A stretch of DNA of 64,000 bases, taken from positions 16,144,001-16,208,000 of the forward strand of contig CM076954.1 in assembly GCA_039566865.1 (NCBI GenBank). Reading direction: 5' to 3'. This document shows, one piece after another, positions 1 to 64,000 of the stretch. The notes below the pieces were generated by a model that made no database searches, was not told the origin of the DNA, and saw only the letters and a list, made by a program, of their open reading frames with translations. The stretch's first letter is position 1. Each line of letters begins with the position of its first letter. A program made the position numbers and the translations under genes. This DNA is from Aurelia coerulea (lineage: Eukaryota > Cnidaria > Scyphozoa > Semaeostomeae > Ulmaridae).

Positions 1-162
1 TTTAGTTACTCGTGAATTCATTTTGTAGTCACATTGAACAATTTTTTGGCAGTGATGTTCAATTTATATTTTGTAGTGACATCGAATTATAGCTACTTTG
101 AATTATTCTTTGTAGTGACATCGAATTACTTTTGCATATCCCATAACGCACCAGTAACTTTT

Positions 163-966
163 CTGCACACCCCACGATGCACTTTACTTATATTACATTA
201 CATATTATATATTATGTTTTCTTGCGTTTCTTCTAGATCGGGTATTAAGCCAAATACCAACTTTTCGTTTCAAGCAATATGGAAAATATTAAGTCCTCAG
301 TCATCGGACTGACCTCGCAAGCTCGGTCAATACTTTTGACTAAGAGATTGATATCCTGTCAAAAAGTTAGCTTTGGTATCTCTCTCTTTGTATTTTCTCT
401 TGTTGGTCTGGATTAAAGATGGTTCTTTATGGATGATCAACAAGAATAGACAGAATCAATGACTTGCTTGCATGCTCTTCCACAATGTCCTTAATTGGCA
501 TACCGGGTGCGCCAAAATAAACTATGCACATTTGGCAGGCCACGATAAATCCCACGATGCACTTTACTTATAGTTTCTTATTTTCGTTTTCGAAAACATT
601 ACATCAAATTTTCTAAAGACTATATTATGTTTTCTTGATCACTGTTTCACGAGTGTTATTTCTAGATCTGTAGGGTAAGTAAGCCAAATACCAACTTTTC
701 GTCTTTTAACCCCCTTTTCAGCAAAGCAATATGGAAAATATCAACAAACCCAACAAACCCAAGTGCCCAACAAACTCAGTCATCGGATGTTGACCTCGCA
801 AGCTCGGTCAATACTGATGAGTTTTTGACTAACTGGTCGCTTTGATTAATCTTTTGAGAGCTATGTTGTCCTTTATCGTAAATATATTCTGTTTCCTGTC
901 AATTAAAAAAAGTTAGCTTTGGTATCCATTAATCTTTAATCTCTCTACTTTGTATTTTCTCTTGTT
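163..966 (+). repeat. Degenerate tandem duplication
   Basis: About 163-407 and 552-966 share, in order, CCCACGATGCACTTTACTTA, CCAAATACCAACTTTTCG, GCAATATGGAAAATAT, GACCTCGCAAGCTCGGTCAA and AGTTAGCTTTGGTATC. The second copy is longer by several small segments. No coding signal is seen in either. Confidence 0.75.
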
Positions 967-1814
967 GTATCGTACCTGTAGTGTTGTATAGTAGTTTAGA
1001 TAGGTATAGTAGAATGTAAGATTATTGTAAAATTTTATATTTGAATAAAAGAAAAAAAAAAAAATATTATTACATTTCTCACAAGAGAGTACGAACTCTC
1101 GCACAGCAGCTTACAATTAGTCGATTTCTAAGTCCCAAATCACCACGAAAAAGTTTTCTCTTTGTCCATTCATGTCGATCCTTTAGAAAGCTTGATCGAC
1201 GTTTCTTGATCGTTTTCAGTGTTTTCGAAAACAAAAATTTTAAGAAACTCGCTTGTAGCTCTAAAAACTGAAAACAGAAAAATTTGCAAAAAATCCTAGA
1301 AAATGGTCTAAAGATCCTCATCATGTATGCAAGATCATAGTCCCCTCATCATGTACTATAGATACTATCGCAATATACAGCAAACACCTGCGTATAAGAG
1401 CCTACAATTTTGGAAGTCAGCCTATGCTCTTGTACAACGAATGCAACGGATTGGTTCTTATAAAATGGGGGGAGTAATTTGACAATTTCAGCCAGTAATT
1501 TGATAATTTCAGGGGTGTAATTTGACAATTTCTCCAAGAGCGGTTTTCCAACTCGTCCCAATCCGCCGAGAAAGTGTCGAGAGAAAGGTTTGTTTGTAGG
1601 TTTTGATAAAAAAGGCTTGTCAAGTAACAAGCAACCACCAAATCCCTTAACTTAAATGTTCCGTTTCTTTGTAAGTTCTGTTTCACATTAGATGCCGGGC
1701 ATAGTTTGCGACCTTAAACCAATGAAGAGCTGCGCTCGTGACATTATAATATTTCATCGAAAATCTGACCCGGCATCTGATGTTAGGCAGAATCTAATAT
1801 AGTATCCATTAGGT

Positions 1815-1995
1815 TTTAATCGTTCGTAGTGTACCTAATTGTATGTAGTTTAACGTTGCGTGTCTTTTCTATTGGCCATGGAGTAGTCATTGTCCTTCGC
1901 TACCCTTGGCATCGTCCCTGTAGTGTTGTACAGTATTAGGAAGGTATAGTAGAATGAAAGATTTATTGTAATATTTTATATGTATAAAAAAGGCT
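1815..1995 (+). repeat. Retroelement 3'-tail family (three copies)
   Basis: The segments near 935-1065, 1815-1995 and 4140-4350 share a T-A-rich sequence with GTAGTGTTGTA(T/C)AGTA, then AGGTATAGTAGAATG or similar, then TTGTAATTTT and an A-rich end. They look like 3' ends of one non-LTR element; no RT is attached. Confidence 0.55.
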
Positions 1996-2419
1996 TGTTA
2001 GTTAGTTTTGATAAAAAGGGCTTTTCCTGGGAGCAAAGGAATAGATATTTTCCTCTCGATTTCTATTCCATAAAGCAAAGGGCAAAACCTTGACCCCTTT
2101 CCGAGTTATGTTTGATTCCAAACGTGCATTGTTGTCTTTGAGATTCAGAAGTTATCTTTCAATATCATGAAAACGAGCAAAACGAACTCGACATTCTGTC
2201 CTTTTGTTTCACGCTTTGGGATTTTTCTATCTTGGTCTATGTTCACATAAACACTCGGCAAAATTCAATTGAAATTTTGAAGATCGGCTTCATTTCGAGT
2301 ATTCTTTTTCAGCCGATTAATACAATGTTTGACTTATCTAGTTTATAATTCAGTCCCCGCGAGTTCAGTATTCAGGTGACTAAAACTTCAGTGCCACTTC
2401 TAGAGGCATAATATCTTAC

Positions 2420-2483
2420 CTGTATATTTGAAATTTCCAGCACGAGGATGGTCTGCCTCCTTTACTATTTCAAGATGCTTCAC
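2420..2483 (-). CDS. SUGCT: SUGCT exon, last one visible ([10 protein letters not shown])
   Basis: 64 bp, acceptor ATCGTTAG, donor GTAAGA; phase 0 in, one base out. It reads [20 protein letters not shown] then Thr, matching the 'v-x-x-x-x-H-p-x-x-G-x-i' strand near the C-terminus. The remaining C-terminal 50 or so residues should be further left on the minus strand; no matching exon was seen in 1-2419. Confidence 0.85.
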
Positions 2484-5400
2484 CTAACGATTTGAGAAAA
2501 TGTCAAAAATGAGATTTCAAAACATTTACGGACATCGAGCACCAGTTACACGAAAAGCACGATAAAAGCCACCTCAGCTAAATGTGGTCATATTCGAATA
2601 ATTGCTTCGCAGCACAGAGCAACAAGGACAGATTTTGTAACACAAGAGCATAAGATCCTTTTGTTGACACCTCAATTCAAAGCGATCAGCGACTGCAGAC
2701 AAAGGAAATTCTCTCAACCAGAAATTCAAAACAAACAAAGCCGCAATAGTTTCTCTGTAACCCAAGTAGCCAGCGCGCTCGTTGTGCACTCCAGAAATTG
2801 TTTTTAAGACCAAACATGGGCATGTAATGAAAGAAGAAGGATATATCTACACATCTACCTCGGGCATTTTATTTCTTTGGTTCAGAAGCTGAGCAGTAAG
2901 TGTTTTAATTACACCCAAACAGATGAGAAGATTGAATCGCCTCTAAATCGCGAAAAAATAGGCAGTGTAAACAGGTACCAAAAAGGAAAAAACCCGCAAA
3001 AAACGAACAAAAAACGCGCAAAAAACGAGGAGTGAAAATGTCAATCAAGGGAGCAAAAGAATTTCTATTGACATAAAAACAATAGAAAATGTCACCTGTG
3101 GATCATCAAATACTTGTTCAAGATTGTTGATAGGACCAAATGGAAACGTATAACCATCGAATAAATCAAGCCAGAATTCGGTAGTCTCCTCTTCAAACCT
3201 AAGAGGGGGAAATGAATGAAATATAAATATTTATATCTTTCAGCTGAAAAAGTCAAGTTCTTGTTGTGCTCGAAAGTACTGAGATATGTGAACGTCAGAA
3301 ATTATTCGACAGCTGACAAGCTAATGATAGAACTTCATCGAACTCCCCCCAGAAAAATTATCAAAATTTGGTGTGATAAAAATCTTGAAATTTCTCACAT
3401 TTGTAAGAGGTGATCACTAGGGCATTTTGATGGGAGATAAATGATGAAATCATGGGTTTGAAAATCAAATTTTGAGCATTACTGATGCAAAGTCCTATAT
3501 TTATCCATATAGCTATATCCTGCGATATGATACAAATTTTGAGCACCCGAAAGCAGAACTTGGTCCAGCTTGGTCAAAGACAAAAGCAGCCAACCAAGGT
3601 TTCGCAGGATGACAAATGGATTTGATAGCAATCTCTTGCGATTTCGAAGTTAGCCTTAGAAAGCAAAATTCTCATAAACTGAAAACTTTTCTGGACAAAA
3701 TGCCTCTCCAATCGAATTCACCTACTGGCGCAAATGCAAAGTGTTTATTATCCCTCCGTTCCCTGTAAAACAAGGTTTACCGCAGGGATAGAAGGGACTT
3801 GTGTAATCAGTCTGACTGGTCGCCATCTGGTTTTGTTTTTGTTTTGTTATGAAGGAAACATGTCCTCATTCTGATCAATTCTGAAACATCGACCATTCTA
3901 AAAGAGAGGCAATATAGGCTGCTTCCTTTGAACTCATAAAAAACAATCCCTCCCTGTCTGAAAGGTCACTGCTCCCTAGATATAAATAATATTGGCAAAT
4001 ACATCATTTAACAGTGAGCATGTAAAAATCCATTTGGAAATTTACTTGAATGAATGCGGTCACTCCGTTCTGAAATTATGTCTAATTGCCCATCCAAACA
4101 CTTAAATTTTGTTTCGATCGCAGACATTTCCCGTGGCATTAAATTTGAGACAGACTTTAGCTTTAGTTTTAGACTTTAGTTTCAATCTGTAGTTTTAATA
4201 TCTATGTCAAAATGGCTTCGGGGTAGTCATAGCCTTTTGCTCCTCGGGGTATCGTTCCAGTAGTATTGTATAGTTGTATAGTAATTTTGTTAAGTAGTGT
4301 AGCTTGTAAACCTATATTGTAATTTTTGAATGAATATGAAAAAAAAAATTATGAGGGGTTTTCTTGAAAAAGGCTTAGAATAACGACCTACAAACAGGCT
4401 TAGAATAACGACCAAAGTTTCCTAACAAAGCTGCCTTACAGCAATGACTTCAACGCGTCTTACCACATGTTATGCCTTTGGGAAGATGACACATACCGCA
4501 ACAATGTTGTGATGCTCCTAGGGATAACACTTTCATCCTCCTTAAGGAACAACATGTGCTGGCGAATGTACAAGCCATTGCTGAGTGGACATCTGATGTG
4601 GTAGACATACCGGGTGGGTAAAAAAAATGTTAACATGTCTGGCAGGCTGTGGAAAAAAGTGTGTGCGGGCAATATTCAAATTAAACTATCATTCAAAGGC
4701 TAACTTAGATGTGAAACTTCTGTTTGGCAAACTCAATCATCTTTTAGACCCAGAAATTAGGAGCATACAAGTCACATCTTTCAATAGGGCACAGGGAAAC
4801 CCGCAATGATAAAATGGAGGAAAGAAATTGGATTTGTGGTGAAATTATTCGTCAATGTATCCGCTGGTTATTATTGCGAAAAGTATTGATTTACTGCAGA
4901 TTACTGGGATTCTGCTGCGGGTGAGGGAGGTCCATTAGCTTCCTTGGCAGCAAATAGCTTTGATTCGTCAAGGATTTTCGAAAATCACACAAACAAATAT
5001 TGTCGAGTTATTCCTGGACATGATTCACGTAACATGTGAAATTTTGAAAGCTATACCTTATTTGTAGCGTTCCTGAAGAATTCTTGAACATAGGCCAATT
5101 TTCGAAGGAATAAAATTCGATGTAACGCCGATCCCTGATGAGATTTTAACCAAATGCAGAAAAACAAGTGTGGAGTGGGGCCTCTCGAATCGATTCGTGG
5201 TAAAACCAGCTCTGTATCTTTATTACTCGAATATCCATTTTTATTTTCGTATTATAGTACAGAAGTTTGTACGTAAAGTATTTAGCAATTTGTCTTGCAA
5301 GTTTGGGATGGAATACTTAGGGACAGATAAAGAGTTCTCGCTACGAGCAACTAACCTATTTTGAAGTATTGATATCAAATCTGCTCTGTGTGTAACCCTT

Positions 5401-8400
5401 GATGAATTATCGGTGAACCTGGAGTCTTTGGTAAGGTAGTTCAATTTCATGACCTATTGAGGAACGAAAGAAAACACTGACCTTTCGGTATTCTCTATAG
5501 GGTGTTCCAAAAAATGTTGCCCATTTTGCCTAAAGATTGCGACAAAATGGCAAAAGATTCTCGCCAAACTTTCCATATGATGTTGCTCTTCAGATGTTCA
5601 AATAAAGTTTGCTGCCATTCCCGGAAAAATCTGTTGAAAATTATGGAGCTTTACCTTTAGAAGACCAAATTTGCCTAATGACTAAAACCAGCGGTCAGTC
5701 ATTTGTCTTACTATTTTGCAGTGATAAATAGCTTCACGTGAGGTAAGAAATACTCTCTGTGAGGTCAGAGATATTTGAACTCTCTGATGATTATCGGAAT
5801 TTTCGCGAGAGCTATGACATTGGAGCCTGCTGTTTCATTTCATCCATGAAGCTACTTATCGCTGCAAAATAGAAAGACAAAATGGCCGACCGCTGGTTTC
5901 AGGTATCAAGCAAATTTGGTCTCCTGAAGGCAATGGCTCCATCATTTTCAACGGATTTCTATGGTAAAGATAGCAAGCTTTAATTGAATGTCTGAAGAGC
6001 AACATTATGCACAAATTTTGCGAGAAGCTTTTGCTGTTTCGTCGCAGTCTTTAGGCAAACGGGGCACAATCTTTTTGGGACACTCTGCACAATCAGTAAA
6101 AACATCACCATAATAACGAATAGTACGTGCGGGCGAGGATGGCTCAGTGGTAGCAGGCTTGACTACCAATCCCTGCCACGCCGAACCTATCGCCAACTCT
6201 CTGTAAATTCAGCATAAAGGAAGCACGAAGTGTGGTCATGTCGCGAGAAAAGACCAGAACGCTGCTTCGATAAGCTTAGCTTTTCAGCGTCCTCAAACTA
6301 CCTTCGGATGCTAGGTAGAGAAACAGAGAGAGAGAAACACACAACGAATAGTAATAGAATTAAATCATGTAACCAATCTCGTCCCCAGAGTGAGTTCGTT
6401 GCTCTACCTCTACTTCGTGATACGTCATACGTTGTTCATTCGGCTTCGTGACCAGCGTATGACGTTAGAACACCCTGGGAACGAGATTGTCAAGTAACTG
6501 TAGATATAGAAAACATGAATGAAATCTATTTCAGTGTCGAAAGAGTACCGAGTGATTCAGAAAAAAGCATGGCGTTTGAAAGGCTACTGTCCCAAGAATA
6601 TCACAGCAGTATAATCGTTATTATCTTGTTGAATAGCCGACATGATGAATTAAGTTTAGAGATTTTGCTGCATGAAATCGGCAAATTCCTTCCGAAACAT
6701 GAGGGATTTTCCCTCGAAAGTCCCTTCGAAAAAATTATTACGACTGGCTAAGATCGTGACCAAGTCCCCCCGCGAGTTTTGCCTTGCAGAGATGACTTTC
6801 CTGTGCTCTAGCAAGTGTTTTCCTCTTGAGAGGATGAATAAATTTTCCCCATTAGTATAAGAAAATTAGGGACGGGGATGCCTTTCTCCCAGGAGGATCA
6901 TGTGTGCTGATACTTGCAAAACCGAGGAGAATTTGGTCCTTGTCTTCACTTGTTTTTGCAGATTTTTGACGAGGCTTTTTGCAGAAAATATTGTTGTTAC
7001 TCTGTGCATTTTAATATTTTATGATGATATAAAAAAGGTGCAAGGTTTTGTACACACAAGGCATCTTGACTGGTTCCATATAAGAGGATGAAGGACGGTA
7101 GACAAGACTGTGAATCGAAACTAAAATTCGTTCATTTGATTAGCATTGTCCCAACGGATATGGAAGTCCGATGAAGAAATTACTACTTCTATTGGGCGAT
7201 CCGAAGTACTTGTTAAAAATGAGCATTTACTTTCTGAGTTTTTGGTTCATGGTCACATTCTGAAAATTTAAGCCTTTTCATATTGCCAAGATCGTAAACT
7301 CTATGCTTATAAATTCATTCTTTTAAGTTTATCTACCATGTCTAACGAACGTTTCCTTCCTAAATTCTTTTTGGTCACAAAAGATCACCTGTGTTTACGA
7401 GTTGGAAAAAGATTACTGCAGCGAAAGAAAACCAAGAAGTTGGTTCTAGCTACTTTACTCACCTCACAAAGATCATTAAACTGTTTGTTATTTCCGGTTC
7501 CGACAACTAAATTTCCATCTTTTGTTTTGAATCCCTGGAGTAAGGAATAGATATACAAGCTTAAGTGCTGCTGATTTCATATAAATCGGGATGAGTGGCC
7601 GAGCGAGGGGGAGGGGGGAGTGACTGGCCGAGGGGCTAATTCGGTTTATGTTAGGTAACTAGACTTAAGCACAGTGGTGTGAGGTAAAAATCTGAATGAG
7701 TGACCTTTCGGACGCCTAACCAAACAATTCACTTTGCCATCCTTCGATGCTAAGCTGGGGTCCCATGCCTGACTGCGGCATGCATAATGGGCCTAATTCA
7801 CTAGAAATCTTTCCAGCCAAATTAAAACGAAGTACTGAATTAAATGAAAGAAATGAAAAAGAACAAGATTCGGTTTGTCACAAGAACTCACCAAGAGAGT
7901 TCCGTTTTGTGCGTGTTTAGGTGTGCCATCAAGCAAGCAAAGCAAGCAAAGCAAGCAAAGCAAGCAAAGCAAGCAAAGCAAGCAAAGCAAGCAAAGCAAG
8001 CAAAGCAAGCAAAGCAAGCAAAGCAAGCAAAGCAAGCAAAGCAAGCAAAGCAAGCAAAGCAAGCAAGTAAAGCAGGAAAGTAGGCAAGTAGGCAAGCAGG
8101 CAAGCAAGCAAGCAGCAGTGGGCCTACGGCATTACGGCTTTTGTGCCCTCAGAATTGCCGCAGAGTAGCTACTCATTCACCAACCCCGGAAGGATGGACA
8201 GCTGAGTTGGCTGATGGCTTGTGATTTTCACGTAATCTCCTTGGTTTTTACTTTCAACGACGGGATTCGAACCCATAGACCTCACAAGACCCGAAATACT
8301 ACGCATTAACCACTTGGCCACAACACTCAAAAATTAAAATTGTAATTCTTAGTTGATGCATTGGCTTGTACTCTACTACGTTACCTGATCTTTCTTTATC

Positions 8401-11400
8401 CTACTTGTACAGAATACTTTTCGAACAATGTTTTCAGAGGCTTTAAATAGTAAGACACTCTTGATAAAATTATTTGACTCGTACACTCGTGCCACAAACA
8501 AACATTCCTCTAACGGTTACATTTTTCTCAAATGACATCAGCAGTCTATGGGATAGAACAATAGATAAAAGCCAGCATAGGTTCCAAATGTGTAAAAGGG
8601 TGGTGCAAAATTTTATTACCTATTTCATTGAACTGACAGGCCTCAAAGAAATTTCAGCTATCTTACAAAAATTCTACCATTGGACTTTTCTGAAATCCTC
8701 ATTATTTTCAAATTGCAGTGTTTTTCTTCTTTTTTAAGCATTCAAGAAACTTTTTGAAAAAAACTTAAAACTATTGAAATTTCAAAACTTACTTATGAAA
8801 CATGAGAAAAATTTTTCAAGAAAACCATGCTTTACTGATGTCTACAATATGGTATCAGGCAAAAGTTTGTCACTCTTCTGGTTTACGATTTAGAAATTCG
8901 ATGAAGTCACATCTTTAAATGAGTTGAAATATGAGGTATGCTGTGGTTCTGAAAATATTCAAGATTTCTAAAAATTTTAACGGTAGAATTATAGATAAGT
9001 AATAAGTAGCTAAAGTTTCTTTCAAGCCATTCAATTCATGGAAATAGTCATAGAATTTTACCGGGTGAGCCAAAAAAGTTCCCACTTTCAAAAATTCGTA
9101 TCACTACAAGTACTTCGTGGATTTCAATGATTCAAATTCTAGTTAAAAGCCAAAAGATCGAAGTATTTGTGTGATGTTTCTCGTCTTCTTACAAGCACTG
9201 CAAATATAGGTAAATTCAAATTACAAAAAATTTAATGATTGCAAAATAACTGAAAAAGGGCCTAAAGCAATTGATCAAATCATTAGGACTCCCCTCGCAC
9301 GGAAAAACACGAACGGGTGTTTCACCTCTCTCAAGAGTTATAAGACATAGATTCTCAAACAGATACTAAAGATTTTCAATCCCATTGCAATAAATGTGCA
9401 GACGATATCTCTAACCCATGAGAAATTGCATTTTCTCTGTTATTGTGAGCGAGGAGTCCTTTATGATTTGATCAAGTATTTTAGGCTTTTTTCGGTCATT
9501 TTGCAACCTTCAAATTTTTCTAAATTTGAATTTACCAATTTTTCCAGTGCATGTAACAAGGCGAGAAAAATCACAAAAATACTTCGATCTATTGGCTGTC
9601 AAGCAAATATTGATTCACTCCAATCCACCCAATACTCTTGATGCTATGCATTTTCAAAAGTGGGAACTTTTTTCTGGTTCACTCAGTACAATTTCATTTT
9701 TACACCAATTTAAATATTTGGAGCCTATGCCGTAAAAGCGCTTCCTTCAACAGAGAATATCTGTCAGATGAAGCACAACGAATATCTAAGATTTTGTTAT
9801 ACCTGATAAGGTACGAGACTTTGATGAGCAGTTCCTAATCTTCCAGTGTCGATGCCTGCATTGAGATAGCTTGCGGCTATATGCGACAGAACTGCCATCT
9901 ACGACAAAGTCAATATGATTTTAATAAATTTCAACACATGATGAAAACTTGAGATATACCGGGTGTCCCAAAAAAAAGGTAACAGATTTGATTGGGGCTA
10001 GCGATAAGAATTTAAGTTGAATCGACCCCTGATAAATTTTGAAGTACTCTTAGATAGTTAACTTGAAGATTGATACCTTATTTGTTGATATTGGTGCATC
10101 AAGAGTTGGAATATTAATCATGAAAGTCCAAATTTGCCTCCTACTCCAAACCAGAGGTTTAGGGTTTGGCCTAAGCCGTTAACTCGCTGTGCTGTGGAAT
10201 CTCCTCGATCATAGCCAAGTACAAACAAGAAACCTCGTGCTTAGGAACACATTTTAGTGGAAATCTGACTTTGACCTTCACAATCAGATTCAAGAATTTA
10301 GCCCCGAAGGGACCCCTTTCTTGATTCTACAAAAACTTTGAATTACATCTGCGTGAGAAAAGTTATTCATCAGCGAAATAAGTCCCGTAATCTTTAACAC
10401 ATAGACTACCTTGCAATCTTCATTGCTTGAATGAAATGTTTTTTGCATCATCTCTCACGAAATTATTACGAAACAGGCAATCGTATATGCCCAAGGGAAC
10501 ATAAAGAATGCCCATTCGTGATTGGCTTGGTGTACTTTTGTAAATGCATTTTGACTGGAGAAAAATATTCCTTGGTGTCTATATATATTAATTTGTTTGT
10601 TAGTTTTCAATTTTTTACGTTCTTTTCAAACGGGTACCCAAAGGACCGATCCTTGTCCAAAAATGTCTTTGACTGAGGAGATTCCCCTAACCAGCACGTT
10701 AGCAGTTTAGGCCAAAACCCAAAAGCGCTGGTTTGTAGACGGACGCAAATTTTGGCTTTCGAGATTAATATTTCAACTCTTGATGCGCCAATATCAACAA
10801 AAGAGGTATTAATCTTCAAGTTAACTATCGAAGAGTACTCCAAAACTTATTTGGGATCGATTCGATTTATACTCTCATCGCTAGTCCCCATCAAATCTGT
10901 TACCTTTTTTTTGGGACACCCGGTATGCTTTCATTTAAACCTTTCATAATATCTTTAATTTCTCATGCATTGATAATCTAAATCAAAAGAGCAATAATTT
11001 GTTTACCTGGCTCGACAATAAGGAGCAGTCAATATATTTTCCCTTTCCAGTTTTCTGACGTTGGATAATTGCCGCCATGATAGCACCATGAGCGTACAGG
11101 CCTGTTGTAATGTCGGTTATAGCCACACCGACCCGACACGGATCGCCACCCTGTTAGTAAGAAAAAACCTTTGTCATGGTTGAAAATCAGTCAAGAACTC
11201 ACACAACATAATCACAGTTGCTTTTACTTATTTTCTTATCCATCACTTCATGATGGAACCGAAAATAAATTATTTACTTTTTAATTTTCCGAGAATTGAC
11301 ACAAAAATAATCCTTTATTAGGAGTAGTGGCGTTGATTATCATACACAGCCAAAATCACATTCTAATTAACACTTAACACAATGAATCATCGAACCCATA

Positions 11401-14400
11401 TTATTTTATTGGCCAATGGGAAGCTGGAGCACTTTTGCGATTTAACGACATGTATCGTAGCTGCGATGACGACAGTCACTACGTAAATTTGAAGTGTGCT
11501 GCGGAAGAAAATAAAGCCAAATGTTTGACAGAATACAGGAGGAAAGACGGCACGGCTGCTTCTTCAATTCAGTTTTACCTTTAGACCCCCCGGCGGGGAA
11601 GGCCTATATATCATACAATCAATACAACATGTGAGACTTCTTCACCCATCGCCCCTTGCTTCATCTTGCATTTTTTAGGCTTCTCAATGAAACAAACGGG
11701 TTAATTTTAACTGCAAAATCGAATTCTAAATAACCTTAAACACAACAAATAAGCGAATACTGACAAACTGCAATAGCTGCCTTTTATCTATTTGTTTATT
11801 TTGTTAACGACAACCTTGAAGAAACTCTAATATTAATAATGAATCATGATTTCTGAACAGCTTAATGATGGAAAGTTACCTGGCTGTGTACAAATTAGGC
11901 CAAGATGGACTTGTGCTCATTCTTTTTATATCATTGGGTTGTTGCATTCCTGCGTGGAACGCGCAGCGTGAGGAAAAAGTTCGTTGGACTCGCAGAAGAA
12001 TTAATACAGTTACAGAAAAAGAGTTAGAGGATTCCTTCAAAAACAAAGGTAAATTCATAGATGAGCGAGTGTTGGTTAAATCTTTTCTGATAAATGGTCC
12101 ACAATGGTGCTTTATATCATTAATCAATTTATTTAAAGTTGGCTACAAAAATCATAGCTATAATAGCTATAAGAAATAAATCAGAACATTCATTGTTTCT
12201 CAAAATAGCAAAAAAAAACACGACATTAAACTTCGAAGACAAAAACAAGCAAGAACTATGAAGACCATGAAGTTGTCCTTTAAAACTGCACAACCTGAAA
12301 ACCCCACTTTTTTTGTTCTACACTAAGTACACTTCAGATCTTAAAAGCTAGTTTTCAAGGAAACAAAGATGGTTCTCAGGCATTTAACTGATGAAGAAAG
12401 TTTCACATTGGCCTTGAATAGGTAGCGCATAGAAAACTAAAGACCAGCCCCTTTGCCGTGTAACCGTAGAAAAGTGGCGCCTGAATCAGACTAGTTAGGC
12501 CTAAATTTTTCCAAATTTATTGAAGGATAACAACTGAAAAAGCGTGAAAGGTAAAAAGACGCCCAAATAGGACTCAAAAGGGTGGAGGCCTATTATAGGG
12601 CCTCCGACGACGGGGGAGCCGCGGGGCCATGGCCCCCCACTTTTTTGCAAATCATGCCGTTCTGAAAGGCAGCTCATCAAGTTGTGTTGTGGTAATTTTT
12701 TTATTTGTATCAAGTTTGGCCCCCCCCCACTTTTCTGAGGCCGAGACAACGCTACAAGTGATAGCTTTTGGGGTCGTTTACTTTGCTTATTTCTCGGAAT
12801 CGACATAATTTTGCGGGTTAAATACACAGAAATTAACGTAGCTGTAATAAAAAAACAGATCACAGATGAAAATTAACTTCAAAATTGTTTTAGCTAAATA
12901 AATGTGAAAACTTTGGTAGATGTCATATGTCTATAGGTCTAAAAAAGCCTATTGTATTTGATAATCCAACGCGTGGCGAAATAAAGCAAAGCAAAAGAAA
13001 ATAATAAAGTGTTCAGGTTTCTCCGCGTCCTATCTATAGACGGACGCCATATAGCTCAGGAAAGAAAGCAAAAACAACAACAACAGCAACAAAGTGTCCA
13101 GGTTTCTCTTTGTCCTATTTATTTATATATAGCTCAGGTACTTCAAATGACAAATGACGGATATATAGCGCCTAGTCTAAAAATAGAACAAAAGATGGCT
13201 TAGTGCTTTCATTTGTCCAATTGATTTGCTAATCTCTCGATATCATCAAATACAATGGAATACATAGGCTATATTTAGATTGCCCAGGCCCCTGATTTAA
13301 ATCACCTTATATCTCCGTCATTGGTCTCTAAGGACCCGTTTACACTATGCCGGTACGAAATGAATACGGCATGAAACTGTGCCGTATTGGCCTCCCGTTC
13401 ACACTATGCTGGCATAGTTTTTACTTGAATACGGCACGAAATGAATAAAGTGAATCCCCTGAATCAAATAAACGAAATCCGCGATATAAAACTTTACATT
13501 TGCCCTTCTTCTTTTGTTATAAGTACGTAACTTTTCTTAAAACCACCCTTCGCTTGCACAAGACGAGAGTTTGCCCTATTAGTTTCAGGGAAACTTTTGC
13601 GGCTTTGTTTGTCTTGAATTACTGGTTGAGAGAATTTCCTTTGTCTGTAGTTCCTAATCGCTTTGAATTGAGGTGTCAATTAAACGCAACTGTTGCTGTT
13701 GTATTACAAAATCTGCCCTTGTTGCCGTAGATATATTCATATGACGCGATAAATACGAAAGAGAGAATCACCTAAATAGCAAAGCTTGCTATGCTTCTTG
13801 TACAAAGGCCAAATAGAGTACTTTCACCCACCTCTGGTCCAGTGATATGCATTAAACCTCCAACAGCTGCTGCTATGACGTCATAACCTCCTTTATGTGT
13901 GTACGGTCCACTTTGACCATAACCAGAAATAGAACAATAAATCAAGCCAGGTGATAGCGTTTTTAATCTCTCATAGCCAAGACCAATCTTCGTAAGTTTA
14001 CCGGGCAGATAATTTTCCAACAAGATATCACATTTCGCAACTAGCTGACAAAAATTGAAAATAGTCAATCAGTTGATTTCTTAAAGGTAATGTGTCCATG
14101 TAAGTACAGCTGCATATACACTCTTGTCAAAATTTGCTGACGCGATGCTGACGAAGAGCCTCGAAGAGCGCACTGTGATTGGTAGAATTTAAGTGATCAC
14201 ATGCAAAACTAGAAATAAATTTCACAACGAGGCTGCCTGCTGTGAAACTTCGGTTCAGCTCTGGAATCGCAACCGCAAGGAAGTCATCAGTTTGCTTAAT
14301 ATTAGAGCTGGCCACCTTCTTAGTTCTTCTGTTAAATGATCCGGTTGTGCTAAACACCGGAATGGTCCAGAATCACCCGGAATCACCCAGAACCAGCCAG

Positions 14401-17400
14401 AATCACCCAGAACCAGACAGAATCACCCAGAACCAGCCAGAATCACCCAGAAACAAAATAGCAACAACAACATCTCCTGACCATGAGGTTTTTAGGTCAG
14501 GAAAAATGGCGGAGCCAGGGCTGGCGAATGTTCTGGATGTGCAAAAGGTATGTTTTTAGGCATCCCATTATATAGATACTCTATTTAAGAATACATCTCA
14601 TACAATTAGTATTGTATGCCAATTTTATATCTTCCACAATGTTAGGTTCTATTCTATCTAAATGTAGGATGGCGTTAGGTTTATGTTTGCTTTTAGGCAA
14701 GTGCTCCAGTGCTTAGTTAGGCTCTTTGTGAAAAAGCCTCAAAGTAGACTGTGCATTTACCCCCATTTAAACTCAGAATTGATTTTCTTCATATGTACTA
14801 TAATCGGGGGAGGAACTTGGTCTTCTATTCGGGAAGTTGCCGCTGGAAAATCTGAAAAAAGCAGCCTGTCCGCCCTGGGGAGTCGACCATGGTCCTTTAT
14901 TTGTACGCCATATGAAAAAGAAAACAAACAGAATCTAACTCGACTCCAGGCTTTAAAGGAACATGGTTGGCAGGGAAAAAATCATTGTTTTATTTTAGAT
15001 TTCCAAACAATAACAACAACAGCCATCTTACTGCAGTCTAAATAACGGTCATGTTTATTTATCGATAGTTGAATATTGGAACTTTTGAGAATTTTCATGA
15101 TAGAATTATAAACCTTTGTGACCATTTTTTACTGGCCCAAAAAAAGCATAAGTCAGTTTACAGTTAAAACTTGAAAATTGGCCTTTTGCATTGCCACTGT
15201 TGCATCCCTGAATATCAGCGATTCATGCACGCACACTTGGCCATATGTGTGGCCCCTGTTGCATCCCTGAATATCAGCGATATTGTGCATGCCCCCCTAG
15301 ATCTTTGCCAAGATGGCTGTTGTTGGCTGGTTCTGGGTGATTCTGGCTGGTTCTGGGTGATTCTGGCTGGTTCCGGGTGATTCTGGGTGATTCTGGCTGG
15401 TTACGGGTGATTCTGGCTGGTTCTGGGTGATTCTGGCTGGTTCTGGGTGATTCTGGACCGTTACGGTGTTTAGCACAACCGTAAATGATCACATGAAATA
15501 TCACGTGAAAATAGCAAAGTCGCTGTACTTACATGAACACATTACCTTTAAAGTGAACTAGGGGGTGGGGAGGGGGGTATCTCGACCTATCATCTCACGG
15601 GGAAAAGGCCTTTTAGCTATTCTACAAAAGAGCCTGGATCGAACTTTATTTTTATAAATCTTTATACGCGACGTTGGATCGAGTGGCGTTAGAGCTTCAA
15701 TGACTATTGTGCACATTCGAAAATCCTACAAAATGTAGCAAAATGTTGTTCGATTCTGATTCTTTTCAGGATAGCTAAAAGGTCTATTGCCACTTTGATG
15801 AAAGATTAGTACCTATAACTCTGCAAAGTTTGAATAATTTTAGGGCCACTATTCCGCAAATTTATTGAAAATCTGGGCCATAATTCTGGAAAATCTGAAA
15901 CAATTCACGTAATTCCTATACACGTTTTTTCTTTTATAAGAAACTGGTTTATAAGAAACTAGTACTAGGATGGCGAAAAAATTAAGAAACTCTAGTACTA
16001 TGCTTGAGAATTGCTAAGAAATTTTTAAAGCCAAACACAAGGAAATCATGGGAAAATTGTCGTTGAGCCTTTATATTTTAGTAATATTCATGATAGATTT
16101 ATGTTTTAAATCAAATAAAACTCTCCTTCTCGCTAAAAATTGTGCTGTCTGTCAAGAAACGAGTACTGGGCAGTGGTAGAAACTACATACATCCTAAATG
16201 CATCCAAAAAATAAGAAACACATTAAGAAACTTTTAGTACTAAAAAACTGAAATTTTCACGTAAAATTAAGAAACTGTTAGTACTATGGGCTTATCCAAG
16301 TTTCTTATAAAAGAAAAAACGTGTAGCAAAATTTTCTGCAGAACAGGACCCATGAAAACACAAAAATTTCCGAAAAACAATTCTGAAAGCGATACCTGAA
16401 AATGATACCTGTTTGGAAACTAATCATTTTGCATCGCGTGAGAATTTCTTTACAGATTATATCTTATCGGTAGACACGCCTGTTCTAATTAGCAACCAAA
16501 GCTACAAATGGAAGAAAATTATTGCTTTTGAAAATTAAAGGGCATTGACGCACTACTGCTAGCAATGGATCATTCAATTCCAAGCTATTTTTACGTGGGA
16601 AAGGACGGTACTTGTTTATCTAATCATTATGCAAGATATCTGATGGATATGCTATTTATGGCATGTCTCAAGAATATTCTTCTTGCAGTGTAACAGGGCC
16701 TTTAAGCCTGGTTTTCACTAGAGTCATAAGAATCATAAGAGTCATAAGAAACATAATTTTGAAATCTTATGATGCTTACGATCCTTATGACTTTGTTGTT
16801 TTCACTGCATCATAACGATCGTAAGAAACATAAATTTCCTTAAAATCCTGCTATAACAGTGCAAGCTTGGCAAGAAATTCCTTTGAAAATGCAGCGTGGC
16901 CTTTGCTATCGCTCTCTCTTATGTTCCAGATAATGTAGATTCTGGTAAGAAGGCACAGGTCTCACAGAAATGGAAATGAGACACGCTTTATTCCAAAAAT
17001 TCTGTTAGTTGCTCCCATGGTTTCTCCACCCGAAATACTTCCATTTTATACAAATAATTACAGTTCTCTGCTTAGGAATACACTTGGAAGGCCTACTTTT
17101 GAGTGGAATTTGCTGAAGTTGCCTCATCTAATTGAAGAAACAAAGGCTTAATCCGGCACATCCGGTCGTAAGGATCGTAAAGATGAAAAAGTTTTTGATC
17201 TTTACGATCCTTATGTCGCGCGTTTTAAGAGATCAACTCAAGTGATAATCATTTTACGATTAGGATTCTTGGTGTTTTCACTTGATCATAAGCGTCATAA
17301 GATCTGAAAATTATGCTTCTTATGATTCTTATGATCCTTATGCCTCTAGTGAAAACCAGGCTTTAGAAACCGGGAAGTCAGTCTTTTAATAGATTGTTTC

Positions 17401-20400
17401 CATTTTTGAGGGTCGTATAGGGGTTTTGGGGAACAGGGGAACATGCCTAAAATGATTGGGGGAACAGGGAACAAACAAAAGTCTGTGGAGGGAACAAGGG
17501 AACAATCAGTTTCATTTCAGGGATCAGGGAACACTGTAGAAGATTACGTAAAGTTTTTGAGAAAAAAGTTGATTAATAAAACTTGTCAAAATTTACGAAT
17601 GTTCGTTCCTCTTTGTGTCTCACAATATTTTTCATTGGAATTTGATTCGGTGTCTGAGTCACACTCGGAGCAGTGGTCACACTAATCCATTGACCTCGTT
17701 TTGGAGTCGGTTTCATGAGGTCGAGGGAGCTGCGCGTGCGTTGGAGGATTTTGGTGAAGGATCGGCGTACAACCACTACAAGCTCAAGCATGAGAACTGT
17801 GTCTTTGGATAACGAGACGCTATTCACTGTTGCAGTGGCGCACCCAAGGGGGGGGGATGGGGGGTCCGGACCCCTCACTTTTCAAAATATGGTCTTTGAG
17901 ATTCGTACAAAAAAGCAATAAAATTTGTACCTCAGGGTATTTTTGAATCATTTGTGCCTCAGGGTATTTGTACCTCAGTGGCCTCTGATCTGATCCGTCA
18001 AGCGGTGGTCTTTGAGATTCTTGAATGGTTTTGTCAAGGTTTTGTAGAGCAATGTTTTGGATTTCTAAGAAATGCTTGAACGATGTTGGGAGAGGCATTC
18101 TACGCCAAAGTAGAATGCATGTTTTCAAAATTTTCCTGGTGCCTTTGCCCCCGGACCCACCCACTCATTTCGAGATCCCCCAGACCCCACTCGTCTTCTG
18201 TACGTGCCATTGGCTACAGGGATCCCTATTTGCTGCTGCTCCTCGAAAAATCTCATCTCAAATGTTTTCAAGAGCTGTAATCTGACCTTTTTAAAATGAT
18301 TGAAATTGCCACTACAATTTCTTTTGCAAAAGCTTCTGGCAAAAGATGACTGACTAACAATGATTAAGTGGTGAAAAAAGACATTTCCTCGAATATCAAG
18401 ATCGAACAACCAGCGCTAAATCATTTTAGAGTAAAGGCTAAGAAAAGCAATTTGTAATTTCCTACTGGATATGCTGAACTGTTTGTTTCGAATAACAATT
18501 CTCCGTTTACTTTCCTAGGTTACTTGCAATGATGGGTATAAATTCTCAATGCAAATGCAACAAAACGTCCTGCCTATTTTTGTTCATTGCAGCCACGATG
18601 CAAGATATAACTAAAAAGGGCGTTTCCCTCATTTTCCAAGCATCTGAAGGGTGTGGTCCAAAAAAATTTCTGGGGCTACGCCCCAGATCCCCTCACTTCT
18701 CATGTGCTGCGTACACCTCTGAATGTTGTACTGCCCGTCACTGCAGCCATTTACAGAAATGGAAAGGAGAAGCCATAGTTGCAGGCTCTTACTGTTGTTG
18801 CTGTGGATGTTCAGTTTTTGATAACAGAATGTAGCTGTTCAGATATGTTGATTTTGTTTTATTCGTTTTTATTGTTGCTTTTTTGATGGTTTGTTTTATT
18901 CCCTCTGGCTTGTTAGGATACAAAAACAATTTTTTCTAAAAGTAATGATTTGAAGATGCCAAAAAGGAAGTTTACGGGGGATCTTGACAATTTTTGTGTG
19001 ACATACTTTTTTGCAGGGAACATTTTAAAAAGTCGCCAGGGAACATGGGAACAAATGATAATTTTACAAGGGAACAGGGGAACAAGGACCCCCCTATACG
19101 ACCCTCATTTTGAATGGATTGTGAGATTTTGGATAAAGGCGTATATCATGAGATAAAAGATGAGACCTCATTGACCTATAAATAGCCTACAAAGTGAAAC
19201 TTCGGATATTCTTGAGACATGCCATAAATATCCATCAGATATCTTGCAGTGTAACATGCCCAAGGATATTCCAGGGATACAAAGACCAATTAACGAGAAG
19301 GAAAAAATATCCGATCTTGCTGGGAATAAAATCAAATCGATTTGATTTTAAATGAACTGACTATACTTGTAAAGCTAACATATCAACTTAGATAAGAAAG
19401 TTAGTGCCCACAGGATGTCCCAAAAAATAAGGTGCCCTGGTTGCGTGAAGATAGCGACAAACGGCAAAAGATTCGCGCCAAACGTTTGCATGATGTTGCT
19501 CTTCAGATATTCAATTAAAATTTGCTACCATACCCATAAAAATCCGTTGAAAATTCTTGGAGCTATGACCTTCAGGAGACCAGATTTACCCGATGACTGA
19601 AACCAGCTGTCGGCCATTTTGTCTTACTTACTATTTTTCAGGGATAAATAGCTGCATGGATGAAATGAAGCAGCAGCCTCTAATGTCATAGCTCTCGTGA
19701 AAATTCCGATAATCTTCTGAGAGTTTAACTATTTCTGACCTCACAGAAACTATTTCTTACCTCGCGTGAAGCTATTTATGGCTGCAAAATAGTAAGACAA
19801 AATGGCTGACCGCTGGTATCGCTGGTATCGTTACCAGTATGGTACCGCTGGTCATCCCCGGGGGGTCTACCTTGGAGAAAAACCACGGGGATGTGCCTGC
19901 CAGAACAAAACTTTATGACCCTGTCCTGGAATAAAATTCTGAAAACGTAATACCTGTCCTGGAATAAGATCGAGGAAGCTGATGGTTCTTGTGAAAATGA
20001 TATTACTAAAAGTAATTATTACTAATTGCTAACGCTACTAACATTTTAATTTAATAAGTTCATGAATTGGAGTATCTTTTTAAATGATGATCTGATCTGT
20101 CCTGGCAAAGTAGCCCTAAAGGACACACCGGTCCAGGAATAAAGGTGCAAAAGGTATGATCCTGTCCCGGAATTTTCAGCCGAAAATGACACCCTATTGG
20201 CAGGCACATCCCCGGGTGGTAATTGTATCAAGTAAACCCCCGGGTGGTCATCAGGCAGATTTATTCTTCTGAAGCTCATAGCTCCCCATATTTCAACGGA
20301 TTTTTACGGAGATGGCATCAAACTCTATTTGAACATCTGAAGGGCAACATTATTTAAAAGTTCGGCGAGAATCTTTTGCCGTTTTGTTGCAATCTTTAGG

Positions 20401-23400
20401 CAAACGGTGCAAAAATTTTTTGGGACACCCTGCTCTGTAGAGTTAGCGAAAACTGATATATGAAACAAAGTCTTACGTTCTCAATTATCCGCAGTCCCTC
20501 TTCCTGTTTGAAATCAATACAAATACTCTGAAATACGAAAGATAGAAACTATGATTTAATCAATTCCAAGCTAGCCTCGTTAAGCCCAGTTTCCAGTTAG
20601 TGGAATTTTCCGCGCGGGCGGAATTTCACACAATAAAAAGTCATTCAACCCTAAATTTCTGTTCAGTTGCAGAGCGACATTTTCTCTTGGAAACAAAAGA
20701 ATTTCCGTCCGTTCGGAAAATTCCACTGACTGGAAATTCGCCTTTAATGTGGACGAGCACGCAAGGGCCACTCGAAGGAATCAATTGCCGGCTCCTTTAT
20801 TGTACTCTGAGTGCTTTCAAGGCAGGCATCCTTTTGCTAAAAATTTGCCCGCGAGTCCCGAGCCCAAGGTTATGTCCAGGCTCGAGCTCCCGCCATCATC
20901 AGAAAAAGAATCCGAAAAATTCGCATGCTGGTTTTATATGTTTTGTAACAACAAGACATCATCATTCATATTGCCATACTGCGCAAGTGCTAATGTCAAG
21001 GGTAACTGCAGTGATACCATTTGACAGCCACAATCAGGTCTGCAAAATTGTTGAAAAAATATAGGCAGACAAACAAACAGAATTAATTGCGAGGCAATTG
21101 CACAAGTATATCACGCTGCTTCGCCGCAATAGACCATTTCACAATTTGGAGAAAGGGACTGAGGAGAGTGCGGTCCATTCTGACAGCCTTGGCAACAAGT
21201 AGGAAATCTGGGGAATCCAATCTTCTGCAGTGGTCAGTGTACGGCTTTAGGATCGCTCGCATCTCTCTACAAATTCGAGTTATTTTCGATCTATTTGCAA
21301 CTTTCAAGAGCTATGCAATGCTTGATTAGTATGGTAAGTGTATTCTTTGAATTATTTAGCCGTCTTATCATCTTTTCGCCCATTTGTGAATGTATTTTGA
21401 GCCATTATATTTCAGGTGTTTCCTTCGACCTTGAGGCGATTCAAGTTAGGCCTATTGATCTTGCCTCATCTTCCACGACTTCAATTGGCTTGGTTTGACC
21501 TGTCATTATTGGTTGCTAAATCTATTAAAACAGTCCACGATTTCATTATGAATCTTTGAATGATTCCAAACAATGCTTTTTATTTTGCTTACATAGCCGC
21601 AAATGCGTCCAGTTAACTAGTAGATAAGCCAAACTTCATCGCAGGTCGGCAGGGCCTAACTAAGCCGCTTCAAAGTTGAGGGAAAATACCTGACATAACG
21701 TAACTCAAATTAAACTCACAAATGGGGGGAGGGATGACCAGGACCGTCGATAGGGGGGTTGGAGGGGGTAAAAGGTCCGGGGCCCGGGCCTCGAAGGGGC
21801 CCGTAAAAATATCGTTCGACAAAAATTAGTTATTGCTGTAAAATCTCCTTACAGCAACTTTTATGGCAATCTAGCTACCTGCCTTAAAACATAGACATAA
21901 GAAAATAGTTTTCTTATGTGGCTATGTTTAAAAGTTTTTGTGTTTGTACCTTACGAGTTAACTTTCGCAAAGTCACCTGGTAAGAACGAATCTTTTCATT
22001 GTTCACCATAAATATCGCTTCCTTGATAACTTTTTCATGGAATATCTAAAAAATTTTTTCTAAAGCAGCTTTTTTAAAAAGGGCGTTTCCTTCATTCTCC
22101 GAGAGTCTGAAGGGCGTGGTCCCAGAAAATTTTCTTGGGGCTTCCTCCCAAGCCCCCCTGAGGCCCTATCCTAAGAGTCGGTCCAGGCCCCGAGCTGGCT
22201 CTCGACGGCCCTGGGGATGACAAGACAGCTAAATAATCTAGAGAAAACACTTACCATACTAAACAAGCATCTTATAACTCTTGAAAATTGGAAACTAATC
22301 AAAAATTACTCGAATTTGGAGAGAGATTCGAGCGAGCCGCAAGCTGAACACTTACCACTGTAGAAGAGGGGTTTCCACTAGATTTTCTTGTTGCCAAGGA
22401 TGTCAGAATGGGCCGCGCTCTCCTCAGTCTCTTTCTCCAAATTTTTAAATCGTCTATTATGAAAAAACACATCAATAATTAACCAAACTTGTTTGAGCCA
22501 ATCAATTAGAACTTTACATCACTAAAATCGGTCATAAAATCTTACAGTTGAAACCTGATATCATGAAAAAGTAACTTATTTGTCAAACATAGCATACCTT
22601 TTTGTTTCTATTGACTGACATGAAATATACACTTTCTCCACTTTTAAATGGGGGTCCCCATGCCCTCGTATCATCACCAGTATCTAGAAAAAATGTGGCT
22701 CGCTTTAAAAACGTTGGTACATCAAATTATTGATTTGCGCGCTGCGAAGCAACAATGCAAATATCAAAATGCCCTCGCTCACGTTTTCGACGTCATACCC
22801 TTTTGACCTATAAGAATGGCTTACTCCTCTGAAGACAATAGAGTCACGTGTGTTCTCAAATTGGAAACTGGATGTTTGAAGCGATGTTTGCCCGAAACAT
22901 ATTGGTACGAACAAGGCCAGAAAAGATCTGCGTGGGCATGATTGTTGATGTTTGATACCATACCTCACTGTGAACATTGTTGTTGCTCGTTCTTCATTGG
23001 GCGCTTTTGGTAGTTCAAAGCAGTGACAACGGTGCCCATTTGGACTCCATCTAACTAGGTAAAGTGGTCGTAGTATGGATATAGATAATCTAAAACTGAA
23101 AATATGGATTTACACAAGGAAGAAATTAACCAATTTATTCCTTTGAACTATTTTTCCTTGCCTGTAGCATGATTAACCAATCATCCAATCATTATTCGCC
23201 AATGCTAAAATATGCAATGCACTATGCAGGATGCCAAGACTCCGCTACTTTGACTTTATATCTATACTGTATCGAACGATAAAAATTTCAAGATGCTAAA
23301 TATAGCCTCGTAACCATGGCAACCAATGTTTTTACTATGTAGTCAACAAGATGTGTATACTTTTTTTTAATTGTAGCAGATATTAATAATTTGATTTAAT

Positions 23401-25899
23401 CATGTGATTTTGATTGTTTGCATCAAAGCACATCTATTTACGAAGTTTAAAGATCATAGCTACCATAACAGCGAAGAAAAAGAGGGGAGGGGAGGGGTGG
23501 GATCCAGCCCCCTCAGGTATTGACCGCTTCAAAACGCCCAGGTGAGATAGGGTTAAACCGTATTTTTGTTTATGAAAAACTCTTTTCAAGAACTCAAAAA
23601 ACGAGTAAGAACCTTGCCTGAGCACTCAGATAATTCTCAAGAAACTTGTTTATTTCATTTTGTCTGAGAAGGTAATCAGCATACTTCCGCTGTGTTATGG
23701 TAAAACTTACAAAATGCTTGCGAAGAAGGCACCTATCAATAAATACACCGAAAAGTCGAGAAGGATGCTGGGAAACTGCCGAAACCTTTGGTACGCATGA
23801 TCTGGTAATTATAACAGTTTGCTAAAAGCTAATAAGCAATTTTCAGTGGTGGGGGGTGGGGGAGTCCCTAATTCAAGATTCAAGAACCAAGAACCAAAAA
23901 CCAAATCATACCCTAATTTAAGAACCGGAATTCAACAGAACCCAATTTAAGAACAAGAATTGAAGAACCTACTTTAGACACCCTTATTTAAGAACCGGAA
24001 TTCACAAATAAGTTTTCACACGAGGAGAACATTTCGGCATTTCCGTGAGTAGGGTATGTAATTCGCTAAAACAGGTCAGCGTTTAGGGTGCATATGTTAA
24101 ACTTTTGTACGAGTATGATACCATAGGAAAGTATAGAAGTGGCCCCCACCTCCCCGGGTGAAATGATGATATACATCAACACGGGAAAGGGAGCTAGGTG
24201 CTACACAAAGTATATTTTCTGATCTCAGGCAGTAGACAGACAAATGATCAAAGCAACATCAAACAGCGTATGGGGTGAATGCAAGAAGTTAAATGTTCGG
24301 TGGGTTGTGGAATAAACAGTATGCAGCCGATAAAGGCCCCGGGGGGGGGGGGTACTCATATATTTTTCCGTACGGGGACGTGCCGCCGAACAGGGTATCA
24401 TTTTCAGGATTCCTACTCCGGGACAGGGTATCACTTTTGTATGGTCGGCTCCAAGACAGGGTCCATATTTTGTATAATTGATTATGTATCGTCGCTGTAA
24501 GCTACTTGCACTCCGCGAATATGATTTAAATCGTTTGGATGGCTATATTTCCGCATTTTCTGATAGATTTCTATCAAATTTCTATCAAATTCCCAGGGCA
24601 GCCTACATTTTTTACGAAGAAACCCAAGAACAGGGTATCGTTTTTACAGTTTTACTCCGGGACAGGGTATCATTTTCGGGAATTTTACTCCGGGACAGGG
24701 TGCCTTTTCAGATTTTCCAGCGGCACGTCCCCGTATTTTCGTAAATCAAGTACCCCCCCCCCCGGGATAAAGGCTAACTTAGATCTGAAAATTTTGTTTA
24801 GTAAAAGCACTCATCTTTGGGACCCAAAGTTAGAAGCAGCCAGTCTTGGCTGATGGGGCCACGGCTTATAAAGAATTTGAAATGAATGAAATGAAAGAAA
24901 AATACTGGTAAGAGGTTGTGTAGGAAAGAGAATTCCACTCATTCATTTCATTCATTTTCATTCATTTTTATTTATTTCAACAGGGTTATACATTCAGTAG
25001 AATTAAATACACTGATTTTCAATGTGCCCTGCTTAAAAACCTAACTAACCTAATTACATGAATAAATTACAAAGCAACCTGTATTACAAAGAAAAATAAA
25101 AATTTATATACAATATGTTCTGGTTAGAAAAGAAAAAGTTTGATGCTGTACGAGAACTTTCACACCCTTTGATTCTTCAAAGCTTGTTTCAGCAAATTTT
25201 TGAAAGTGGCCAGTGAAGGGGCACTTCCACGTTCAGTTCTGGTCCATGATTTCATTGCAATTCAGTTAGTTGCAATTTGGAGAAAGATGATGGAGAATAT
25301 CCTCAAATTGGGCTGTTTGTAGTTTGCCCGGGAGGGGCACTCATATATCTTTCCGTACGGAGACGTGCCGCTGAACAGGGCATCATTTTCAGGATTCCTA
25401 CTCCGGGACAGGGCATCACTTTGAATAGTTGCGTCCATGACAGGGTCCATATTTTCTATAATTGACTTCGTAAGGTCGTTGTAAGCCATATGCACTCCAT
25501 GAATGTGAGTTAAAAAGTTTGGAAGTTTGGATGGCAGCATTTCCGAGTTTTCTGATATATCTCTATCAAATTTTCGTGGCAGCTTACAATTTTGTATGAA
25601 TAAGCTCAAGAAGAGGGTATTGTTTTTAAAATTTTACTCCGGTACAGGGTATCAATTGCGGTAATTCTACTCCGGGACAGGGTACTTTTACAGATTTTCC
25701 AGCAGCACCTCCCCGTATTTTCGTAGACCAAGTACCCTCCCCCCGGTAGTTGGTAGCCTCCTTGAAATATATGGGTCATATTGACCCAGCGTGAAAGCCT
25801 AAAATGCATGAAAAAAGTTACATACATGGTCGTTCAACTTTGATGATCTCTGCACCCAAGTCTCCAAGAACCATTGATGCATAAGGGCCTGCAAGCACT
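2420..25899 (-). CDS. SUGCT: SUGCT-like family III CoA-transferase, ten exons, both ends missing
   Basis: Spliced gene read on the minus strand. Exons in order: 25899-25826, 22683-22598, 20527-20477, 14044-13832, 11150-11007, 9898-9803, 7534-7463, 5453-5356, 3198-3096, 2483-2420. They total 1001 bp and phases agree at every junction, giving 333 codons without a stop. The product matches the CaiB/BaiF family III CoA-transferases and aligns exon by exon, without gaps that I can see, to what I know of animal SUGCT. That mitochondrial enzyme moves CoA from succinyl-CoA to glutarate; its loss causes glutaric aciduria III in people. Seen directly: the RVLAGP block, [31 protein letters not shown], the ITDITTG catalytic block and the FPFGPINN block. 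The 5' exon(s) with the mitochondrial leader and the LDLTR block, and the final exon after the phase-1 donor at 2420, were not found; the last probably lies left of the window. Family confidence is high; SUGCT rather than another family III member is inferred. Confidence 0.9.
2610..2800. repeat. Single arm of the 32284-32924 family
   Basis: Shares GACACCTCAATTCAAAGCGA, CAGACAAAGGAAATTCTCTC and AAAACAAACAAAGCCGC with 32335-32410. Confidence 0.75.
3096..3198 (-). CDS. SUGCT: SUGCT exon (FPFGPINN)
   Basis: 103 bp, acceptor CTCTTAG, donor GTGACA; one base in, phase 0 out. It reads [20 protein letters not shown] then [14 protein letters not shown]. The P-x-G-P-I-N motif is the conserved C-terminal family III block that lines the CoA site. 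Confidence 0.9.
5356..5453 (-). CDS. SUGCT: SUGCT exon (helical linker)
   Basis: 98 bp, acceptor CAATAG, donor GTTAGT; phase 0 in, two bases out. It reads [20 protein letters not shown] then a helix ending LISILQN. This matches the variable 'pel-x-x-d-x-k-y-x-t-N-x-x-R-v-x-n-R-x-e-L' segment after the GNNxQF strand. The split AG base pair joins the next exon's first G to make Arg. Confidence 0.85.
5501..6094. mobile_element. TIR MITE, GGTGTTCCAAAAAATG family
   Basis: The left end AGGGTGTTCCAAAAAATGTT and the right end CTTTTTGGGACACTCT are inverted; the inner arms (GCCTAAAGATTGCGACAAAA) also pair. Related copies are at about 19411-20433 and 55390-55630. Confidence 0.75.
7463..7534 (-). CDS. 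SUGCT: SUGCT exon ([12 protein letters not shown])
   Basis: 72 bp, 24 codons, phase 0-0; acceptor ACTCCAG, donor GTGAGT. It reads [19 protein letters not shown] then NDLCE, the family III 'F-x-T-x-D-G-x-l-x-v-g-x-G-N-x-x-q-F' strand that returns to the large domain. A plus-strand ORF over the same bases is a shadow. Confidence 0.9.
7930..8075 (+). repeat. 9-bp tandem repeat (CAAGCAAAG)n
   Basis: About 16 near-perfect units. It is open in several frames on both strands because 9 is divisible by 3, so the overlapping ORFs (Ala-Cys-Phe, Lys-Gln-Ala or Ser-Lys-Gln repeats) are not evidence of a gene. It decays into AAGTAGGCAAGCAGG units to about 8115. Confidence 0.95.
8256..8335 (-). other. tRNA-like (SINE-type) sequence
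   Basis: On the minus strand, GTGGCCAAGTGGTTAATGCG (A box) and ATGGGTTCGAATCCCGT (B box with a full T stem) are spaced as in a tRNA. The acceptor stem and anticodon arm do not fold well, so this is a tRNA-derived repeat. Confidence 0.55.
8568..9733. mobile_element. Older element interrupted by the 9061-9686 MITE
   Basis: The start AGCATAGGTTCCAAAT and the end ATTTGGAGCCTATGC match the ends of the 56617-57140 element. The inner sequence is similar too, including a CAGTGTTTTTCTTC-type block. Confidence 0.7.
9061..9686. mobile_element. 626-bp mariner-type MITE (TA flanks)
   Basis: Ends CCGGGTGAGCCAAAAAAGTT and its near-complement, with TA on each side (9059-9060, 9687-9688). It interrupts an older element whose halves lie at about 8568-9058 and 9689-9733. 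Confidence 0.82.
9803..9898 (-). CDS. SUGCT: SUGCT exon (LSHIAASYL ... LVPYQ)
   Basis: 96 bp, 32 codons, phase 0-0; acceptor GTCGTAG, donor GTATAA. It reads [15 protein letters not shown], then [11 protein letters not shown]. Length and both conserved ends agree with the corresponding SUGCT segment. It sits between two complete TA-flanked TIR elements (9061-9686 and 9959-10923), which reach to within about 120 and 60 bp. Confidence 0.9.
9959..10923. mobile_element. 965-bp long-TIR element (TA flanks)
   Basis: CCGGGTGTCCCAAAAAAAAG and its complement with TA on both sides (9957-9958, 10924-10925). The inverted arms are about 200 bp long (GGTAACAGATTTGATTGGGG onward). This fits a mariner/Tc1-type non-autonomous element. 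Confidence 0.85.
11007..11150 (-). CDS. SUGCT: SUGCT exon with catalytic aspartate
   Basis: 144 bp, 48 codons, phase 0-0; acceptor CTAACAG, donor GTAAAC. It begins [17 protein letters not shown]. By family III knowledge (formyl-CoA transferase), the Asp in T-D-x-x-T-G is the residue that forms acyl-aspartyl anhydride intermediates; here it is exon codon 13 (about 11114-11112). It is intact, which argues against a pseudogene. Ends CSLLSSQ. Confidence 0.92.
11865..12179 (+). CDS. 104-codon ORF with hydrophobic N-terminus, nested in SUGCT intron
   Basis: Not recognised. [13 protein letters not shown] is followed by [16 protein letters not shown], a possible signal or membrane anchor, then a charged stretch ([20 protein letters not shown]). 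A possible donor (AAAG|GTAAAT) lies at about 12047, after KNK. On the strand opposite to SUGCT. It could be an exon of a nested gene or a chance ORF. Confidence 0.25.
   Translation: MMESYLAVYKLGQDGLVLILFISLGCCIPAWNAQREEKVRWTRRRINTVTEKELEDSFKNKGKFIDERVLVKSFLINGPQWCFISLINLFKVGYKNHSYNSYKK
12180..13499. other. SUGCT intron without coding signal
   Basis: AT-rich intron. Between about 12,520 and 12,860 there are C/G runs (GGCCCCCCCCCACTTTTCTG and GGCCCCCCACTTTTTTGC) of a degraded MITE. At 13,330-13,450 there is a GTTTACACTATGCCGG block that recurs, diverged, at 37,215-37,300 and 42,520-42,600. Nothing else is seen. Confidence 0.6.
13500..13735. repeat. Single arm of the 32284-32924 family, reverse orientation
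   Basis: GCTTTGAATTGAGGTGTCAA and GAGAATTTCCTTTGTCTG match the right arm at 32815-32870. It lies within 100 bp of a SUGCT exon. Confidence 0.75.
13832..14044 (-). CDS. SUGCT: SUGCT exon, largest (ENYLPGKL to HITGPE)
   Basis: 213 bp, 71 codons, phase 0-0; acceptor TTTGTCAG, donor GTGGGT after a GAG codon. It contains [23 protein letters not shown] and [10 protein letters not shown], all hallmark family III CoA-transferase blocks. Its 3' splice site is notable: a TTAA-flanked TIR element begins at 14085, only about 37 bp into the intron, so the branch point may lie in or beside the insertion. Confidence 0.92.
14352..14452 (+). repeat. Minisatellite, CCAGAATCACCCAGAA units
   Basis: About five units of a 10-24 bp repeat alternating AATCACCC and AACCAGCC. 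The mirror array on the other side of the element (15328-15470) reads GGTTCTGGGTGATTCTGG. Confidence 0.85.
15328..15470 (-). repeat. Mirror minisatellite, CTGGTTCTGGGTGATT units
   Basis: Same unit as 14352-14452 on the opposite strand, here longer, so the arrays have expanded or contracted separately inside the TIR element. Confidence 0.85.
15921..16323. mobile_element. TA-flanked MITE, CACGTTTTTTCTTTTATAAG ends
   Basis: Inverted ends CACGTTTTTTCTTTTATAAG and complement, TA on both sides. The interior repeats AAGAAACT(A/T)GTACT. Related pieces lie at 34011-34355 (complete but diverged), 36513-36600 and 48180-48300. Confidence 0.82.
16705..17362. mobile_element. PIF/Harbinger-like MITE (TTA flanks)
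   Basis: AGCCTGGTTTTCACTAGAG and its complement, with TTA on both sides (16702-16704, 17363-17365). The arms are rich in TCATAAGAATCATAAGAG units. A 3-bp TTA duplication suits PIF/Harbinger. Confidence 0.75.
17363..19410. other. SUGCT intron, repeat fragments only
   Basis: It contains GGGAACAGGGAACA-type repeats at 17,430-17,530 and 19,020-19,090 in the same orientation, bracketing other elements: a split repeat. The hAT-like remnant lies between. No exon was found. Confidence 0.55.
17834..18215. mobile_element. Probable hAT-type MITE remnant
   Basis: CAGTGGCGCACCCAAGG then a G run resembles hAT ends; the right end near 18,210 is poorly defined. The inner TGATCTGATCCGTCAAG region shows no coding signal. 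Confidence 0.4.
19411..20433. mobile_element. TIR MITE copy with nested G-run element
   Basis: The ends GGATGTCCCAAAAAATAAGG and TTTTTTGGGACACCCT are inverted. The middle is interrupted by the G-run element 19857-20244. It lies about 45 bp from a SUGCT mini-exon. Confidence 0.75.
19857..20244. mobile_element. G-run TIR element, copy C, nested
   Basis: CCCGGGGGG at the start, CCCCCGGG at the end, with exact TGGTCATC duplications at 19849-19856 and 20245-20252. It is inserted in the 19411-20433 MITE. Confidence 0.82.
20477..20527 (-). CDS. SUGCT: SUGCT mini-exon ([11 protein letters not shown])
   Basis: A 51-bp, 17-codon, phase 0-0 exon with TTTCAG acceptor and GTAAGA donor. It reads [17 protein letters not shown], matching the 'KKS-i-x-l-D-f-K' segment that links the NRNKK motif to the L-V-x-x-x-D helix. 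Being symmetric, it could be skipped without a frame change. A TIR element with a nested G-run element ends about 50 bp away at 20,432. Confidence 0.85.
20583..20752. mobile_element. Short TIR element
   Basis: TTTCCAGTTAGTGGAATTTT at the left pairs with GGAAAATTCCACTGACTGGA at the right; the interior also folds (GCGGAATTTC, GAATTTCCGT). Confidence 0.65.
21739..22213. mobile_element. hAT-type MITE (8-bp duplication)
   Basis: The ends CAGGACCGTCGATAGG and the complement of CTCGACGGCCCTG are inverted; GGGATGAC is repeated exactly at 21731-21738 and 22214-22221. CAGGGCCGTCGA-type ends with 8-bp duplications are typical of hAT elements. A related internal block (GGGCGTTTCCCTCATTTTCC) recurs at about 18618-18710. 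Confidence 0.82.
22598..22683 (-). CDS. SUGCT: SUGCT exon with [11 protein letters not shown] motif
   Basis: 86 bp, acceptor CTAG (AG at 22684-22685), donor GTATGC. The first two bases complete a Tyr codon begun by the previous exon; it ends in phase 0. The 28 following codons read [12 protein letters not shown] then a stretch ending SVNRNKK, the conserved family III loop that follows the VERP segment. Confidence 0.88.
22684..24328. other. SUGCT intron, nothing recognised
   Basis: AT-rich. At 23,875-24,005 a short word series AAGAACC(A/G)AA is repeated. No exon-like conservation is seen. Confidence 0.5.
24337..24765. mobile_element. G-run TIR element, copy A (8-bp duplication)
   Basis: CCCCGGGGGGGGGGGG at the left and the complement run at the right; GATAAAGG is repeated exactly at 24329-24336 and 24766-24773. 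The interior repeats GGGACAGGGTATCA several times. Confidence 0.85.
25327..25745. mobile_element. G-run TIR element, copy B
   Basis: Close relative of copy A (TTCCGTACGGAGACGTGCCG, GGGACAGGGTATC repeats). The flanks GTAGTTTG and GTAGTTGG agree at 7 of 8 positions. It ends 80 bp from a SUGCT exon. Confidence 0.8.
25826..25899 (-). CDS. SUGCT: SUGCT exon with RVLAGP CoA-binding block
   Basis: 74 bp between an AG acceptor (25900-25901) and a GTATGT donor (25825 down). It enters with the last base of a split Arg codon and leaves after one base. It reads [10 protein letters not shown], then [14 protein letters not shown], the N-terminal Rossmann-like CoA-binding segment typical of family III CoA-transferases. 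The upstream exon that should supply the preceding LDLT residues was searched for by eye up to about 38 kb and not found. Confidence 0.88.
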
Positions 25900-28095
25900 C
25901 TAAAATTAAAACAGCATAAAACTGCAAAAGCAGGGGTGCACATTTAAATTTTGTATGGGGGTGTCAACACGCTTTGGACTGACTAAATTTCCGGAAAGAT
26001 TGAATGCATATAAGCTGTTCGTACTCATTAGGAACTTTGCAGTGAGCAGTGCAACAACAGTACCAAAATGATGATGTACCAAATTCTTGGGGCGATGCCC
26101 ACAGGAAACTTTTTGAGGATACACCCTCTACTTTGGCTCAGAACACCTCTCCCGATTCCACGTTTGCCAGTTCTAACATAGAGTTGTTGACCATTTTGTA
26201 ACAGATTCTCTTTCATAAATCAGCATCCTCAGGAAAACTCTGGAATGATGAGTTTACTAAGTTGTACATTACATTAGCCTATGCGGGTAGAACCCGAAAA
26301 CATGATTTATTTTGCAAATCTAAGGAGCCATTCGCATGCCAAAAAGAAACATACCAAAAAATTCCATTTAAAGAAATCAAATGGTCACCCTATGTTGAGA
26401 AGGATCTTTGCAGAATCAAATATTTACCAAAAACTATTTTTAAAGTCACAATTGCTAGTCAGATTGCGAAACCTGAATACAACTCGATGAACAATCATGG
26501 GAATACACTTGGGAAAATGTTATATTGCATATAAGTACCATATCACCACAAAGAGAAACACTATTTCAAGGTAGTTCACTTTGCCCTGAACCTCTGCCCA
26601 GAAATAAAACCAAAAATATTCATAAATTTATGACAATCATTAATATTCTAACTTCATAGTGACAGCCATCTATCCTTTCCATGTCGATAGATATACTCGT
26701 TTCAGCAAATCCCAACAAAATTCTTGGATCAGTAAATCAGTAACTGCATTTTTGAGTGAACGTCAAACGTCGGCTGTCAAATTTGTTTGAGTTTTTCAGG
26801 CAGCTGGTATCAGAATACTTTTCTGTATTATCAGAACGAAACCTTAAATTTATCCTGCAAATTTTGATTTTCTGAAAACAAAAATATAAAGGAAATGAGA
26901 TTAAAAAGGTCTTCGTCATCTGACTTCATGTCCACATAAGAAAATCAAAATCATGTTCACAGAAGAAAATCAAAAACAACTGTACTCCGGTCGAAGCAAA
27001 ATCTCGATTCAACGGTAGATCTTTTAAAATAGCATGTTAGCTGACAAAAACGTCTTTCTTGGTCCTTTTCCTTTCGGAAAATGTAAACACATGGTATGTG
27101 CTTCAAATCAATCGAAAAAATTACAGAAATGAATTTCGGCTTGGAGTCGAATATCAAGACCAAAGATCAAGGCCAAATCGAAGGCAAGAAGATTTTTTGC
27201 AACAGCAGAAAGAACTCTTCGGGAAAAATATATTGATTTTCTGTGAGCACATGTAACACAGCATTGGGCATAAATCATCTTTTATCATTGCATGTTTACT
27301 TGTCACATGCGTGCCCTGAACATGTTATGTACCCCCCCCCCAGCTTACACTATACCCCAGGCCGGGGTAAAATGGATCAGGCTAAGTGGTCACCAAAGAA
27401 AGAGCTTTTGTAAGACAATCGAAAAAGATTTGAAAAATATTATTGCGGGATAATCTGACCCAAAGAAATAATTTCAAAACAACATTAAAAAGTTTGCCCT
27501 CATATTTACATATCTTATGCACGATACGATATTGACACGCGAGTTTTCAATGTAAATAAAACGAGATCAATTCAAGAACCCAACCTGTGCTATGAACGTT
27601 TTGCATAAACGGCAGTTGCATTCATCACCCTTCCAGTCCTTTCTGCATTTTTTAAACATGGAAATATTCAATGACTATTTTAGTCATTTGAGAGTCCACG
27701 CCACAGTTTACATCCGAAGAAAGCAATACTCTCTATCCCAAATTGAACTGTCCAGGCCTTGGGCATTACAGCTCTCCTCTAGTACTGGAGAGGAGCCTCT
27801 GTGGGAATAAGAGCTTTGGCTCTCCTCAAATCGCCAGGACTGATGAAATATTTGCATCTATGCGGTAAACTATCATCAAGCAAATTTACATCTCTAAAAT
27901 TGATGGTAAAATATTTTCTGGATTAAACCTTGAATTATTAACCTTTGCAATACCTGCTCATGTCCAAAATTCGAATTCCTTCCAGTGGCAATGGCAATGA
28001 TGACAAACATCTTCCTGAAAAAAGTCAATCCCCTTCAAGATATTTTACCGAGTGCATCAGAAAAAAGTTCCCACTCTCACAAATTCATTGCACTA
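25900..28095. other. Intron or intergenic, nothing recognised
   Basis: Should contain or precede the missing SUGCT 5' exon(s). I searched the minus strand for an LDLTR-type exon with a phase-2 donor and did not find one. Confidence 0.5.
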
Positions 28096-28527
28096 AGGGC
28101 CTGTTTACAGTATATGAGGAAAAATAACTCACCTTCCAGACAGAGACAGGCAAGAGTCCACCTTCCCATAGAATCTTTTGTATTTTCATTTCGTGTTTAT
28201 ATGCTAAACGCAACACTACCAGTATAGTGATATCCCACCTCACCAGAGGTGCAATCTCACCTGGGCGAGGTGAAATTTTTCCCCATAAACAAAACACTAC
28301 CGGCATGGTGAGGTGTATTGGCTTTACTTCTTTGATTCCTATTGGTTAATTCGTTTTGCTTTCATGGAAGAAAGACTTGTATGGAAGAAAGACTCCACGT
28401 CGCCTCTCAGCCACGGTGCTGTAAGGTAAGGTAAAAAATCTCATATGAACAGTGGCTGAAATTTACCTCGCCTGTCAGCCCCTGGTCTGGCAGGTGAAGT
28501 GTTTTCCCTCACATAAACAGGCTCTAA
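28096..28527. mobile_element. TIR element, GGGCCTGTTTACA ends
   Basis: GGGCCTGTTTACAGTATATG at the left and CACATAAACAGGCTC at the right are inverted; CCTCACC/GGTGAGG-type blocks pair inside. Confidence 0.65.
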
Positions 28528-28978
28528 GAGCAGTAGATGAATTGGAATGAATCAAGTTCTGCTTGGTACCAAGAGAATTGAAGCATCTTTTGTGATTGTT
28601 TTTGCTTTCTTATTTGCACTGAAAACATACCTGGGGAGTCAGAAAAATGTGGGGCATTTAACAGTCCATATTTTGATAAAAAACAAGTGAAATTGAATTT
28701 CTTGGAACAATATGTCCCAGAAGAAAGATTAAATTAGTTATAGAAATTTAGTTTGTTAAAATCTGTGATTTGTTCCATGAATTAATTTGTGATACTAGTT
28801 ATTTTGATGAAAAGGAATCATTTTCATAACAACTTCCTGCTTATCAGCAATGAACATTAAATGGAAAGTCCCCTTAGGATATGAATTGAATAATACTTTT
28901 CCTTGTGCTCTCACACAATGCATGCCTTGTTCTAAATTTTTGGAGAGAAAAAGAGCGTTTGTCACAGTTAAGAAGTTC

Positions 28979-29281
28979 CTGTACAAAAATACAAGGCTAA
29001 ACTTGGCCTTGTACAGGCCAAGTTTTAGCCTTGTAGAGGGGATTATGACCTTGTTATGACCTTGTACTAACCTTGGAAGAAAATTACAAGGCTATCAGTA
29101 AGATTCCAAGCTGCAACCAGTCTAACACAAGGTTTCCACAAGGCTTCTACAAGGCTAATTAGCATTTTTCAAGCCATTTACAAGGTTACAGCAAGGCTAT
29201 TCCAGGCTATAACAAGGTTACAAGGCCATAACTACAAGGCTTGTACATGGCTATTACATGGCCTTGTATTTTCGTACAGGT
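28979..29281 (+). repeat. ACAAGG-rich repeat, copy 1
   Basis: About 300 bp made of short words such as TACAAGG, GGCCTTGTA and AACAAGGTT, with CCTGTACAAAAATACAAGG at the start and TTTTCGTACAGG at the end (inverted). Copy 2 is at 40705-41009 and copy 3 at 41672-42165, both in the opposite orientation. Confidence 0.85.
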
Positions 29282-29400
29282 TTACAACTGCACAGACATG
29301 AATCTGATTGAAGGCATATTTCAGGGACCTTGCAAAACAAGATTTGACTATAATCGCTCATAGTTATGAAACAGAAAGACCAACCAATGTCCACCAAGAA

Positions 29401-29476
29401 GGTGTTGTGGCGCAGTATGGTGTAATCCTCTGACTTTGCAGCCAAAGCAGTCAGGCGGTGTGGGTTCGATACCCGG
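29401..29476 (+). other. tRNA-like sequence fused to LINE
   Basis: GTGGCGCAGTATGGTGTAAT resembles a tRNA A box and D arm; GTGTGGGTTCGATACCCGG is a good B box and T arm (4 of 5 stem pairs). The anticodon arm is irregular and no acceptor stem closes. It is best read as a tRNA-derived SINE head or tRNA pseudogene. It joins the truncated LINE directly. Confidence 0.55.
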
Positions 29477-29483
29477 TAGAGTC

Positions 29484-30868
29484 TCAGTCAATATTGGGAA
29501 GGAGTACTCAAACTCTGGTAATTTGTCTTGTGGATTCTCCCAGGGATCAATTCTTGGTCCACTCATATTCCTCCTTTACGTGAATGACATGGCACGGGCT
29601 GTTGACTGTGACCTGCTTCTGTACGCAGATGATTCCTGCCTAATCTTTAGAGACACAGATATCGAACGTATTGAAAACAACTTGAATAGAAACTTTAACT
29701 CTCTCTGCGATTGGTTTGTTGAAAACAAGCTAAGTATTCACTTTGGCCAGGATAAAACGAAATCCATTCTTTTTGGACGAAAAAAATGCAAAAACCTAAT
29801 AAAGATGAACATTAGGAGGGGTGATATAGAAATCAAACAGCACTCAGTGGTTACATATCTCGGATCTGTTTTGGATGAGAATCTCTCTGGGGAGTCGATG
29901 GCAACCAAAATGCTTGAAAAAATAAATGGCAAGCTTAAATTCCTGTACAGAAAACAAAACTTTCTGGATTCCTCCCTTCGCAGGTTGCTTTTAAATGCTC
30001 TAATTCAACCTCATTTTGATTATGCATGCTTCGCATGGTATCCAATGTTGAATAAGAGACTGTCCAAAAAAATCCAGTCGGCCCAAAACAACTGCATCCG
30101 ATTTTATCTTAATTTAAAGAACAGAGCACACGTTGGGGCTACAGAATTCAAAGCTATAAACTGGCTCCCCACAAAGCACAGAGTAGATCAAAATATCTGT
30201 GTAAATATAATGAATTTTTTCAATGGAACTGCTCCAGCTTATGCTGACGAAATATTCCATCCAGCTGACCAAAGTCGAATAACGCGAAGGTCTAAGTTTA
30301 GACTAAACGTCCCATTTTGTAAGAGTAACACAGGCCAAAAATGTCTATCTTACCATGGGCCAAAAATATGGAACAGTCTCAAATCTGACTTGAAATCCAC
30401 CAATAATATCAACACGTTTAAACACAAGATCAAAGAAAATTTCTTCAAAAATATACAAAGAGAGGAAGATGACGTATATGTGTACTACTGACACCGCACA
30501 CCCTCTCTTATGCTCGATTCGGTATTGTACTATTCAAATCCATAAAGGCACAAATTAGCTACATTTTAACATCCTCAGGAATTTTCGTTTCTTCTATGAA
30601 AACTTTTCTTTTATTGACACCTTTGGAGGGACCATTATGGAAACAAGGTCACACTGACCTTTTAATGCTATCCCTGCCATTTTAACCAGGGGTGTTTTTA
30701 GATTAAATGTTTTTAACTCTTGTTTTTACTTACTATCACATGCCTGTAATTAGATTTTTCCATTTTGATAAACTTATTTTTATTTTAATGTTAATTTTTT
30801 TGGCGAATTTATACATACATACATACATACATACATACATACATACATACATACATACATACATACAT
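29484..30868 (+). pseudogene. 5'-truncated LINE (RT C-terminal half) with ATAC tail
   Basis: The ORF from about 29484 to 30491 encodes the second half of a non-LTR reverse transcriptase: QGSILGPLIF, then the Y-A-D-D active site (LLLYADDSCLIF), then the thumb and the usual FDYACFAWYP, AQNNCIRF and WNSLK motifs, ending DDVYVYY. The endonuclease and first RT blocks are missing. A 3' UTR of about 320 bp leads to (ATAC)n at 30811-30868, the microsatellite tail style of CR1/jockey-type LINEs. The 3' part is intact for 335 codons, so the insertion is not old. It cannot move itself. Confidence 0.88.
30811..30868 (+). repeat. (ATAC)n microsatellite
   Basis: About 14 units, forming the 3' tail of the LINE fragment. 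Confidence 0.95.
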
Positions 30869-31552
30869 AGAGCCCCACCACTTGAGCGTCATGACAAGGG
30901 GTCGCGGACTCGATTAGGTCTGCTCTATTTCTGCAATCCCAGTGCTTGGCGCTGAAAAACGCAACTTCACCTTCACCTTCACCAAATAAATTTTCTTATC
31001 TAAGTTAGCCTGTTTATATGCAATGGTGTCTTTTAGGAATAAATTTGTTGAATGAATTGCATCAATAAAGATTGTCAAATGCCCCACTACTTTTCTGACT
31101 CATCTGGTAGGTTAATGCAGTTATGACTTTAGGAAAATTTCATGGTTGTGAAATGCCTGGAAAAGGCCCAAAACATTTGTTCTCTGAGAAGAGATTCCTT
31201 GCAATTTAATCAAATGTTTTGAGCATTTTTTCAGGCTTTTCGTAACCAAAACATTTTCTTTTTTCATATCATAAGGTTGAATTTAGATAATTAAAAAATT
31301 GTAGTAGATTGTAAGAATTGCAAATATTCTATATGAATAAAAAGAATACTTACAAATATTTTGAGTGCTTCGAACAAGTCAAATGCAAGGAAAATCACAA
31401 AAACTGTTTAGCTTCAAATCCAATTCAATTCCGTCAAAGTAATTGTTGGTGCTTTGAATTTTTAAAAGCGGGAACTTTTTCTGGCTCACCTCACACCAAA
31501 TGCTTTCTTTGGTTGTCTGGTTGTTTTACTGATAAAGAAGTAGTACATCACA

Positions 31553-31954
31553 CACGGGGGGGGGGGGTTCTTCCATAGTAAAGGTAACTAGGGATGTGCC
31601 ACGAGCAAGGGTATACTTTTTCGGACTTCTAGTCTAGCCAAGGGTATACTTTTTTGCAATTTTGGCCTACAACGGTCTAGCCAAAGCCAAGGGTATCATT
31701 TTTGACAATGTTGGTCTAGCAAACGGTCATGATATCATATTTGGTACAAATTTGACAATAATATTTGTCCAGAAAATGGCCAAAATTGGTCTAGCCAAGG
31801 GTACCATTTTTGTACAAATTGGTCCAGACAATGGTCAAATTGGTCTAGCCAAGGGTACCATTTTCGTAAAAGTTGGTCTAGCCAACGGTACCATTTTGAA
31901 TATGCTCGCTGCAGACCCCTATCCAAAATTTGGACAAGAACCCCCCCCCCCGTG
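31553..31954. mobile_element. G-run TIR element, copy D
   Basis: CACGGGGGGGG at the start and the complement at the end; exact ACATCACA duplications at 31545-31552 and 31955-31962. The interior repeats GTCTAGCCAAGGGTA and related units. Confidence 0.85.
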
Positions 31955-32131
31955 ACATCACACCAGTTTTCCCTGTTTGTCAATCAGTTCAGTTCAGTTC
32001 TGTCTGTGCACTGCACGAGGAGAGAAGCAACGAAAAATTTGAGTACACTTCGGAAAAAGCTGTACACTTCGGAAAAAGCTAGAAGTAATCCAACTCACTT
32101 CTTATTTTGGCTAGTTTGCACTTTTTGTTGC

Positions 32132-32133
32132 TT

Positions 32134-32216
<83 letters not shown>

Positions 32217-32222
32217 CTGTTG

Positions 32223-32279
<57 letters not shown>

Positions 32280-32284
32280 TTGTT
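32132..32284 (+). repeat. GTTGCT / GCT trinucleotide tract
   Basis: About 150 bp of alternating GTT and GCT triplets passing into a pure (GCT)n run near 32221-32274. The ORFs through it (poly-Cys, poly-Ala, poly-Ser) are artefacts of the repeat. It abuts the TIR element at 32284. Confidence 0.95.
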
Positions 32285-32924
32285 ACAAGGGCAGATTTTG
32301 TAATACAATAGCAACAGTTGCGTTTGATTGACACCTCAATTCAAAGCGATTAGCGGCTGCAGACAAAGCAAATTCTCTCAACCAGTAATTCAAAACAAAC
32401 AAAGCCGCAAAAGTTTCCCCAAAACTGGTAGGGCAAACTCTCGCCTTGTGCAAGCGAAAGATGGTTTTTAAGGGAAGTTATGTGCTTATAGCGAAAGAAG
32501 AAGGGTAAATCTAAAGTTCTCTCGCTTAGATTATATGTTTATTTGATTTAGGAGCTGTTTTGTAATCGTTTCATTTTAAGCCCTAAAGACGCGAGAATTA
32601 CAATGCCTTCGGCTCCGCTCCTGAATCAAATAAATATAATCTAAGCGACAGAACTTTAGATTTACCCTTCTTCTTTCGCTATAAGCACATAACTTCGCCT
32701 TGTGCCTTAAAAACCATCTTTCGCTTCGTTTCATTTTAACAAGGCGAGAGTAATTGCCCTACCAGTTTTGGGGAAACATTTGCATTTGCAGCTTTGTTTG
32801 TTTTGAATTATTGGTTGAGAGAATTTCCTTTGTCTGCAGCCGCTAATCGCTTTGAATTGAGGTGTCAATCAAACGCAACTTTTGCTATTGTATTACAAAA
32901 TCTGCTCTTGTTTGATCACAGTCT
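32284..32924. mobile_element. TIR element, GGCAGATTTTGTAATACAAT arms
   Basis: The left and right arms (about 130-200 bp, including GACACCTCAATTCAAAGCG) are inverted copies. Single arms recur at 2610-2800 and 13530-13735. Confidence 0.75.
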
Positions 32925-33196
32925 AGACTGATGACAGTGAGTCCCAGTTCTCGCTCACCAAAAGGAGACTACTGCCTATCAAACCGTGACCGCTCAAACT
33001 GGGACTCATAATATAAACAATCAGCGAAAAAACCGGCCTGTTCACTCCCAGTTCCAGGAGGACCAATCATCTTGCAGGAAACAAAATGCATAAATATGAT
33101 TGGTTATCCTTGCAATCTGTTTACAAAGAAGCCGGTCTGTTATTTCAACATGAACGTAAACAATAGCTGCCATTGCATCCATGAAACAACAGAATA

Positions 33197-33437
33197 GGCT
33201 CCCGGAGGAAAAAATGTTTACTACGGAGATTTGATCGAGTGGTAAGCATAGAAGCTATTCCCATATGGTCTTTTTCATATTCATTTTTATTTTCTATTGA
33301 ATTTAACACACAGTTCTGTGTGCTGAATTGAATGCAAGTGACAATGAAAAGGCAGAAAAGGCCATGGGACTTGCATCTTTATTCACAATTCGATATCCAA
33401 ATCTCCGTAGCAAACATTTGTTTCCTCTGAGAGCCTA
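33197..33437. mobile_element. Short TIR element, GGCTCCCGGAGGAAAAAATG end
   Basis: The left end pairs with CATTTGTTTCCTCTGAGAGCC at the right; TACTACGGAGATTTG pairs with CAAATCTCCGTAG. Confidence 0.6.
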
Positions 33438-34010
33438 TCCAACGCAAAACACAGATCATGGCGGCAGGCGGCAGATCATTGCATTCGCTTTGCGTTTGCG
33501 TTGATGTATTATGCGGAATATAGATTTCCAAAAAAAGACGCCCCCCTGGGCTCCCCCGAATAGGCCGGAGAATTCGCTGTTCGTTGATGAGTCGTAGTTG
33601 TAGCGGGGTATATCAGCTTGGCGGAGGAACGAAACTCGACTCGTAACCAGTCTAATCAAAGTCAATCAAAATGGGCGTAATTGTTGTGGAGTCCCCAGTC
33701 CTTTTGAATCGTCTCAACTTTTCATCCGATGTTTGTCTGTCCTGTAAGCAAACTGAAACCTATTTTTATCACAACAACACATAGCAAACAAATGATAAAT
33801 CACAGCAACGGATTGGGATATTGTCCTTGAAGTGCACCTACAATATAATTGAATACGCGAGTAAATATAATTAGTTCTCATTCTAGTGCTTGCGTTCAGT
33901 CTTTCAGCTAAGCGAAATTATAAAACAAAAGTTCATACATTCACGACATATCTAAAACGCAATTTGATTTTGAAATGCCAATACAAGATCAACACAAGAT
34001 GCCATTTCGA

Positions 34011-34355
34011 TACACGTATTTTTCTATAAGAAACTAAGAATTTGGGTCAGTACTGAAAGTTTCTTAAAATTATCAGATTTTGAGTACTCTGAGTTTCTTA
34101 CGAGTTTCTTAGAGGTTCCATAACAATCTTCATGTTCACTACTTGTGCCCTCGTGAACATTTGAAAACAATGTTTTTTACGCCTTTCCAATGTTTAGACA
34201 TTACTCAAGTACCTTCCGAGTAATATGATACAGGACACAGGTGAAAGTAAAGTAAAAAATATGTCAAGGAATTCCTTTATCAAAGTAAATAGTTTCTTAA
34301 CTTACGTTCTCGAGTCTGAGTTTCTTATGGGCAATTTCTTACAAAAAAATACATG
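34011..34355. mobile_element. Diverged copy of the TATAAGAAACT MITE
   Basis: Left ACACGTATTTTTCTATAAG and right CTTACAAAAAAATACATGT; internal AGTTTCTTA repeats as at 15921-16323. Confidence 0.65.
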
Positions 34356-34360
34356 TACAG

Positions 34361-35395
34361 GGCGTCTCAAATAAATTGTTCGATGTTTGATTAAATATTG
34401 AAAAATAACGAAATACTGAATTGGCTCCACGGTAAAATAACCATATTGCTGAGATTTTAAATTAATGTTAGACACCAGAAGCTAACAAATCGGCTAAATA
34501 TTCACGGAGCTACGAGCTTTCGAAGATCAAGTTTGTGCGAAAGCTGAAACCAGATGGCCCCTAGAATCTCGTTTATTCAAAGCAAATCAAATGGAATTTC
34601 AAATGAGCTTTCGATGAATCAGCTTTTTATATCATTGAATCAAGGTTATGGATGCTTGGGGGAATCCTGTTGAGCACAATTTGGAATTGCCCTCCCCCCG
34701 GGGGGGTACATGACTTGATGATGGACGGGGGTCTGCCTCCCGGTTTTCAGAAAGCTACCCCCTTCTAATTACCCAAAACTTGCTTTTGATACCCACTTTT
34801 ATGATGAATTTTGACGGAAAACTGCCCATTTTAACCATTTTTTGCGAATCTCAGCGAAACCCCACCCTTGTTTATGGAAAATCTGCCGATAAAGGATCCC
34901 TTTTTTAGAGAATTTTGGGCCCAAAAACCCACCCATATGGGCGGCACATACCCGTACCCTAAATATGTTATGTACCCCCCCCCCGGGATTGCCCCGTCTC
35001 TCATTGATTAAGTTTTCATTCCATGTTTTTAGATACTTGCAATGTTAACTAAATTTTGACAACAGCTATAAAAATTATATAGCTTTGGAAGTCCTATTTG
35101 GTTTGCTCTGATATCGACAAGGCGTAAAACATTGGACAGTCTTCTTTTACCTCGATTTTGGGACGCCTTTTAGGCAAACAAGTCAGTCAGGGGCGTCTGG
35201 TTTCAGCTTTCGCACAAACTTGAACTTCAAAAGCTTGTAACTTTGTGAATTCTTAGCGGATTTGCAAGATTCTCGCGTCTAAAATTAATTTAAAATCTTA
35301 GGAACAGGGTTATCTAACCAGGAGCCTGCACATTTTATCGTTATTTTTTGACATTTAATCAAAAGTCGAACAATTTTTCTGGGACACCCTGAATG
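34361..35395. mobile_element. 1-kb TIR element, split by G-run copy E
   Basis: GGGCGTCTCAAATAAATTGT at the left and the near-complement (CAATTTTTCTGGGACACC) at the right; the AGTTTGTGCGAAAGCTGAAA block pairs internally. Confidence 0.7.
34694..34987. mobile_element. G-run TIR element, copy E, nested
   Basis: CCCCCCGGGGGGGTACATGA at the start, GTACCCCCCCCCCCGGG at the end; flanks ATTGCCCT and ATTGCCCC agree at 7 of 8. It is nested in the 34361-35395 TIR element. Confidence 0.78.
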
Positions 35396-37317
35396 CCAAT
35401 ACGATTCTCCATGGTATAACTATTGTAAACGAAGACATGGCATTTCAATACTTTTTCCGCCTATTGTATACCTTTTTTTCAAAAGGCTATCTCAAATGCA
35501 AATGAGCGAAAGATCTCAAAAGGCTAAATCTCAAAAATGTTAATGTTTATCCAAAATGGGAACATGCTTTCTCTTCATCTACAATAGGTGGAAAAAGTAT
35601 TGAAATGCTTTGTCTTCATTTACAATAGGTGGAAAAAGTATTGAAATTATTGTCTCTTTAGTTCTTATGCTTCTCCTTATTTGGCATCTTTATTGTGTTG
35701 TTGACCCTATAAATACAGTTGATGGTATGGTATGGTAAGGTAGTCACATTGCTTGCCTGTGTGATAGAGGGTGAAGAGGTCTGCGGTGGAAAAGTGCAGA
35801 TTATCAGGTAACGGCATGTTTTTTCGTTCTAGGAAGAAGCAGTTTTTAAAATTGTTGTTAACTGATGTATTTTTATCAAAGGGAAGGGCCGGAACTCATA
35901 GAAATGTATGTAATATTTTTAAAGTGCATAACGGGACTAAAAAGTAAATAATTGTTTTCATGTAGAACATTTTGCCAGGGAAGGCCAGGGACCCCAGAGG
36001 ATAGTTTGAGAAATTGGCTTTGTTAGTTACTTAGTTTAGTTAAGTTTAGTTTCTAAGTTTAGTTAGTTATCGTTGAAAGGATAGTCTAGTTTCATAGCTA
36101 GAAAGCAATCGGTAAGTCGGAGAGAGTCTCGAGGTAAAGCCCCTAGAAAAATCTTTGCGGCTAATCTTTGCGGCTATACGCTGGCTATAAACACGGGGGG
36201 GGGGGGGGGGGGGTTCTTCAATAGTAAAGGTACCTGGGGATGTGCCGCGAGCAAGGCTATACTTTTTCGGACTTTCAGTCTAGCCGCCAAAGGTATACTT
36301 TATTGCAATGTTGGCCTACAACGGCCTTTTTTCTTAGCCAAAAACTCCTTGGAAAAGACGTTCATAAATGACGAAATGATGCTAAATGCATCGCAAATTG
36401 AAATGTACTGTATTAAAATTGTTCATTTTATAGGTAAGGTTCATGGCTTATACCATGGGAAGGGACTGTTGTTAAAATTTACATAGGCTGATGGAATTGT
36501 CATCTGAAAATACACGTTTTTTGCAAGACACTGGTTTATAAGAAACGATCGTAAAGATGAAAGAAACTCTAGTACTACCTTCGAGAGCAATTAAGAAACT
36601 CTGGAAGTAAAAACTTTATTTCTAGAATAACAGTAAGTAGATTATGGTTCGCGTGGCATTGCGTTTGTAAATATCAAGTTTCGACTGTAACAAAAGGCAA
36701 CTTTTCGAGTACTTTTTGCCTTGATGTGCATGGCATGGCTATTCGTAGTGAAAATGTTAATGCAAAATGCAAGCCCTTTGTCGATACGAAGGCTCAACTT
36801 CGAGCAATAATGGAATTTTTAGACCCAAAAATTTCGAAAAGATTGTCACACAGGAGGTCATTTAATGATTGCTTAAAATTAGCAAGTATTGTAACGCTGA
36901 AAGTGAAAGTATTTGTATTGATGAAAGTGATACTAGTGTTGTGCAATCATTAAATGACCGCACGTGTCATGTAATCCATTCCAAATTCCCAGTTCAGTCT
37001 TTAGGAAATTTTATCGCTGTTTTTTTAACTTTTTGGGCATTACTCAGGCAAAACAATTTCAAGAAATTGTAAATATATTGACAAGTAGGCATCCGAAAGA
37101 TCGACAAAAGATAAACAAATGTAGAATGTTGAAAAAAGATTTGATAGAAGATCTTTGAAATTTGTCCAATGTACGACTTATCTTGGTCTGTCGGAAATCG
37201 GAGCTTTTTCTGGCTCAACCCGGTATGTAAATGGGAGGCCATGAGGCCAATACGCCACAGTTTTATGCCATATTGATTTCGTACCGTCATAGTTTAAACG
37301 GGATCTCAAAAGAGTGT
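35396..37317. other. Intergenic, repeat fragments
   Basis: AATAGGTGGAAAAAGTATTG is repeated in tandem near 35,586 and 35,623. TTAGTTAAGTTTAGTTTCTA-type simple repeats occur at 36,025-36,070. The half MITE at 36513-36600 is followed by a short ORF (36726-36953) that shares sequence with 48,130-48,180 and is probably repeat-derived. Confidence 0.5.
36193..36330. mobile_element. Truncated G-run element, like copy D
   Basis: Starts with a run of about 20 G then GTTCTTC, and continues with GATGTGCCGCGAGCAAGG and the GTCTAGCC-type unit; the other end is missing. Confidence 0.7.
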
Positions 37318-37541
37318 CAGACCATGGGTAGTTAGACACTGCTGGTGTGCGTCTTTTGAGGAGCGCTGGATAACATGTATCTGCGGAAGAAACATTGTTT
37401 AGTACTGCGGAGGAGATATTGAAAAAACAAAAGTTCTTTCGATATCTCCTCCGCAGTACTAAACAGTATTTCCTCCGCAGATACATATTATCTAGCGCTC
37501 CTCCATAGAAGCACACCAGCAGTGTAACTACCCATGGTCTG
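37318..37541. mobile_element. Palindromic MITE (CTCCTCCGCAG arms)
   Basis: AGACCATGGGTAGTTA and its complement at the ends; an inner 50-bp arm pair (ATCTGCGGA ... TCCGCAGAT) makes almost the whole element one hairpin. Confidence 0.82.
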
Positions 37542-37604
37542 AATTTCAATTGAGAACAAAATTTATTTCATTTCATTTTAAGTAGCTTTAAAGGGTGTGG
37601 TCAT

Positions 37605-38020
37605 TAGCCTGCGTGCAGACGCTACTGACTTCTTTTCAAAGAGGTTTCTGCTCCAGTAGAGTCTGCGCATCAGCGACCAAATCCTTGTTCTCAGTTTATG
37701 AGTAACGCTAAACCTTTCCTGATTGGCTGAAGCCTTCCCTTTTCTTTGAGTAGCGTCTGGTCTTTGTTGGAGTCTTCTGATATTGGATTGGTATATGCAT
37801 GAACAAAGCTAGCCAAATAAAAGCCAAAGAAAACCTTTTGTGTATGGGTGCTTTGTTTATCCGTTTTATAGGCGGCTCTATTGAATCTAATTCAATGAGT
37901 TAGTTCCTCAATCCTGCGAACCGCACGTGACCTAGAACAAGGATGTGGTCGCTGATGCGCAGACTCTACTGGAGAGGAAACCTCTCTGAAAAGAAATCAG
38001 TAGAGTCTGCACGCAGGCTA
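37605..38020. mobile_element. TIR MITE, TAGCCTGCGTGCAGAC ends
   Basis: TAGCCTGCGTGCAGACGC at the left, GTCTGCACGCAGGCTA at the right; the arms also share the GAGTCTGCGCATCAGCGACC block. Confidence 0.8.
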
Positions 38021-38479
38021 GGTCACATAGAAAATTTCTCAGGAAGTACTCTCGTTCCCGCATATTTTTTGGCTTGCTTTTCTAGCCAATCAGACAAACA
38101 TATCCCTTTTTTAGGATTTGCCTCCCAAAGAGCTGCGGGTTTTTTAAAGGGGATCATGATTATTTGTGCATTTGCATCGAATTACTCTCTCGAAGGTTTG
38201 CGGACTTGGGGGTCATTTCTTGTACGGCAGTATACTGACCAAACTCGAGTAGAAGAAGAAAGTTAGTCCTGGTGATATTTTTGGCTGCTTCATGTGCAAG
38301 ATAAGTCTCCTCCCTCCCTCGAATAAGCCCTATCGTCGAATAAGCCCCCACCCCAAAATATTGCTTGGGATTTGAGGATTTATGGTATATTGCATCGACA
38401 CGGGGACCAGCTGGTATGGAAGCAGCTGTTTACCATTTACTGTTGTGTTTATTTTTAAAATTTGCCTAACATTTTGCAG

Positions 38480-38543
38480 GTGAAAATGCATTGTTCTGCT
38501 TGGATAGCTGTCCTCCTTCTTGGAGCATCAATAGCAGCTGTCA
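38480..38543 (+). CDS. Peptide precursor exon 1: signal peptide
   Basis: The exon follows a good acceptor (ATTTTGCAG, AG at 38478-38479), implying an intron in the 5' UTR. ATG is at 38486, six bases into the exon with AAAATG context. It codes MHCSAWIAVLLLGASIAAV and ends one base into the next codon at a consensus GTAAGT donor. A hydrophobic core with small residues before the junction is a typical secretory signal. A run of 17 G lies about 80 bp downstream in intron 1. The upstream UTR exon and promoter were not identified. Confidence 0.78.
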
Positions 38544-41500
38544 GTAAGTTCCTATAATGTTTATTTCATTTGAATTCTGTTTTTTTTTTCATATTTTTGA
38601 CATTTGAAGGGGCTGTGCAACCGGGGGGGGGGGGGGGGGTCAGTTTAATGTTGCTTTCTATAGCGGAATCTCGGCCTGCTTTTGATTTTACCCAGAGTCG
38701 CCATACAGGTCTTCATCAAGAATACAGCCTAGATACATCACTGAGGTGTGTTGTTTAATTTTGATGTCACCTCTTGTAATGTCCAGTTTCTTATTGGCGG
38801 TTCGTTTATTTGTTCTGCCAAAGAGTCAAGACTTTGTTTTGTCCTTCCAAAGTGAATGCTTAGTTTTTTATCAACAAACCAATCACAAAGGGAATTAATA
38901 TCTTGATTCAGTGAGTTGCCTTTCTATTTCATTGACGTTATGGTCACTGAATATAAGACGGGAGTCATCTGCATAAAAGGGAATTTCTCGGAGAATTTTG
39001 CGCGCTTCATGCAGCCTCGTTTGGAAAATTGCTTGGTTGAACACATTCACATGATGAGAACACTACACTTCGTGGTATTGACGTCAGTTCTGTTTGGATT
39101 TCACCACATATCCTGCATTGGGCTTGCCGAAGAACATATTTTCTGACTTTTATTCAGACTCTAGCTGATTTCTTTCATCGCGTATCTTCTATTGTTGGTA
39201 CTGGCTATTTCTTGAAGGTGTACTTGGTACTTGGTTCTATTGTTCTGGGTACCGACCACAATGGTGCTAGGTACTGGGCCTTCTGGTACCTAGTACTGCC
39301 CCCTTGGTACCGTTGTACATTTTCCCTGTCACCATCCTCAACATTGTGGGAGGATGGTGACAGGTAAAATGTACCATGGTACCAAGGTGCCAGTACCAGA
39401 TACTACAGGGGCCAGTACCCAGTACCAGTTAACCCCCTCCCCCTGTCACCATCCTCTTGTGAGACTTGACATAATCATGATCACAGTACTCGAGAGATGT
39501 CAAAATTACTTTTGTCAAGCAGATACTGAAATCAGACTCCAGCAACATAATTTCTAATGACAACCCCCTTAATTATTCAGGTCGCACCCGCCCGGTAGGG
39601 CACTCCCTCCATGGCTGGTAAAAACTCCGAGCTTGTCTGCCACCGCATGTCTCGTTTTATTTCTTGGATACATCTATTCAGTTCTGAAAACCTTGTTGAA
39701 TAAGAATAAGGTTAAACCATTACATTTTTATCCCTCCAGATGGCGAAAATGATCAAGCTGTGAAGGAAAATGATGTTTCTCCAGTAGATGGGGATGCCAA
39801 AGAATATGACGCAGAGGTCAGAGAAGAAAATTCTGCGTTGGAAGACCCAGGTAAGGGACTGTTCATTATTTATAGAGAGGTTGGTACCGAAGAGAAATGG
39901 GTTGAGTAAGAGAAATTTTCTAACATAAAAAGGTTGGGTGAATATTTTTTCATGTAATTTTAATGTTGGAAAACAAAATTTTCCCACCAATTAATACCAA
40001 ATGTTTAAAGTCCAAAATTATCTCAATATCATCATCAATATTATCAACATTACCCATTTCACTTTCAGTGTCTACTTTGCTCATCTTTGTCGTCAATATT
40101 TACAGTATTGAATTTACAATTTACATCGTTTGACATTGAAACCTTTTTTATAGGTAGGGGTAGGGAAACATTTTTTCAACCTGAAAATTGTTGGGTAGAT
40201 GTTTTTGCTGTCACTTTTAGAGTTGGGTAAGAAGATTCTTTGGACAAGAAAACATTTCTCTTCAGTACCAACCCCTCTGTAAATAATGAACAGTCCCTAA
40301 GCTTCATCAGTATTTTTTTGCAACCTGTTATCTTTTGGATAAAAACTACCAAAATCTGTGTTTTCTATTGTGCTTGCTGTAACAAGGACGGATTTGAGTT
40401 GCTTTGTAGGTTGTAGGTCTTAGGTTGTTTACCGTAGGATATAAAAATGCTCGGTTGCTCTGTTAAGTTTAGCTGAAGAAGATTTTTTAATCGAAATGTA
40501 CTGGAAATTTTTAACAGTGTTGTTTTTATACTTCTATTTTCTGTTACAAGATTGTGGTTTAGTTAATACAATAATAATGATAATTAATTAATGATAATAA
40601 TGCTAATAACAAATGTTGGTTAAGGGGCTGGAAATAAGGGGTCAGTCATTTATAGGGTACTGGGGTGGGCTAGAATTGCTAAACTAGCTAAAAGTTTTAT
40701 ACCCCTGTACGAAATACAAGGCCATGTAATAGCCATGTACAAGCCTTGTAGTTATGGCCTTGTAACTTTGTTATATATAGCCTGGAATGGCCTTGCTGTA
40801 ACCTTGTAAATGGCTTGAAAAATGCTAATTAGCCTTGTAGAAGCCTTGTGGAAACCTTGTGTTAGACTGGTTGCAGCTTGGAATCTTACTGATAGCCTTG
40901 TAATTTTCTTCCAAGGCTAGTGCAAGGTCATAACAAGGTCATAATCTCCTCTACAAGGCTAAAACGGCCTGTACAAGGCCAAGTTTAGCCTTGTATTTTT
41001 GTACAGGGCCCTTGCAATTTTCCCTAAAAAATTTCAAGCCCCATTGGAAAAACTAGAAAAAATGTCGTCTATCAAACTATTTTCAGATAACCACATCACA
41101 GAAGTTCTCTTTTTGTAAAAGAGATCAAAAATAGGAAAGGCAATGCCATTTGAACTTAATGGAAGTACTACCACGGAAGGCAAATGAGCTGGAATTTTAT
41201 ACAAATGCAATTGGGGTACAATGGATGATTTGAGGGCTGTCAGCTGGAGTTGCAGTTGTGCGAAGATATGGTATTCCATGGGCCTTGTTGTGTCATTGAA
41301 ATAATCTCCTAAAGAATGTTCCATGAAAGTTCTCGTACCCCCTCTAAAATTTCCAAAAAAGTTTCATACCCCCCATTTTCCTTGGAATAGTTTTCATACC
41401 CCCACCAATTCTAACCTGCCCCAGCACCCAAGAATTATAAATGACTGACCCCTAAAACCCTGTTGTCTATGATTAATCTAGATTAGTTTGAATTGGAATT

Positions 41501-44500
41501 TTGAATCCCCGTGTAGGCATAGCATCACTACATAAGGACCCTCTAGTTACGCTCATCTAATTGAGTTGAATTGTTGTTGTTGTTGTCGCTCCACTGAGGG
41601 CCTTATTTCCCTAGAGCTCAAGCTCTAATCTCCAATGCCACATAATCGAACCTTGTGGAGAATAGTGAAAAGGCCTGTATGAAAATATAAGGCCATGTAA
41701 TAGCCATGTACAAGCCTTGTAGTTATGGCCTTGTAACCTTGTTTTAGCCTGGAATGAGCCTTGTAGAAGCCTTGTGAAAACCTTGTATTAGACTGGTTGC
41801 AGCATGGGTAGTTAGACACTGCTGGTGTGCTTCTATGGAGAAGAGCTGGATAATATGTATCTGCGGGGGAAATTTTTTTACAGTACTGCGGAGGAGATAC
41901 CTGCGGGGGAAGTTTTTTATAGTACTGCGGAGGAGATATCTGCGGGGGAAATTTTTATAGTACTGCGGAAATAGTTTAATTAATATTTTCGTCCTTTCGA
42001 TATCTCCTCCGCAGTATTATGGTTGCAGCTTGGAATCTTACTGATAGCCTTGTAATTTTCTTGCAAGGCTAGTACTAGGTCATAACAAGGTCATAATCGC
42101 CTCTACAAGGCTCAAACTTGGCCTGTATAAGGCCAAGTTTAGCCTTGTATTTTTGTACAGGGGTCTATTGGTAGAATCAGTATGGAGATATTCCGTTTCT
42201 ACAAGCGTTGAGAAATGAGTAGAAACAGGGCTTATTATATTCAACGAAACGAAACGAAACCGAACGAAACCAATTCAATTTGGCTTTTTCCATTCCCAAG
42301 AGAACGAAACACATTGTTTTCAAATCACGAAATTGTTTTCAAATCTTTTGTGCTAAAATACTAAAGAATCATCAAAGAATCATAGGCCTAACAAGGAAAG
42401 AATCATCAACACACATACAACATTTGTCCAGAGATTCCTAATGCGCGAACACGTTCGTTGATGAATTTTGGTTGAATTGTATAGGTGATCTCACGAGAGA
42501 CATTGATTCATTTTAGACTGCGTTCACACGGTGCCGGCATTTTGAAAACGGTGAAAAATGTGACGGATAGGCCTTCCGTTCACACAATGCCGGCACATTG
42601 TGTTAGATTTTGATAACCTTGCGTCTCATGTGTCGATACCGATTTCAATTCGAAGGATGAGACAAGCGACGACAATCATTGTATATTTCATTATTCTTCA
42701 TATAGACATTCCAGTAAAGTTGACAAAAATCGGTGGTTGACAAAATCAGTAGTTGATTTCAATTCGATTCTCCCTTTAGTGGATCCCTTAGGAGCGAAAT
42801 ACTGTTTTCAAATCATGAGTTGTTTCGACTCATTCGTGCTGAAAGAACTCAAACAACATTTGTGTGAAAAAATTCCTAATACGCTAAACACGTCAGGTTG
42901 ATAGATTTTGGTGGAATTGTGTTGTTGGACTAGTATACCCCCTGCCTATGTAAATAGTCCGTCCTTAAGTATTCTTATTTACTCGTGTTCTGTTATTCAT
43001 TTATTCGGTTACAGTTCTCTAATAGTAAAGTCGCCAAATAAGAAGTCTCTCTTTGCAGCAATCTTTAGGCAACATTACTGTAACCGAATTAACATGGATG
43101 CGTCGAAAAGCAGTATTTTGTGTTTCACAGGAAACGGCGATGTTCAAGCCTTTTTAACCAAGGTAGAAATACATGCCGCACTGAAAGGATACACAGGAGA
43201 AAAGCTGGCTCAAGCGTTGGCAAGTAAACTAGAAGGGCCAGCGTTCGATGTTTACCTACGACTTTCAGCAGATGATAGAAAGGATCCAGAAAAATTAAAA
43301 GCTGAACTCGAAAAGGAATTTGAGAAAGGAAAACGAAACCGCGAAGAAGCACTGAGTGAATTGGCGAATAGGCCAAGAAAGGTAGGGGAATCTACGCAAA
43401 ATTATGCATATAAATTGCTGGAATTAGTCAAATTGGCCTACCCTTCATTTGACAACAAAACTTTGGAGGCTATTGCTAAAGACTATTTTGTTAAAGGGTT
43501 GCACCCAGATATGCAAGTTGCTTTGAAATCCCTTGAAAAGTTTGATAAAGCGGAAATCAGAACCATCGCAGACGAAACAACGCGCTTAGAATTGGCAGGA
43601 ATTCGTTCATTGTTGTCTGATGCTTCGAGCAACAAAGGAATCTTTGGTGCAGCTAATCCCTATGAGGAAAAGTCAATTGTTGATTCAATCGCTGACAAGG
43701 TGATAGAGAAATTGCAGGGCATTTCATTAAGCCCTGACGACGGGGGACCACGCAACGAAGTTAATTTTGCTGACAGAAACAGCGGCCGCGGTTTTAGGGC
43801 CCGTAATTTCAGAGCCCCAGGACGTGGCCGCTCAGTTTCTTCAAATGGGAAATCTAAACCACGCCAGATGCGATGCAGAACATGCCAAAGCACAGAACAT
43901 TTGTTCCGAAAATGTCCAACAAGATTTTGCCAGGCCTGTGGTGCGCGAGGCCATGATGCTTGGGATAAGAACTGCTCGAATTTCCAATGACTAGACGGCC
44001 CCGACATTTTGAATTTAGAGGACAATACCACTGGTGCGTCAACCGTCGTTTTAAAAGCCAAATTGGAAGGAGTTTTTAGCAACGTTTTGCTTGACTCAGG
44101 AGCAGCTGTATCAATTATTGACTCGAAAACTCTTGAAAATTTGAAACTCGCAGTAAAGATAAATGCTTCAAGTGAAACACTTACAGATGCCTCAGGTAAT
44201 AACATGAAAATAACCGGCTTTGTAACTCTAAACGTGAATATTTTTGGCCTAACGAAACCAGTTCTACAGAAGTTCCAAATTGTCGATTCTCATTCGCCTG
44301 TCAGCATATTATTAGGCAGAGACTTTTTGCAGAAATTTGGTCAAGTGACATTTGATTTTGCAAATAACCGTGTAAGGCTTGGCCCAGCCTGGATCAGGGG
44401 GGCTGAGATAAAAACACCCATACGTGTTCGGGTAGCTGAGAAAACCACCATTCCTGGTCGTTCCGAAAAATTTATCCAGGTCAAATGTGATACCAAAACG

Positions 44501-47500
44501 GCATTTTTAGAAGGAGATTTTGACCCTGCAACAATAGCAGGGATGACGGGTATCTACGCATCAAGAACACGGGTGATTCCAAATTCTGCGGGTGTTTTCA
44601 CGATCAGCCTGTTGAATGTTTCTGCTGAAGATATGATTTTGACTGCACGCAAACCAGTGGGAACATTATACGCTGCCGCAACGGGAAGTATCACACAAGG
44701 CCCAGTAAAAGATAATCCCTCGTTTGACTGCGGTACCCAACTTTCCGAAGAAGAAAAAACCACATTAATGTCCTTGATTTCTGACTACCAAGACATATTT
44801 GCGCAGAATCCAAAAAAGCCTCGGAGGAACAAAATCATAGAGCATAAAATCATTACAGATGACTCAATGCCCATTTATCAAAAGCCACGCCGTGTACCAA
44901 CCGCATGGGAACCAGAAATCAATTCCCAGATCATCGACATGCTGGACAATGACATCATAAGACCTTCTGAATCACCCTGGAATAGTCCTATCATTTTGGT
45001 TAAGAAAAAAGATAATACAACACGTTTTGTTTGCGATTTCCGAAAGTTAAATGATGTGACCAAAAAGACACCTACCCTTTGCCTCACATTAGGGACGTTA
45101 TTGATAAAATGGCTGGCGCAGTTTACTGGACAACTCTTGATGCAGCATCAGCCTATTGGTCTATGCCGTTGAAAGAAGAAGACAAAGAAAAAACTGCTTT
45201 CTCTGTTCCACGAGGAAAGTTTGAGTTCAACGTAACGCCGTACGGTTTATGTAATGCAGGAGCATCATACCAAAGATTAATGGACATTTGTCTCTCAGGG
45301 CTACCCGCCGAGCGAACGTTAGCGTACATGGATGATATTGCCATTTTTAGCAGAACCTTTGACGAGCATTTAAAGGACATCGAAGCAGTATTCAGCAGAT
45401 TGCGTAACACAGGCATCACATTGAAGCAATCAAAATGTGCATTTGCGAAAGAAAGCGTGGAATTTTTAGGATACGAATTGTCCATGGCTGGTATCAAACC
45501 ACAGAAACGTCTCACCGATGCGATACGTGATTTTGAACGCCCAACAACCAAGAAAGATTTGAAGCGTTTCCTAGGACTTGCAGGATTCTATCGAAATTTC
45601 ATAAAAGATTTTGCTGAAATCTCTAAGCCACTCAATAAACTCACCAGTGAACAAGTCGTGTATCAATGGGACCCGAGTTGCGAAAGAGCTTTCATTTCCC
45701 TGAAAAACGAATTGTGCTCAGAGCCCACGCTTGCCTTTCCACGATGTGGTGAACGATTTATTGTAGAAGTTGATGCAAGTGACGTGGCAGTAGGAGGCGT
45801 GCTTTCTCAAGTCCAGAATGATAACAGTATCCATCCTGTGGCCTATTTTTCCACCACGCTTTCAAAATGTCAACAGAAATGGTCTACCCACAGTAAAGAA
45901 GCCTTTGCCCTGCTGACAGCTGTACGAAATTGGCATGTCTATCTCGCTGGAACGGATTTTGTTTTGAACTCCGACCATAATCCGTTAGTTCACCTGCGCA
46001 ACCAGAGGGACCCTCGTGGAAAATTTGCAAGATGGTTATCAGAACTCGAAGAATACAGTTACACAGTCCAATACCTACCGGGGAAATTGAATGTGAAAGC
46101 AGATGCGCTGTCAAGGACACCTGGAGCTACAGCTAATACAGATCACTTCGATATGATTTTTGAAGATAAGGTGTATGCAATCAACCATACTGCCAAAGAC
46201 TTCAAAGAACAATTGGAAGCAGAACAAAATTCTGACCCAGTAGTAGGACCTGCTAAGCGTTTGATAACTGAAGGCAATACCATTCGGGAAGGACGCTTGA
46301 AACGAGTTTCCAGTCAATTAAGAATAGAAGATAACATCCTCACTAAGTCAGGAAGACCTATTTTGCCTGCTTCAATGAGACGCTTTGTGACACTCGCTAT
46401 TCATGAAATGGCCCACTTTGGCACTGATAAAACATATGCACTCCTTAAAGACCGATTTTATTGGCCCAATATGTACAAATTTGTTCACCGATTCATCGCC
46501 ACATGTTCGGTATGTCAACGCACTAAACGTGACACACAAGCGCCTAAAGCACCACTGTTGCCGTTGCACATCCCAGAGTCACCAATGGAATTTGTGTCCA
46601 TCGATATTGCAGTACTACCACCAGATGACAGCGGTTTCAAATACATGCTCCTGATCGGTGATGTCTTTTCAAAATACATAGAAGCAGTGCCCATGAAAGA
46701 TCAGCATGCCACAACAGTATGCCAAGCTTTCCGGGAATCATGGATCTTTAAACATGGATCCCCATACTTCCTTTTGTCTGATCAGGGATCAAACGTAGAT
46801 GGAAATTTGATTCATGAACTTTGCGAAATATTCAACATCGAAAAGAGGAGATCTTCCGCGTACCACAGTCAAGGTAATGGTTTTGCTGAACGTAACATTG
46901 GAAACATCAGAGAGGTATTACGTGCTTTGCTCCTCGATCGCGACTTATCTCAAAAGCAGTGGCGTCTCCTCCTACCAGAAGTGGTTTTCGCCTTAAACAC
47001 CAGTGAGAGCTCAGTCACGAAATGTACACCCTATTTCATAGTATTTGGAAGGAAACCAACATTGCCACAAGATCTCATTCTCGGCAGTAAGACCCCCCAA
47101 GCTACCGATATCGCAACAGCATCAGACTATGCAACAGAAACGAAAGTACGTCTCGCTGAAGTATATTACCACGTCGCGACAAGACTCGGTTTGAATCGCA
47201 CCCAGATGCAGAGACAGTACAATAGGAATATAAACTTCCATAATTATCAGAAGGGGGATAAGGTGTGGTTAAGAAGGAAGTATTTCAAAACTGGCGAAAC
47301 CCAGAAATTAGCTCCTCGAAGAAATGGCCCCTGGACCATTTTAGAGAAGCTTGCAAACGGTGTGAACTTTCGCATACAAAATGATTCGACAAAGAAAAAG
47401 CAAGTCGTTCATCATAATCGATTATACCCCGCCAAGATCATGGACACACCAGAGAATGCGCAACAAGACGACAAACAACAAAATGAAGGCGACATTGTGG

Positions 47501-50500
47501 CCCAAGAGATTCGGGACAAAATCAATGATACTTTTATAGACGAGGATTTTAGTAGCTCAGACGAATCGGACACTAACGCAGACGACCGTGAAGATCTGGG
47601 ACAGAATCGAAGGTACCCGATGAGAAATCGGAGACAGAGAACAATAGAAGGGAGCATTCCCTGGGACAGTATTAACGTTGTCGAACATCAAATCTTATAA
47701 AGGTGGGGAGGAATGTTGGACTAGTATACCCCCTGCCTATGTAAATAGTCCGTCCTTAAGTATTCTTATTTACTCGTGTTCTGTTATTCATTTATTCGGT
47801 TACAGTTCTCTAATAGTAAAGTCGCCAAATAAGAAGTCTCTCTTTGCAGCAATCTTTAGGCAACAGTGTAGGTGATCTCGAGAGAGAGAGATTCATACAT
47901 TCTTTTCATATATCATTCTTTTAGAGTTGTTTGTGCGTGCGTCTTCAATTGCTTTGACTTAGAGATAAGGAGTAGCTAGTACCAGTTTTCAGCGTTTTTC
48001 GAGATGAATCAGTTTAGAGTGCCATTTTCAATCCCGAAGTTACCGACACCTAAAGCTCCAGTTGACCCATCTCTTCCACGCTTCGATGAAAGGCATTTAA
48101 AGAAAGAAGAAGAAATTGGAACAGGTTCAAGGTTCGAGAAGAAGGCTCAACTTCGAACAATACCGCAATTTTAGGCCCAAAAAAGTAAGAAACTAATTAA
48201 GAAACTTTTACTACTAAAACACCGAAATTTTCATTCGAAATTAAGAAACTTTTAGTACCAAGTGCTGATCCAAGTTTCTTATAAAAAACGTGTAAGTGTA
48301 TTCGAGGGCTTACGGTATTGTCACGACCAAAAATTGGCAGGCTTCCTGTTATTCGATCAATATCAGCTCACTCACCAAAGAGACATCATATAGGCCTATC
48401 GCACACATTTCATTACTGTATTTTCATTAGTGTGCTGAAAGATCTGTCTGTTTTTTGCGTCCGTTTTTCTCCTAGTACCTATTATTTCATTACTGTATGC
48501 ATAGTGCATGCATCTTTGTCCAGTTCTTCTGACTTAGCCTGACGACCAGACCGGATTTCTCTGGCTATCAGGCTAATTCCGACGCCAATGAATTACTAAA
48601 TCACAAAAGGTTTGCACTCCGTAATATTTTCTTTCATGACATGGAAACAATTCGTTTCGTTCCCAGGAGAACGAAACGGTCGTTTCGTTCCTAGGAGAAC
48701 GAAACGGCTGCGTTTCGTTCTCTTGGGAATGAAACAAAAGCTAAAAACAATTCGTTTCGTTCTCGGCCAGGTCTATAACGCGGACCTCGCGGACCACGCG
48801 GACCTCGCGGACCAAGACCAAGGAGGTAAAATGGTCCGCGAAAAAAGGTCCGCGTTTTAGGATTTTGCATAGGGGCAAATCCTAAAGCGCGGACCTCGCG
48901 GACCTTTTTTTGTTTTAGTTCCTGCTTCCAACGCTGATTTGCAAATTCATCACGATGTTGTTTCTTGCCGAGATGAAAAAGATCTGTACTAATCACATTT
49001 CACTCCCAGTATGTGCAAGTCTCTCGTCGCCAGTTAGGGTCTGAAAAATCTTGGACGAAGCTAGTAAATGAAATATCAACACCAACGATATCCTGATTCA
49101 TTTCTTTACCTGTATACGTGGCATATTCGTAGTGATGCAATCCGAATCATCTCCAAGTAAAACCCGTTTCTCGCAATAGCCATGAGTTTGATATGACTTC
49201 CTCATTAGGCCTAAAAGCGGGCCTAAGCTTATCACCCCTCGGAAATCAATAACTCCATGTGCGAAATAAGATCGAAGTCCAATTTCACGAGAGCTGAGAA
49301 TTACGACTAGAGCACAATAATGTGAAAAGAAATGGCAAAAGACACGTTGGTTTTTCCTCTCCTGAAAGATTGGGGCCTGATAAACATACAATAAAAAAGT
49401 CCGCGAAAAAAAGGTCCGCGTTTTAGGATTTTGCATAGGGGCAAATCCTAAAGCGCGGACCTCGCGGACCTAAATAATTTTCTATCCTACATGCATGAGT
49501 AAATCCAATCATGAATGCGTGCTCAATTTTTATTATCCCCAATGTCGTATTTCTTGACATAGCTTCGCATTTCAAACCTTTTTGAGTGTATATTTCTCGA
49601 ACGAAATTTTTTTACTGCAAAGCGAATCGAAAAACCCCACACACTGCACATTTGAGACTACGACTACAGTGTGACTATTTTTCTCAATCAGTGAATTGTT
49701 ATCAGAATTTAAAACTGAAAAGTGAAAAATGAATTGAAAAAAAACCCCACACTGTCGTAGTTTCAAATGTGCATTGTGTGGGGTTTTTCGATTCGCTTTG
49801 CAGTAAAAATTTTTCGTTCGAGAAATATACACTCAAAAAGGTTTGAAATGCGAAGCTATGTCAAGAAATACGACATTGGGGATAATAAAAATTGAGCACG
49901 CATTCATGATTGGATTTACTCATGCATGTAGGATAGAAAATTATTTAGGTCCGCGAGGTCCGCGCTTTAGGATTTGCCCCTATGCAAAATCCTAAAACGC
50001 GGACCTTTTTTTCGCGGACTTTTTTATTGTATGTTTATCAGGCCCCAATCTTTCAGGAGAGGAAAAACCAACGTGTCTTTTGCCATTTCTTTTCACATTA
50101 TTGTGCTCTAGTGGTAATTCTCAGCTCTCGTGAAATTGGACTTCGATCTCATTTCGCACATGGTGTTATTGATTTCCGAGGGGTGATAAGCTTAGGCCCG
50201 CTTTTAGGCCTAATGAGGAAGTCATATCAAACTCATGGCTATTGCGAGAAACGGGTTTTACTTGGAGATGATTCGGATTGCATCACTACGAATATGCCAC
50301 GTATACAGGTAAAGAAATGAATCAGGATATCGTTGGTGTTGATATTTCATTTACTAGCTTCGTCCAAGATTTTTCAGACCCTAACTGGCGACGAGAGACT
50401 TGCACATACTGGGAGTGAAATGTGATTAGTACAGATCTTTTTCATCTCGGCAAGAAACAACATCGTGATGAATTTGCAAATCAGCGTTGGAAGCAGGAAC

Positions 50501-53500
50501 TAAAACAAAAAAAGGTCCGCGAGGTCCGTGCTTTAGGATTTGCCCCTATGCAAAATCCTAAAACGCGGACCTTTTTTCGCGGACCATTTTACCTCCTTGG
50601 TCTTGGTCCGCGAGGTCCGCGTGGTCCGCGAGGTCCGCGTTATAGACCTGGCCTTTCGTTCTCTTGGGAATGGAAAAAGCCAAATTGAATTGGTTTCGTT
50701 CGGTTTCGTTTCGTTTCGTTTCATTTCATTTCGTTTCATTTCGTTGAATATAATAAGCCTAGAAACAGCGCATGTCACACCCATCCTCCTTCCGACGCTG
50801 GCCAGAGATTAACCTCACTTTCGTAATTATTTTAGTTCTCCATAAATTAAAAAGGCTTTGATGAAACAGTATGCAGAGCAAGCAGTTTATTTCAACGTGA
50901 GAAAAGATAGGATATTTGTCGTTTAAAAGCAAAATCGAGAAATTTTTGAAAGAAGAAACCACCAAGGAGAACATAGGTAAGTTTTTCAAACCAAACATTA
51001 GAAATTAACTGCAACGGGGTGACTGCAATGTCGTCCATGTGTGGTCTAGTGGTTAAGACGCTTGCTTGCCCGGAAAGCATGAGATCCGTGGTTCGATTCC
51101 CGGCGGTGGTAAGCGATTTTTCTGATCATTCAAAATGTTTCCGTTTATACCGAAAAAATGTAGCCTAAAAAAGTAGAAATCCTGATTGCCCGCTAGCTGT
51201 TGAGTACTTATAGGATGTATGCATTATATAGCCTTGTGATTTCTGTCACCCATAGATAATTCAGATGAAGATGACACGGAACTTGATGATAATACAGAAG
51301 AGGATCTCGCGGATAATGCAGAAAAGGATGCAGGAAATCCAGGACAAGAAAATGATCCATTTCTATCCTTAATCATACGCCGCAGACGCCGCAGACGCCG
51401 AATAATTATAGTTAGGAGAAGTAAGTTGCCTATACTGGGTGATATTTTTAGTTGTTTTGTACCAGAGGGGGGTTTTCGGCCCCTGCTTTTTCTCCAAAAC
51501 TACAATAGATATAACAATAAGACCTGCCCCTATTATTTTTGAGATAAACGACCTTTAAAGTATGTGGAAAGTATGACGATTGCAATTAACTAGTCGCGTG
51601 ATTCGTTGCCAGGCAACCAAAACACAAAGGGAAATTCGAGATTATACCTTGTTAGCAAGACAAATTCTATCCATTTTTTTTCTCCAAATTTGGTTCAAAT
51701 AGCGGAAAATATGTCGTAAAATTCAAAATACATACTTTCAAAATTTGGTAGTCTTTATTTTTAGGACAATTAACTTTAAATTGGCTTTTTTCAAGCCCTG
51801 ATTTTCTTCCCAGTTTCTTGTAAGTTTCCTCATTTTATCTAGGGGACATCGTATATTTGAATGACGTGCTAAGATATTAAATTTTGCTGATGTCTGCTAA
51901 TATGAAAATCTATATCAAATGTCTCTATCGTAAAATTTTCGAGGAATGGAAACATAATGATTTGAATGTGCAATTAAAGGTAATGTGCCCATGTAAGTAC
52001 AGATGCATGATACTGCACTCTTGTCAAAATATGCTGACATGATGCTGATGAAGAGCCCTAAGAGCACGCTGTGATAGATTTGACGTCGGCTTATTTCATA
52101 TTAGACAGATTTGACAGCATAAGATGGATAAATTACCAAAATGTTTACCCTGATGCAACAACAAATTTAACCAGAATTGGCACGTTCTTGACTTCATTAG
52201 CAGCTTAATTATGTTAAAACAATCGTTTTCTAGAACGATCATATCATTAGCCACGTATTAATAGGACTCATTATGCAAATAAGTCAACTTTAGGGCATGA
52301 TGTAACGGGCCTGCACAGAGGTTAGCATTTACAGTACCACCGAAGGTAGAAGGACCTCCCTCCTACACAGCTACAGAAAGGTGCAGAATCCCAGCAAACA
52401 ATAGCGCCATTGACTGGGGGAAGGCACGTGATCAAATTGATTGAACCAAAACATCGTCATGCATATGATTCTGCACAGAGGTTATCTTCACGACTGCTTG
52501 TCTCAAATTAAATGCCCGCCAACAGCAACGATTGAAACGCTGTGCAAGGTTCTGCATAAGTAAGTAATTTTACGTTATCGAAAATGTCACATCTTGTCCT
52601 CAAACAAGGCGCTTGATGTTCTATCGAAGGTGACTTTTGGCAGCAACACTCATCTCTCTGAATGTAGCTAAAACAGCATCAACTATCATTTGGGGTTATG
52701 AAAAAATCAATATTCAGATATTCTTATGTTTGATTAACTCAGGACGGACTTTGTAATCATCCAAAAGGATCTTATGTTTGAATTGGCAAACGCAAGAGGT
52801 GATTTCAAGATGAACTGGACATTTCTACGGTAATCAACTCAAATGGTTAATTTGCATGGATCAGTGCCAAAACAGTTTCTAGTAAATTGGGCTGCGTCAC
52901 AATTGTCTAGTAAATTGGGCTGCGTCACAACGTTCCTTCTAGAACTTTCGTTGATCACATGACATCGAAAATAATTAGTGCAAATGGTTTGTTTTCCTGG
53001 TGCTCTGCCAAAAAAGTATCAGCAAATGCAGTGATCTGATGGTGCGGAGGCGCAGCAACAATACAGCAGTTGGCAACTGATTGCATTCTTGGCATTCTTA
53101 GCTGATTCGCGGAATGCGTTCTTGGTTCGTGAGTTAGTTAGTGACTGAGTGCGTTACACAACTCCACTCCTATATGTACTTGTTTTACATCGTACATAAA
53201 AAGTACCTACGATTTCACATATCAAATTTAGTTTACAAAGTAAAAACAAAAGATCCTTTTGGATGATTACAAAGTCCGTCCTGAGCTAAGCAAGCATAAG
53301 AAAATCTGAATATTGATTTCTTCATAACCCCAAATGATCTTTTATGCTGTTTTAGCTACAGTCAGAGAGATGAGTGTTGCTGCTAAAGTCGCCTTCAACA
53401 GAAAATCAAGCGCCTTGTATCGAGGGGCATTTCACTCCCAAAAAATCTCTACACCTTTGGCAAAAATCCTTTTGTGTCAAGAAAAATCCATCAAAAATCC

Positions 53501-54448
53501 GTAAAAATCCTTTTGTTCTGAAAAAATCTCGTACGCTTTTTCGAATGAGTGAAATGCCCCTCGCCTTGTATAAGGACAAGAATCGCCTGAAAAGCAATAT
53601 TTTGATCTTTATGTCAAACGAGGATGATACGCAAAAAATCAAAAGTCATTACCCCTAGTTTGCTTAGTCTCTGCATGAAACTATTGGTGCATCTGTGTCA
53701 TGTCAGATTTACGATAACGCAAAATTACTTATGTTTATGCAGAACCCTGCAGAACGTTTCTGTTCGTGGGCATCTAGTTTGAGACAAGCATTGACGAAAA
53801 TAACCTATGTGCAGAATCATATGCATGAAGATGTTTTGGTTTCGTGTGATCGCGTCCCTTCCCCCAGTCAATGGCGCCATTGTTTGCTGGGATTCTGCAC
53901 CTTTCCTCTCAACTTCACCTGCGATGCATCCATTTTTTCATTTCATTTTATTTTTTTCATTTTAACTTTTTTATTGCATCCGTTGCTGTGTAGGAGGGGG
54001 GTCCTTCTACCTTTGGTGATGCTGCGAATGCTAGCCTCTGTGCAGGCTGCCGGTTACATCATCCCCTAAAGTTGACTTATTTGCATAATGAATACTATCA
54101 ATAAGTGGCTAATGATGCGTTCGTTCTAGAAAACGATTGTTTTAACATAATTAAGATGCTAATGAATTCAAGAACGTGCCAATTCTGCGAAAATTTGTTG
54201 TTGTGCCAGGGTAAACATCAAGGTGATTTATCCATCTTATGGTGTCAAATCTGTCTAACATGAAATAAGCCGACGTCAAATGTTACTATCGGATCGCGGG
54301 AAACTTCTGTCTTGTATGCGCTTTCTGTGCGCTTTCTTTATTTCAGGGCCAATTAGCAGAGATAAAACGTTAATCAATTGCTTTAACGAGCGTGACGGAC
54401 TTTCCTTCTTTCTTTCCTTCTTTCTTTCTTTCCTTCTTTCTTTCTTTT

Positions 54449-54483
<35 letters not shown>

Positions 54484-55205
54484 GACTTTCTGACTGACCT
54501 GGAGCCCCCTCTTAGATTACAAAGTTGGACTTTGTAATAAAAAAAATGGCAGTTTTCTGCCACAAAAAACATGTCCATAAAAACTAGAAGTCAGTCGCAA
54601 CGTTGTAGCCCGGGGGGGGTACTCCCATTATGGCCTGACAGGGGGGTTCGGTCAGGGTTAAAGAGGGCCAAAGCAAAAAGCTTGAAAAATACCCTCAAAT
54701 GGTAGTATCTTTTTACAGAAACTCTCAAATGGTGGTTTGTGGACCTAAAATTGGGCCATTTGGTAGCATCTGGTAGCGAAAATTTTTAGCAGTTTTTCGA
54801 AATTTTCTATTGTAAAAACTGATTGAACAAAGCAAGAAAACTTTAAAATTCAGCGATAATTATTGCTGCAACGACCATATTGCCATGCAGAGGAGCCTAT
54901 AGAGTTTAAAGCTTATAACTGGCCAGGAATCTTGGAATACCCCCAATTGGTAGTAGGAGTTGACAAATAGGGCCATTTGGTAGCCATTTTGTAAGACCCT
55001 CAAACCGACTGGACCCCCCTGTTATGGTAAAAATCCACAAAAGAGAAACCACCAGGCTGCTGCATTTGATTCCTTTAATTTGCTCTTAGGACGTTGCATC
55101 CGACGTAGAAGTGCGTGCAGGAGAAGAACATACTTATACAGATGCCCTTCCTGGACAAGGAGAAGACTCACTTGCCGCCGCCGCCGTAGATGGTTCAAGA
55201 AATGA
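38480..55205 (+). CDS. Secreted acidic-pro / Arg-rich four-Cys peptide precursor (orphan)
   Basis: Four coding exons (38486-38543, 39740-39850, 51256-51420, 55090-55205) splice at GT/AG sites in phase 1 every time and total 450 bp: 149 residues plus TGA. Residues 1-19 are a signal peptide (WIAVLLLGASIAAV core). Residues 20-90 are a propiece with about 29 Asp/Glu and 4 Lys/Arg. After NDPFLSLII comes R98-R105, IIIV, then a basic tail with Cys at 114, 121, 130 and 140 (C-x6-C-x8-C-x9-C), ending RRRRRWFKK. Residues 98-149 hold about 27 Arg and 2 Lys with no acidic residue. The layout is that of host-defence prepropeptides whose acidic pro part masks a cationic mature peptide (hydra arminins are organised this way but lack this cysteine pattern). 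Function is inferred; the family is not recognised. A basic nuclear protein is less likely because of the signal peptide. Confidence 0.75.
39280..39413. repeat. Long hairpin in peptide-gene intron 1
   Basis: GTACATTTTCCCTGTCACC at the left pairs with GGTGACAGGTAAAATGTAC at the right (one mismatch) around a 10-base loop at 39340-39349; pairing extends outward through GGTACC-rich sequence. A third CCTGTCACCATCCTC follows at about 39443. Confidence 0.75.
39740..39850 (+). CDS. Peptide precursor exon 2: acidic propiece
   Basis: 111 bp, phase 1-1; acceptor TCCCTCCAG, donor GTAAGG. It adds residues 20-57: a hydrophilic Glu/Asp-rich stretch beginning NGENDQAVKENDVSP and ending SALEDP, with 13 acidic and 4 basic residues. 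It has no cysteine. Being symmetric it can be skipped or duplicated without a frame change. A minus-strand ORF over it is a shadow. Confidence 0.75.
40705..41009 (-). repeat. ACAAGG-rich repeat, copy 2
   Basis: Near-complete reverse-complement match to 28979-29281, in intron 2 of the peptide gene. Confidence 0.85.
41672..42165 (-). repeat. ACAAGG-rich repeat, copy 3, split by an insertion
   Basis: The two halves (41672-41803, 42021-42165) rejoin to match the other copies. GGTTGCAGC is present once in the others and twice here, flanking the 217-bp insert. Confidence 0.85.
41804..42020. mobile_element. 217-bp insert with 9-bp duplication
   Basis: Starts ATGGGTAGTTAGACACTGC, as does the palindromic MITE at 37318-37541. 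Inside are three direct units around GGAGGAGATATCTGCGGGGG and AGTACTGCGG. GGTTGCAGC flanks it at 41795-41803 and 42021-42029. Confidence 0.8.
42923..43074 (+). repeat. 5' LTR (152 bp)
   Basis: Starts TGTTGGAC and ends GGCAACA, identical by eye to the copy at 47714-47865. It is short for a Gypsy LTR. It contains ATTCGGTTACAGT (43003-43015), whose exact reverse complement is in the leader just after the LTR, which suggests the transcript begins at about 43003 and primes its own reverse transcription. Confidence 0.95.
43075..43093 (+). promoter_or_regulatory. 19-nt leader, putative self-priming site
   Basis: Between the LTR end and the gag ATG there are only 19 bases. Thirteen of them (ACTGTAACCGAAT, 43077-43089) are the exact reverse complement of LTR bases 43003-43015. 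No match to a tRNA 3' end (no TGG at the LTR border) is seen. This is the Tf1/sushi arrangement, in which the 5' end of the RNA folds back as primer. Confidence 0.75.
43094..43990 (+). CDS. gag: Gypsy gag (298 aa), ends at leaky-type UGA CUAG
   Basis: Starts at MDASKSSILCF; an upstream in-frame extension into the LTR is not needed. The first two thirds form a retrotransposon-gag helical domain (including YAYKLLELVKLAYPSFD and VKGLHPDMQ). An Arg/Gly-rich stretch follows, then two zinc knuckles: C261-x2-C-x4-H-x4-C274 and C279-x2-C-x4-H-x6-C294, the second with unusual H-C spacing. The TGA at 43988-43990 is followed by CTAG, and the frame stays open into protease, so gag-pol is probably made by readthrough. 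It would form the particle shell and bind RNA. Confidence 0.92.
   Translation: MDASKSSILCFTGNGDVQAFLTKVEIHAALKGYTGEKLAQALASKLEGPAFDVYLRLSADDRKDPEKLKAELEKEFEKGKRNREEALSELANRPRKVGESTQNYAYKLLELVKLAYPSFDNKTLEAIAKDYFVKGLHPDMQVALKSLEKFDKAEIRTIADETTRLELAGIRSLLSDASSNKGIFGAANPYEEKSIVDSIADKVIEKLQGISLSPDDGGPRNEVNFADRNSGRGFRARNFRAPGRGRSVSSNGKSKPRQMRCRTCQSTEHLFRKCPTRFCQACGARGHDAWDKNCSNFQ
43991..45066 (+). CDS. pol: Gypsy pol, first part: protease and RT N-terminus
   Basis: In the same frame as gag and directly after its stop, so no separate start is needed (the first Met is at 44009). The aspartic protease has LLDSGAAVSIID at about 44087 (catalytic D-S-G, Asp codon at 44093) and the ILLGRDFL flap-side motif near 44308. 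RT begins with the EHKI, PIYQKPRRVP and SPWNSPIILVKKKD segments and runs to VCDFRKLNDVTKK. The frame then departs from the expected RT sequence at about 45,066, and the rest of RT is found in frame 1. This is a one-base-class break inside RT, not at a usual frameshift junction. Confidence 0.9.
45067..47700 (+). CDS. pol: Gypsy pol, second part: RT, RNase H, integrase
   Basis: Frame 1, open to the stop at 47698-47700. RT active site Y-M-D-D is at 45325-45336. RNase H starts with VEVDASDVAVGG near 45766 and keeps SDHNPL and the KADALSR end. Integrase has an H-H-C-C finger (HEMAHFG ... CSVCQ) and the catalytic triad Asp 46603, Asp 46780, Glu 46888; the last two are spaced D-x35-E, the retroviral rule. 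A GPW motif lies in the C-terminal domain (RRNGPW). The tail is acidic and then basic (RRYPMRNRRQR) with no chromodomain. Apart from the upstream frame break every key residue is present. Confidence 0.92.
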   Translation, partial: DTYPLPHIRDVIDKMAGAVYWTTLDAASAYWSMPLKEEDKEKTAFSVPRGKFEFNVTPYGLCNAGASYQRLMDICLSGLPAERTLAYMDDIAIFSRTFDEHLKDIEAVFSRLRNTGITLKQSKCAFAKESVEFLGYELSMAGIKPQKRLTDAIRDFERPTTKKDLKRFLGLAGFYRNFIKDFAEISKPLNKLTSEQVVYQWDPSCERAFISLKNELCSEPTLAFPRCGERFIVEVDASDVAVGGVLSQVQNDNSIHPVAYFSTTLSKCQQKWSTHSKEAFALLTAVRNWHVYLAGTDFVLNSDHNPLVHLRNQRDPRGKFARWLSELEEYSYTVQYLPGKLNVKADALSRTPGATANTDHFDMIFEDKVYAINHTAKDFKEQLEAEQNSDPVVGPAKRLITEGNTIREGRLKRVSSQLRIEDNILTKSGRPILPASMRRFVTLAIHEMAHFGTDKTYALLKDRFYWPNMYKFVHRFIATCSVCQRTKRDTQAPKAPLLPLHIPESPMEFVSIDIAVLPPDDSGFKYMLLIGDVFSKYIEAVPMKDQHATTVCQAFRESWIFKHGSPYFLLSDQGSNVDGNLIHELCEIFNIEKRRSSAYHSQGNGFAERNIGNIREVLRALLLDRDLSQKQWRLLLPEVVFALNTSESSVTKCTPYFIVFGRKPTLPQDLILGSKTPQATDIATASDYATETKVRLAEVYYHVATRLGLNRTQMQRQYNRNINFHNYQKGDKVWLRRKYFKTGETQKLAPRRNGPWTILEKLANGVNFRIQNDSTKKKQVVHHNRLYPAKIMDTPENAQQDDKQQNEGDIVAQEIRDKINDTFIDEDFSSSDESDTNADDREDLGQNRRYPMRNRRQRTIEGSIPWDSINVVEHQIL
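47701..47713 (+). promoter_or_regulatory. Polypurine tract
   Basis: AGGTGGGGAGGAA directly follows the pol stop and abuts the 3' LTR. It is mostly purine, as expected for the plus-strand primer of an LTR retrotransposon. Confidence 0.85.
47714..47865 (+). repeat. 3' LTR (152 bp)
   Basis: Identical by eye to the 5' LTR at 42923-43074. It is followed by the GTGT target duplication at 47866-47869, then by sequence that continues the interrupted host element. Confidence 0.95.
49098..49436 (-). CDS. Mirror copy of the 112-codon ORF
   Basis: Same reading as the plus-strand ORF at 49982-50320 with Tyr instead of His near residue 57. It exists because the two palindrome arms are almost identical, so its conservation does not by itself show selection. 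Confidence 0.3.
   Translation of the reverse strand: MQNPKTRTFFSRTFLLYVYQAPIFQERKNQRVFCHFFSHYCALVVILSSREIGLRSYFAHGVIDFRGVISLGPLLGLMRKSYQTHGYCEKRVLLGDDSDCITTNMPRIQVKK
49982..50320 (+). CDS. 112-codon ORF of unknown function in palindrome arm
   Basis: Not recognised. It begins MQNPKTRTFFSRTF and its second half (VIDFRGVISLGPLLGLMRKS, then GYCEKRVLLGDDSDC) looks protein-like rather than low complexity. It is mirrored on the minus strand at 49098-49436 with one residue changed. A GTAAAG donor-like site lies near its end, so it could be an exon fragment captured by the element. Coding status is unproven. Confidence 0.3.
   Translation: MQNPKTRTFFSRTFLLYVYQAPIFQERKNQRVFCHFFSHYCALVVILSSREIGLRSHFAHGVIDFRGVISLGPLLGLMRKSYQTHGYCEKRVLLGDDSDCITTNMPRIQVKK
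51037..51113 (+). other. tRNA-like (SINE-type) sequence upstream of exon 3
   Basis: TGGTCTAGTGGTTAAGACG is a clear A box; the anticodon arm TGCTT-GCCCGGA-AAGCA pairs 5 bp but lacks U33; GTGGTTCGATTCCC is a B box with a weak stem. The acceptor stem does not close. A SINE head or tRNA pseudogene is more likely than a working tRNA gene. Confidence 0.5.
51256..51420 (+). CDS. Peptide precursor exon 3: acidic block then (Arg)8
   Basis: 165 bp, phase 1-1; acceptor CACCCATAG, donor GTAAGT. It codes residues 58-111: an acidic block (NSDEDDTELDDNTEEDLADN) switching sharply after NDPFLSLII to eight Arg (codons CGC/AGA), then IIIVRR. The charge switch within one exon marks the likely pro/mature border; the Arg run offers many dibasic or furin-type sites. 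Intron 2 before it is 11.4 kb and holds an 8.5-kb mobile element ending only 490 bp upstream of this exon. Confidence 0.75.
52078..54281. repeat. 2.2-kb imperfect palindrome in peptide-gene intron 3
   Basis: Arms end with ATTTGACGTCGGCTTATTTC and its complement and pair around about 53,180. Inner blocks include a CTTTGTAATCATCC segment and a GATGAGTGTTGCTGC segment in opposite orientations. Arms contain small differences and AT-rich inserts. The left side (51975 on) begins with TTAAAGGTAATGTG, the same end as the piggyBac-like element at 14085, so the palindrome may be an expanded member of that family. It lies wholly between exons 3 and 4. Confidence 0.82.
54402..54485 (+). repeat. (CTTT)n polypyrimidine tract in intron 3
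   Basis: About 80 bp of TTTC/TTCC units on the sense strand, 600 bp before the last peptide-gene exon. It could act as, or compete with, a splicing polypyrimidine tract; the minus-strand Lys/Glu-rich ORF is an artefact. Confidence 0.95.
54608..55023. mobile_element. Truncated G-run element in intron 3
   Basis: CCCGGGGGGGGTACTCCC start; the interior repeats an ATTTGGTAGC-type unit; the right side ends in GGACCCCCCTGTTATGG, an internal part of such elements. It ends about 65 bp before the last exon of the peptide gene. Confidence 0.65.
55090..55205 (+). CDS. Peptide precursor exon 4: Arg-rich four-Cys mature region
   Basis: Acceptor TGCTCTTAG (AG at 55088-55089); the first two bases finish an Arg codon. 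Residues 113-149 read RCIRRRSACRRRTYLYRC then PSWTRRRLTC and RRRRRWFKK, then TGA at 55203-55205. A longer ORF in another frame (55111-55323) is not compatible with the phase-1 donor of exon 3. No AATAAA was seen in the roughly 170 bases after the stop. The exon lies between a truncated G-run element and a partial MITE, and between two large palindromes. Confidence 0.78.
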
Positions 55206-55389
55206 ACAGACACTGTTTGACATCTGCTGGACAGGAGTCTTGTTTTTACATGACGTTCATTTATGCGCTTTTTTAACTTTGATACTTTATTACATTGGGC
55301 TTTTTAGTGGGGTTGTATGGTGAAGAATGAACAAGCAATCGTGTGTTTTCCTTGTAACATATCTGTTAAAATGTGATGTTCCAGAAAAA

Positions 55390-55630
55390 CTTGGTTCAAG
55401 TTAGGCAAAATGGCTGACTGCTGGTGCTGGTTTCAGTCATCAGGCAAATTTGGTCTTCTAAAGGTCGTGGCGTGGCTCGATCATTTTTCAATGGATTTTT
55501 ACGGGGATGGTGGCAAACTTTCATTGAACATCTGAAGAGCACCATCATGCGAAAGTTTGGCGAGAATCTTTTGCCGTTTTGTCGCAATCTTCAGACAAAC
55601 GGGGCACAATTTTTTGGGACACCCTGTCCT
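55390..55630. mobile_element. Half copy of the same MITE after the peptide gene
   Basis: Only the arm from AAAATGGCTGACTGCTGG to TTTTTTGGGACACCCT is present; the opposite end is missing. It lies about 185 bp after the peptide stop and could form part of its 3' UTR or downstream sequence. Confidence 0.65.
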
Positions 55631-55912
55631 GTATGCTAATCAATTCTATCTGGCTTTACTCGTACTATACTACCGGGTGAGTCGGGAAAAAGAATCCCGT
55701 TTGAAAGAAATCTACTACAAAATTTATCTGACTGAAATCGGCCACTCTATTATGAAATTATGAGGGATTTTCCGGAGAAAACCTTTTCAAAAAACCTGCA
55801 AAAGGTGCCCAAAATCATGAACAAATTTCCCTAGCATTTCTGCCTTTATAATGGCCTTGCAGCAATGACTTGATGACGCTTTATTACTACCCTGGGTACC
55901 AGAGCCAAACAT

Positions 55913-57657
55913 AAGATCCTTTTGGATGATTACAAAGTCCGTTCTGATGATTTTGATGCTGTTTTTAGCTACAGTCGGAGAGATGAGTGTTGCTGCTAAA
56001 GTCGCCTTCAATAGAAAATCAAGCGCCTTGTATAAGGACGTGGACAAGAATCGCCTGAACAGCAATATTTTGATATTTATATGTCAAACGAGGATGATAC
56101 CCAAAAAATCGAAAGTTGCTACCCCTAGTTTGCTTAGTTCGTGCATGAAACTATTATATTGGTGCATCAGTCTCAAATTAAATGTCATGTGACATTTACG
56201 ATAACGCAAAATTACTTATGCAGAACCCTGCAGAACGTTTCTATTCGCGGGCATCTAGTTTGAGACGAGCAGTCACGAAGATAACTGTGCAGAATCATAT
56301 GCATGAAGATGTTTTGGTTCAGTGTGATCACGTGCCTTCCCCCAGTCAATGGCGCCATTGTTTGCTTGGATTCTGCACCTTTCCTCTCAACTTCACATGC
56401 TACGTTTGCATCTGTAGCCGTGTAAGAGGGGTGGGGGGTCCCTCTACCTTTGGTGATGCTGCGAATGCTAACCTCTGTGCAGGCCGCAAGTTACATCATC
56501 CTCTAAAAGTTGACTTATTTGCATAATGAGTACTTTCAATAATGAGTACTAGCATTCGCAGCATCACCAAAGGTAGAAGGACCCCCTCCTACACAGCAAC
56601 GGATGCAATCATCGCAGCATAGGTTCCAAATCTTTAACTCGGCGTAAAAAGGTGGGTGTAAAATTCAATGATCTATTTCTTCTGATTGAATAGCTTGAAA
56701 GAAACTTTAGATACTTATCTATAATTCTACCGTTGGACTTTCCAGAAATTTTGAATATTTTTCAAAATTATAGCGTATTTTACATTTCAGCTCATTTTAG
56801 GATGTGACGTCATCAAATTTCTAAATCATAAACCAGATGAGGGACAGACTTTTGCTTGATACCATATTGTTGGCATCTATAAACTATAGTTTTCTTCGAA
56901 ATTACTTCATGTTGCGTCAAACGGTTTAGAAATTACGATACTTTTACGTTTTTTTGAAAATTTTTCTTGATTTCTTGAAAAGGAAGAAAAACACTCTAAT
57001 TCTGAAAATATTGAAAATTTCAGAAAAGTCCAACGGTAGAATTATAGAGAAATAGCTAAAGTTTCTTTGAAGTCATTCAGTTCAAAGAAATAGGTCACTC
57101 AATTTTACACCGGCCTTTTTAAAGATTTGGAAACTATGCTAATCATCGCAGGTGAAGTTGAGAGGAAAGGTGCAGAATCCCAGCAAACAATGGTGCCATT
57201 GATCACACTAAACCAAAACATCTTCATGCATATGATTCTGCACATAGGTTATTTTCGTCAATGCTCGTCTCAAACTAGATGCCCACGAATGGAAAAGTTC
57301 TGCAGGGTTCTGCATAAACATAATTGCGTTATCGTAAATCTGACATGACATCTAATTTGATACAGATGCACCAATAGTTTCATGCAGAGACTAAGCAAAC
57401 TAGGGGTAATGACTTTTGATTTTTTGCGTATCATCCCCGTTTGACATAAAGATCAAAATATTGCTTTTCAGGCGATTCTTGTCCTTATACAAGGCGCTTG
57501 ATTTTCTGTTAAAGGCGACTTTAGCAGCAACACTCATCTCTCCGACTGTAGCTAAAACAGCATCAACGATCATTTGGGGTTATGAAAAAATCAATATTCA
57601 GATTTTCTTATGCTTGCTTAGCTCAGTACGGACTTTGTAATCATCCAAAAGGATCTT
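55913..57657. repeat. 1.7-kb palindrome just 3' of the peptide gene
   Basis: The ends are AAGATCCTTTTGGATGATTA and its reverse complement. The inner blocks match those of the 52078-54281 palindrome, so the two are family members. The right half is interrupted by a 524-bp element (56617-57140). It starts about 700 bp after the peptide-gene stop. Confidence 0.82.
56617..57140. mobile_element. 524-bp TIR element nested in palindrome, 10-bp duplication
   Basis: The ends GCATAGGTTCCAAAT and ATTTGGAAACTATGC are inverted. AATCATCGCA is repeated directly at 56607-56616 and 57141-57150, so the real target duplication is 9 or 10 bp. A second, interrupted copy runs from about 8568 to 9733. Confidence 0.78.
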
Positions 57658-58320
57658 CTGTTTTAATCAGACTTGGCAAAGTTGTAGATCAACAACCTAG
57701 CTAAAGATGAAACGAAAAAAAAATCGAACATTTTTTTAGTAGTTTTGGATATAAATCCACTTTTCTGAGAGGATTTGCGAAACCAGAGTTGACGGAAACA
57801 TTGCGATTTATACAACTTTCGATTGCCCAGATTATACAGAACAACATCCTTTTTACCGCTTTTCGATAGGCCGAATAATATTGGAGAAATTAACTGTTTT
57901 CTGAGGAGAGTGGTTTTGCGAAACGGCATTTCGCTGGGCACTAGAGCGGAAAGCAGAGTTACCTTAAATCAATGCCAATAACTTGTGATTTTAAGTTTGT
58001 GATTGGCCTGAATTCGCGTAAGAAAGTATGAAGATTTGATGTTAACGAACAAGGTGCATCACGCAATCACGTGCTTTAAAAGCCCATTTCACGAAATATG
58101 ACCAAATTTGTAACAAATCACGCTGCACGACCGAGTTCTTGATCACGAATTCACGAGCCTATAATATCAAAATCACAAAATCACGTGCGTAAATTAGCCA
58201 AATGACGCTTCACGTATAAAGGTGGGGGGCCTCATCCTCTTGGGAGGATGAACAAGTCTTTACAATTGATTGTTCTTGAATTCTCAAAAGCATTCCACCT
58301 CGCGGGGGTTGTTCTGCTGA

Positions 58321-60000
58321 AGATAAGGCTCAAATCCTTACTGGCTGCCTGAGCATGCCGAAATCATTCAATTTCATGCTTGTCAGCCAATGAGATCACC
58401 GCTTTCTAGCCCCTGGTGACAAAATCGGTCGTTTGAGGTAAATTTTCTAGTACACTCACTAAAACTGAAATGGATGCTAGAATACTTCAGTTATTCGCAA
58501 TTTTTTTTGATAAATCAGTTGTGGGGATGTCCGTCCAGAGTTGTTTAGGCACATAGCTTGTTTGGGGCCGGAGCTGCGTTCATTTTCCGGTCAAAGAATA
58601 TTGACTTTCGTTGAAATATCTATAGAAATCGCTACAAATGAGATATACAGATAAGAATTTCAGCAATTATGCATACTGACCTCGGCAATAACCCAAACTC
58701 CTTTACTGTTATCATATCTTAAAATTGGAGGCAATTTCTAATGATTTCTGGTAGAGATATCATTTGGGCCTAAGCTTGTCCTCGCTTAAAACTCATTCCA
58801 TTGCACTTAAAAAGTAATGGTAAAATTCTAGAGCTGAATAATGCACTTACCCATGACTCGGGCACCAGTTTGACTTCGTTTGCCTGTTTTACATTAGCAA
58901 ATTTTTATAAGAAATGACCAGTTGTGGGTGAATTGCAAAAACTTTCCTCTGTCCATATTTTTATCTGCACAGTCTATCCGCTTCAAACAACAAACAGTGA
59001 ACTTTGTATCATAAAAAGTCTTGCATCGCAAAACATTCCTATAGGACGATTCCATGCGCCTTAGCGAGGCACTCGTGAATTGTTTTCACGCATTTGGTTC
59101 AATCAGTCGATGCAAACAAACAAAAGTGCAAAACCGGGTATCTTTTTTAGCGAACCCAAAACAATGTTTTGTTCTTTTTATGTTTTGCATTGATTGAAAT
59201 AAGAACGAAAAGAACGAAATGCGTGAATACAATTCACGAGTGCCTCGCTAAAGCGCATGGGATCGTTCAAAAGGAATGTTCTGTGATGCAAGACTTTTAT
59301 GATACAATGTCAAAGTTCACTGTTTGTTGTTTGAAGCGGAGAATCTGTGTAGAGAAAAATATGGACCGAGGAAAGTTTTTGCAATTCGCCCACAACTGGT
59401 TGTTTCTTACAAAAATTTGGCAAATTAAAGAAGGCAAACGAAGTCAAACTGGTGTCTGAGTCATGGGTAAGCGCATTATCTAGCTCAAGAACTTTACCAT
59501 TACTTTTTAAGTGCAATGGAGTGAGTTTTAAGCGAGAAAAAGCTTAGGCCCAAATGATGTCTCTACCAGAAATCGTTAGAAATTGCCTCCAATTTTGAGA
59601 TATGATAGCAGTGAAAGAGTTTCGGTTATTGCTCAGGTCAGTATGCGTAATCGCTGAAATTCTTATCTGTATATCTCATTTGTAGCGATTTCTATAGATA
59701 TTCCAACGAAGGTCAATATTCTTCGACCGGAAAATGAACGCAGCTCCCCAAACAAGCTGTGTGCCTAAACATGTAAACAACTCTGGACGGACATCCCCAC
59801 AACTGATTTATTAAGAAAAATTGCAAATAACTGAAGTATTTTAGCATCCATTTCAGTTTTTGTAGGGGTACTAGAAAATTTACCTCAAACGACCGATTTT
59901 GTCTCCAGGGGCTAGAAAGCGGTGATCTCATTGGCTGACAAGCATGAAATTGGATGATTTCCGCATGCTCTGACAACCAGTAAGGATTTGAGCCTTATCT
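58321..60000. repeat. 1.7-kb palindrome flanked by an 11-bp direct repeat
   Basis: The arms begin AGATAAGGCTCAAATCCTTA and end with the complement, centred near 59,160. TGTTCTGCTGA is repeated directly at 58310-58320 and 60001-60011. ORFs inside the arms mirror each other (for example near 59,300 and 58,900) and look like shadows. Confidence 0.82.
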
Positions 60001-60011
60001 TGTTCTGCTGA

Positions 60012-61663
60012 TCACAAAACAGCGAATTGCGCGTCGTCACTACGCAGAATTTGCCTTTGGATCTTGCTTTCTTCCCCAAATGCAAGAGTCAGATAGTTAT
60101 CAAAGAGTTGATCTTTATGGCCACTGAAATGACTGAAGCTAGCCTAATTCTATTCTTTGGATTAGTTTATTTATGGAATGGAATTCTTTGGATAGTTTAT
60201 TTACCCAATCAGGGCCACGATGATACTATGGCAACCGGCATAAACGTAAAGTGGGGAGGAGCACATAATGAATGTTGTATTCTCGTTTAAAAAATTGAAT
60301 TTTACAAAAAAGACGAGGAATCATCTCTGTGATACTTCACCGAGGGGCATATCACTCTGTAAGAATCTCGCACGCCTTTGGCAAAAATCCTTTCGCTTGC
60401 AAGAAAAATCAGTAAAGAATTCCTCCTTAACCCTAATCCTACCAGACCTTTTTTTAGCCGGGGGATAAATAGCCGTAGACTGATGGGAAATCCTTGAAAC
60501 TTGGCGTGGGCGCAGTACTAACTATTCTTGGCCGATTGGTAGTTTTGGGCGTGGCCATCTCATTAAGGGACGTCACTATGACGTTGTACTGCTGGAAAAT
60601 GTCAAAATATATGGTTTTTCGGCTTATTTGCTCCAAAAACGGAATAAAGGTAATGTGAATCACTTTTTCCCTTAATACGTCATAACTACAAAATGTGTTT
60701 TCCGCCATAAATTGATAATAATTGGCTCAAAAAGCCTTGAAAGTATTGCATAATGCAATTCTATGCATTTTTAACAACATCTGTTGGAAAAAGCTTTAAA
60801 TTTGCCAAAATGACCCCAAATGGCGACCCGAGTGATGTCATCATTTAAGAATGCTGACGTTAGCAAATTGTATTGTTATTGATAAAAATCGAAGCTATTT
60901 GTTTGCTGATTCTCATAAAGTACAATGGTCAACATTTGGAGCCAATTTTGGGGGTAAAGTTATTGGAGACATTAATTTTTTCATCTACCTTTTTCCAAAT
61001 ATGGTAATGTCACCTGTCACGTGACACAATTATTCATAAATTTTATTGTCAAAATATAGCTAATAGATATTTAGTAATTATCCAAGTAATTATCCTTGGT
61101 AATTATCAGAGAGTTTGAGGGTCATTGCCTTTTGCCGCTAGAGAATATCCTGCAAAAACCGACAGGGGAGGGGTGGAAAACATGTCCCCGGTCGGATTAG
61201 GGTTAAAAAAAAATCTCGTACGCTTTTTCGGAAGAGTGATGCACCCCTCGACGTTAACAATTTTCGCTATTTTACTACCGCTGTCCTTCGGGTCCTTTCG
61301 TCAAAACTTGTCCCATAAAACCTTTCTTTAAACTGGCACATATGACCACTTTGATCAAAGATCTCCCTGCAATTGCGATGTAATTCTCTTTTGTTTAATT
61401 CGCCTATCGGTGATCTCATCTTGATTTGCTATTGTTCCATTATCAGTGACATTTGCGTCCTCCGCGGCACTTTTGAAGACGGTGTGTGTTGCTTCAGTGT
61501 CGCTAATATAACCTTTGTCTCCAACATAATGGGTTGGAAATACCAGAAGGGGATGAGCAGATAATGCCAAAAGATTTCTTGTTGGAAATTTGCTCATTAA
61601 TTCTGCACTGTGAAACAAGAAAACCATCGAAAGTCAGTGAACCGAAATATCGCGTCGTATTGA
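60012..61663. other. 3' flank, nothing recognised
   Basis: It has short C/G-rich fragments of the TTTTTCGGAAGAGTGATGC type (also near 53,420-53,560 and 60,345-60,440) but no exon-like ORF. The 61355-61627 minus ORF shows no recognisable motif. Confidence 0.5.
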
Positions 61664-61671
61664 TGTATCAG

Positions 61672-61982
61672 CCGGAGGGGGGGGGGGGCGATTTTGTATA
61701 TTTTGCTGACGGGATGTGCACTCCTTTCTGGGTATCGTTTTCGCCTCTGTTTCTAACGCCGAGTATCAAAAGAAGGCAATTTTTCTAGAGCCGGTTCTCA
61801 AAAGTGCGATTTCATTGTTTTTTGATAAATTTGTACGTTATGGAGTATACCTTTCGCCGATTTTTTCTAAAGCCGGCTATCATTTCGAGGGAAAAATCTT
61901 GAAGCCAAGTGAAAAAAACTTACTTCGAGTGCACACCCCCGTACAATTGAGAGTCAAGTATCCCCCCCCCCCCTCCCGCCGG
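61672..61982. mobile_element. G-run TIR element, copy F
   Basis: CCGGAGGGGGGGGGG at the start, CCCCCTCCCGCCGG at the end; exact TGTATCAG duplications at 61664-61671 and 61983-61990. Confidence 0.85.
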
Positions 61983-61990
61983 TGTATCAG

Positions 61991-62655
61991 TTGAGTATAA
62001 AAAAGAAAACTCCCGGTGTTTGAAAACATGCTGCTCCCTGAATTTGAAAGCAATAGTATTGAATACTCGCGCGTTTTATTACTGCTATGTTCAACTAGCT
62101 TCTGCAATTTACCCGACTTTAATAAGTAATTAATTCTTCCCCATGGATATGACATGAGAGATTTTTTGTTGGAAGCCCCTTTCGAAAATGTGCAAAGATG
62201 AGTGAAACGAGCAAAATTTCCTTGGTTTTCCTCCCCAATAATAATGACACTTGCATGAGGTCAGGTATTTTGTCCTCGTGGGAGAATGGAATCCTTTTGA
62301 ATGAGCTATTCATACTATAGGGAAGATTTAGTGTTGAAGTCATTGCTGTAAGGTGCAAGTATCGGGAAACTTTGCTCGTGATTTTAGCACGGCTTTTAAC
62401 GTTTCTTGAAGGGACTTTCCGAGAAAATCCTTTGTTTCAGCCATGAGAGATTCCAACAATAATTGAACATGTTGGCTTTTGAATTAGAAATTGCAAAAAA
62501 TAATTGCTTACACCTATGCTTACACATTTAGGGAGCAGCAGCCAATCCAATGCCAGGAGGTCTATTTCTATTCATCCGGTATCATATTTAAATTATAGGT
62601 AGAATCAAATTTATGAAAACTTCTTCACTTCGAAATGCGAGAAAAAGGATAAGTA
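61991..62655. other. No gene seen
   Basis: A GAGAGATTTTTTGTTGGAAG / TTGAAGGGACTTTCCGAGAA pair at 62,155-62,460 suggests a decayed TIR element related to fragments near 6,700 and 55,760. Confidence 0.4.
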
Positions 62656-63089
62656 AGAGGCCCTTTACATGAGAAATTTCAACCCGGGTTGAGTTGGACA
62701 CGGGTTGAGTTTCAACTCGGTTGGCGGTGTAAGCCTTCATCGCGTTTACATGAAGGAGGCCGAGTTGAAACTCAACACGGGTTCAACTCAACTCGGCAAC
62801 TCAACCCGTGTTGAAATTTCAACACGGGTTGAAATTCTCATGTAAACGCAAATTTTTTTCAACTCGGGGCGAGATTAGAATGCGAACAAAGGAGATCGAA
62901 TCTATTTCCGCAATCATTCAAATATTTTAGTGGGCTCACATTCCTCCCTCTAATTTTTGCAACCATGTGACTTAATCTTAACCCGTGTTGAGATTCCATG
63001 TAAACGCAAGGCAAAATAAGCAATGCTGTCAAAACTCGACCCGTGTTGAAACTCGACACGGGTTGAAATTTATCATGTAGAGGGCCTCT
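62656..63089. mobile_element. TIR MITE with AACCCGTGTTGA units
   Basis: AGAGGCCCTTTACATGA at the left and TCATGTAGAGGGCCTCT at the right; AACCCGGGTTGA/ACACGGGTTGA units are repeated in both orientations. Confidence 0.8.
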
Positions 63090-63127
63090 AGTTTCCGCAT
63101 TTACATTTCATTTACCTCGAAGTTAAA

Positions 63128-63576
63128 GGCCTGAGCTACACGACGCCGGATTGGGTTCACTACGGATTGCTTTTCACTTCGGATAGGGGTTTCAGTTACA
63201 CGACGCCGAGGCAATCCGAAGCACTTCGGTGGGTGAAACCGAAGTGAAAGTCACTCCGCTCTGGAGGTGAAGTGAAAATCAATCCGAAGTACTTCGCTTC
63301 GCATTCCATCTCGTGTAACCACTGAATCCGAAGTGATTTTCACTCCGAAACCTCATTCCTAATCACTTTGCGTCCTCCGCCCTCCGCCAAAATACGAAAG
63401 AGAGGTTTTTGTCTGCGCAGTACATTACAATCCGACATCGTGTAACAGCGACGCAAAACGGAGCAAAAGGCAATCCGAAGTCGTGTAATCACTTCAAAAA
63501 GCGTAGTGCTTTTGCTTCGGATTGGGGAAGGCAATCTGAAGTGAGAACCAATCCGACGTCGTGTAACTCGGGCCAA
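63128..63576. mobile_element. TIR MITE, GGCCTGAGCTACACGACG ends
   Basis: The left end pairs with CGTCGTGTAACTCGGGCC at the right. Inner GTGTAAC and CAATCCGAAGT words recur. It adjoins the previous MITE. Confidence 0.78.
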
Positions 63577-64000
63577 AGACTCTCTGCAAACCACGAGGCA
63601 TGACACGCTATGACTGTCCTATAATGTACTGCGCAGGGAGTTTCAGATTATCTAGGAGTCTGCGAAGCTAGTAGACTTATGACTTTTCGTCCCTTGTTTC
63701 CCTGCGTCCTTTGATTTGCTGATATCACTTGCTCAATAGGGACTCAAACAATTAATCTTATAAGGTGGGCCCCCTGTTTCAAAATGGCCTAAACTAGCGG
63801 GAATCCTCGTACACTCAACACGATCGCTTCAAAGTCTGGTTCATCTATCTTTAAAATTACTGCACACCAACGTACAATTAGGTTATTACGCGCAAGTCCA
63901 GTCCAGGTTAGTTTATTAGTGCTCACACATGTTCAATTATCAAATCAATATCGAATAACTGCTAATATATTTACAAAGGAGAAAGGAAATTGCTTTAATT
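63577..64000. other. Window end, nothing recognised
   Basis: Low-complexity AT-rich sequence with no ORF, repeat match or RNA signal that I could support. Confidence 0.5.

What the first reader, a model, noticed from the sequence alone, without database searches (positions are those of the whole stretch)
38480..55205. Undescribed secreted Arg-rich four-cysteine peptide gene
Four widely spaced exons splice to exactly 150 codons: signal peptide, acidic propiece, then a basic peptide with eight Arg in a row and C-x6-C-x8-C-x9-C, ending RRRRRWFKK. I know no family with this cysteine spacing and charge layout. It is hidden because each exon is short and the ORF in the last exon that looks longest is the wrong frame. 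A host-defence (antimicrobial) role is inferred from the layout only.
Basis: partly seen in the sequence, partly recalled or inferred. Interest (0 to 1): 0.92.

Follow-up and report, generated by a model that had tools for sequence, protein, structure and literature searches.

The report
Jellyfish peptide with caged arginine tail
A predicted four-exon gene, likely from a moon-jelly relative, encodes a predicted secreted protein whose acidic front part (29 negative residues) likely neutralises an arginine-rich, four-cysteine tail (29 positive residues, none negative) that would act as an antimicrobial peptide; the searches run matched it to no named peptide family.

Summary
Four GT-AG exons splice to 149 codons plus stop: signal-like N-terminus, acidic propiece (29 acidic, 4 basic), then a 58-residue tail with 29 basic and no acidic residues, Arg8 and C-x6-C-x8-C-x9-C. 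The gene is more than chance. One relative was found among 5.77 billion proteins (P0002, probably Aurelia), and the host genome holds one paralog, B, with 6 of 6 splice sites conserved. Exons 1-3 have no frame-breaking indel where the noncoding rate predicts 5.4 (P=0.005).

The tail is less secure. It is the reading in phase with exon 3, and exon 4 is the only one of 562 acceptor-like sites whose in-phase continuation is at least half Arg/Lys over 30 or more residues. But B stops inside exon 3 after a shorter Cys-free Arg/Ser tail and has a one-base deletion in exon 4. P0002 is the ortholog of B, not of this copy, and is annotated in another frame. Exons diverge as fast as introns.

Best reading: a lineage-restricted precursor whose acidic propiece cages a polycation, built like Hydra arminins and periculins but not shown related. 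The antimicrobial role is inferred; no transcript was available.

The parts
38480..38543 (+). Exon 1: 6 nt 5' of the ATG, then the start codon at 38486 and the signal-like sequence MHCSAWIAVLLLGASIAAV; donor GTAAGT. The AG just before 38480 may end a 5' UTR intron (not tested).
   Evidence: hydrophobic core (8-residue mean hydropathy up to 2.9) in both copies; paralog exon 1 aligned, with a 1-nt indel lying 5' of the ATG
39740..39850 (+). Exon 2: last signal residues (NG) and first part of the acidic propiece
   Evidence: paralog exon 2 differs by one in-frame 9-nt indel
51256..51420 (+). Exon 3: rest of the acidic propiece (to 51359) and start of the cationic tail, FLSLII-Arg8-IIIVRRR (from 51360)
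   Evidence: P0002 matches up to ENDPF
51378..51401 (+). Eight consecutive arginine codons (residues 98-105), a CGCCGCAGA repeat
55090..55205 (+). Exon 4: cationic four-Cys end of the tail, (R)RCIRRRSACRRRTYLYRCPSWTRRRLTCRRRRRWFKK, stop TGA 55203-55205
   Evidence: the same acceptor lies in paralog B and is where the matching part of P0002's tail begins
39851..51255 (+). Intron 2 (11.4 kb), carrying an LTR-retrotransposon-like insertion at 42923-47865 and a 900-nt inverted repeat pair

Best explanation
This is a predicted secreted peptide precursor, likely from a moon-jelly relative, whose acidic propiece (29 D/E, 4 K/R) likely cages an arginine-rich four-cysteine tail (29 K/R, no D/E) that would be cut free on secretion to bind and disrupt microbial membranes. 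Shown: the exon chain, the frame constraint on exons 1-3, the charge split, one paralog (B) with the same signal and propiece but a shorter Arg/Ser tail, and one annotated relative that is the ortholog of B. Inferred: that the Arg-rich frame of exon 4 is the one translated, that the propiece neutralises the tail in the secretory pathway, that a basic-site protease releases it after transit, that the four cysteines form two disulfides, and that the released polycation acts on bacterial surfaces. The tail holds many possible basic cleavage sites, so its exact mature form is open.
For: Gene: GT-AG chain with one open frame; homolog E 4.9e-31; paralog at G000:C12:5669541-5684484 with 6 of 6 splice sites conserved; 70 of 89 aligned signal and propiece residues identical between the copies; 0 frame-breaking indels in 269 nt of exons 1-3 against 5.4 expected from 24 such events in 1204 noncoding nt (P=0.005). 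Tail: the frame entering exon 4 is fixed by the conserved propiece; exon 4 is the only one of 562 acceptor-like sites in the window giving a continuation of 30 or more residues that is at least 50% R/K; exon-4 Arg-frame comparison with B over 26 of 37 codons: Ks 0.241, Ka 0.072, 4 synonymous and 4 nonsynonymous changed codons, against 1/7 and 3/5 in the other two frames. Both copies turn strongly basic directly after the propiece in the same frame (A: Arg8; B: RRRRSRRRRSKRS). Charge: -25 against +29. Precedent: Hydra AMP precursors have a signal peptide, a bipartite charge split and often a complex Cys pattern, and are taxonomically restricted (PMC10945409, section 3 and passages); arminins have a conserved anionic N-terminal part and a poorly conserved cationic C-terminal part (PMC4820302, passages), which is the pattern of A against B.
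Against: No transcript or peptide was available. Exons diverge between A and B as much as noncoding DNA (10.8-13.1% against 10.4-13.0%); Ka/Ks of signal plus propiece is about 0.54 and not significant (P=0.10; 0.033 with the exon-4 blocks added). In B the tail is not kept: a stop in exon 3, 10 nt before the junction, and a 1-nt deletion in exon 4. The only annotated relative reads exon 4 in another frame. The exon-4 sequence is purine-rich, so roughly one frame in three would look Arg-rich; the Arg share alone is weaker evidence than it looks. No NF-kB-type site in 2 kb upstream of either copy, and no AATAAA within 1 kb after the window copy's stop (ATTAAA at 971 nt; 8 hexamers scanned). Only two genes in this genome, whereas Hydra AMPs come in many paralogs. 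AlphaFold2 of the exon-4 peptide gave no confident fold (pLDDT 66.9, pTM 0.25).
Confidence: 0.5

Rival explanations
1. A real secreted precursor with a charge-caged polycation, but the tail's job is to condense or bind polyanions (extracellular DNA, mucus, or the polyanionic matrix of stinging capsules) rather than to kill microbes.
For: Same anatomy as the best explanation; Arg8 and Arg-rich tails bind polyanions generally (recalled); no immune-type promoter site found; copy B's Arg/Ser tail has no Cys.
Against: The pattern of signal peptide, acidic part and Cys-bearing cationic part is described for cnidarian AMPs; no link to stinging capsules was tested.
Confidence: 0.24
2. The gene is real but decaying or under little constraint at its 3' end: the propiece is kept while the tail is drifting, so the Arg-rich reading of exon 4 in this copy is a leftover or an accident of a purine-rich sequence.
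For: Exon and noncoding divergence are equal; B's tail is cut by a stop and a 1-nt deletion; the exon-3 tail could be aligned between the copies only with many gaps.
Against: No stop or frameshift in copy A over 149 codons; the tail has 0 acidic residues in 58; 1 of 562 acceptor-like sites gives such a tail; 4 of 8 changed exon-4 codons are silent in the Arg frame.
Confidence: 0.14
3. Exon 4 is read in the frame annotated for P0002 (…DLASDVGVEQEKN…), giving an acidic protein with a near-neutral tail.
For: P0002 is so annotated, and B's exon 4 is open in that frame for 46 residues at 93% identity to P0002.
Against: Reaching that frame in B needs a donor GAA|GTTGGG in place of the GTAAGT donor present in both copies; the window copy has no matching segment, and there P0002's tail matches are split over two frames with a stop inside the second.
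Confidence: 0.09
4. A sperm nuclear basic (protamine-like) protein rather than a secreted one.
For: Arg runs with cysteines resemble mammalian protamines (recalled).
Against: Signal-like hydrophobic N-terminus in both copies and in P0002, and a long acidic propiece; hydrozoan cnidarians are stated to lack protamines (PMC9903204, start of abstract in a search listing only); no PDB or Pfam match.
Confidence: 0.03

Closest known systems
Hydra arminins
   Same: Signal peptide, conserved anionic N-terminal part, poorly conserved cationic C-terminal part (PMC4820302 passages)
   Different: The window tail has four Cys, Arg8 and +29 charge; arminins lack this Cys pattern (recalled) and are stated to be confined to Hydra (PMC10945409); no Hydra protein was listed at E up to 10
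Hydra periculins
   Same: Small size, signal peptide, bipartite charge, Cys-rich cationic part (PMC10945409, legend and text)
   Different: Different Cys pattern (periculins have more Cys, recalled); periculins come as 21-28 clustered paralogs in two Hydra species, here two genes 10.5 Mb apart on one contig; no sequence match
Aurelin (Aurelia aurita)
   Same: Cationic Cys-bearing peptide from a moon jelly; described as the only AMP isolated from a scyphozoan (PMC12194522 passages)
   Different: Aurelin is a 40-residue ShK/defensin-like peptide with six Cys (length from PMC4820302; Cys count and fold recalled); no ShK domain was reported by Pfam for the window protein
P0002, eukprot Seg961.3 (GoldUCD / D3Y31), hypothetical protein
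   Same: Signal and propiece 72% identical over 93 aligned columns; the same exon-4 acceptor
   Different: Ortholog of paralog B; annotated tail in another frame, 5 basic and 7 acidic residues

Membership tests
Charge-bipartite cnidarian AMP precursors (works-like class) | Signal peptide followed by segregated acidic and basic parts | tested here: met
   Hydrophobic N-terminus; 29 acidic/4 basic then 0 acidic/29 basic. No dedicated signal-peptide predictor was run.
Charge-bipartite cnidarian AMP precursors (works-like class) | Antibacterial activity of the released cationic part | not testable with these tools
   Needs peptide assays
Charge-bipartite cnidarian AMP precursors (works-like class) | Taxonomically restricted gene | tested here: met
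   One relative among 5.77 billion proteins at E up to 10; sensitivity is limited to shared 5-residue words
Charge-bipartite cnidarian AMP precursors (works-like class) | Multiple, often clustered paralogs | tested here: not met
   Two genes only, 10.5 Mb apart on contig C12; the search reports only its best candidates
Arminin | Conserved anionic N-terminal part with a variable cationic C-terminal part | tested here: met
   A against B: 70 of 89 residues identical in signal plus propiece; tails differ
Arminin | Sequence relationship to Hydra arminins | tested here: inconclusive
   No Hydra protein returned, but no arminin sequence was compared directly
Periculin | Periculin Cys pattern in the cationic part | tested here: not met
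   Four tail Cys, C-x6-C-x8-C-x9-C, against more Cys in periculins (recalled, not from a call)
Aurelin / ShK domain | ShK-type domain with six Cys | tested here: not met
   Four tail Cys; Pfam reported only a sub-threshold CDC45 match
Protamine | Nuclear protein without a secretory signal | tested here: not met
   Signal-like N-terminus in A, B and P0002

The most novel reading that the evidence does not exclude
The first charge-caged polycation family of scyphozoan jellyfish: a propiece whose 29 acidic residues match the 29 basic residues of a natural octa-arginine, four-cysteine tail one to one, in a two-gene family whose second copy has swapped its tail, by a stop codon at the exon 3 end, for a short Cys-free Arg/Ser cation. 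The acidic cage is kept and the weapon is replaced.
Probability: 0.35. Interest if true: 0.68.

Novelty: new variant of a known kind. Interest (0 to 1): 0.5.

Why it matters
A 2025 review calls aurelin the only antimicrobial peptide so far isolated from scyphozoan tissue (PMC12194522, passages). If this gene works as inferred, moon jellies carry a second, unrelated class built on the same charge-caging plan as Hydra's lineage-restricted AMPs, which would suggest that plan was invented more than once in cnidarians. The A/B pair also offers a direct test of how an acidic propiece tracks a changing tail: 25 acidic residues remain in B, whose tail has only 10 basic ones.

Tried and rejected
Pfam, NCBIfam and PDB sequence searches gave only sub-threshold or compositional matches. 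A mature-region search scored 7981 candidates, none at E up to 10. IMG/VR scan: 87 pattern matches, none a relative. AlphaFold2 of the 37-residue exon-4 peptide was too weak to use, so no fold search was run. NF-kB-type sites upstream: none in either copy. A first frame test, made by back-translating P0002 against the window (at least 4 of 5 visible changes silent in the Arg frame, P=0.02), assumed that P0002 was an ortholog of the window copy. Once B was found the test was replaced by real DNA, where the count is 4 silent to 4 changed, so the earlier P value should not be used. The idea that P0002's frame changes were assembly errors was dropped, because B in this genome carries the same one-base difference. 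Protamine reading: see rivals.

Not done: no dedicated signal-peptide, splice-site or proprotein-cleavage predictor; no check of P0002's own DNA; no identification of the window's species by name.

Full report
Observation. Residues 1-21 form a hydrophobic signal-like sequence. Residues 22-91 hold 29 acidic and 4 basic residues; residues 92-149 hold 29 basic and no acidic residues. Arg8 begins at residue 98 and the tail cysteines lie at 114, 121, 130 and 140.

Is it a gene? A search of 5.77 billion proteins returned one relative, P0002, E 4.9e-31. A repeat with the two-sequence alignment returned only P0002 again, and a search with residues 90-149 alone scored 7981 candidates with none at E up to 10. 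P0002 carries the label Seg961.3 / GoldUCD / D3Y31. I take it to be the Aurelia genome of Gold et al. 2019: this rests partly on recall, helped by PMC6909153 (passages), which lists REGM00000000 as an Aurelia genome and cites that paper, and PMC13157608 (passages), which names PRJNA490213 as the Gold genome. No call states the link between the label and Aurelia outright.

The window's own genome (574 Mb, 294 contigs, no name given) was searched with P0001 and P0002. With P0001, 7 of 9 rows are exons of two genes, the window copy (A) and a paralog (B) 10.5 Mb away on the same contig; with P0002, 8 of 11 rows are. The other rows have E 0.12 or worse and 2.48 or worse. B has the same four-exon layout with 6 of 6 splice sites conserved. 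P0002 is closer to B (85-95% identity by exon; 4 differences in the first 92 residues) than to A (60-75% by exon), so P0002 is the ortholog of B. A and B agree at 70 of 89 aligned signal and propiece residues.

Constraint. In six alignable noncoding stretches (1204 ungapped nt) A and B differ by 29 indels, 24 of them not multiples of three. In 269 nt of exons 1-3 up to DPF there is no frame-breaking indel where 5.4 are expected (P=0.005), and one in-frame 9-nt indel. The rest of exon 3 and exon 4 were left out of that count; there the frame is not kept in B. A random set of 33 substitutions would leave the frame free of stops with probability 0.29, so that alone is weak. Against constraint: substitutions are as frequent in exons (10.8-13.1%) as in noncoding DNA (10.4-13.0%). 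Ka/Ks is about 0.54 for signal plus propiece (89 of 92 codons; P=0.10), and with 26 of 37 exon-4 codons added the excess of silent change has P=0.033. The exons 1-3 frame is therefore constrained, but the protein evolves fast.

The tail. The frame entering exon 4 is fixed by the conserved propiece and the exon lengths. Of 562 acceptor-like sites in the window, exon 4 is the only one giving a continuation of at least 30 residues that is at least half Arg/Lys; 5 of 562 reach a net charge of +18, the other four being much longer and more dilute. Between A and B, 4 of 8 changed exon-4 codons are silent in the Arg frame, against 1 of 8 and 3 of 8 in the other two: suggestive, not decisive. In B the tail is different. 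With the GTAAGT donor present in both copies, B ends in exon 3 as FIGSLFEVGRRRRSRRRRSKRS, 10 nt before the junction (110 residues in all; 10 basic, 1 acidic, no Cys in the tail), and its exon 4 lacks one base relative to A. The annotated P0002 tail corresponds to B read from a GAA|GTTGGG donor that removes the Arg run. Both copies turn basic directly after the propiece in the same frame, which I count as the best evidence that a cationic tail is the point of the gene.

Mechanism. The likeliest reading is a secreted precursor in which the acidic propiece neutralises the polycation during synthesis and storage; a protease cutting at basic sites then frees the tail, which binds anionic microbial surfaces. 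Shown: anatomy, charge split, homology. Inferred: secretion, processing, disulfides, target. Hydra AMPs share this plan and are taxonomically restricted (PMC10945409, section 3 read and passages; PMC4820302, passages). Membership in arminins, periculins or the aurelin family is not supported, so this is filed as working like them, not as one of them. I rate the gene as real at about 0.95, the Arg-frame tail as translated at about 0.8, and the antimicrobial role overall at 0.5.

Novelty. Searches for arginine-rich, acidic-propeptide or four-cysteine scyphozoan peptides and for Seg961 in the held papers gave no description of this gene in the listings seen; the library lacks most subscription papers. 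The kind is known in Hydra; the cysteine spacing, the octa-arginine and the A/B tail switch were not found described there.

Noticed in passing
42923-47865: LTR-retrotransposon-like insertion inside intron 2: identical 152-nt direct repeats (TGTTGG...GCAACA) at both ends, GTGT on both flanks, gag-pol-like open frames between; identical repeats suggest a recent insertion.
   Followed up: partly
48765-49664 and 49754-50653: 900-nt inverted repeat pair, 99% complementary, 89 nt apart, also in intron 2.
   Followed up: no
51035-51110: tRNA-like promoter-box sequence (GGTCTAGTGGTTAAGACG...GGTTCGATTCC) about 150 nt before exon 3, not called as a tRNA by ARAGORN; it looks like a tRNA-derived short interspersed element.
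   Followed up: partly
29370-30491: 373-residue open frame that looks like the end of a non-LTR reverse transcriptase (motif FADD-like YADDSCLIF; recalled, no family search run).
   Followed up: no
G000:C12:5669541-5684484 (L009-L010): Paralog B keeps 25 acidic propiece residues with only 10 basic tail residues; its exon 4 still holds an open Arg-rich stretch ending in the same stop after a one-base deletion.
   Followed up: yes
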